Source: Candidatus Iainarchaeum sp. (GTDB taxonomy: Archaea; Micrarchaeota; Micrarchaeia; Anstonellales; Bilamarchaeaceae). Taken from it: a stretch of DNA of 39,329 bases. The DNA lies in the NCBI GenBank assembly GCA_028686985.1, contig JAQUBA010000010.1, forward strand, positions 1 through 39,329. The letters run 5' to 3'. This document shows positions 1-39,329 of this stretch, piece after piece. The notes under the pieces are model-generated. The model saw nothing but the letters and a program-made list of their open reading frames with translations, was not told where the DNA came from and did no database searches. Numbering within the stretch: position 1 is the first letter of the stretch; each line of letters begins with the position of its first letter. The translations under genes were made by a program, and so were the position numbers.

Positions 1-22
1 CAGACGTGTGCTCTTCCGATCT
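1..22 (+). other. Illumina TruSeq adapter remnant (non-biological sequence)
   Basis: CAGACGTGTGCTCTTCCGATCT is identical to the 3' end of the standard Illumina read-2 adapter (…GTTCAGACGTGTGCTCTTCCGATCT). Confidence 0.96.
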
Positions 23-1063
23 CCGCCTGAGGGGCAGCCCTCTGCGTCGCCAGCGTCCGCGCCTGCTTCCGGGCCGGCCGCCGAGCCCAATGTGACCGTG
101 CATGCCGAACCTGAGCCCCCGTCCGTCCTGCCATTCACCCCGGTAAAGCTCGTTTATGCCCTGCCCGCGGACATGGCGGGGGGTGAGGAGCTCACGCTTA
201 CGCTCTGGCTTGAAAAGAGGATGGACTGCGGCGGCCGCGAGGCGCTCGTGGGCGTGCAGAGCTTTGAGATGGGCGGAGATTTCGCATGGTCCAAGGTGGC
301 CGTATACACGGATACGGGCGAAGCCGCAGTGAGCGAGTGGACGCAGGAACCCGGCCTGGCTTTCGACGACCTGGATTCTGTGGCCAGCGATTTTGACTTT
401 TACCTCACGCTGAACGACATCTTCGTGCGCGGAGGGGAGAATTTCATGGCTGACCAGTCCTGGAACTCGACCGCGCCGACCATATTGCGAAACGTAGTGA
501 TGGGTTCCGGCATAAGCAACTATTCGGTTTTCAGGACCGGGAACCATTTCGCTGACAAGGCGCTGCCCTGCACCGAGTTCAGCCTGGTGGAGAGGGGGAC
601 GAGCGTGGACGGGACGTACTCCGTGTGCGTGGCTGACACCGGCGCAGACGTGCCGCTTCCGTTCGTGGTTTCAGTGGATTTCAACGGCGATAACGGGCCG
701 CATTGGTCGCTCAGCTCCTTTTCGCATGAGCCATCCGGCGTCGTATCCGTTACCCAGTGCCTTGAGCCGGTCCGCTGCACGTATGTCCCGGGCCCAAGCT
801 CCGCGCAAACTTCCGCATGTGAAGCTAGGGACGGGGCCATGGAGGCCATCCGCGACGATAGGAACTGCGTATCCAGGTACGAATGCTGGACGCTCTCCGA
901 CTTGACCCTTGACGCCCTTAAGAGCATGCAGAACCCCGCCTGCGCCGACCCCTCGGCCGCGCTCGTCAGCGCAGCAGTGAATTGCATATCGCAGGGCAAG
1001 GAGCCCAGCCTTGAGTACAACGATTCCGGGTGCATAAGCGGAGTAAGCGCCTGCATTGGCTGA
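23..1063 (+). CDS. hypothetical secreted/surface protein, 5'-truncated at contig edge
   Basis: Open frame from the contig edge; the ORF-track start at 8 is a GTG inside the adapter. Cys-containing C-terminus, low-complexity Pro/Ala N-terminus. Confidence 0.7.
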   Translation, partial: PPEGQPSASPASAPASGPAAEPNVTVHAEPEPPSVLPFTPVKLVYALPADMAGGEELTLTLWLEKRMDCGGREALVGVQSFEMGGDFAWSKVAVYTDTGEAAVSEWTQEPGLAFDDLDSVASDFDFYLTLNDIFVRGGENFMADQSWNSTAPTILRNVVMGSGISNYSVFRTGNHFADKALPCTEFSLVERGTSVDGTYSVCVADTGADVPLPFVVSVDFNGDNGPHWSLSSFSHEPSGVVSVTQCLEPVRCTYVPGPSSAQTSACEARDGAMEAIRDDRNCVSRYECWTLSDLTLDALKSMQNPACADPSAALVSAAVNCISQGKEPSLEYNDSGCISGVSACIG

Positions 1064-1073
1064 GGGGCCTGGC

Positions 1074-1739
1074 TCATAGGGCCCCTTCGCCGCGCGCATA
1101 GAGCAGCGCCCATGCGAACACAAGGATTGCGGCAGCCGCAATTCCCGCCTCCAGGAACGGAACCGGCGCCTGTTCCGCGGCCGCAAGCTGCACGTCTCCG
1201 GCCCCTTCCATTGCAACATCATTTTCTGCGCCGTTCCCATCCTCTGCAGGGGCCGCGGCTGCGCGGGGCGCCTGCGCATCCGCGCTTCCAAGAGCGGCAT
1301 CATCCGCGCTTGGCGCAATCCCCAAAGAACCGGTTTCGTCCGTTCCCGAAGCGGCTGCAGTTTCCATCGCCCCGAATCCCTGTGCCGCATATTGCGGCGC
1401 CTGGAGCGCATAAAATAAGTTAAAGATTGCCGCGCCCGCCGCGATTATGCTGAGCCCCAGCACAATCCACACCCTCAGCTCGTGCGGCTGCACGACGCTC
1501 CTCCCTTTTCGGGTGAGCTCGTAATATTTCCACTTCCTGCCCTCGTCCACCTGCACGGCGAGCTCGGAACCCACGAGCACATCCAGGTGCTCCTTCGTAG
1601 TGGATGCGGAGAGCCCAAGCTCGTGAGAAAGCTCGGTGAGGGTTTTCCTCCTTTTCAGGAGGGACTTCAGTATCCTCACCCTCGTCTGGCCGGCGAGCGC
1701 CTCAAAGCTCTTCCTGTCCAGCCGTATGGATTCGTCCAT
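1074..1739 (-). CDS. ArsR-like winged-helix transcriptional regulator with C-terminal TM segments
   Basis: TRVRILKSLLKRRKTLTELSHELGLSASTTKEHLDVLVGSELAVQVDEGRKWKYYELTRKG winged-helix pattern; hydrophobic segments VWIVLGLSIIAAGAAIFNLFY and FLEAGIAAAAILVFAWALLY. Confidence 0.8.
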   Translation of the reverse strand: MDESIRLDRKSFEALAGQTRVRILKSLLKRRKTLTELSHELGLSASTTKEHLDVLVGSELAVQVDEGRKWKYYELTRKGRSVVQPHELRVWIVLGLSIIAAGAAIFNLFYALQAPQYAAQGFGAMETAAASGTDETGSLGIAPSADDAALGSADAQAPRAAAAPAEDGNGAENDVAMEGAGDVQLAAAEQAPVPFLEAGIAAAAILVFAWALLYARGEGAL

Positions 1740-1799
1740 GGAAAAATAGGCGCTTCCGGCATTTATATTCCTTTCCGGTTTCCTTCGGGAGCCGCCGAA

Positions 1800-2999
1800 T
1801 CAGCACACCTTCCCGTACTCCTCCAGGAAAATGAGCGCCTCCAGGTTGTCATATGCGTATGCGTCCCCTCCCTGGGATATGGAGCCATACAGCGGGGATG
1901 TGGCGTCGCCCACGAAATAGTCCAGCACCCTGTCCCTCATCTTCGCCGCGAACTCGCACCTGTTGAGCTTCACCGCAAGGAGCCCCATCGTCGCGTAGGT
2001 GCCCGGGTCCTCCTGCCTGTTGCCTATCCCGTTCAGGGGTATCGTGTATCCGTTGCTTATGATGTGCAGCTGGTTGTATTCATTTGATATCTTCGTGAAG
2101 GTTATCACCGCCGGCTCCAGCGCGTTCATGTCCGCGAACGCAATCGCAGACTGCAGGGAATCCACGGTCCTTGCCATGGAATTCCCCGAGCCGTAGTCGC
2201 AGGACGGGTTCGCCACGTTGAACTCCGGCCAGAAGAAGCCGCTTTCGGTGCAGCCGAGGGTGCGCGACCTTGTGGCGGTGGCCACGGCGTTCCAGCCCTG
2301 GCCCTCCAGTTTGAGCCTCTCCAGCACGGACCAGTCCGCGTCCGCGCTCCTCATCCTGGTCGCCGGCGAGCTGCCGCTTCCGGACCAGTAGGATTCCTTC
2401 ACCAGTATGTTCCCGAACACGCTGTGCGAAAGCATGGACCTGCCCAGCCCCTGCGCGGCATCCGAATACTCCGTGCCGCCCCACCTATCGTGCGCGGCGA
2501 AAAGCGCCTTCGCAATCCGGAGGTTGTCCCCGGTCGCCGAGTAATAAAGGTTGTTTTTCTGTTCGGGGGCCTTCTGCGAGTCCAGGGCCGCATATGCGAG
2601 CCCGCAATCCCCATCAACGAATTTCCCGCTGAAGAACGCGTACTCCTTCTGGAAAAGCCCCTCGTCCCACGTGTCCAGGGCGTAATCCATGACCATCCAT
2701 ACCGATTGCGAGGAATATGAAGTGGAATTATACGAATACCTCACCGCGCCTTCCGAATCCATCAGCCTGTTCATCACGAACCAGCGGACGAGTTCCTGCT
2801 TGTTCGCGGTTTGCGGGGGCGGTTCCTGCGCCGGTACCTCCGGAGCCACGGTCGCTGGCGGCTGCTCCGCGGGACTGCCTTCTGTTGCCGGATGCGGGGT
2901 ACCGGGCCCGGTGGCGCCCGTCCCGGTTTCCGGAAGCGAAGGGAGCGTGCATCCAAAAAGCAAAATCCCGAACAGGAGGAGCGCCATCATCTTTTTCAT
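1800..2999 (-). CDS. hypothetical lipoprotein with large extracytoplasmic domain
   Basis: MKKMMALLLFGILLFGC lipobox, Pro/Thr-rich linker, roughly 300-aa domain with alpha/alpha-toroid-like helices. Confidence 0.7.
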   Translation of the reverse strand: MKKMMALLLFGILLFGCTLPSLPETGTGATGPGTPHPATEGSPAEQPPATVAPEVPAQEPPPQTANKQELVRWFVMNRLMDSEGAVRYSYNSTSYSSQSVWMVMDYALDTWDEGLFQKEYAFFSGKFVDGDCGLAYAALDSQKAPEQKNNLYYSATGDNLRIAKALFAAHDRWGGTEYSDAAQGLGRSMLSHSVFGNILVKESYWSGSGSSPATRMRSADADWSVLERLKLEGQGWNAVATATRSRTLGCTESGFFWPEFNVANPSCDYGSGNSMARTVDSLQSAIAFADMNALEPAVITFTKISNEYNQLHIISNGYTIPLNGIGNRQEDPGTYATMGLLAVKLNRCEFAAKMRDRVLDYFVGDATSPLYGSISQGGDAYAYDNLEALIFLEEYGKVC

Positions 3000-3030
3000 G
3001 CATGGATAACATTGAAAAGAAATAAAAACT

Positions 3031-3104
3031 CGCCCTCACGGGGATTTGAACCCCGGTTCCGAGCTCCGGAGGCTCGCGTCCTATCCAGGCTAGACTATGA
3101 GGGC
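3031..3104 (-). tRNA. tRNA-Arg (anticodon CCG)
   Basis: Minus strand GCCCTCA-TA-GTCT…GGAC-G-CGAGC-CTCCGGA-GCTCG-GAAC-CGGGG-TTCAAAT-CCCCG-TGAGGGC; all arms pair, loop CU[CCG]GA, no encoded CCA, followed by a T-run. Confidence 0.93.
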
Positions 3105-3159
3105 TGGTTATCTACTATTCTCACATATTTTTAATCATTATTACACATATATCCTGGTT

Positions 3160-3873
3160 ATGCAGAGGGACAGGCCGTTTTTTGTTCCCAAGCCGGGGCA
3201 TAAGCCAACTGATGGAGAAAAGAATAAAAAGGGCAAAGCACCCGGTTCCAGATTGAATTGGAAATACCTGCGCGGCATGGACCCCCTCCCCGAACCGCGG
3301 GCGCAGGAAGTGAAGCCCCGGCCCCAGCCGCAAACCAAGCCAGAGCCACTGGGGAAAAAGGCATTGGAGGACGCGGTCGCAAAACTCATGGGTACCGGAA
3401 GATTGAAGCAGCATGAGGAGCACTATGCGCAAATGATTGTCGTCGGTTTGGCCGAAAGCATGGGCAGGATATTCGGGGCTCCCGACCTTGCCCGCCCCCA
3501 TCTGGAAGAAACGCTCGGCTTGGTTGTTGACATATCCCTGCATTACAAGGACCCCCTGCGGGTGCTCACCAAGTTTACCGACACATATAGCACAATCGCG
3601 CTGTTGGGCGAAATTAACCGGACGGGCAGGAAACTTCCCGTGCGCCTTGGCGCGGAGAAGGACGCGGAAAAAATATTGTGGGCGTTTTCCCAATACACGC
3701 GGCGGATGAACCTGGCCGTTATCCTGGATTTGGTGAAAAGGGAAACAAAGGACGGGATAAGCGCGTACGAAATGAAATTCGTTTGCCCGGAGATGCTGCG
3801 GAGAATCTCAGGTGAGGCGCAGGGCGAAACATACTGGGGAAAGGTCCCGGATTCGCCATATTTCCACGAATGA
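3160..3873 (+). CDS. hypothetical protein
   Basis: Long ORF; ATG at 3160 lies about 27 nt after an AT-rich TATA-like box, favouring this start over 3097. Confidence 0.6.
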   Translation: MQRDRPFFVPKPGHKPTDGEKNKKGKAPGSRLNWKYLRGMDPLPEPRAQEVKPRPQPQTKPEPLGKKALEDAVAKLMGTGRLKQHEEHYAQMIVVGLAESMGRIFGAPDLARPHLEETLGLVVDISLHYKDPLRVLTKFTDTYSTIALLGEINRTGRKLPVRLGAEKDAEKILWAFSQYTRRMNLAVILDLVKRETKDGISAYEMKFVCPEMLRRISGEAQGETYWGKVPDSPYFHE

Positions 3874-3888
3874 CGCGGATACAGCGTG

Positions 3889-4155
3889 CTATTTTGTCTT
3901 TGCCTTCCCGGAAATGCAGAAGTATCCGCCACCCAGCTTCTTCGTCTTGTAAACGGGGCATTGCATGCATATGCAGCCGTACCTCTCCAGAGTGCAGTTC
4001 GCCTTCCCTTCAAAGCAGAAGAAGGACTGTTTTGCGTTCCTCACGCATTCGCCATAGATGGGGCAGTTCTTGCACACGCAGCTGCTTTTCAGGTTCCCTA
4101 TCGTGTCCTTTGGAGGCCTAAGTATAATCGAACCTGCCTTACAATTGAAGTGCAA
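3889..4155 (-). CDS. Cys-rich small protein, DUF2769-like
   Basis: CVCKNCPIYGEC…FFCFEGKANCTLERYGCICMQCPVYK cysteine pattern; 5' end uncertain (TTG start immediately beside a TATA-like ATTTAAAC). Confidence 0.6.
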   Translation of the reverse strand: MHFNCKAGSIILRPPKDTIGNLKSSCVCKNCPIYGECVRNAKQSFFCFEGKANCTLERYGCICMQCPVYKTKKLGGGYFCISGKAKTK

Positions 4156-4250
4156 TGTTTAAATAGAATTAGGGTGCCCTCCCGGGCCGGCAAATGATGA
4201 AATAAAATAAAAAATTAAACGGGATTTCTTTCTCTTTAGTTGCCTAAAGA

Positions 4251-4394
4251 TCAGAATTTCCTGTGCTTCTTGAAGCAGTCCCTGCAATAGATGGGCCTGC
4301 CCTCGGTCGGCTTAAACGGAACCTTGCACGGCTGGCCGCAATCGGAACAAACCGCGTCAAAGAATTCCCTGTCTCCTCTATCTCTGTTATCCAT
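4251..4394 (-). CDS. CxxC-x17-CxxC zinc-ribbon small protein
   Basis: Read from sequence, below the ORF-track cutoff: MDNRDRGDREFFDAVCSDCGQPCKVPFKPTEGRPIYCRDCFKKHRKF*; exactly 17 residues between the CxxC pairs. Confidence 0.8.
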   Translation of the reverse strand: MDNRDRGDREFFDAVCSDCGQPCKVPFKPTEGRPIYCRDCFKKHRKF

Positions 4395-4537
4395 TTTTTC
4401 ACTCTTTTTTCATTTTCTTCCCGCGGAGGGTGACATCACTGCCTCTCCCCGAAGGATGTTGTTATTACGCCCCGGTGGTATTTAAACCTATGCCCGGGGC
4501 TGTTCCGGAGGAAAAACAAAAATAAGGGGATACGGCA

Positions 4538-5377
4538 TCACTGCCTTATCTCAAAGACGGCGCTGGAATAGACGGTGAGCGTAAGCTGCCCGGGCGAGAA
4601 GCTGGTCCCGCCATCGTACGACGCCTCCGCCGCACCCACCATGTTCCTCACGGACGTCTGCGGATAGTAATAGCTGTTTATGCTGGCGGAGGTGACCTTT
4701 CCCACCTGCACGCCCAACCCCGCCGCAATCCTTCCCGCCTTCGCCTTCGCATCGGCCATCGCTTCTGAGGCCAGCTCGTCCTCTATTGATTTCTGCGTCG
4801 CATCCTTCAGCGTGAATGTCACGGAATCCACCCTGTTGGAGCCTGCCCTCACGGACGCATCCACGAGCGTGCCCGCGGAATCCAGGCCCGTGCTCTCCAC
4901 CGTGAGCATGTGCGTGGTCTTGTACCCCACGATCTCCTGCACCCACTGCGCCTCCCAGTCCGCGCATTCCGGGTCCGCGACCGGGCAGACCTTCCTGCTC
5001 GTGGTCACCGGGCTGACATCATATACCGAGGTCTGGATGTTGCTCTCCAGGACGCCGTTGGATATGAGCGCCGCCTTGACCGCGTTTATTCCCGCCGCGT
5101 TGGAGGACTGCGATTCGGACGCAGTCACTTCCTGCGTCTCAACGCCCAGGGAAATCCGCAGCAGGTCCGGCGACACCTTCCTCATCGCCATCCCGTTCGC
5201 GTAAAGCAGGTCCTGCTGCGTGCTTGTCAGCACGTTGCCCGAGACCTGCACCGGCTTCGGATTCACGAGCGAGAAGACCAGCGCCCCCACGAGGATTACC
5301 CCCAGGAAAAAGAGCGTCAGCTTCATTCCATCATCACAAAGCATTCCATGGCATCCTTCCTTGGCCATACCCATCAC
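4538..5377 (-). CDS. SIMPL (DUF541) domain-containing membrane-anchored protein
   Basis: N-terminal TM then VQVSGNVLTSTQQDLLYANGMAMRKVSPDLLRISLGVETQEVTASESQSSNA…; TATA about 27 nt upstream of the start. Confidence 0.8.
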   Translation of the reverse strand: MMGMAKEGCHGMLCDDGMKLTLFFLGVILVGALVFSLVNPKPVQVSGNVLTSTQQDLLYANGMAMRKVSPDLLRISLGVETQEVTASESQSSNAAGINAVKAALISNGVLESNIQTSVYDVSPVTTSRKVCPVADPECADWEAQWVQEIVGYKTTHMLTVESTGLDSAGTLVDASVRAGSNRVDSVTFTLKDATQKSIEDELASEAMADAKAKAGRIAAGLGVQVGKVTSASINSYYYPQTSVRNMVGAAEASYDGGTSFSPGQLTLTVYSSAVFEIRQ

Positions 5378-5428
5378 CGGGCATATGCTCGCCCCGCACT
5401 TATATAAATCCTGCCCTTTATTTTCGGC

Positions 5429-5929
5429 TCATTCCGGCCATGGATACTCTGCTGAATTGACATACACGAAATAGTATCTTCCTTCACACTCAAAACTAGC
5501 CGCATGCTTCCCGAATTTCTCATTGGAGATCATGTTGTTGTGTTGGTCATAAATCCTGTATGTTATGCCGTCGCTCGCCTTTATCTCCAGGAATTCCACC
5601 CTTCCGGCGGTCTCCTTTTTCTGTTGGCATCCGGCAATTCCCTTCGCGAGTTCCTGCAGGTTCAGGCCCCCGCCGAGGCGCCTCGCATGGAGGAGAAGGC
5701 TCTGGGCGTCGTCAATGGTTGTAGTGGGCCACCGGCCCCGGCTTGGCGCGGGCGCGTCTGGCAGGGGGGTGATGTCCAGCAATGCGGGAGCTGCAGGCGC
5801 GGCGTGCAACGGCGGCGTGCCCCTCAATGGATTCGGGGCAGCCCTCATGGATGGCAATCGCGGCGTTTGAATCTTGGGATGCGGGGGCGGCACCGGCGGG
5901 AGGCCCTTTCTGGTGGGTTTGTCGGACAT
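5429..5929 (-). CDS. hypothetical Pro-rich protein
   Basis: ORF track 5429..5989; MSDKPTRKGLPPVPPP is the more likely start. Confidence 0.5.
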   Translation of the reverse strand: MSDKPTRKGLPPVPPPHPKIQTPRLPSMRAAPNPLRGTPPLHAAPAAPALLDITPLPDAPAPSRGRWPTTTIDDAQSLLLHARRLGGGLNLQELAKGIAGCQQKKETAGRVEFLEIKASDGITYRIYDQHNNMISNEKFGKHAASFECEGRYYFVYVNSAEYPWPE

Positions 5930-5995
5930 GCCTATTATGTTGCAGAAAAGTGTTTTTAAACTACACCCATAACCAAGTCTGTCCCCCATTAAATC

Positions 5996-7144
5996 TCAGC
6001 GCGTGAATTCCCTTATGGTCCGCTGCAGCTCATCCGTCGTCCTTCCGTAAGACTCGTAGCTTTTCCATCCCCCTTCCGAGAACTGGTAAAGGTCGTCATC
6101 CGCTATTATGAGGACTATGTCGCCGATGTCCGTGCCGCAAAATTCGTCCCCGTCCCCGCACAGGTTATATTGCGAGCCGATGCTCCCGAGATATTGCCCG
6201 GTCTGCGGCTCAAACGTCTTCGCGCCATCCAGCGCCCGCAGCCCTTCCGCGCCGCCCACCTCGTCCCCGACCGCGACCACGCAGTGGCCCTGGAACTGCG
6301 AGCCCTGGAACCCGGTCACGAAACAAATCACATACGGCGTAAGGTCCTGGATGTTGCCCAGGGATTTCCCTTCCCCCGCGACATACCACATTGTACTTCC
6401 GTCGTCATAAATCACATACGTGCCTGGTTTGGATTCCCACGCCTGGACCTCCATGTCCCTGCCCGTTTGCCGGAAGGTGTTTATGAGCGCCTTCAGGAGG
6501 AGCGAATAATCCTCGCAGTCCCCTCCCCTCTTCCTGGCCATCTCGGATATGGAATAGAGCCTGTCCGGCATTTCGTCCCTATACTCAAACGGGATTTCCC
6601 TCTCCATTATGAAGACTGCGCACCCGAGATTCAGCACCCCGCCGCTCTCGCAGCTGGACCTCACGTCCACGTATATGCGGTTCATGGACACGGGCAGCGC
6701 CGCATTGCCCTTGAACCACTGGATTGAGGAGTCTATGGACTCGCTCAGCTCGCTGATTTCCTCGCCGAGCTGCTCAAACTCTGCCACCGTGCTCTCAAGC
6801 TCGGACTGCGTCGCCTCAAGCTCGCCCTGCGTGAGGTCAAGCGTTGCCATGGTCCTCGCCAGCTCGTGCTGCGTGAAGTTCAGCATGTTCTTCGTCTCGC
6901 TCAGCTCTTCCCGCGTGATTAGCAGGTTGATCCTCGTTTCCTGGAGCTCGCCCTCAAGCCAGTCCACCTGCCGGTTTGCCATCTGCAAATCCACCTTGGT
7001 TTGCCCAAGCTCGCTTTGCGTGGATGAGAGCTGTGATTCCAGCCCCTGGTTCATGTTGAACAGGACTACCGTCGCAACCATGAACACGAAGCAGCCGAAG
7101 GCCCATGCGTATTTGGATTGCATCCGCGAACCCTTCTCCTGCAA
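5996..7144 (-). CDS. membrane-anchored coiled-coil protein with transglutaminase-like domain
   Basis: N-terminal TM, long heptad-like region (LSETKNMLNFTQHELARTMATLDLTQGELEATQSELE), then GGDCEDYSLLLKALI … GHCVVAVGDEV. Confidence 0.75.
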   Translation of the reverse strand: MQEKGSRMQSKYAWAFGCFVFMVATVVLFNMNQGLESQLSSTQSELGQTKVDLQMANRQVDWLEGELQETRINLLITREELSETKNMLNFTQHELARTMATLDLTQGELEATQSELESTVAEFEQLGEEISELSESIDSSIQWFKGNAALPVSMNRIYVDVRSSCESGGVLNLGCAVFIMEREIPFEYRDEMPDRLYSISEMARKRGGDCEDYSLLLKALINTFRQTGRDMEVQAWESKPGTYVIYDDGSTMWYVAGEGKSLGNIQDLTPYVICFVTGFQGSQFQGHCVVAVGDEVGGAEGLRALDGAKTFEPQTGQYLGSIGSQYNLCGDGDEFCGTDIGDIVLIIADDDLYQFSEGGWKSYESYGRTTDELQRTIREFTR

Positions 7145-7238
7145 GGATTAAAAAGAATGTGAAAGCCGCGCATGCCCGCATGAACCGTTCCGGCCCGCTT
7201 CCGCACCATTAATAATTTTTGCAGGGCATCAATCCACC

Positions 7239-7751
7239 ATGCCAGTGAAAAAATTCATAGACAGCAAGGTCGCCTTCATCTCAAGGCAGATTGACGTGGC
7301 GGCCAGCAAAATCCGGATAAACCCTGGAAGTTCCGCCTGCAGGGCGGGGGGGAAGGCCTCCGCAGCCATAACGCTTGAGCTGAAGAAGCCCGTCCGCGCC
7401 CGCTCGCTCTCCGCCCGCATCTATTGCGTTGAGGAGAAGAAGGTGGAGAGCACGAGGGAGATGGTGAGGGACGATTATAGGATGGACAAGGAGCTGGGCG
7501 TGCAGCGCTCCACCCACCTGCGCACCACCACTTCCGTGATGGAGACGGTCGCGTACGCGGAAACGAAGCAGGTCTCAGGGGAAAAGGAATACTGGAGCGG
7601 AAAATACGAGGTGGAATTCTCCATTCCGGATTCCGCACCCCGCAGCCAGCAGTGGAGCGGCGGCCGCAGGGTCACGTGGAGGATGGAGGCCAAGCTGGAC
7701 ATACCCATGTCCATGGACGTTTCCTCGTCCGTGGAGATTGAGGTCTGCTGA
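7239..7751 (+). CDS. hypothetical beta-rich, arrestin/Spo0M-like protein
   Basis: Alternating beta pattern with GGKASAAITLELKKPVRARSLSARIYCVE…YEVEFSIPDSAPRS…WRMEAKLDIPMSMDVSSSVEIEV. Confidence 0.5.
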   Translation: MPVKKFIDSKVAFISRQIDVAASKIRINPGSSACRAGGKASAAITLELKKPVRARSLSARIYCVEEKKVESTREMVRDDYRMDKELGVQRSTHLRTTTSVMETVAYAETKQVSGEKEYWSGKYEVEFSIPDSAPRSQQWSGGRRVTWRMEAKLDIPMSMDVSSSVEIEVC

Positions 7752-7799
7752 ATTTGAGTGGCAAAAAGGTTTAAATAGTGTGTTATATAGTATGTAATT

Positions 7800-8492
7800 A
7801 TGGAAGCGCCTGGAGCCGTGCATGCCCGAACCCCTGCCACCGCCAGGCCGGCTTTCCGGCACCGTGAAACCCAAATCAGCTCTTTCTCTTATGACAGGCG
7901 CGTCGCCGCAGCCTCGTTCGCTGCGCGCATCTTCGGGGCAGTGCCGTGCGAATTCCTGCCTCGCGTAGAAGTTCTCTATTCTCTGCCCAGGGGGGCCCCT
8001 CTCTCCGATGAATTAAAAAATGAAAAAAATCCGGAGGAGGCGTTCAGGAGGAACGGCCCGGTCTCGTGGCAGCACAAGGGCGTGGTATATTTCAACGGAT
8101 GGAAGATGTCCCCGGATGAAAAGAAGAGGGCATCCGCCCTCGTGCATGAGATGGCGCACATCCTGGTTGCGGTCCACGCAGGCAGGAACTGGCAAGTGGT
8201 CCGCGACACGCAGGCATTCATGTGCGCCACGGAAGGGATGGCGACCTTCGCGGAAATTGAAAGCTGCCGCGCTTCGGGAATTGAATGGAAAGGTTTCCCC
8301 GAAGGAACGGGGGAGGAATACATCCTCGGATTCGCATTCTTCAATTCAATATGCAAGGCCGTTGGGGGCGCCGGGGCCGCATTCCACCTCATCACATCCA
8401 ATCTTCCGAAGGATATGGGCGAGATAAGGAATCCGCAGCTCTACCTCGGGCGCGTTGATTCGGAACACGAATCTGCAGATGCAGTCGCCTGA
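7800..8492 (+). CDS. putative HExxH zinc metalloprotease (minigluzincin-like)
   Basis: ASALVHEMAHILVAVHAG … CATEGMATFAEIES (HExxH plus downstream Glu); TATA GGTTTAAATA about 27 nt upstream. Confidence 0.65.
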   Translation: MEAPGAVHARTPATARPAFRHRETQISSFSYDRRVAAASFAARIFGAVPCEFLPRVEVLYSLPRGAPLSDELKNEKNPEEAFRRNGPVSWQHKGVVYFNGWKMSPDEKKRASALVHEMAHILVAVHAGRNWQVVRDTQAFMCATEGMATFAEIESCRASGIEWKGFPEGTGEEYILGFAFFNSICKAVGGAGAAFHLITSNLPKDMGEIRNPQLYLGRVDSEHESADAVA

Positions 8493-8503
8493 TTCTTCAC
8501 AAA

Positions 8504-9244
8504 TCACTTCTTGAATAACCCCTGCACGTTTATCCTCGTAATCGCTATGTTGCCGTTCTTCGTGACTTCATAATAATCCGTTCCTTCCTCCACCGGCCTT
8601 TCTCCCCCTCCGAGCCAATAATACGGGTGCCCGTACGGGTCCGTCCTCTTCTCTATCACGACCTTGTACCTTCTCCTCTGCACATCTTTGGAGAAAACCA
8701 CCTTCGCACCATCCAGTTTCTCAGGCGAGGGCATGTTCACGATGAAGAAGCTCCATTCCTTCAGCTGCGGCCCTATCTCCTTCCACGCCCGCCCCATTGC
8801 CTCCTTTATCTTCTCAGGGTGCTTCCAGTTCTCCCTTTTCATCCAGCCCATCCGGTCATGGCCGTTGTACATGGAAAACGCAACCGCCGGCGTATCGTAG
8901 GTCGCCGCCTGCCAGCACGCCCCTATGGTCCCCGAGCCGAAGAGCGGCCCTATGCCCGCGTTGTCTCCCCAGTTTATCCCGGAAAATATTATGTCCGGCT
9001 TTTTGAATTCATCACAGGAGATGCAGAAGCTGGCGCAGTCCGCCGGCGTCCCGCTCAGGGCGTAGATGTCCTTCTCCACCTCGTAAATCCTCATCGGCTT
9101 GTGCAGCGTCAATGAAACCGAGACTGCGCTCCTCTGCCTGTCCGGTATTATAGCATACGCATCCCCCAGCCCCTTCGCGAAATCCAGGAGTATGCGTACG
9201 CCCTCGGTGTATCCGTCGTCGTTCGTGATTGCGATTGTGCGCAT
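8504..9244 (-). CDS. surE: 5'/3'-nucleotidase SurE
   Basis: ITNDDGYTEGVRILL…IIPDRQRSAVSVSLTLHKPMRI…YALSGTPADCASFCI…PDIIFSGINWGDNAG. Confidence 0.95.
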   Translation of the reverse strand: MRTIAITNDDGYTEGVRILLDFAKGLGDAYAIIPDRQRSAVSVSLTLHKPMRIYEVEKDIYALSGTPADCASFCISCDEFKKPDIIFSGINWGDNAGIGPLFGSGTIGACWQAATYDTPAVAFSMYNGHDRMGWMKRENWKHPEKIKEAMGRAWKEIGPQLKEWSFFIVNMPSPEKLDGAKVVFSKDVQRRRYKVVIEKRTDPYGHPYYWLGGGERPVEEGTDYYEVTKNGNIAITRINVQGLFKK

Positions 9245-9293
9245 GAAGATGCCCCATGCATTTTTCTACTGCTGACCTATTATAGCTTTGCCA

Positions 9294-10085
9294 TCAGCTT
9301 GGGCAGTTGATTGACGTAACGTCTATATGTTCATAACCTTCTATCGAGCTGTTATGTACCCTGTCTACTCTTATGCATGTGCCATTTGCATTTATTCCCA
9401 GGCCTTCCATCACCAGCATGTTATGCCGTGGCACCACGTCTCTGTCGCAATCCATGCAAAATAGTGCACTCAGGACTGTGTCGTTTTCCTCACTTAACGT
9501 CACTCCGTTAAAAGAGTAATTCCCAACGCGGTCTCCAAAATACATGGTATAATGCCCGGTTCCGTAGGAAGGCATTGCGCCGCCCTCCACCCTATCGCTC
9601 AACAGCAATGCCATGTGCAATAGAGTGCCCTCGTAATACTTGTCTGTAGGCGCGAATAGGACTGCAACGCCGCTCATTACGGACCCCTTTCTCAGTATTA
9701 TGTTTTGGGATGGTATGTTGCCTATGCTCTTTGAATATCCGTATACATAATCCTCCATGCTCACAATCTTCTTTTGGGCGGAATCCCGGAAATAGTTCGT
9801 ATCGCTTATCGTGCCAATCATCTCTTCCTTATTTTGCGAGGCAAAGCCAAGTCCGCTGTTGTAAAAAAGCAGGACTTTATCCCTTATGACCGCATCATTC
9901 ATGTTAGTATACGTGCAGGAGCCCCCGCCGCCCACGGCCTTTTCGGGGCCCGATACGAAACCCGCTCCGAAATGTGCATGCACCTCATCCAGCATCTCGT
10001 CGCATATGGGATTTGAGTCCATCTCATCCGAGATGCAACCCGCAAGAACAATGGCCAGCAGCACGGCGCCCCACAAATATCGCAT
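9294..10085 (-). CDS. hypothetical lipoprotein
   Basis: MRYLWGAVLLAIVLAGC lipobox. Confidence 0.65.
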   Translation of the reverse strand: MRYLWGAVLLAIVLAGCISDEMDSNPICDEMLDEVHAHFGAGFVSGPEKAVGGGGSCTYTNMNDAVIRDKVLLFYNSGLGFASQNKEEMIGTISDTNYFRDSAQKKIVSMEDYVYGYSKSIGNIPSQNIILRKGSVMSGVAVLFAPTDKYYEGTLLHMALLLSDRVEGGAMPSYGTGHYTMYFGDRVGNYSFNGVTLSEENDTVLSALFCMDCDRDVVPRHNMLVMEGLGINANGTCIRVDRVHNSSIEGYEHIDVTSINCPS

Positions 10086-10146
10086 ATGGTTTTTTCACAG
10101 GGCGGTATTTAATAGTTTTGTAAATTCCTACAATGTCCTGGAATTC

Positions 10147-10809
10147 CTATTTTTTCTCTTTCTGGAACTGCGCATAGGAATACCAGAAGAGGTAGATTAC
10201 GGACACGAGCACCAGCCCGATGAGCACGTAGAAGGAGCCGCTCCCGAGGAATATGCTCAATATCAGGATTATCCCCATCATTATGAACAATTTTCCGCCC
10301 ATCCTATGGGTTTTGTCCCAGACCTTGTCGCTGCTCATCGTCCAGGGCGTCCTTATGCCGACGAACCAGTTCCTCTTCGCCTTCGGAAGCACGTATCCCA
10401 GGTAAATGAAGAGGAGCCCCACGGCCACCGGCACGGTGAGCGCCGGGCTTATCAGCATCCCCATGTTCCAGAGCATCGTCTGCAAAAAGATGAGGAGGAA
10501 GAACGCCAGTATCACCAGAACCATTTCCTCGTACTTGTCCCGGAATTTCTCTATGTTTTTCTTCAGGGGGTCTATCTTCGGAATTATGAAGAAAAGGAGC
10601 ACAAAAAATAGCATCATCCCGGGCAGCATAAAAGTCGCCCATCCCTTCTCCATGTATCCATCCACCTGGCCGTCCATGTTCCAGTGGGTTGCGAGCTGGT
10701 CCGGGAGCTGAGGATAGAACCAGCCGGCCATTAGTACTGATGCCAGCGCCATCATGAGCATGAGCCACTCTTTTTTCCGGTACGCCATGCCCAGATCTAT
10801 GCATGCCAA
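10147..10809 (-). CDS. SdpI-like (DUF1648) membrane protein
   Basis: QLPDQLATHWNMDGQVDGYMEKGWATFMLPGMML … RNWFVGIRTPWTMSSDKVWDKTHRMGGKLF; likely start is the internal MAYRKKEW. Confidence 0.88.
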   Translation of the reverse strand: MACIDLGMAYRKKEWLMLMMALASVLMAGWFYPQLPDQLATHWNMDGQVDGYMEKGWATFMLPGMMLFFVLLFFIIPKIDPLKKNIEKFRDKYEEMVLVILAFFLLIFLQTMLWNMGMLISPALTVPVAVGLLFIYLGYVLPKAKRNWFVGIRTPWTMSSDKVWDKTHRMGGKLFIMMGIILILSIFLGSGSFYVLIGLVLVSVIYLFWYSYAQFQKEKK

Positions 10810-10840
10810 CCTTTAAATAATTCTAATGCATAATCATACC

Positions 10841-11851
10841 ATGTCCGATGGCAAAGCACGGCACGGAAAAAAAGAGGAAATTTGCCCTGAGGAAAGGCCA
10901 TTCCTCCACAGGAAGTCCAAAAAGGAGCGGATCTCCACCGAAAGGCCACTCCTACTCGGCCAGGACTTCTCCATCGTGAAGCTGGGCGGCTCCAACGTCC
11001 CCTCAAGCCACAGGACCGCCGCAAAGGAGGGCAAGGAGCGCGGCGAGAAGGTCTTCCAGGGCATGATGAAGCTCCTTAAGGAGTGCTTCCCGCCTTCGGA
11101 GATAGAGAGCGAATCCCAGTACCGGGAATATTTCTTCGATGAGAACAGCGAAAACTGGAAAGTCAATGTCGCAGTGGACAAATCCGGGAAGGCCATCGGC
11201 GTGAGCCTCTACAGCATTTCCCCGGAAATGGACCTCATCATGTACAACATCGTCGCCGTCTCCCCGGAGCACAGGCACAGGGGCGTCGCAAGGGAACTTG
11301 TATCCTCCATGCTGGATTCCAGCGGCAGTGCCGCCTATGTGATGGGCGAGATTGAGCAGCCGGACCCTTCGCTCTCAGGGGAGGAGGCCCGGATGAGGAA
11401 CATCGTGAGGCCCGCCTTCCATGATTCCATCTCCAAATTGCGCGCCATCCGCCTTGAGGACGGTTCTCCACTCATTTATCTGCTTCCCATAATGGCATCC
11501 GAAGAGGAGAGGCAGGAAGCCGCGAACTCCGGCGAGCCCCTGGAGCCCGAGCCCTTGATGCTCTGCCTCCGGCCCCTCAAATCCCACGAGAGGAACGGCA
11601 TTCCCTCCCAGGAGGCCGGAAAGATGCTCCTCTGGTTCTTCAAGGATTACCTGGAGGCGGAATGCAGCGATGTGCGGCCTTCTGAGGTGAACGAGCTCCT
11701 TTCCCAGAGCTTTGCAAAGCTCGCGCCGGGGACCGATGCGCAGGAGTTCAGGCGCCTCCTGGACGGAGGAAGGCAGAACGACGCGGCCATTCTTGGAATG
11801 ATTCCTGGGACCCAGCTCCGTTTCATGAAAATAAGCGAATGCTCAAAATAG
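10841..11851 (+). CDS. GNAT-family N-acetyltransferase
   Basis: YNIVAVSPEHRHRGVARELVSSMLD; TATA CTTTAAATAA about 25 nt upstream of the ATG at 10841. Confidence 0.7.
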   Translation: MSDGKARHGKKEEICPEERPFLHRKSKKERISTERPLLLGQDFSIVKLGGSNVPSSHRTAAKEGKERGEKVFQGMMKLLKECFPPSEIESESQYREYFFDENSENWKVNVAVDKSGKAIGVSLYSISPEMDLIMYNIVAVSPEHRHRGVARELVSSMLDSSGSAAYVMGEIEQPDPSLSGEEARMRNIVRPAFHDSISKLRAIRLEDGSPLIYLLPIMASEEERQEAANSGEPLEPEPLMLCLRPLKSHERNGIPSQEAGKMLLWFFKDYLEAECSDVRPSEVNELLSQSFAKLAPGTDAQEFRRLLDGGRQNDAAILGMIPGTQLRFMKISECSK

Positions 11852-11968
11852 ATTTGGAAATTCCTGAAATGTTTTGGATTGGGGCTTAACCGGCAGACGG
11901 GTTCGGGAACGTTTAGGAACCCGGAATCGGACTTCTTTCCGTGGAAAACATTAATTCGGATCCGGGTT

Positions 11969-12011
11969 GTAATACATGCAATACATTTTAAAATTGTAAT
12001 ACATGTAATAC
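11969..12011 (+). promoter_or_regulatory. vapB promoter: two GTAATACATGYAATAC repeats flanking a TATA box
   Basis: Repeats at 11969-11984 and 11996-12011; AT-rich TATA (TTTTAAAAT) between; ATG at 12016. Confidence 0.65.
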
Positions 12012-12015
12012 TAAC

Positions 12016-12261
12016 ATGACGGTTTATACTATTCGCGGAATGGATGAAAAGACCCGGGCTGCGATTCAGGCCTATGCGCAGGAGCACGACGTGAACGTGG
12101 CTGAGGCACTCACAGAACTGGTTTTCTTCGGACTCCAGCACATAAGGCACACCAAAAAAGAAAAGAAGTACTCCAGCATATTCGAGGTCCAGAAAAGGAT
12201 AAGCTTCAAGGGCGGAAAGAACCTCTCCCAGGAAATAGATGACGTGCTCTACGGAGGTTGA
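12016..12261 (+). CDS. vapB: VapB-like (RHH-type) antitoxin
   Basis: Small ORF (MTVYTIRGMDEKTRAAIQAYAQEHDVNVAEALTELV) immediately upstream of a PIN-domain ORF. Confidence 0.75.
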   Translation: MTVYTIRGMDEKTRAAIQAYAQEHDVNVAEALTELVFFGLQHIRHTKKEKKYSSIFEVQKRISFKGGKNLSQEIDDVLYGG

Positions 12262-12265
12262 GCCC

Positions 12266-12679
12266 ATGATAGTCCTGGACACTTCCCTGATCATTTCTTT
12301 TTTTGATGAAGAGGACGTGCTTCACCAAAAAGCGGTCAAGGCGTTTGAAGAATTTGAAAAGGGAGGCGACCAGCTCCTGCTCACAGATTACGTGCTGAAC
12401 GAAACGGTGAGCGTGACTCTAAGAAAGGGCAGTTTGGACAAATCCAAAGAACTTTTGGAATTTCTATTAGAATACAAGAACATGGAGATTTTTCATGTTG
12501 ATGCGAACGGATTCAGGGAAGTCATAAAAGTTTTCAGAGAACAAAAAGACAATCTGAGTTTTATTGACTGCTCCTTGCTCTGGCTGGCCCATGCTTACGG
12601 GTTCAGGGTGGAGACTTTTGACAAAAATCTCCTTTCCGAGCTGGAGAAGATAAAAGAGACGAGGCGTTCACGTCGATAA
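12266..12679 (+). CDS. vapC: PIN-domain toxin, VapC family
   Basis: MIVLDTSLIISFFDEED … LLTDYVLNETVSVTL … LSFIDCSLLWLAHAYGFRVETFDKNL. Confidence 0.9.
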   Translation: MIVLDTSLIISFFDEEDVLHQKAVKAFEEFEKGGDQLLLTDYVLNETVSVTLRKGSLDKSKELLEFLLEYKNMEIFHVDANGFREVIKVFREQKDNLSFIDCSLLWLAHAYGFRVETFDKNLLSELEKIKETRRSRR

Positions 12680-13007
12680 TTTTCTTCCATTCTTATTCTT
12701 TAAGGTATTTTTCCTTACTAACCCTACCTCCACGATACTTAAAATGCCTAAAAAGTTTTTGAGAAATTCTAGAAATCTCTTGTAAATTGTAATGAGTTAC
12801 CATTACGGTGTGCTTAAACATATGCCAGTTACTGTGCTGGTAAACCAGAGGGGGAGGGAGTATGTTGATTTTGGCCTATTGGTTTCGCGTAGCGCTGTGG
12901 AGCGGGAAATGCGGATGGGGCAATACCGCTTGGACGCGGAAGAGTGCCTGAAAGATAAGAATGCGGGTGGAAAGAGAGGGGGAGAGTATACCGTGTGGAT
13001 GTGTAAC

Positions 13008-14075
13008 TTATGCAGGTTTATTTCTAGGGTGTAATCCTCGGAGGTGTCTTCCAACGGTCGAACTTGCGCAGTCAAATTTTTTTGCGATATCACCATAGGT
13101 TTCTCCCCTTTTCATTAGTTCTATCGCCTCTTTTGTGTGCTCATCAGTCCATTTAAACTTTGATTTTTCTTTTTTCTTAGTAAGCCAAATAGACACAAGC
13201 CCTGTAGCAAGCATCGGCATCATCACAATCAAACTTGAAATAAGATTCATAGTAAACCGCATCGGATCTCTAGCATAACCATATATTACAATAATGATAG
13301 ATATCAGCATAAAAATTCCTAGAACAATCGCCCATAAGCCTGGAATAATAGAATTTAGTATTGCGGACTTAGAATCTTTGATTAGTTGGATTACTCCCAC
13401 AACTAGAAGAGCAAATGTTAGATAGAATAGCAACCAAGTGAGATCTTCTATATTATTCTGTGAGTCAGAATTCGCATTTTGCCATTTTCCCAGTAAATTA
13501 ACGAATTCTTTCTGATACACCGGGGCAGGTTGGATTAATGTAACAAAAGAGCCATCGATTGGGGAGAATCTACTCATGCAATCTTCACTGAATTTAACAA
13601 AAACGACCGATTTATTATCTAATTCAGAAGAAGAATTCAGTTCTATTATTAACTTATAGATTCCAGCTTCATCAAAATCCCAACTGGATGCTTGGGCACC
13701 CAACTGTTTGGATTCTGGGAATATAGAATCACTTGAGCCTAGACTGATATTAATTGTCTTTTGTTGTGAGTTCAGTGTTCTATTAGAAGGCGATATCAAT
13801 GTGACATCAAAAGTATCAAATTTAGTAGAATTAGTAGCATTGTTGAGATTATTGATATAGATCTGATAAGAGAAATAATTGCCTAGATAAGCACCCTGAT
13901 TTTGTTCGGTGATTATATTAACAGAAATCTCATAATATTCATATTGATCTAATAGGAATCTTTCGTTTACTACTGACCTACAAGTATCTGCTCCGTATAT
14001 TGTAGGGAATGAAGCAGAAATCAATGTCAAAAAGAACAGTGCGCTAATAGCAAACCTCATACCATCACAGTCCAA
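13008..14075 (-). CDS. membrane protein: signal peptide, beta-rich ectodomain, about 4 TM helices, C-terminal cytosolic HTH
   Basis: LLFYLTFALLVVGVIQLI…GLWAIVLGIFMLISIIIVIYGYA…LIVMMPMLATGLVSIWL then KWTDEHTKEAIELMKRGETYGDIAKKFDCASSTVGRHLRGLHPR. Confidence 0.75.
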   Translation of the reverse strand: MDCDGMRFAISALFFLTLISASFPTIYGADTCRSVVNERFLLDQYEYYEISVNIITEQNQGAYLGNYFSYQIYINNLNNATNSTKFDTFDVTLISPSNRTLNSQQKTINISLGSSDSIFPESKQLGAQASSWDFDEAGIYKLIIELNSSSELDNKSVVFVKFSEDCMSRFSPIDGSFVTLIQPAPVYQKEFVNLLGKWQNANSDSQNNIEDLTWLLFYLTFALLVVGVIQLIKDSKSAILNSIIPGLWAIVLGIFMLISIIIVIYGYARDPMRFTMNLISSLIVMMPMLATGLVSIWLTKKKEKSKFKWTDEHTKEAIELMKRGETYGDIAKKFDCASSTVGRHLRGLHPRNKPA

Positions 14076-14077
14076 TA

Positions 14078-14998
14078 CTATTTTTGAATTTCTAATATTT
14101 TCTCAGCATCCTTCTGAATGCCGTATTTTTCTAAGAATTCTTCTGCTTGTATCTCCTTGTCCTTTTTGATAACTCTCTTAATTCTCTTCTTAAGTACATC
14201 TTCGATACCATCTTCTTTGCTATGTTTTTCGAAATTTGATTCGGCTTTTGATATTATGTCTAACTTCTCTTTCTCCAACATTTCATAAACAACTTCATTT
14301 ACTTCTAGTTCCCATAAAGCTTTGGCCTCATAGTCCAAACCCAAAAATGCATTTTTAGTTCCAAACCACCATTCATCCCATCTATCGAGTATCTTTAATA
14401 GTCCATAAATGATACAGATTAATGCAAGTAATATGTATACAATGATACTTATGACTGAGGCCTTTCCAGTAATAAAGATATGTACGTTTCGTATGTATGC
14501 GTTTTCGTTTCCATCATTTATGATATAGATCGTATTTATTGAGACGTTAGTAAACCCATAAACAGAATTTTGTGAATCAAATTCTGCTTGAAATCCATTT
14601 GATACTACATTTAGTTGTCCCCCAGTATGTTCTATCCTTATCTGAGTGTCAGGCTCTTCGATATAGTTTGTAACATTTATTCTAATTACGTGGTCGGGAA
14701 GAAGTTGTATGCAGTAATTATCCCCGCATCTAACAAGTTGGTCATCTGTGGACGAACCTACATTAAATGCGATAGTCTCGGTACTAGTTAATCTCAAGTT
14801 AATAATAATTATCATGCCGAAACATAAAACCACTAGGCCCCACGTAATTCTACTTATGTTATGGATATTTTTTCCTATGTAATCACTGACTTTAATCAAG
14901 TTTACTCTTAATGTTCCCCATCGCAGGATTAAATTTAAAAATAAAGACAAAAATCCTACTGTAATAGAAACGGTTTGCAAAATTTCTACATAGTCCAT
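14078..14998 (-). CDS. hypothetical membrane protein with ectodomain and charged cytosolic tail
   Basis: TMs near the N-terminus and at SVISIIVYILLALICIIYGLLKI; stop lies 2 nt before the next gene's start (operon with 13008-14075). Confidence 0.7.
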   Translation of the reverse strand: MDYVEILQTVSITVGFLSLFLNLILRWGTLRVNLIKVSDYIGKNIHNISRITWGLVVLCFGMIIIINLRLTSTETIAFNVGSSTDDQLVRCGDNYCIQLLPDHVIRINVTNYIEEPDTQIRIEHTGGQLNVVSNGFQAEFDSQNSVYGFTNVSINTIYIINDGNENAYIRNVHIFITGKASVISIIVYILLALICIIYGLLKILDRWDEWWFGTKNAFLGLDYEAKALWELEVNEVVYEMLEKEKLDIISKAESNFEKHSKEDGIEDVLKKRIKRVIKKDKEIQAEEFLEKYGIQKDAEKILEIQK

Positions 14999-15002
14999 AA
15001 CC

Positions 15003-15015
15003 TAATACGTTATTA
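15003..15015. promoter_or_regulatory. inverted repeat TAATA-CGT-TATTA in the promoter of the 14998-13008 operon
   Basis: Perfect 5-nt arms, between a minus-strand TATA (CTATTAAAC) and the ATG at 14998. Confidence 0.5.
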
Positions 15016-15097
15016 TGAAGTTTAATAGTTTTTTCGCTTTCAAGAAGTGGAATGGATTGTCTAATTTTACATTAATAATAATCAGCTGGTTAAAATA

Positions 15098-15847
15098 GTG
15101 AAGCATTTTGGTATACGCAAGGATTTAATATACTGTTTGAAAAATGTAGTCATGGTTGCGGAGATGGTACTTCAAGATTTTATTATTTATAGCTCTATTT
15201 TATTTGTCGTAGTTGCAGCCATTGTATACTATTTTGGAAAAATAGCTTCTTACGAATATAGAACAGAGCAGGACAAAACAGAAATTTATATGGAAGGCGT
15301 AATATTCCTAGGCCTGGTAATTATCGGTCCTGCAACAATATTTATTCTCGTAAGTCTATTATCTAACCCCATTTTTGTCACTCCTGAGATTAGCTTTGGC
15401 TTCTTTTTCAGCTTTCTTGTTATTCTATTTGTGGGGTTGCCTATAGTTGCCTGGGATCTATTAGAGATTTTTTATGATACTCATAAAATGCGTGTAGGCT
15501 TACTCAGTAAAATAATCGAAATTGGGTTTCTGCCCAAAGCTATTTTCTTTATTATTCTCGCTGTGTTAATGTTCCTTCCAACACTTTACTGGTTGAGTAT
15601 TGAGCCATCGCTTATGTTAATTTGGTGGTTTGTTTCTTATTTTTTTATTCTAACAGCGATGGCAGGCATATTTGGTAGACTTAGAAGACTAAAGATCAAA
15701 AGTAGTAGAATAAAAACGACTCAACAAGAATTTGAGGGTTATATATTACATGAAACAAACGCCGAGGTAATTCTTAAAACAAAAATGGGAACTAGGATAA
15801 CCCTCCCTAAAAGAGATATAATTCTAATAGAAGACGAACTAATTTGA
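15098..15847 (+). CDS. multi-TM membrane protein with C-terminal small beta (Sm/SH3-like) domain
   Basis: Several TM helices then TTQQEFEGYILHETNAEVILKTKMGTRITLPKRDIILIEDELI; GTG start at 15098, alternative ATG at 15152. Confidence 0.65.
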   Translation: MKHFGIRKDLIYCLKNVVMVAEMVLQDFIIYSSILFVVVAAIVYYFGKIASYEYRTEQDKTEIYMEGVIFLGLVIIGPATIFILVSLLSNPIFVTPEISFGFFFSFLVILFVGLPIVAWDLLEIFYDTHKMRVGLLSKIIEIGFLPKAIFFIILAVLMFLPTLYWLSIEPSLMLIWWFVSYFFILTAMAGIFGRLRRLKIKSSRIKTTQQEFEGYILHETNAEVILKTKMGTRITLPKRDIILIEDELI

Positions 15848-15903
15848 TAAAGCAGTGATTAAAACCCTTGGTTTGTATTATGGTTTTACTAATCAGTTAT
15901 TAA

Positions 15904-16986
15904 TCATTTCTTGCTCTCCGAAGCATTTAGAAGATGCATGAATAGTGTCTTAGTCAGTATAAACAGGTAAGATTCGGTATCATCAATAAATTTAAGCATA
16001 GGTAAATTGAAATTGATACTTGTTCGCTCTAAACACGGCGTACCTTTTTTACCTAGATAATAATTTATGGAAACACCTTCAAATCTTACATCTCGTATAA
16101 TTATCCAAGTATTGTGCATCTTTGGTTTTGGTTCGCATAATTCAAAGGCATCTCTCAAATATTTATATGCCAGACCAAATTTTGTGTTTACCCGTTCATT
16201 TTCAAATGAGATAATTAACTCATTATTCCTTCTAGAAAGTATCCTTTTGGTTGAATGAACTACGGCATGCCGTAGAGAAAGCAAAATATGGCTATCCATA
16301 GTAAGAGTGAGAGAACCTAAGTATCCCGGTTCATTTTCATCCCACTCATCCAACAAATTCTCAAAATTATTCAGCCTAGTTTTTGATCCACTCTTCTGAA
16401 GAAAATACTGAACAATCAAAAGCGCAGTTTCCATTGCAAGTCGAATGTAATTTTCGACTTTGCATTCAATCCAACTATCAAGAAGCTCGATCTTGACAGG
16501 ATCATATCTCTGAACAATATATTCTATTTCTTCGTGGCATTGTATCAAATATATCAGTCTTCGTTTGATCACATCTAACCTTTGTTCATCTTCGGGGAAT
16601 TTTTTCTTTAGTTCTGTTATGAGATAATTGATTGGGCTAAATGATGCACCCATACGCGATTCTAGATGATGGCATGCAAAATTGACTAAGTGACCGTAAT
16701 AGCTATCAAGAGTGCTTCCGTTTCCGATTATGCCTAAATTTTTTATGGTGAGATCAACTCGTTCGTTCAAAGAGATGTTCTCAGGTATGAGGCTTCGTTT
16801 TTTGACTAAATACACTTGATTCCAGAAATGTGCTCTGTTGAAACCTACTTTTTCTTGTAATGCATAAAAGAATTCATTCTCTTTTTTAAGGGCTTCTTTC
16901 AAGTCATTTTCTCTTTTGCCACATAAATTATCTAGTGTTTTCTTAAATGCATAAATGAATTTTGGTAATTTCATTCTACCATCCAA
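15904..16986 (-). CDS. hypothetical alpha-helical protein, possible HEPN-like domain
   Basis: Helical protein with SHILLSLRHAVVHSTKRIL, matching an R-x4-H HEPN-type motif. Confidence 0.55.
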   Translation of the reverse strand: MDGRMKLPKFIYAFKKTLDNLCGKRENDLKEALKKENEFFYALQEKVGFNRAHFWNQVYLVKKRSLIPENISLNERVDLTIKNLGIIGNGSTLDSYYGHLVNFACHHLESRMGASFSPINYLITELKKKFPEDEQRLDVIKRRLIYLIQCHEEIEYIVQRYDPVKIELLDSWIECKVENYIRLAMETALLIVQYFLQKSGSKTRLNNFENLLDEWDENEPGYLGSLTLTMDSHILLSLRHAVVHSTKRILSRRNNELIISFENERVNTKFGLAYKYLRDAFELCEPKPKMHNTWIIIRDVRFEGVSINYYLGKKGTPCLERTSINFNLPMLKFIDDTESYLFILTKTLFMHLLNASESKK

Positions 16987-17039
16987 TGTAAGTTAATACT
17001 CTACTCAAACTATTAAAATCCACTTCTCTTATAACATAT

Positions 17040-17843
17040 ATGAGTTATCCTAACTTACCGGTCTATGATTTGGTGTATAATATGAAACCAGAGAAAAAAA
17101 AGATTGAAGAACCTATCGAAGTAAAAATTGAAAAGCGTATAGTCTATAATTCGAAATTCCTCTTTTTCTTTGAGCCGTCTAATCCAGTCCAAAATGAAAC
17201 CTTCTCTATAGAACTAAAGATAACAAATATGGATAAAAAAAGGACCTTGAGCATTCCTTTATTGCATGTTGATTGTGGTAGCCACGACCGTACTTTCAGT
17301 GACTGGCTAATTCCTTTTAAGAAAGGGCTTAGAAACATACCTCCAAGAGGTTCCATAACACTGGTTACAAAAGAATTCAAGACACCTACGTATGGAGTTC
17401 ACAATATACATGTTATAATATACAAAGAACCAGATCCAAATAGAAGCAGGGCAAATTTAACGTACGTTCTTAATGATAAACCAATTGATTGGTTAGGAAA
17501 TCCGTCAAATGCATGCTGGGCAGATACTTTTTGGGTTGATGGCTATTTCGAGAAAAATCAGATGGAGATGAATTATCTGCTTCTGGGCTTAACATTCATT
17601 TCTATAGCTAGCATCTTCATAGGCATGGTTACATATATCCTACAACAAGTCCCATTGCTTATGGAAAATCCATACTATAAGAGTATGAGTGGTGGATGGC
17701 TTGCAGATTATTTACTGGCAAGAGATGATTCTGAAAGGGTCGCTGCATTGCATGAGTTATTTGATGTGATTAATGGTTGTGGAGCATCGAGAATGATGAA
17801 TGCTAGCATTAATTTAACAGCATGCAATCCATCAACTCCTTGA
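17040..17843 (+). CDS. hypothetical single-TM protein with beta-sandwich-like domain
   Basis: FSIELKITNMDKKRTLSIPLLHVDCG… beta pattern; TM MNYLLLGLTFISIASIFIGMVTYIL. Confidence 0.6.
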   Translation: MSYPNLPVYDLVYNMKPEKKKIEEPIEVKIEKRIVYNSKFLFFFEPSNPVQNETFSIELKITNMDKKRTLSIPLLHVDCGSHDRTFSDWLIPFKKGLRNIPPRGSITLVTKEFKTPTYGVHNIHVIIYKEPDPNRSRANLTYVLNDKPIDWLGNPSNACWADTFWVDGYFEKNQMEMNYLLLGLTFISIASIFIGMVTYILQQVPLLMENPYYKSMSGGWLADYLLARDDSERVAALHELFDVINGCGASRMMNASINLTACNPSTP

Positions 17844-17874
17844 TTTATTCCAATACTATGTTTTCTTTAGTCTA

Positions 17875-18117
17875 TTAAGACCATCGACAGATTAGCCATT
17901 GTATAAGACTGCTCACTATTGGAATAACCATGATAATGGTTAGAACTACTAACACTACAGTAAGCCAAAACATTCTATTTCCTAAGACCGAACTTTCCTG
18001 CTTGAGCAATACGATTTCTTCTCTAAGCTTGCGATTCTCTTCCGTTAGCATTTTTATTGAATCGGATATGTGTTGAGTCCCGCTTCGAGTCCCAACAAGT
18101 GTATCTGTCAGTGACAT
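17875..18117 (-). CDS. small coiled-coil plus TM protein
   Basis: IKMLTEENRKLREEIVLLKQESSVLGNR coiled coil; FWLTVVLVVLTIIMVIPIVSSLI TM. Confidence 0.55.
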   Translation of the reverse strand: MSLTDTLVGTRSGTQHISDSIKMLTEENRKLREEIVLLKQESSVLGNRMFWLTVVLVVLTIIMVIPIVSSLIQWLICRWS

Positions 18118-18178
18118 GCTGTTAACCTAAGTACATAACATCCAATAAGAATTAAAGGTTGTGCAAAAATATCTGTGC

Positions 18179-18249
18179 ATATCAATCACCCTAATCTTCT
18201 ACGGCGGCGCCCAAGTTGTCCTATGCACCACATATTTCACGATGTGATT
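18179..18249 (+). pseudogene. possible fossil 5' end of the RNase J-like beta-CASP gene
   Basis: ATATCAATCACCCTAATCTTCTACGGCGGCGCC translates I-S-I-T-L-I-F-Y-G-G-A and aligns without gaps (25/33 nt) to 19834-19866 (M-S-L-S-L-T-F-Y-G-G-A); frame closes at TGA. Confidence 0.5.
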
Positions 18250-18281
18250 AATACTCGAAGGCCAATAATTAACATTTAAAT

Positions 18282-18294
18282 AGAGTAATACTCT
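18282..18294. promoter_or_regulatory. palindrome AGAGT-AAT-ACTCT between TATA and ATG of the Ntn-hydrolase gene
   Basis: Perfect 5-nt arms; TATA ATTTAAATA at about 18274-18282; ATG at 18307. Confidence 0.55.
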
Positions 18295-18306
18295 AAATGA
18301 CCTAGG

Positions 18307-19587
18307 ATGACTGCAGAAATTGCAATAATGAACCATGAGGCAGTTGCACTTGCTGCAGACAGTGCAGTGACTTTGAGTGAAGGTAAAATATTTCCCTCAG
18401 CCAACAAAATTTTTGCATTAACAAAATGTGCGCCAGTTGGGATTATGTTATATCAAAACCCTTCCTTGACAAAGATTCCTCTTGAAACACTTATCAAAAC
18501 GTATCGAAAGAGATTAGGCAAAAAGAGATTTAATAAGTTGGATGATTATGCTTCTGATTTTTTAAAATTTTTAGGCAAGGAAACTAGGCATATTCCGGAA
18601 AAAGAACAAAAACAATTTTTTGTTTATGGTGTTCATTTTTTCTTTCACAAGTTAAGGGGCGATATAAAAGAAAGATTGGTAGATGAGTTATCTAACAAAA
18701 AAACAATTACATACAATGATATAGTAAAAATTTTTGTGGATGCTATTAATCAGGAACATAAAAGTTTCAGCAAATTGAAATCATCGAAATCGATCATTAG
18801 AGAGAAATATCTTTTTTATAAGAATAGGAACATTATAAGAAATATTCGTGACAAATTCTTTGGTAAAGCGAAGTTCTTACCAAAGCACGTTTGCAATAAG
18901 TTGGATGAGATGGGCTTACAAATATTTACTAGAAATAATGTTGTAACCCCATTCCATACGGGAATAGTTATCGCTGGTTTCGGAGAAAAAGAAGTGATGC
19001 CTGCCCTGACACAAATTATTGTAGATGGTGTTTTTGATAATAAAATAATTATAAGACACAGAGGTTCTGAATCCATCGATTTTGATGCGGGTGCGACAGT
19101 AATGGCGTTTGCACAAAAGGAGATGGTAACTAGATTTATGGATGGAATAGATCCTGAATTCAATGCGGATATTGATAAATTCATTTGGGACCTACTCATA
19201 AATTACCCAAGTGTGATATTAGATAATATACCCCGCTTGAATCAGAGACAGAAAATGTTGCTATTAAAAAAGACTAGAAAATTAGCTCCTGAGATCCTAA
19301 AAAAGTATCGAGCTAATCTAAAAGATTATAAAAGAAACAAATTCAGCGAACAAATAACCGAAATCGTATTGAATATGCCAAAGGCAGAACTTGCTGCCGC
19401 AGCAGAGTCCCTTGTTAGCTTAACTTCATTCAAGAGAAAGATTTCTAAACAAAGGGAGAGTGTTGGTGGACCAATTGATGTTGCTGTAATCTCAAAGGGA
19501 GATGGATTTGTTTGGATTAAGAAAAAACAATACTTCAAACAAGAATTAAATCCGGCTTTCATATTAAACTATAGTGGGGGCGATTAA
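18307..19587 (+). CDS. proteasome beta-like Ntn-hydrolase family protein with large helical insertion
   Basis: M-TAEIAIMNHEAVALAADSAVTLSEGKIFPSANKIFAL: after Met removal Thr1, Asp17 and Lys33 match canonical proteasome numbering; C-terminal ESVGGPIDVAVISKGDGFVWI is beta-subunit-like. Confidence 0.75.
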   Translation: MTAEIAIMNHEAVALAADSAVTLSEGKIFPSANKIFALTKCAPVGIMLYQNPSLTKIPLETLIKTYRKRLGKKRFNKLDDYASDFLKFLGKETRHIPEKEQKQFFVYGVHFFFHKLRGDIKERLVDELSNKKTITYNDIVKIFVDAINQEHKSFSKLKSSKSIIREKYLFYKNRNIIRNIRDKFFGKAKFLPKHVCNKLDEMGLQIFTRNNVVTPFHTGIVIAGFGEKEVMPALTQIIVDGVFDNKIIIRHRGSESIDFDAGATVMAFAQKEMVTRFMDGIDPEFNADIDKFIWDLLINYPSVILDNIPRLNQRQKMLLLKKTRKLAPEILKKYRANLKDYKRNKFSEQITEIVLNMPKAELAAAAESLVSLTSFKRKISKQRESVGGPIDVAVISKGDGFVWIKKKQYFKQELNPAFILNYSGGD

Positions 19588-19588
19588 A

Positions 19589-19738
19589 ATGAGGGATAGT
19601 GCTAAAACTAAGAAGTATACATGTATAAAAGACATTGAGAGAGATTTTTTTCCACATAGTGAAGATTTAATTAATAAAAAAGAAAAGTCATACACATTAG
19701 ATGAAGATATTTTCGAAATATTGCGAAAAAAATTATAG
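19589..19738 (+). CDS. 49-aa conserved-looking partner ORF of the Ntn-hydrolase
   Basis: Read from sequence: MRDSAKTKKYTCIKDIERDFFPHSEDLINKKEKSYTLDEDIFEILRKKL*; starts 1 nt after the stop of the Ntn gene. Confidence 0.65.
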   Translation: MRDSAKTKKYTCIKDIERDFFPHSEDLINKKEKSYTLDEDIFEILRKKL

Positions 19739-19833
19739 GATAGATAGCTATATTGACTTTTAACGGTTTTACCTAGCGAACAGATTGAGAATCATACTAA
19801 AACTATAAAAAATTATTTATGCCAATTATTTCC

Positions 19834-21198
19834 ATGTCACTTTCCTTAACTTTCTATGGCGGCGCCGGAGAAATCGGCGGTAACAAAATCCTCCTCCAGG
19901 AAAAAGGTGCCAAAATCTACCTGGATTTCGGCGAAGAGTTCAACTTCGGGGAAGAATACTTTTGGGAATACCTCCAGCCGAGGAGCGCGAACGGGCTGGA
20001 GGTGTATTTTGAGTTTGGGCTGGTCCCGCAGGTGCCAAAACTCTATTCCAAGAGGATGCTGGAGAGGACCAAGCTGAAATACCGGAAGCCGGACGTGGAC
20101 GGCGTCCTCATATCCCACATCCATTCCGACCATACCGGCCACCTGCCCTTCCTGGACGAGGGCATACCCATACACATGGGCCACGGGACGCACAAGATAG
20201 CGGAGATATACAGGAAGCTCTACCCCTCCTTCTTCACCCTGGGGGAGCACGAATCCATAAGGCACTTCAGGTCCGGGGAGAGGTTCGGGATAAGGCACCT
20301 GGAGGTGGAGCCGGTCCACGTGGAGCATTCGGTCCCCGGGGCCTACGGGTTCGTGATAGGGGCGGGCAGGGGGAACATCGCATACACGGGCGATTTCAGG
20401 ATGCACGGCCCCAGGAGGGACATGAGCGAGGAGTTCGTGAGGAAGGCGGCGGACGCGCAGCCGGTGGCGCTCCTCTGCGAAGGGACGAGGATGGAAAGCG
20501 AGGAGGGGGCGCACAACTATACCGAGGAGGAGGTGGAGGGGAAGGTCTCGGAAATAATCTCCAAATCAAGGGGGATGGTGTTCGGGTACTTCTCAATGAG
20601 CAACATGGACAGGTTCATGAGCTTCTACAGGGCGGCGAAGGAGAACGGGAGGAGGCTGGCGATAGGCACCCGGCTCGCCTATATGGTGAAGGAGATGAGG
20701 GAGAAGGTGCCGGTGCTGCCGGACGTGGCGAAGGACGGGAACATAGCGGTCTATTTCAGGCTGAACAAGAGCTGCAGGTTCTGCGAGAAGGATTACAAGC
20801 CCTGGGAGAGGGAATTCATGGGAAATATGGCCACTTATGAAGAAATGGCGAAGAATCCGAAAGGATATGTGTTGCACCTGAACTTCAACCAGTTGATAGA
20901 ATTGGTCTACCTCCAGCCCAAGAAGGCGGATTTCATCTATTCCTCGTCCGAGCACTTCCTGGAGGGGGAGGGGAATGAGGAGGAAAAGAAGAGGTGGGAG
21001 GCGTGGATGGGGCATTTCGGGATTAAGTTCCACAAGGCGCACTGCTCAGGGCATGCGTCAAGGGAGGATTTGCAGAGGGTAATAGAGGAAATCAATCCGG
21101 AGATATTGATTCCGGTGCATACTTCTAAACCGGAGGAATTCAGGAAATTCCACAGGAATGTAAAAATACCGGAGAAAGGGAAGACGATGAAGATTTGA
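19834..21198 (+). CDS. RNase J-like metallo-beta-lactamase/beta-CASP ribonuclease
   Basis: LTFYGGAGEIGGNKILLQ … LISHIHSDHTGHLPFL … EHSVPGAYGFVI … IAYTGDFRMHG … HCSGHASREDL … EILIPVHTSKPE. Confidence 0.88.
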   Translation: MSLSLTFYGGAGEIGGNKILLQEKGAKIYLDFGEEFNFGEEYFWEYLQPRSANGLEVYFEFGLVPQVPKLYSKRMLERTKLKYRKPDVDGVLISHIHSDHTGHLPFLDEGIPIHMGHGTHKIAEIYRKLYPSFFTLGEHESIRHFRSGERFGIRHLEVEPVHVEHSVPGAYGFVIGAGRGNIAYTGDFRMHGPRRDMSEEFVRKAADAQPVALLCEGTRMESEEGAHNYTEEEVEGKVSEIISKSRGMVFGYFSMSNMDRFMSFYRAAKENGRRLAIGTRLAYMVKEMREKVPVLPDVAKDGNIAVYFRLNKSCRFCEKDYKPWEREFMGNMATYEEMAKNPKGYVLHLNFNQLIELVYLQPKKADFIYSSSEHFLEGEGNEEEKKRWEAWMGHFGIKFHKAHCSGHASREDLQRVIEEINPEILIPVHTSKPEEFRKFHRNVKIPEKGKTMKI

Positions 21199-21364
21199 TT
21201 AGCGGCATTACCGGAAGGGAGGCCTCCCCTTATTTATAAACCAAAAGACGGAATACGGCGCATGGAAGCACGGCCAAAAGGATGGAAAGGCCTTGGGGAG
21301 GCGCATCATGAAAAGCCAGGTTTTAAAAAGATGCAAAGAGGAGCATACAACAGGTGAATGGACG

Positions 21365-21532
21365 ATGGCAAAGCCGATAAGGGCAACCCCCACCTTAACC
21401 GGTGAGGATGCCGAAAGGTTCGTGAAAACCATGATCCGCGAGCAAAAGAACCCCTCGCCGAACAGGATTGCCACAATCCGGCGCGTGTTGAGGGACTTCG
21501 ACTATTTCGAGAAGCAGCTCGCAAAGGCCTAG
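21365..21532 (+). CDS. small putative antitoxin partner of a GNAT toxin
   Basis: MAKPIRATPTLTGEDAERFVKTMIREQKNPSPNRIATIRRVLRDFDYFEKQLAKA; overlaps or abuts the downstream GNAT start. Confidence 0.6.
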   Translation: MAKPIRATPTLTGEDAERFVKTMIREQKNPSPNRIATIRRVLRDFDYFEKQLAKA

Positions 21533-21540
21533 TGGGAAGC

Positions 21541-22083
21541 ATGCAATTCGGCAAGGAGGACCTGTTCTTTGAGAGGCTGGATGCGAGGCATCTAGGGCTG
21601 ATAAAATCCTTCCAATGCCAGGAAAGGGAACTGGTGGATTTCCTCCTTGAAGATGCTTATAACAACCAGGTCAACAAGATTTCGGTGACCTACCTGTTCT
21701 TTTCGCAGAAAACAAAAGAGATGGTGGGATACCTGACCGTCCTTACGGATGCGATAAACCTGAACGCGGAACTGAAGAGGTATTTCAGGGACAAAGATAT
21801 CCATTACAAATCCCTGCCAGCCCTGAAAGTCGGAAGGATAGCGGTGGATGACAGGTTTGTGAGGAGAGGCATAGGGACCCGCATGATGGACATCGCCATT
21901 TTCCTCGCCATCAAAATCTACCGGGAAACGGCGGGGTGCCGCTTTATCACGCTGGATGCAAAAAGAGGCAGCACGGCAGAAACTGATTCAAGCCATTTCT
22001 ACAAAAAGATAGGCTTCCATATATTGAAAGGGCGTGAAAAGGGCACAATACCGATGTATCTGGACATATTGGCAAAGGAATAG
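21541..22083 (+). CDS. GNAT-family acetyltransferase, TacT-like toxin candidate
   Basis: LPALKVGRIAVDDRFVRRGIGTRMMDIAIFLA…GCRFITLDAK…FYKKIGF; possible GTG start at 21532. Confidence 0.75.
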   Translation: MQFGKEDLFFERLDARHLGLIKSFQCQERELVDFLLEDAYNNQVNKISVTYLFFSQKTKEMVGYLTVLTDAINLNAELKRYFRDKDIHYKSLPALKVGRIAVDDRFVRRGIGTRMMDIAIFLAIKIYRETAGCRFITLDAKRGSTAETDSSHFYKKIGFHILKGREKGTIPMYLDILAKE

Positions 22084-22084
22084 C

Positions 22085-23449
22085 TTATCTCTGCCTGTGG
22101 TGGCCCCTGTGCCATGCGGGCTTCTTTGGGCGGCTGTGCCTCCTTCCGCCCCTCCTGTGGCCGGAACCTCCATATCCCGGACTTTCCTGCCCGGAGCTCT
22201 CTGAGCTGCCGGAACCGTAAGAGCCGCCATGGCCGGAGCCGTGGGAGCCGGAATCGCTATGCCTGGAACCATGGGAGCCGCCCGGGCCGTGCCAGGAGCC
22301 CCCGTGCCCCCCGTAACTGCGGGAACGCCCGGAGCCGTGTGAATAGCTCCCGGAGCCATAGGATTGGCCCCTGCGCTGGCCCCCGTACTGCCGGGGCGGC
22401 GGGGCGTCGTCCGAAACAAAGGTAATCACTTTCCCCTCCGCGCCCATGCGGCCCGTGCGGCCGGCGCGGTGCAGGTGGGTCCGCATGTCCTCGGCCTCAT
22501 CGTAGTTTATGATTAATCCAACATCATCTATGTGCAATCCGCGGGCGGCGACGTTGGTCGCGACGAGCACCCGTATCTCGTCCGTCTTGAACCTGTGGAT
22601 CATGCGCGTCCTTTTCGGCTGCTCCATGTCGCCGTGGAGCATGCCTATATGCGGAATGTTCTCCTCCTCCAGCCTGCGCTTCAGGCGCATCACCCCGCGC
22701 CGGGTGCGCGCGAATATCAGCGTTTTCACGCCCGGGTGGAGCTTGATGGTTTCTAGCAGTTTGGCAACCTTCTGCGCATGGGGGACGTCTATCCTTTCCT
22801 CCTTTATGGAAGAGACCGTCCTCATCTCGCCCACCTCAATCAATTCGGAATCCGGGAGGTACATTGACGCAATTTCCCGTATTTCCGTATCGACGGTCGC
22901 GGAGAAGAGCAGGGTGAGCCGCTCGGGGGGCAGGCCGTCCAGTATCTTGAACACGTCCCACCTGAACCCTATGTCCAGCATGTGGTCCGCCTCGTCCAGG
23001 ACGACGGCGTTGAACTTGGATAAATAGACCGTGCCGCGTTCGCACAAATCCAGGAGGCGGCCGGGCGTCGCGACAAGGATGTCATAACTCCTCTGGAGGT
23101 CCCTTATCTGGAATTCCAGCTTCTGGCCTCCGAAAGCCGCACGCACGTTCAGCCCGTGGGGAAGCCCAAGCCTGCGCAATTCCTCGCACACCTGCAAAGC
23201 AAGCTCGCGGGTGGGAACGAGGACGAGCGCCTTGGAAGTGGTTCCGGCGGCAATCCTCTCAATCAGCCCTATCCCGAAGGCGGCGGTCTTCCCCGTCCCG
23301 GTCTGGCTGCGCACAATCAGGTTCGTCCCGGAAATTATCTTCGGAATCGCCTTTGCCTGCACTTCAGTTGGCTCCTCGTACCCCAAATCGCTTACGGATT
23401 TCAGGGTTTTCGCTGAAAGGTTCAAATCTTCAAATCTCATCTTCATCAC
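22085..23449 (-). CDS. DEAD-box ATP-dependent RNA helicase with Gly/Ser/His-rich C-terminal tail
   Basis: SQTGTGKTAAFG, PTRELA, VLDEADHMLD, FSATV, HRAGRTGRMG motifs; tail of SYG/SHG/RGG-like repeats. Confidence 0.96.
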   Translation of the reverse strand: MMKMRFEDLNLSAKTLKSVSDLGYEEPTEVQAKAIPKIISGTNLIVRSQTGTGKTAAFGIGLIERIAAGTTSKALVLVPTRELALQVCEELRRLGLPHGLNVRAAFGGQKLEFQIRDLQRSYDILVATPGRLLDLCERGTVYLSKFNAVVLDEADHMLDIGFRWDVFKILDGLPPERLTLLFSATVDTEIREIASMYLPDSELIEVGEMRTVSSIKEERIDVPHAQKVAKLLETIKLHPGVKTLIFARTRRGVMRLKRRLEEENIPHIGMLHGDMEQPKRTRMIHRFKTDEIRVLVATNVAARGLHIDDVGLIINYDEAEDMRTHLHRAGRTGRMGAEGKVITFVSDDAPPPRQYGGQRRGQSYGSGSYSHGSGRSRSYGGHGGSWHGPGGSHGSRHSDSGSHGSGHGGSYGSGSSESSGQESPGYGGSGHRRGGRRHSRPKKPAWHRGHHRQR

Positions 23450-23638
23450 TTTTTTGGAAACCGCTTATCATAAAACCGGGGCAATTCTTTAACCCATTGC
23501 TTGCGCGAAGGAGTTGAAAGCCGGTTGCTTAGAGCAAGGGTTTTCTTTTCTTTATAGGATTAATTGTGTTTAAACCTGTTTAAAAGGGTATGTTTGTGGC
23601 GAGGGGCGAAAGGAAAACGGGGCCTATACCCCACATTA

Positions 23639-24109
23639 TCAGTTCAGCACCATTATGGAATAGTTCAGTATCATGGCGAAGGTAACCCAGAGAAGGTAGG
23701 GGACGAGAAGGTAAGCGGCTGGCTTGGAAATCTTGTAGAAATACAAAATAGTGAGGATTATGGCCGCCCAAAGCAGCATTATCACAAGGAAGCCGTAGAA
23801 TGAAGAAAACAAGCCGAAGAACGCGAAGGACCAGCACACATTGAGCACAAGCTGGATTGCGAAGATGGAGAGCGCATTGCGGGAAGCCGGGCTCTTTGAG
23901 CGGAAAATCAGATGTGCGGAAATGCCCATCAAAAGGTAAAGAAGAATCCATACGGGCGCAAACAGCCAGTCCGGGGGGCTGAAGGAGGGCTTCTCCAGGT
24001 AGGCGTACCAGTTGGCGATGCCCGGGAATGTGAATAAGGAGCCGATTGCGCCCGCAAGCTCGCAGAGAAGGATGAATCCAAGGAGAATTGCGATTTCCCT
24101 GGGTTGCAT
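23639..24109 (-). CDS. tspO: TspO/MBR family protein
   Basis: WYAYLEKPSFSPPDWLFAPVWILLYLLMGISAHLI … LVLNVCWSFAFFGL. Confidence 0.92.
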   Translation of the reverse strand: MQPREIAILLGFILLCELAGAIGSLFTFPGIANWYAYLEKPSFSPPDWLFAPVWILLYLLMGISAHLIFRSKSPASRNALSIFAIQLVLNVCWSFAFFGLFSSFYGFLVIMLLWAAIILTILYFYKISKPAAYLLVPYLLWVTFAMILNYSIMVLN

Positions 24110-24115
24110 GTGCTT

Positions 24116-24658
24116 TTAGCCGCCCCCATACTTTCCCCGCAATTCCGCCTGCGCGAGGATGCGCCCGTGCATCGCGGCGTCCAATTGCTCCTTCGTGGCG
24201 CCGGAGGAAAGGTCAAGCGTCGCATCCAGCGCATAAACCGTGAAGCGGTAGCTGTGTGCAGGGCCGGGAGGAGGGCAGGGGGCGCCGTATCCGCCTCTTC
24301 CGAAGCTGTTCTTTCCCGAAGTTCCGGGGGAGGCGCCCTCCGGAATGGAGGTTGAATTTTTGGGGATATTCCATGCGACCCAATGCACGAACTTGTGCGA
24401 GGGGGAATCCGGGTCGTCCAATACGAGCGCAAAGGCCTTCGTCCCGTTGGGCGCGCCGCTTATTTCCAGGGGCGGGCTTATGCCCTCTCCGTTGCATCCG
24501 TATTTCTCTGGGAGGACTCCTCCATTCGCAAATGCCGGGCTTTCCAATTTCATATGCATAACCTCGGAAGAAGGGGTTCCCTGTTGCGCACATCCCGCAA
24601 CCAATGCCAGCGGGAGCAGCAGCGGAATCCCTTTCATCGATTGGGGGTTCGGAAGCAA
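24116..24658 (-). CDS. YbhB/YbcL-type PEBP family lipoprotein
   Basis: LVAGCAQQ lipobox; SPAFANGGVLPEKYGCNGEGISPPLEISGAPNGTKAFALVLDDPDSP…FVHWVAWNIP. Confidence 0.92.
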   Translation of the reverse strand: MLPNPQSMKGIPLLLPLALVAGCAQQGTPSSEVMHMKLESPAFANGGVLPEKYGCNGEGISPPLEISGAPNGTKAFALVLDDPDSPSHKFVHWVAWNIPKNSTSIPEGASPGTSGKNSFGRGGYGAPCPPPGPAHSYRFTVYALDATLDLSSGATKEQLDAAMHGRILAQAELRGKYGGG

Positions 24659-24676
24659 AACTTTAATATTGCACGC

Positions 24677-25111
24677 CTACTTCCTGGAAAGCGGCTTTCC
24701 TTTCGCCCCGGGTTTCTCCTCTTCTTCAGCGGGCCTTCCGCCCACGCGCCGCTCCACTTCCCGCTGTATGTGCTCCTCCCTCTGCTTGTGCGTCTCGGCC
24801 GCAGTCTCCATGGTGTGCTTCCCATAGAAGAAGCCGCTGAGGAACATCAGGACGGAAATCGCGAGCAGCGTTATCGGGAGGCCCAGGTAAAGCATCGGGA
24901 GGATGCTCGTGGCTATCTGGTCCCTTATCTCATTGAAGCCCTGCGGCACGAAAAGCCCGCAGGTGGTGATGCTGTCCACGCTGTTCGCGGAAAAGAAGGA
25001 AATCAGCAGGTTGCCGATATAGCCAAGGTAACTGAGCGCGTAATAAAGGCCGCCCACCAGCACGACCACGCCAAACACCCCAAACAGCAAGGCAAGCAGT
25101 TTGTTCTTCAT
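24677..25111 (-). CDS. hypothetical membrane protein (2-3 TM)
   Basis: LLALLFGVFGVVVLVGGLYYAL and LYLGLPITLLAISVLMFLSGFFYG. Confidence 0.65.
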   Translation of the reverse strand: MKNKLLALLFGVFGVVVLVGGLYYALSYLGYIGNLLISFFSANSVDSITTCGLFVPQGFNEIRDQIATSILPMLYLGLPITLLAISVLMFLSGFFYGKHTMETAAETHKQREEHIQREVERRVGGRPAEEEEKPGAKGKPLSRK

Positions 25112-25190
25112 ATATATCCCAAGAATGGGTCAGCTCTAACATTTATAAAATATGCTGGGGGCACAGAATAAAAATGAAGAAAGGGGAGAC

Positions 25191-26207
25191 TCACTGGGGC
25201 GCGGACGCGCCGGTGCCGCATTTCCATTCCACGCCCGCGGTCTCGGAGTTCACGTTGATTATGCAGTAGGGCGTGCAGCTCTCAGCCGGAAGCGCCGGGT
25301 TTATGCCGAACTGCCAGGTTCCGGTGTTGGTGTCGCAGATGTATTCGGCCGCGTTTATCGTGCCAAGGCTTTTGCAGACGATGCTGTCCCTGGTGGCAAT
25401 GTTGAACGCGCGGGACTTGCTCAGGCTCTTGCCGGTTATTGCGGAAAAGCAGGCGTCGCCGCCAGCGTTCACCGCGGGCAGCCCGGGCATCACATACGCC
25501 CCCATATCCAGGTCGCCGGTGCAGCGGTAGTTCACTTCCGCCATGCCCGAATTGACATTCACCACGCATGCGGGCGCGCAGCCCTCCCTCGGGATGGTCG
25601 TGTCAAGCCCTATCCACCAGGTGCCCGTGTTCTCGTTGCACATGGTGTCCGCCATGTCCAGGATCCCTTCGTTCATGCACATGCTGGCCTCCGCTGCAGC
25701 ATACGCCTCGGCCAAAGTCATGCTGGAGCCGAAACCTGCGTAAGAGCATTCCTGGCTCTCATCGGGCATTATGAGCCCGGTGCACATCCAGTTGATTTCC
25801 GCGGTGCTGGTGTCCTCGCTGACCACGCATGCCGGGGAACATCCCTGGCGCTCTATGTCCATCTCAAACCACCATGTTTTGGAGTTCTCGTTGTAAGTGG
25901 CCGGAGCCGCAGTGAGCGCGCCATCGTCCATGCAGGGGCTGGACTCCGCAACTGCGCGGGCCTGCGCCTCGGTGAGCGCCGGGCACGGGGTTTCCCATGA
26001 CCTCACGCACTCCTGGCTTGACTCGCACCAGCTGTAGCCGGCGGAGGGTATGCAGCCATGCTCGTCCCTGTCGCTTCCCGGGGGCTGTGAGGGCTCCTCG
26101 GAGGGGGTTCCGGCCGGCGGCTGTGCCTCCTGCTGGGCGCATCCCGCAAGAAGCAGGAGCGCAACCAATCCAAATGCAAATAGGATCTGTTTCATGTTAC
26201 CACGCAT
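25191..26207 (-). CDS. lipoprotein with three copies of a Cys-rich GTWW-type domain
   Basis: LLLAGCAQQ lipobox; repeats around KTWWFEMDIERQGCSPACVV…MCTG, GTWWIGLDTTIPREGCAPACVV…RCTG, GTWQFGINPALPAESCTPYCII…KCG. Confidence 0.75.
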   Translation of the reverse strand: MRGNMKQILFAFGLVALLLLAGCAQQEAQPPAGTPSEEPSQPPGSDRDEHGCIPSAGYSWCESSQECVRSWETPCPALTEAQARAVAESSPCMDDGALTAAPATYNENSKTWWFEMDIERQGCSPACVVSEDTSTAEINWMCTGLIMPDESQECSYAGFGSSMTLAEAYAAAEASMCMNEGILDMADTMCNENTGTWWIGLDTTIPREGCAPACVVNVNSGMAEVNYRCTGDLDMGAYVMPGLPAVNAGGDACFSAITGKSLSKSRAFNIATRDSIVCKSLGTINAAEYICDTNTGTWQFGINPALPAESCTPYCIINVNSETAGVEWKCGTGASAPQ

Positions 26208-26267
26208 GAATAAGAAAGATGAAATATAAAAAATGGGCGGTTCGCACGGAATGCGGGTGGGGGGGCC

Positions 26268-27428
26268 TCAAAGCCCGGCCTCGCTCCTGAGCTTCTCCGC
26301 CATGTCGGTTTTCTCCCAGGTGAATTCCGGCTCCACCCTCCCGAAGTGCCCGTAGCACGCCGTCTTTTTGTAGATGGGGCGGAGCAAATCCAAATTCTTA
26401 ATCATGTCCGCCGGCTTGAAGGAAAAGTGCTCCATTATCAATTGCTCTATCTTCTCCACCGGGATTTTTGCGGTGCCCCTCGTGTCCACGAAGACGGAGA
26501 GGGGCTTCGCAACGCCAATCACATAGGAAATCTGCACCTCGCAGATGTCAGCGAGCCCGGCGGCGACCACGTTCTTCGCCACCCAACGTGCGGCGTATGC
26601 GCCGGAGCGGTCCACCTTTGAGGGGTCCTTCCCCGAAAAGCATCCGCCCCCGTGGTGGCCCCTTCCGCCGTATGTATCCACTATTATTTTGCGGCCGGTG
26701 ACGCCCGTGTCCGAGGTCGGGCCGCCTATTACGAACTTCCCGGTCCCGTTCACATGCACAATAGTATTTGAGTCAAAGTAATCCCCGCATACGGGCTTGA
26801 CCACGTGCTCAACCACATCCTTCTTTATTTTATCCAGGGTGGCGTTCTCGTCGTGCTGGGCGGCGATGACTATGGTGTGCGCACGCTTCGGCTGGTGGTC
26901 GTTGTACTCCACCGTCACCTGCGTCTTTCCGTCCGGGCGCAGATAAGGAAGCGTCCCATCCCTGCGCACTTCGGCCAATTTCCGCGCCAACTTATGCGAG
27001 AGCATTATGGGAAGGGGCATCAGTTCCGGCGTCTCCCTGTTCGCGTACCCGAACATTATGCCCTGGTCGCCGGCGCCCTGCTCGCGCCCCGCGGCCGCAT
27101 TCACGCCCTGCGCGATGTCCGGGGACTGCTCGTTTATGGAGGCGAGAACGCCGCACGTGCGGTAGTCAAAAAGATAATCCGGCTTCGTGTATCCGATGTC
27201 GCGTATGGTGTCGCGAACGACCTTTTGGAACTCCACGTATCCGGAGGTGGTTATCTCGCCCATCACCACCATCAGCCCCGAGGTCACGGCGGTCTCCACC
27301 GCTACGCGCGACTTCGGATCCTGCCTGAGCAGCTCGTCCAGTATCGCGTCGGAAACCTGGTCGCACATCTTGTCCGGGTGCCCCTCCGTCACGGACTCGG
27401 AGGTGAATAGGTAGTTCTTGCTTGACAT
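26268..27428 (-). CDS. metK: S-adenosylmethionine synthetase (bacterial/eukaryotic type)
   Basis: [25 protein letters not shown]…[12 protein letters not shown]…[29 protein letters not shown]. Confidence 0.97.
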
Positions 27429-27505
27429 TCAAACCACTTGGGAGAATGCTTATCGCAGGTATTTATAGCTTTGTGAAAAGGATGCCCATGCGGGGGTAAA
27501 ATGAA

Positions 27506-27781
27506 TCACTTGCGGCCCGCCACCCTGATGATGTGCCAGCCGAACTGCGTCTTCACCGGCTTGGAGAGCTCGCCCTCCTTGAGGGAGAATGCGGCGTCCT
27601 CAAACTCCTTCACCATCTGCCCCTTTCCGAAAAAGCCCAGGTCCCCGCCGCCCTTGCCGCTGGGGCAGGAGGAGTACCTCTTCGCCATTTCCGCGAAGTC
27701 CTTGCCATTTTTTATCTCCTCTATTATGCGGTTGGCCTCGCGTTCGCTTGAGACGAGGATGTGGCTCGCGCGGACCATCAT
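27506..27781 (-). CDS. parvulin-type peptidyl-prolyl isomerase
   Basis: [65 protein letters not shown]…FGWHIIRV. Confidence 0.93.
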
Positions 27782-27948
27782 TCGGAACCTTCCTCTTCCT
27801 CGGCGAACTTCTTTATGGCGTCAAAGTTCTCAACAATGAGCCGTGCCTTCCCCTTCCCGAAGCTGAACGGGTACTTGTCCTCTTCCGTCCTTTTGAGGAT
27901 TATCAGCCGGTTCCCCTTGTATTCCCCATATTCCACGATAGACATCAT
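27778..27948 (-). CDS. small hypothetical protein
   Basis: [56 protein letters not shown]; overlaps the parvulin start (operon). Confidence 0.6.
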
Positions 27949-28001
27949 ATCACTGGAAGGTAGTGTGAGGGAAAATAATTTAATAGGGATGCCCGCCACT
28001 T

Positions 28002-28211
28002 ATGGTTGGTTTTCAAATGGAAGGCAAGGTCAAATGCAAGTGCGGGAACGAGATAACGGTGTCCGGGGACACGCGCCTGGACGAATACAGCATAAAGGCG
28101 GACGGCGGAAGACTGGAGAAGGGGGAGGGGTTCCTGCGCGTCATCTGCGGGAAATGCGGCAAGGAAGCCGGGAAAATCAATTTCTATAAGCAGGTTGAGG
28201 AGAAGGATTAG
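28002..28211 (+). CDS. small zinc-ribbon-like protein
   Basis: CKCGNE … CGKCGK; TATA-like ATAATTTAATAG upstream. Confidence 0.6.
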   Translation: MVGFQMEGKVKCKCGNEITVSGDTRLDEYSIKADGGRLEKGEGFLRVICGKCGKEAGKINFYKQVEEKD

Positions 28212-28230
28212 CGGTTAGGCGCGGGGCAGT

Positions 28231-28521
28231 TCAGGGTTGTGCGCCCAGGCACATCCACTGCGCCTCCACGGTCCCGTCCTGGTCCACTATGCAGACGGCA
28301 TTGCATGATGCCTGCATGCGTATCCACCACACGCCGCCCTCCTGGTCGTACCCCGCCTCATCGGTCAGGTTCGCGCCCTGGGTGCATTCGCTGTTGCGCG
28401 CCAGCTCGTAGGCACGCTCCCTGCTCATTTGGCCCGAAGCGCACCCTGCGAGCATGAGCAAGGACGCCAGGCAGAACGCAAACATTGCGGCTTTCATGTT
28501 TTCACACCCACCCATCTCCAT
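28231..28521 (-). CDS. lipoprotein with a single copy of the Cys-rich GxWW domain
   Basis: LLMLAGCASG lipobox; GGVWWIRMQASCNAVCIVDQDGTVEAQWMCLG, same domain as in 25191-26207. Confidence 0.7.
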   Translation of the reverse strand: MEMGGCENMKAAMFAFCLASLLMLAGCASGQMSRERAYELARNSECTQGANLTDEAGYDQEGGVWWIRMQASCNAVCIVDQDGTVEAQWMCLGAQP

Positions 28522-28539
28522 GCCGATTTAATAACCCGA

Positions 28540-28749
28540 TTATTTCTTCCTGAGCGTGTCCATGCCCAGAAATGAATAGAGCGCGCAGGTGCCCATCAGC
28601 CCGGTAAAGAGCAGGATTGCCGCCACTATTATCCCCGCATAAATGAGGGGCGGGAGAAGCGAGATGAATGAATAGTAGAGGAGCGCGAGCCCGAGCACAA
28701 CCCTCACCGCCCTGTCCAGGTTCCCAACATTCTTTTCAAAGAACTTCAT
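28540..28749 (-). CDS. DUF2892/YgaP-like small membrane protein
   Basis: KNVGNLDRAVRVVLGLALLYYSF…GLMGTCALYSFLGMDT. Confidence 0.85.
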   Translation of the reverse strand: MKFFEKNVGNLDRAVRVVLGLALLYYSFISLLPPLIYAGIIVAAILLFTGLMGTCALYSFLGMDTLRKK

Positions 28750-28799
28750 GCGACCACGGAAGCAATACGAACGATAAGATAAAAAAGAAGGCGGGTGGA

Positions 28800-30278
28800 A
28801 TGGATGCGATGGGGCTGCTCGGAAGGCTGAGGGGCGTGCTGTTCTATGCAGGGATACCCTTGCTCATACCCGCAATTTATGGCTATTACATGGGGGAGGG
28901 GATATGGCGCGTGCTCGCGCTCACCGCGCTCATAATGATGCTTCCGGAGGTCCCGCAGCTGATTGCGGGAGGGTTCCGCTCCATGGCCGGGCTCTTCCAC
29001 GGGATTTCCCGCTGGATTTTCAGGAGGGGCGAGAAGGCCTGGGGCGCCGGCGTGATGCTGGAGGGCGTGGGCAGGAAGCTGGACGAGCTCACGCTGGGCG
29101 AGGCGCTCGCGCTCACGTCCCTCGCATGGATAGTGATTCCCGCGATAGGGGCCATCCCGTATGCGTATGCGGGGCTGGGGCCCATGGATGCATTCTTTGA
29201 GAGCATGAGCGGATGGACCTCCACGGGGCTGAGCGTGGTGGATGCGCCGGAGAATTTCCCGCAGAGCCTCCTCCTCTTCCGCTCCATCACCCAGTGGATA
29301 GGCGGGTTGGGGATAATCATCCTGATGCTGGCAGTGCTGAGGGGCAGGGAGGCGAGGACGCTGCTCAAGGCGGAAGGGAGGGAGAGCCTCGGCACCAGCA
29401 TATCCAAGACGGTGCGAACATACTGGAAAATCTACATTGTGCTGAGCGTGCTCGGGCTGGGGCTTCTCTATGCGGTTGGGCTGGACCCGTTCAATTCCGT
29501 AAATCTCATGATGTCCGGCATAAGCAACGGGGGGTTCTTCCCGTTCTCCCATTATGATTTCACGGATGCGCAGAAGTTCGCGCTTGCGGGGCTGATGTTC
29601 GCGGGGGCGACCAGCTTCGTGTTTTTTGACCGGGTGAGCAGGGGGCAGATATTCACCGCGGTCAAGGACGAGGAGCTCATCCTCTACGTGCTGCTCACGC
29701 TGGTTGCGGTTGCGCTCATCGCGCTCATAGGCCATGAAGAGCTGTACAACAGCATCCTCAACAGCGTATCCGCAATCGCATGCGGCGGGTTCGCGATAGG
29801 GGACGTCGCGGTGATGCACGAGTTCTCCAAATACATGATAATAATCCTAATGATTTGCGGGGGGATGTACGGGAGCACCACGGGCGCGGTGAAGCTGTGG
29901 AGGATACTGGTGGTGGGGAAGTCGGTCTCGCACAGGATACGGCAGGCCTTCCTTCCCGCGGGCGCGGTGCAGGCGGTCAAGGTGAACGGGGTTGCGGTGG
30001 GGATTGAAACGGTGATTGAGAGCGCGGTCTTCATATTCGCATACATGGCGCTCCTGCTGTTCGGGGCGGGGGTGTTCATAGCCGCGGGCGACGGGATGGT
30101 GGATTCCCTCTTCATTGCCGCATCCTCAATGGGCAACGTGGGGCTCTCCACATTCGCAATCTCCGCAATCCCGGCGGCCCACAAGGCATTTTTAATATTG
30201 CTGATGTATCTTGGAAGGATTGAGATATTCCCAAGCCTCGCCCTGGCGAGGTACGTGGTGGGGCTGGTGAAGAGGTGA
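28800..30278 (+). CDS. trkH: Trk-type potassium transporter membrane subunit TrkH
   Basis: FFESMSGWTSTGLSVVDAPENFPQSLLLFRSITQWIGGLGIIILMLAVL … GGMYGSTTGAVKLWRI; upstream in-frame extension overlaps the divergent gene. Confidence 0.93.
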   Translation: MDAMGLLGRLRGVLFYAGIPLLIPAIYGYYMGEGIWRVLALTALIMMLPEVPQLIAGGFRSMAGLFHGISRWIFRRGEKAWGAGVMLEGVGRKLDELTLGEALALTSLAWIVIPAIGAIPYAYAGLGPMDAFFESMSGWTSTGLSVVDAPENFPQSLLLFRSITQWIGGLGIIILMLAVLRGREARTLLKAEGRESLGTSISKTVRTYWKIYIVLSVLGLGLLYAVGLDPFNSVNLMMSGISNGGFFPFSHYDFTDAQKFALAGLMFAGATSFVFFDRVSRGQIFTAVKDEELILYVLLTLVAVALIALIGHEELYNSILNSVSAIACGGFAIGDVAVMHEFSKYMIIILMICGGMYGSTTGAVKLWRILVVGKSVSHRIRQAFLPAGAVQAVKVNGVAVGIETVIESAVFIFAYMALLLFGAGVFIAAGDGMVDSLFIAASSMGNVGLSTFAISAIPAAHKAFLILLMYLGRIEIFPSLALARYVVGLVKR

Positions 30279-30282
30279 ACGC

Positions 30283-30891
30283 ATGAAGGTTGTGATATTC
30301 GGCGCAGGAAGGGTGGGCAGGGGGCTGCTCAGGATTCTGGAGAAGCAGAGGCATACGGTAATAGTGGTGGAGGAGAATAAGGACGTCTGCGAGGAGATTG
30401 CGGTGGAGAGCAACGCGACGGTCATCAATGGGGATGCCACAACGCCTGAGCTGCTGGACGAGATAAAGATTGAGGGGATGGACCACGTGTTCGCGGTGAC
30501 CGGAAACGAGGAGACCAACTTCCTGGCTTCCGTATATTCCAAGCAGGCGGGCGCGAAAAACGTTATCTCAAGGGTGAGCGAGGCGAAGCACTCCCTCCTT
30601 CTGCAGAGGCTAGGGGTGGAGACGGTGATTTCGGAATTCACGCTGGCGCGGGACCTTGCGAACAGGGTCTCCAGCCCCACGATATTCAAACTGCTCAACC
30701 CGATTGAAAGCAACGTGGAGCTGGCCGAGAAGAAGGTGGACGGGGGGATGGCCGGGAAGATGGTTGCGGACGTGAACAGGCAGCAGAAATACAACATTGT
30801 CGCGATATTCCACGAGGGCAAGTTCCATGTGCCTGGCGCCGATGCCATGCTTCAGGAAGGGATGAAGATAATAATTATCAGGGAGAAGTGA
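30283..30891 (+). CDS. trkA: Trk potassium uptake regulatory subunit TrkA (RCK/NAD-binding)
   Basis: MKVVIFGAGRVGRGLLRILEKQRHTVIVVEENKDVCEEI…VINGDATTPELLDEIKIEGMDHVFAVTGNEETN; directly follows trkH. Confidence 0.95.
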   Translation: MKVVIFGAGRVGRGLLRILEKQRHTVIVVEENKDVCEEIAVESNATVINGDATTPELLDEIKIEGMDHVFAVTGNEETNFLASVYSKQAGAKNVISRVSEAKHSLLLQRLGVETVISEFTLARDLANRVSSPTIFKLLNPIESNVELAEKKVDGGMAGKMVADVNRQQKYNIVAIFHEGKFHVPGADAMLQEGMKIIIIREK

Positions 30892-30991
30892 GGGAAACGG
30901 CCAGAGGCGGTTGGGCACGCCCGGCAATTGGGCGTTCTATGCACGTGGGGCTGCGCATCGCCGGGCGGAATTCAAACTTTTTTCCGGGGCC

Positions 30992-32074
30992 TCATTCATT
31001 GAAAAGGTGGCTGAAATCTGCCCCTTTCCTCTTTCCGGGGACCCTCTCCGCAACCGCATGCGCAATGAGCGGCAGCGCGATGGTCGCGTCGCAGTAGCAC
31101 TGCGCCTTAAGCGCGTCCGCGGCCTCCTTCCCCCAGCTCGTCGCCTCCTCAAAGGTGCAGCCGGAAAGGCCGCCCCACTGCGGTGCGTCCGTGGTCACCT
31201 GCACGGCATATTTGTGCGGATAATACGTTTCAATCATGTCCTTGGTCCTGCCCCTCTTCGCCCGCTTCACGTCCGGCTTGCGCCCCGGGATTTCGCGGTC
31301 CTTATACAGGAGGTCCGGTGTCACCGCAAGGAGCTGGATGAAATCCTTGGGGACGCCGCCGCCTATGTAGAAGACTCCGGTGTCCTTTATCTTCTCACCG
31401 AGGCCCATGAACTCCACGTAATCCTTCATGTTGTCTATGACCAGGTTGAAGCCCCTGCTCTTTGCAATGAGCCCCGCATCCCCGTATGGGGAATCCACGA
31501 TTGCAGGGCAGAACACCGGCACCTTGTGCTTCGCCGCGGTTGCGACTATGCTGTTTATGCCCCTCGCGCCGAGCCATTTCCCGAAAAGGTACAGGATTTC
31601 CCTGGAGGAGTATGGACGGCCGCCCTCCAGCCCACCCACATAAAAGTCGGCGATCATCTCGGTCATTTCCATATAGTCCATCTCGCTGCCGAGCACGTCG
31701 TAATACCTGTTCACGTCGGAATCAAGCAGCTTCACATCGTCCGCGATGTGGTGGCCCTGGTAATAGGAGAAGCCCATCGCCTCCACCAGGTCCTCGGAGA
31801 TGTTCGCGCCGGTGGAAACCAGGATGTCTATGAAGCGGTTCTCAATCATCCAGTTGATAATCTTCCACTGCCCGGTCGTTGAGAGCGAGCCGGCGTAGCC
31901 GAGCACTATGGTCGCGTTCTCGTCCTTTATCATCCGTTCAAATATGGAGGCCGCCTCGGCCAGCTTCCTTCCCTGAAAGCCGGTCTTTTCCATGGCCGCA
32001 AGCAGTTGGGAAACGGATTTCCCCGTGACCTCTATGGCCTGGACCTTCTCTTTCAAAAACTCGTTTCCGTTCAT
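30992..32074 (-). CDS. deoxyhypusine synthase
   Basis: LGYAGSLSTTGQW … LVSTGANISEDL … YIGGGVPKDFI … EEATSWGKEAADA with the catalytic Lys context. Confidence 0.93.
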   Translation of the reverse strand: MNGNEFLKEKVQAIEVTGKSVSQLLAAMEKTGFQGRKLAEAASIFERMIKDENATIVLGYAGSLSTTGQWKIINWMIENRFIDILVSTGANISEDLVEAMGFSYYQGHHIADDVKLLDSDVNRYYDVLGSEMDYMEMTEMIADFYVGGLEGGRPYSSREILYLFGKWLGARGINSIVATAAKHKVPVFCPAIVDSPYGDAGLIAKSRGFNLVIDNMKDYVEFMGLGEKIKDTGVFYIGGGVPKDFIQLLAVTPDLLYKDREIPGRKPDVKRAKRGRTKDMIETYYPHKYAVQVTTDAPQWGGLSGCTFEEATSWGKEAADALKAQCYCDATIALPLIAHAVAERVPGKRKGADFSHLFNE

Positions 32075-32140
32075 GGGTAATTATTTGCATATTATTTTTT
32101 ATTACTTTCACAATTTTTCTAAAATTACGGCGTATTTTTC

Positions 32141-33859
32141 CTAAAATCCGAAAATTTTCCGTAAATCTTTCAGGGCAAGCGCGTTGAGTATGTCCTTCTT
32201 TTCGCACCAGCCCTTCCTTGCATTGGAAATGCCGAATTCCATGTAACGGAGCTGGGGTGGCTGGTGGGAATCCGTCCCCAGAGTGAACCTCGCCTTCCCC
32301 CTTGCGGAGATGAGGTGCAGGAAATCAAGGTCCATCCTTTCCGGCTGGCAGTTTATCTCCAAAAAGGTGCCCGTCCCCTTCGCCTCATCCGCCACCTCCC
32401 CGAAATCCATCGCGATGGGCTGGCGGGAACTGATGAGCCTTCCGGTCGGGTGTGCGATTATGTCCACGTGCTCGTTTTCCATCGCGGAGATTATCCTTTT
32501 TGTCATGGTTGCGGACGGCTGGGAGAAATTGGAATGCACCGAAGCGAGCACAATGTCCAACTCCTTCAGCATGGAATTCGGGAGGTCTATTTTTCCGTCC
32601 TTGAGGATGTTGGTTTCCACGCCTTTAAGGAGGGTTATGCCGTCCAGTTTTTTGTTCAATCCGTCTATTTCAGCCATCTGCTTGCGCAGCTTTTTCTCAT
32701 CCAGCCCGTTCACCACCCGCACTTCCGGCCCCCCATGGTCGGAGATGAGCAAATATTCATAGCCCATGGATTTCGCGGATTTCGCAAGCCCCTCCAAAGA
32801 GCCGGAGGCGTCGCCGCTCCATTCGGAATGGCAGTGCAGGTCCCCGCGCACATCGCCGGGCACAATGAGGCGGGGGAGCTTCCCTTCCTGCGCAGCCTCA
32901 ATCTCGCCCATGTTCTCGCGGAGCTCCGGGGGAATAAAATCCATCCCCAGCCGCCTGTATAATTCCTCCTCCGTCCTGCCCGCCACTTTTTTAGTTCCGC
33001 TGAAAAGCCCGTACTCGCTCAGCTTCATCCGCTTGGAAATGGCAATCCTGCGCAACTCCACGTTGTGTTCCTTGGAGCCGGTGAAATACATCATTGCCGA
33101 GCCGAACTCCCCCTCGGAAAAGACGCGCAGGTCCACCTGCAGGCCCGAAGAAAGCCGTATGGAGGATTTCTTCTGCCCTTTTGAGATTATGGAGGAATCC
33201 CTGTACATGGAGGTGAAGAAATCCATTATTTTTTCAGGCTGGGTTGAGACCGCAAGCAGGTCCACGTCTCCCACGGTTTCCTTCCTCCTGCGGAAGGAGC
33301 CCACCACTTCCAGCCTGCGGAGCTCCTTCAGGGCGCGCAATTTTGCGCTGAGTTCCTCCACCATGGGGACCGAGCGCGCAAGGAGCATCCTCTCCCCGCT
33401 TGCCTTCGCGGGCCCAAGCCCGGAGAGCATCTTTTCCTCGCTCTTCGCGCCGAACCCTTCCACGCCCATTATCTTGTGCGCCTTCGCCGCCTTTTCAAGG
33501 TCCGCGAGGTTCCGGACGCCCAGCTCCCTGTATAATTTCATCGCCTTCTTCGGGCCGAGCCCCCCCACTTTCCCCAGCGCCTCCAGGTCTATGGGAAACT
33601 CCTTCTTCAGCTTCCCATAATACCTCAGTTTTCCGGTCTTTATGAGCTCCTCTATCTTAGTGGAGATATGCTCGCCCACGCCGGGGATTTCGCGGAGCGC
33701 CTTCAGCCCGCCCTTCTTGTACATCTCTTCTATCCCTTCTGATACTTCCTCAACCGAGCGGGCGGCGCGCCTGTACGCGCGCGGCTTGAACTCCACGCCC
33801 TGCAATTCCAGCATGTCCGCAATCTCGTAAAGGATGCGGGCGATTTCCAGGTTCTTCAC
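32141..33859 (-). CDS. polX: DNA polymerase X family protein with C-terminal PHP domain
   Basis: GVEFKPRAYRRAARSVEEV…IPGVGEHISTKIEELIKTGKL…VVGSFRRRKETVGDVDLL…GDLHCHSEWSGDASGS…HPTGRLISSR; ORF-track N-terminal extension to 34180 is antisense to another gene. Confidence 0.93.
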   Translation of the reverse strand: MKNLEIARILYEIADMLELQGVEFKPRAYRRAARSVEEVSEGIEEMYKKGGLKALREIPGVGEHISTKIEELIKTGKLRYYGKLKKEFPIDLEALGKVGGLGPKKAMKLYRELGVRNLADLEKAAKAHKIMGVEGFGAKSEEKMLSGLGPAKASGERMLLARSVPMVEELSAKLRALKELRRLEVVGSFRRRKETVGDVDLLAVSTQPEKIMDFFTSMYRDSSIISKGQKKSSIRLSSGLQVDLRVFSEGEFGSAMMYFTGSKEHNVELRRIAISKRMKLSEYGLFSGTKKVAGRTEEELYRRLGMDFIPPELRENMGEIEAAQEGKLPRLIVPGDVRGDLHCHSEWSGDASGSLEGLAKSAKSMGYEYLLISDHGGPEVRVVNGLDEKKLRKQMAEIDGLNKKLDGITLLKGVETNILKDGKIDLPNSMLKELDIVLASVHSNFSQPSATMTKRIISAMENEHVDIIAHPTGRLISSRQPIAMDFGEVADEAKGTGTFLEINCQPERMDLDFLHLISARGKARFTLGTDSHQPPQLRYMEFGISNARKGWCEKKDILNALALKDLRKIFGF

Positions 33860-33911
33860 GTGGATGGATGCGGAGGGAAGGTTAAAATAGATTGGTGCAG
33901 GAGGCAAAAGC

Positions 33912-34448
33912 ATGAGGAATGCAATAATCCTGATTTCATTTGCGCTATTGCTTTTTGCGGGGTGCGCACAGCAGGCTGGGAACGGGGGGCAGGCAAGTGT
34001 CCCTGGAAGTGTGGTGGGCAGCACGCCCGGGGCCGGAAGTGGAGAACCTGCGGCCGGAAACGAAGCGCCCGCGGCCCCTCCCGCAGTGGAGAATGATTCT
34101 GCCGACCCGGTGGAAATGGGGCAATGGAACCTCACCACCGAAAGTGTGGATGCCGTGAATGAGGACGGGCAGAATGCCACGGAAAAGAATTATTCCGGCA
34201 TAAGGTTCGGCGGTTATACTCTGTTGCTTGAGGATTTGGCGCCGCAGGGCCGCGAATACTGCGCCCTCGTGCGGATTGTGGGCATAGAAGGGGCTGACAT
34301 AATGGAGTATGAAAGGGCGCAAATATGCCCTGGGGACAGCTACTATTGGGTTTCGCCGGAGGGGCACGAGTACAGGATTTACGTGGTTGAAACTGCGGCG
34401 GGGTATTCACAGGGGAAAATCTGGGCAAACATAATAATTTACGGATAA
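33912..34448 (+). CDS. hypothetical lipoprotein
   Basis: MRNAIILISFALLLFAGCAQQAGNGGQ lipobox. Confidence 0.7.
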   Translation: MRNAIILISFALLLFAGCAQQAGNGGQASVPGSVVGSTPGAGSGEPAAGNEAPAAPPAVENDSADPVEMGQWNLTTESVDAVNEDGQNATEKNYSGIRFGGYTLLLEDLAPQGREYCALVRIVGIEGADIMEYERAQICPGDSYYWVSPEGHEYRIYVVETAAGYSQGKIWANIIIYG

Positions 34449-34452
34449 ATTT

Positions 34453-34620
34453 GGCCGGCAGCCTGATGGTGTAGAAGTCAAGGGCTGGAGGGCAAATAAT
34501 AAGATGCCGAAAGGCCCTTCCGATTTAGGCGGAAAAGCCTTTCAGCGACAAGCATTTGGAGGTCTTGTCCGACGCCCGATATATGGGCGGAGGGCAAGGA
34601 ATGCTCGGCAAACCCTCCAA
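34453..34620. ncRNA. candidate structured RNA of unknown family (strand unresolved)
   Basis: Dense hairpins: GCC-GAAA-GGC (34506-34515), AGGC/GCCT (34527-34540), GACAAG/CTTGTC (34547-34569), CGCCC/GGGCG (34573-34589), GGAGGG/CCCTCC (34589-34618); no plausible ORF. Confidence 0.35.
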
Positions 34621-34684
34621 TTTTATTTGCAGGGTTGCATTCTTATTACTGCGTTAGGGTTTATAAATATACACTATTACCCAC

Positions 34685-34936
34685 TTACTTCGACTTTGCC
34701 ACGAAGTACGCCACCGCGGCGAAAAGTGCGGAGAGCATGTTTGCGGCCGCAGGGAACGCCGAATTTGAGAGGTATGCGTCCAATCCCAGAATCAATGCTC
34801 CCAGCGCATAAAGGGAAATGAAGCCGATGTGGAAGCCGGGCAATTTCCCTTTTTTGGAAACGAATGCGGAATATGCCTGGATTATCCAGGCGAGCACTAT
34901 GAACCCAAGGCCGACCGCAATGAGCTGTTCTGCCAT
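34685..34936 (-). CDS. small membrane protein (3 TM)
   Basis: VGLGFIVLAWIIQAYSAFV…GFISLYALGALILGLDAYL…ANMLSALFAAVAYFVA. Confidence 0.65.
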   Translation of the reverse strand: MAEQLIAVGLGFIVLAWIIQAYSAFVSKKGKLPGFHIGFISLYALGALILGLDAYLSNSAFPAAANMLSALFAAVAYFVAKSK

Positions 34937-34967
34937 GCACGGATGGGGATTGCAAGGTTTATATTTG

Positions 34968-36971
34968 CTATTCTATGCCCAGCAGGCGCCGCATTATGGC
35001 CTCGTTGTCCAGCCCCATCGTCATGTTGATGAGTCTTCCCTCGGATGTTATGTAGATGCCCTCAAGCCCGTTCGGGCCGAAAAGGTAAATCACAAAGTTG
35101 GGGACCCCCTTATGTTCCCCGTAATCCCTTATGACCTCATCTATGTCCCTGCCCGTATAGGTATCGCCGTAGTCAAAGAGCATCACCTCGCTCCCGTACC
35201 GCAACAGCGTCACAACGTGCGGCCCGTTCGGGGTGTTTATCCCCCCCGCAACCAGCGCATCCATGCCGTTGGAACGGAAGAATTCGGCGATGAACCAGTG
35301 GATGCCCGCGCAAACCGCTATCCCGCCCCTCAAATCGTCGGGAAGCGGCTCGTCCCCGTGGGTGGAGCGCCAGTCTATGAATTGCTGCATCCACAAAAAG
35401 ATGTCATCAAGGCCCGCGCCCGCCACCCTCTGCAGCTCGGAGTCAAATATCCTTGAGTTCATCAGGGCATCCTGCACACCGTTTGCATATGCCTCGTCGC
35501 CGAGGAACGCACCCAGGAAGCGTGCGGTATTTATCAGTTCCTGCGGGCTTGTCCCGCTGTATGAGTCTGCGAAATCCCGGAATGAGGATGAGTTGCTTAT
35601 CCTGCTCTTAGCGCGGTTCACGATGACGTCCCAGGTGGCGTCGCCGGAGGAGCCGAAGCCATGTATCCCGGCGTGCCCGTACGCGGAATCCAGCGCTGAG
35701 GGCCGCCTGGAGGCGTCCTGCTGGTGGTCATAGCTGGAGGTGTTGGTGGAGTCCATGTGTTCCCCCCCATAAGTTACGCTGGCGCCGAGGGTTATGTACG
35801 GGCCTATGCGGCCGGCGAATGGCTCAATCCACTGGGTTATGCCACCCGCAATCCAGAGCCTTCCGGAAACCTGGTCGCTTATCACCCATTCCCATATCCC
35901 GCGCAGGCCGTACTGGTTGTTCAGCCCTCCGATGTCGGCAAATGCGCCGATGAGGTAATCCTGGAAAATGCGCGCCTGGAAACCGACCTCCGCGCGCTGG
36001 AACTTGAGCGTGTATCTTCCTATGTATGCGGTCTCCTGGGGATTGTCCGTCCCTGCATAGAAAACCGGGAATGCATAGATGGAATAGCTGAACCCGGAAT
36101 CCGGGTAGCCGCGCAGCCGCATGGAAACCCCTGCGAGGAAATTGAAATAGATGTCCATGAACGTCGGCCAGGAAAAGTTCCCGCCGCCCACCGCCGCCGC
36201 GGTTACGTCCAGTATTTTCGCGGGGTCCAGGGAATTAAGGGGAATGGGATAGCTGAAGGAAAGGGCACCGGTGTGCGCGGAGAAAAGGGAGCCCGTACCC
36301 TCCGTGGGGAGGTTCCCCACCCCGGTAAGCGTGCCCAGATATGCGAGCTTGAATCTCCAGAGGTTCAGTTCCGGGCTGACCAGGAGGCCGCCGAACGGAA
36401 GCGCCTGTTCGTGCATCCAGATGTTCCCGCCGCGCAGGGCGAGGATGTCCCTCCAGCTCACGTGCGCAACCAGCCCGGTGCCGGCTTCGTTCCCGACTAT
36501 GCCGCCTCCCATGTTCCAATCGTTCGCATGCATCTGCCTCCGCAACATTGCCAGGTCCAACAGTGGGCTTGGGGAAGCGGGGTCGCCATCATAGGTGCTG
36601 CGCGGCTGGCCGACCGCACGCTGCAGGTCAAGGAAATTGGCGTAGAAGAGGCGGTCGCCCGGAAGGATGAGCGGGGACGGCTCCCGCATGCATTCGCCCT
36701 GCGGGGTGCGCTCGCATTCGGCGGGAGGGACTTCCGCGGGTGCGGCTGGGGCTGCTGGAGCAGGTCGTGGCGGCGTTGCATCCTGTGCGTGGGCAATCCT
36801 TGAAGCCAAAACCGCGGATGTCGCAAGCCCTGCGGTCACGAGTAAAGATGAGAATTTGCGCACGAGCCAGGACCGCCTCCTGCCGCGCATTCTTTGTTCA
36901 AATCCCCCCTGGGAGGGGCGTGCTCCATCAGCCGAAGGGCGAACGCCGGTTTCACCATGTTGCAGTTGCAT
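34968..36971 (-). CDS. secreted protein: long signal peptide, beta-barrel-like region, C-terminal transglutaminase-like domain
   Basis: RRRSWLVRKFSSLLVTAGLATSAVLASRIAHAQ signal; many aromatic beta strands; GGIAVCAGIHWFIAEFFRSNGMDALVAGG…GPHVVTLLRYGSEVMLFDYGDTY. Confidence 0.6.
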   Translation of the reverse strand: MQLQHGETGVRPSADGARPSQGGFEQRMRGRRRSWLVRKFSSLLVTAGLATSAVLASRIAHAQDATPPRPAPAAPAAPAEVPPAECERTPQGECMREPSPLILPGDRLFYANFLDLQRAVGQPRSTYDGDPASPSPLLDLAMLRRQMHANDWNMGGGIVGNEAGTGLVAHVSWRDILALRGGNIWMHEQALPFGGLLVSPELNLWRFKLAYLGTLTGVGNLPTEGTGSLFSAHTGALSFSYPIPLNSLDPAKILDVTAAAVGGGNFSWPTFMDIYFNFLAGVSMRLRGYPDSGFSYSIYAFPVFYAGTDNPQETAYIGRYTLKFQRAEVGFQARIFQDYLIGAFADIGGLNNQYGLRGIWEWVISDQVSGRLWIAGGITQWIEPFAGRIGPYITLGASVTYGGEHMDSTNTSSYDHQQDASRRPSALDSAYGHAGIHGFGSSGDATWDVIVNRAKSRISNSSSFRDFADSYSGTSPQELINTARFLGAFLGDEAYANGVQDALMNSRIFDSELQRVAGAGLDDIFLWMQQFIDWRSTHGDEPLPDDLRGGIAVCAGIHWFIAEFFRSNGMDALVAGGINTPNGPHVVTLLRYGSEVMLFDYGDTYTGRDIDEVIRDYGEHKGVPNFVIYLFGPNGLEGIYITSEGRLINMTMGLDNEAIMRRLLGIE

Positions 36972-37142
36972 CCCTATCCCGGCACATATTATGCCGGAGA
37001 GAGTATTTAAAAGTAGCGAATGGTGAATTGCGGGAGAGGCAAATTGGAATCAGACGACCCTCTTGTCTTCACAGCCGGAGCTCAGAAATACCTCTTATCA
37101 TCACGTGAGAATAGTACGCTTAGGCAGTTAATAAACCTGCGC

Positions 37143-37598
37143 TCAAGCCATCTCGGAAAACGCAAGCGACACGAACTCCGGCTTCTCTATCCCCAGCTTT
37201 TTGAGGATGGGCCTGGTTTCTGAAAGCTTCCCTTCTATTATGAGGAAATCGCCTATCGCGGGAAGGGAATGGATGCTGATGGAGGAGCCCCGGTAGGAAT
37301 AGGAATGCACCCTCTTCTCAATCACCCCCGTCACTCCGAACTTTTCCGAGAGCTCCTTCTCCTTCCTGTCCGCATCCTTCAGCGGCTTTGCGTCCTTCTT
37401 CAGCCCCCACTGGCCCTCCCGGCACATCCTCACAAGGAATGCGGCGCCCTTCATGCGCTTTATCTTGAGGAAGCACTCGGCCGGCTGGAGGAAGTAAGTG
37501 TCCTTCTCGGTCCAGGAACCCAGGAACTGCGCGCCCATGAGCTTGAGGCGGTTGCGCACAGCGGACTGCTGGAAAATCCTTACCTTGACCTGTTGCAT
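37143..37598 (-). CDS. CYTH-domain (class IV adenylate cyclase/thiamine-triphosphatase-like) protein
   Basis: VKVRIFQQSAVRNRLKLMGAQFLGSWTEKDTYFLQP…FLKIKRM…YRGSSISIHSLPAIGDFLIIEGKL. Confidence 0.75.
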   Translation of the reverse strand: MQQVKVRIFQQSAVRNRLKLMGAQFLGSWTEKDTYFLQPAECFLKIKRMKGAAFLVRMCREGQWGLKKDAKPLKDADRKEKELSEKFGVTGVIEKRVHSYSYRGSSISIHSLPAIGDFLIIEGKLSETRPILKKLGIEKPEFVSLAFSEMA

Positions 37599-39329
37599 CT
37601 ATTCCGCCTTCCCCTTCTTTCTTGTAAGCCACATCCTATGGGCCACATAGGCTAGCAGCACGACCGCAACCACGCCCAGCGGTGGCGCCCAGCCGGGCAG
37701 TTCCGCGGCAACAAGCAGCCCGGTGCCGCCTTCCCCGGCGGCAGGGGACGAACTCTCGTTTGCCCCTCCTGCAGGAGTTTCGGGCACCCTCACGCACGAG
37801 CCGTCGCTTGCGCACGTGAAGCCGGGCCCGCAGTCCGCATTTGTAATGCACCCGGGCTGGCTTGGAGTGCCGGGAGCCTCGTCCTCATGAGTTGCGGGCG
37901 GCTGCGCAGGTTCCTGCGGCTGCCCCGCCCCTTCCGTGGGCTGCTCCTGCGGCCCGGAAACGCACACACCAGCCGTGCACACTTTCCCTGCCGCGCAATC
38001 CGCGCTCACGTTGCACCCCGCGATTTCCGGCAATAGCCCCGCAGGGCAGGTGGTGTATGCAAAAACCAGCGGATTGCCATAGGTATAGCTGGAAAGCTCA
38101 AGGTACGCATTGTATGTTCCATTCATTGAGGCGTTGAAAAGGATGGAGCCGTCGGCGCCGGTACTGCCGCTGGCGATCTCCCCCGCGTTCGGTTCCCTGA
38201 GGACAAGCCGGACGTCCACGCCCTCAAGCGGCTCACCCCCATCAGATGCGGATATTACGATCAGATTGCCGGGGCATCCCCTTTCCCATTCCACGTCCAT
38301 ATCCCCATCGCTGGCGGCAGGGGGGGCGGATGAGGGCACATGCACAGAGAACGTGACGTTTGAGGAATTCACATTGCCCGCGGTGTCGTTCGCGAACAAT
38401 TCAAGGTAATGCCCTCCGTTCGCCAGGCTGGTGGTGGAATTCAGGCAACCGGGCAGGGGCACGGAGGACGCACCGTCCAGCTCGTACCAGCAGGAATCAA
38501 GGTGGAGGTCGTATGCCGTGTAGTTTAGGCCTATCGTGGCATAACGGTAGATGCCGCCGGTTGGGGACTGGATTGCAACGGATGGGGCAGTTATGTCCAC
38601 CGTGAAGGAAACGTTTGATGAGTTGGTGTTCCCTGCGGTGTCGTTTGCATAGAGGAATATGGAGTTCTGCCCCTCAATTGCCGTAATGGTGTTGTTCGCG
38701 CATCCTGGCAACGGGACGGCCGCGCCTCCGTTCAGTGCATACCAGCAGGAATCAAGATGCAGGTCCGAAGCTGTGAAGTTGAGGTCCAATCCCGTATAAT
38801 TGTATGTAGTATTGGACGGGGATTGGATTGCAACGGATGGGGCGGTTATGTCCACGGTAAAGGAGACGTTTGTGGAGTTTGTGTTCCCTGCGGTGTCGTT
38901 TGCATAGAGGAATATGGAGTTCTGCCCCTCAATTGCCGTGATGGTGTTGTTCGCGCATCCTGGCAACGGGACGGCCGCGCCTCCGTTCAGTGCATACCAG
39001 CAGGAATCAAGGTGGAGGTCGGATGCAGTATAGTTCAGGTCCAGCCCGGTATAATTGTATGTGGAGTTTGCCGGGCTCTGGATGGCGGTTGAGGGGGGGA
39101 TTGTGTCCACCGTGAAGGAAACGTTTGATGAGTTGGTGTTCCCTGCGGTGTCGTTTGCATAGAGGAATATGGAGTTCTGCCCCTCAACCGCGTTTAGGGC
39201 CGTGTTCGTGCATCCCGGAAGCGGCACATCAGCCCCCCCATTGAGCACGTACCAGCAGGAGTCCAGGTGAAGGTCGGATGCAGTATAGTTCAGGTCAAAC
39301 GTTGTGAAATTGTATGTAGTATTGGACGG
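37599..39329 (-). CDS. large surface protein with tandem Ig-like repeats and C-terminal TM anchor, truncated at window edge
   Basis: Repeats VAIQSPSNTTYNYTGLDLNFTASDLHLDSCWYALNGGAAVPLPGCANNTITAIEGQNSIFLYANDTAGNTNSSNVSFTVD; C-terminal PPLGVVAVVLLAYVAHRMWLTRKKGK; frame open to 39329. Confidence 0.85.
   Translation of the reverse strand, partial: PSNTTYNFTTFDLNYTASDLHLDSCWYVLNGGADVPLPGCTNTALNAVEGQNSIFLYANDTAGNTNSSNVSFTVDTIPPSTAIQSPANSTYNYTGLDLNYTASDLHLDSCWYALNGGAAVPLPGCANNTITAIEGQNSIFLYANDTAGNTNSTNVSFTVDITAPSVAIQSPSNTTYNYTGLDLNFTASDLHLDSCWYALNGGAAVPLPGCANNTITAIEGQNSIFLYANDTAGNTNSSNVSFTVDITAPSVAIQSPTGGIYRYATIGLNYTAYDLHLDSCWYELDGASSVPLPGCLNSTTSLANGGHYLELFANDTAGNVNSSNVTFSVHVPSSAPPAASDGDMDVEWERGCPGNLIVISASDGGEPLEGVDVRLVLREPNAGEIASGSTGADGSILFNASMNGTYNAYLELSSYTYGNPLVFAYTTCPAGLLPEIAGCNVSADCAAGKVCTAGVCVSGPQEQPTEGAGQPQEPAQPPATHEDEAPGTPSQPGCITNADCGPGFTCASDGSCVRVPETPAGGANESSSPAAGEGGTGLLVAAELPGWAPPLGVVAVVLLAYVAHRMWLTRKKGKAE
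38570..39329. repeat. tandem near-identical repeats, 255-bp period
   Basis: GAATATGGAGTTCTGCCCCTCAA recurs at 38655, 38910 and 39165 (exactly 255 nt apart = 85 codons). Confidence 0.9.

Follow-up and report, generated by a model that had tools for sequence, protein, structure and literature searches.

A proteasome-like threonine hydrolase and a tiny partner gene form a mobile two-gene unit with a possible antiviral role

The DNA analysed here (the window: 39,329 nucleotides of contig JAQUBA010000010.1 from Candidatus Iainarchaeum sp.) encodes a 426-residue protein with the predicted fold and active site of a proteasome-type Ntn-hydrolase, and this gene opens a conserved two-gene unit. Relatives of the enzyme are found in archaea, bacteria, phages, satellites and plasmids. 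We favour, at about even chances, a cargo module in which a Thr-protease is regulated or targeted by its tiny partner, probably against phages. The protease family itself was already known; what is new here is the two-gene, prophage-cargo view. With the tiny partner, the cargo position in E. coli and the spread from archaea to satellites, an orphan enzyme becomes a testable two-gene module.

Results

The window protein carries a proteasome-type active site without a propeptide

18307-19587, plus strand: gene for a proteasome-beta-like Ntn-hydrolase of 426 amino acids (PMI-4-like; PHROG 5990), with T1, D17 and K33 once Met is removed

An earlier note, made from the DNA letters alone, had described the product of this ORF as proteasome-beta-like. 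The terminal sequences it quoted were found in the ORF, which begins with MTAEIAIMNHEAVALAADSAVTLSEGKIFPSANKIFAL and carries ESVGGPIDVAVISKGDGFVWI close to its C-terminus. The claim that Thr, Asp and Lys lie in register with the T1/D17/K33 active site was checked in 172 relatives. These were gathered by C-terminal peptide patterns and are thus independent of the N-terminus, so that N-terminal conservation was not selected for. T1 was present in 168/168, D17 in 168/169 and K33 in 171/171, confirming the register. Only about 5% of alignment columns are at least 99% identical, indicating that conservation of the three residues exceeds chance. The exact D17-K33 spacing that the note had stressed holds for the window protein and some members; many relatives have extra loop residues between the two positions, both of which are conserved despite this.

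Wherever the N-terminus is intact, the start codon (147 ATG, 10 GTG and 10 TTG) is followed immediately by that of Thr, and a propeptide is thus absent from all these members, as had been proposed for the window protein. Thr2 behind Met is a good methionine-aminopeptidase context. The nucleophile should therefore be exposed without autoprocessing, unlike that of proteasome beta subunits.

No recognised match to the protein was found in Pfam, NCBIfam or PADLOC, and the Pfam proteasome profile PF00227 did not match it even at E<=10. Squalene-synthase and DUF2420 profile scores were rejected as noise; profile matches to cullin-3 and apolipoprotein, which arise from the helical insertion, were rejected too. 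A single-sequence search of PDB chains gave a marginal match to the C-terminal strand motif of the Thermoplasma acidophilum (T. acidophilum) proteasome beta subunit (QRESVGGPIDVAVISKGDGFV, E ~0.3), and profile searches matched T. acidophilum beta only locally and weakly (E 0.01-0.02). The earlier reader had thus spotted what standard annotation misses.

Structure prediction was a check that the earlier note had suggested. AlphaFold2, run on a 70-row alignment of the window protein and fetched loci, produced a model with a mean pLDDT of 92.6 and a pTM of 0.88, in which the sandwiched alpha-beta-beta-alpha fold is present. All 13 Foldseek matches in the PDB at E<=1e-3 were proteasome subunits (mostly beta) or Anbu, the top matches being proteasome beta and Anbu (best E 2.7e-4, probability 1.00). 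Model, Foldseek matches and conserved active site all agree with a proteasome-type Ntn fold. The fold and active site are secure, and we are almost certain that the protein is an Ntn-hydrolase.

The model shows two helical inserts in addition to the core strands and helices. The earlier note was right about a long helical insertion but had counted one; the first of the two follows H1 (residues ~78-208) and the second separates H3 from H4 (~283-355). They probably block the usual stacking into rings or change how the rings assemble. Insertions at H1/H2 and H3/H4 are expected to interfere with such stacking (PMC8665760).

The family fits PMI-4 and is not the housekeeping proteasome

Fuchs, Alva and Lupas defined 22 new proteasome-like families in 2021 (PMC8665760). 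One of them, PMI-4 (Proteasome homolog with Multiple Insertions 4; reference HDY66466.1 / KEGG OC.661505-661513), is of unknown function and, with 501 sequences at 90% identity in 2021, was among the largest uncharacterised families of proteasome homologues (PMC8665760). It occurs in all major bacterial phyla, Euryarchaeota and phages, lacks a propeptide, and has two insertions, a long one at the H1/H2 site and a second between H3 and H4 (PMC8665760). Only PMI-3 and PMI-4 combine the two, and PMI-3 is missing from most phyla and from phages (PMC8665760, Table 1). The 2021 families were likewise detected only below normal significance, and their definition does not require a PF00227 match (PMC8665760).

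The model helices at 78-208 and 283-355 correspond to the two PMI-4 insertions, and the relatives found in phages, plasmids, GTDB-species genomes and IMG/VR agree with its distribution. The window family thus matches PMI-4 by architecture and distribution rather than by direct comparison of sequences; the two share the proteasome fold, Thr1/Asp17/Lys33, the missing propeptide, both insertions, a wide distribution and their uncharacterised status. The earlier note had proposed a distinct family, which in the sense of an undescribed one did not hold, as the features fit a published family (PMC8665760). The authors of PMI-4 reported no genomic context that hints at function (PMC8665760), whereas here a tiny partner gene and prophage and satellite cargo sites were found.

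Each of the 12 members tested, from phages, plasmids and archaea, matched PHROG 5990, which is labelled 'unknown function', and the window protein matched it over its full length (E=5e-102). PHROGs are derived solely from viruses of bacteria and archaea.

The protein shares with 20S beta, HslV and Anbu the Ntn fold, T1-D17-K33 and the C-terminal strand motif GG.IDVAVI. By contrast with these, it is twice as long, has two helical insertions, no propeptide and no PF00227 match, and neither an alpha subunit nor an AAA+ partner was seen in protease neighbourhoods. A housekeeping 20S beta subunit has a propeptide, ~200 amino acids and a partner alpha subunit; the window protein has 426 amino acids and no propeptide. 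The window genome encodes a separate PF00227 proteasome alpha subunit on another contig (C8:27623-28171, locus L174), in line with the earlier view that this is not the housekeeping proteasome. Connectase is likewise a proteasome homologue without ring assembly and outside the degradation pathway, but differs in having its insertion at S3/S4, in lacking H1-H2 and in being a ligase of methanogens (PMC8665760).

The alpha subunit was the only PF00227 match in the window genome, and most relatives have two, a difference probably due to incompleteness. A substitution of the protease for an absent proteasome beta subunit was considered but found no support, given an assembly completeness of 85% and the single match seen in several relatives too.

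A tiny gene follows the protease gene

19589-19738, plus strand: tiny partner gene, 49 amino acids (MRDSAKTKKYTCIKDIERDFFPHSEDLINKKEKSYTLDEDIFEILRKKL), FFP-motif family, identified with an HMM built without the window

Although the protease had been thought self-standing, its gene opens a conserved two-gene unit with the partner gene listed above. When conservation of the neighbourhood was checked, as the earlier note had advised, a co-directional ORF of 40-95 amino acids starting at most 45 nt from the protease stop was present in 118 of 125 non-redundant loci, compared with 267 of 898 control genes (Fisher p ~1e-46). The remaining 7 of the 125 loci have no detectable partner. Clustering of neighbours yielded one widely recurrent family, always at position +1 of the protease. 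The partner HMM matched in 66 of 165 loci and hit no ORF elsewhere in any locus; when built without the window, it found the window partner as the sole match among 853 window frames (E=9e-6). The sequence GTGGGGG at 19574-19580 is a possible ribosome-binding site of the partner gene, and an alternative in-frame start is possible at the GTG at 19574.

Of 124 partners, 71 group by similarity into one family with the consensus Y.S..EFEK.FFP.S...LA.ESL.KI..L. Others belong to smaller families from phages of enterobacteria, firmicutes and proteobacteria, and several of the partner sequence types have no demonstrable homology to each other. Shuffling would give an FFP-like short motif in 4.7 of 124 partners, whereas 68 have one; this figure is descriptive, as the motif list was post hoc. 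Predicted alone, the partner forms short helices at low confidence (pLDDT 72.5, pTM 0.32), which would be compatible with a peptide that folds upon binding. Very probably the partner is functionally tied to the enzyme. That it is an inhibitor rather than an adaptor or substrate has, in our estimate, somewhat less than an even chance. A role as a Pup-like tag was rejected, the C-terminus not being conserved.

The protease gene is patchily distributed and mobile

By tblastn, full-length relatives at ~30% identity were found in 10 plasmids and 13 genomes of phages or satellites; almost all of them bear the annotation 'hypothetical protein'. Among GTDB-species genomes, scans combining peptide patterns and tblastn gave 476 relatives, and IMG/VR contigs yielded 168; 80 of each were fetched for study. 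The gene is present in 2 of 295 genomes of the window's phylum and in 1 of 40 close relatives, and archaeal and bacterial members are intermixed in the tree (12 changes). The distribution is patchy and horizontal.

Several placements in phages look like cargo. The gene adjoins holin/lysozyme in a Stenotrophomonas phage, lies between DNA methylase and holin in a Providencia phage, sits at the right-hand end in streptococcal satellites and in Javan85, and is antisense to tail genes in a Pantoea phage. In a Porphyromonas phage it is within the structural module. Genes on the opposite strand flank it on both sides in 15 of 44 viral loci, compared with 10% of controls (p=6e-5).

In the window, the pair lies at the end of a low-GC island, in support of the accessory island that the earlier note had proposed.

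12700-19800, no strand: low-GC accessory island, ~34% G+C against ~55-60% in the flanks (G+C profile, Pfam scan)
18275-18282, plus strand: TTTAAATA, archaeal TATA-box-like, 25 nt before the ATG (read by eye)
18282-18294, no strand: perfect 13-bp inverted repeat AGAGTA-A-TACTCT (AGAGTAATACTCT) between the TATA-like box and the start codon

The position of the TATA-like box would fit a leaderless transcript, and the inverted repeat is a possible operator. The other island ORFs, at 13008-17843, encode 355, 306, 249, 360 and 267 amino acids, several with apparent transmembrane segments. They gave no confident match in Pfam or PADLOC, no integrase was recognised among them and no convincing direct repeats flank the island. 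A weak similarity of 18132-18211 to the start of the downstream metallo-beta-lactamase (MBL) gene was considered as an insertion scar but dropped, being equalled by 3 of 300 shuffles. That MBL (RNase J-like) gene, at 19819-21198, is fragmented in congeners (L194, L195, L196), where several tandem 3'-end fragments are interspersed with inserts (schlafen/AlbA-like protein, ATPase, HAD-like). The locus is thus plastic within the genus.

The pair occupies variable cargo sites in E. coli prophages

Among 5,426 E. coli genomes, 9 have a copy with at least 80% query coverage and others a divergent copy. Of the 207 genomes with any match, most share just the ~60 bp preceding the gene. In lambdoid prophages of E. 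coli the pair lies between DNA-methyltransferase/lysis genes and the antiterminator Q, antisense to both. In L178, the protease gene spans 7102-8385 and its partner ORF encodes 49 amino acids. A leader of ~50-60 bp (GTGGCGAAGTAACCACTCTTAACAGATTA...TTGCGTACGCGTTA) precedes variable genes at this slot, whose occupants we describe from a few hand-picked examples (L178, L179, L180, L182, L184, L185, L186, L187, L188). In one prophage the same leader is followed by a KAP NTPase that matches candidate defence family PDC-S20 (E=1e-175). In another it precedes DUF262 and a HEPN nuclease, the DUF262 protein matching NsnA (5e-45) and PD-T4-2_A (6e-27), and in another hypothetical genes and an MBL protein with weak LmuA/RTasMBL similarity. 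Further prophages carry unnamed two-gene operons and, in one case, a porin. Slot position alone does not prove defence because this non-defence porin sits there too. Several occupants of two or three genes matched nothing in PADLOC and are candidates for defence genes not yet described.

A Rac-type prophage of strain TD225-C4 has the protease gene between racR and kilR, 46 bp downstream of the racR-like regulator. In K-12 this interval holds ydaG, ydaF and the superinfection-exclusion gene sieB, from which the protease gene differs in orientation. Expression in the lysogen would be in keeping with both the Q-proximal and the racR-kilR position. The variable-slot cargo position expected of a defence system was thus found both in the Q-proximal slot and in the sieB interval of Rac. 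Known prophage cargo defence genes (P2/P4 hotspots, PMC9122126; SieB of Rac) similarly occupy variable slots of temperate phages and are often transcribed separately from the lytic operon. The main text of PMC9122126 reports no proteasome homologue ('proteas' occurs 0 times), and no anti-phage proteasome homologue or follow-up study of PMI-4 was found in the literature searched.

Among archaeal and uncultured-bacterial relatives closest to the window, Pfam neighbours were mostly diverse housekeeping genes. PADLOC families showed no clear difference between near and far neighbours of archaeal and MAG members, many MAG ORFs in this comparison being crudely called (longest-ORF). No PADLOC model matches the protease family itself.

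Discussion

The earlier note had suggested a defence or signalling protease. The E. coli cargo sites make defence plausible. We consider a role against viruses or competing mobile elements to be evenly balanced. On this reading, the first gene would encode a Thr1-nucleophile, proteasome-beta-like amide hydrolase of PMI-4 type, whose nucleophile would be exposed by Met removal alone. The second gene, translated immediately after the first, would yield a tiny basic protein that is largely unfolded; its FFP-type motif and amphipathic C-terminal helix would most likely bind the enzyme or deliver a substrate to it. The pair would be exchanged among phages, satellites, plasmids and cellular lineages as an accessory unit, and its most likely job would be to interfere with competing viruses. 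The partner may restrain or aim the protease, which upon infection would cleave a phage or host protein, leading to superinfection exclusion or abortive infection. We infer that the enzyme is a monomer or small oligomer, with access controlled by the partner, that is used against viruses.

If defence is its role, antiviral immunity in prokaryotes would have adopted the proteasome fold separately from the ubiquitin pathway. More tentatively, the pairs may form a new antiviral class in archaea, bacteria, phages and satellites, built on a partner-controlled proteasome-type protease that infection releases; we think this possible, with the balance against it. It is highly improbable that the rhizobial pair and a nearby multiubiquitin-E2/E1-JAB operon form a minimal ubiquitin-proteasome-like immune circuit.

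Several observations would also suit a toxin-antitoxin-like module for addiction or abortive infection, in which the protease is toxic through cleavage of host proteins and the partner is its specific inhibitor. The genes overlap or abut, the partner is tiny, basic and fast-diverging, and the pair is a solitary insertion at unrelated sites, carried by phages and plasmids. However, the protease gene comes before the partner gene, the reverse of many type II toxin-antitoxin operons, and the loci lacking a detectable partner also argue against this module, which we regard as rather unlikely. The short, flexible partner with its conserved FFP core could instead be a dedicated substrate, cut or joined to a target by a transacylase or ligase, and connectase, itself a proteasome homologue, is a sequence-specific ligase (PMC8665760). 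Such a protein-modification system is improbable, as the partner alignment has no conserved tag-like end at either terminus and the central motif alone is conserved.

Members of the proteasome family generally degrade proteins, and many archaeal and MAG pairs lie among housekeeping genes without defence neighbours, as would be expected of a housekeeping or stress quality-control protease whose carriage by phages is incidental. We give this a low probability, given the rarity of the gene in the window's phylum and among its close relatives, the presence of the pair in prophage cargo sites and satellites, and the lack of any AAA+ unfoldase partner in the loci seen. A benefit to the phage's own life cycle, such as prohead or antirepressor processing, would be consistent with the copy inside the Porphyromonas structural module and with PPH and AAH, proteasome homologues that are also phage genes (PMC8665760). 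The gene is, however, antisense to late genes in the E. coli, Stenotrophomonas and Pantoea phage loci and is carried too by satellites, plasmids and archaea without phage genes, which makes this reading very improbable. The antiviral cargo module remains our preferred explanation.

Multiubiquitin operons were also seen near the protease gene in four loci (L008 4733-9437, L010 8001-14210, L012 8001-14203 and L093 5224-11356), as a multiubiquitin-E2 / ThiF(E1)(-JAB) / DUF6527 operon ~0.5-4 kb away. The association spans two unrelated rhizobial plasmid lineages and one Rhodocyclaceae chromosome. The operon is present on 5 of 10 protease-bearing plasmids, compared with ~152 of 72,556 plasmids that encode the multiubiquitin-E2 protein.
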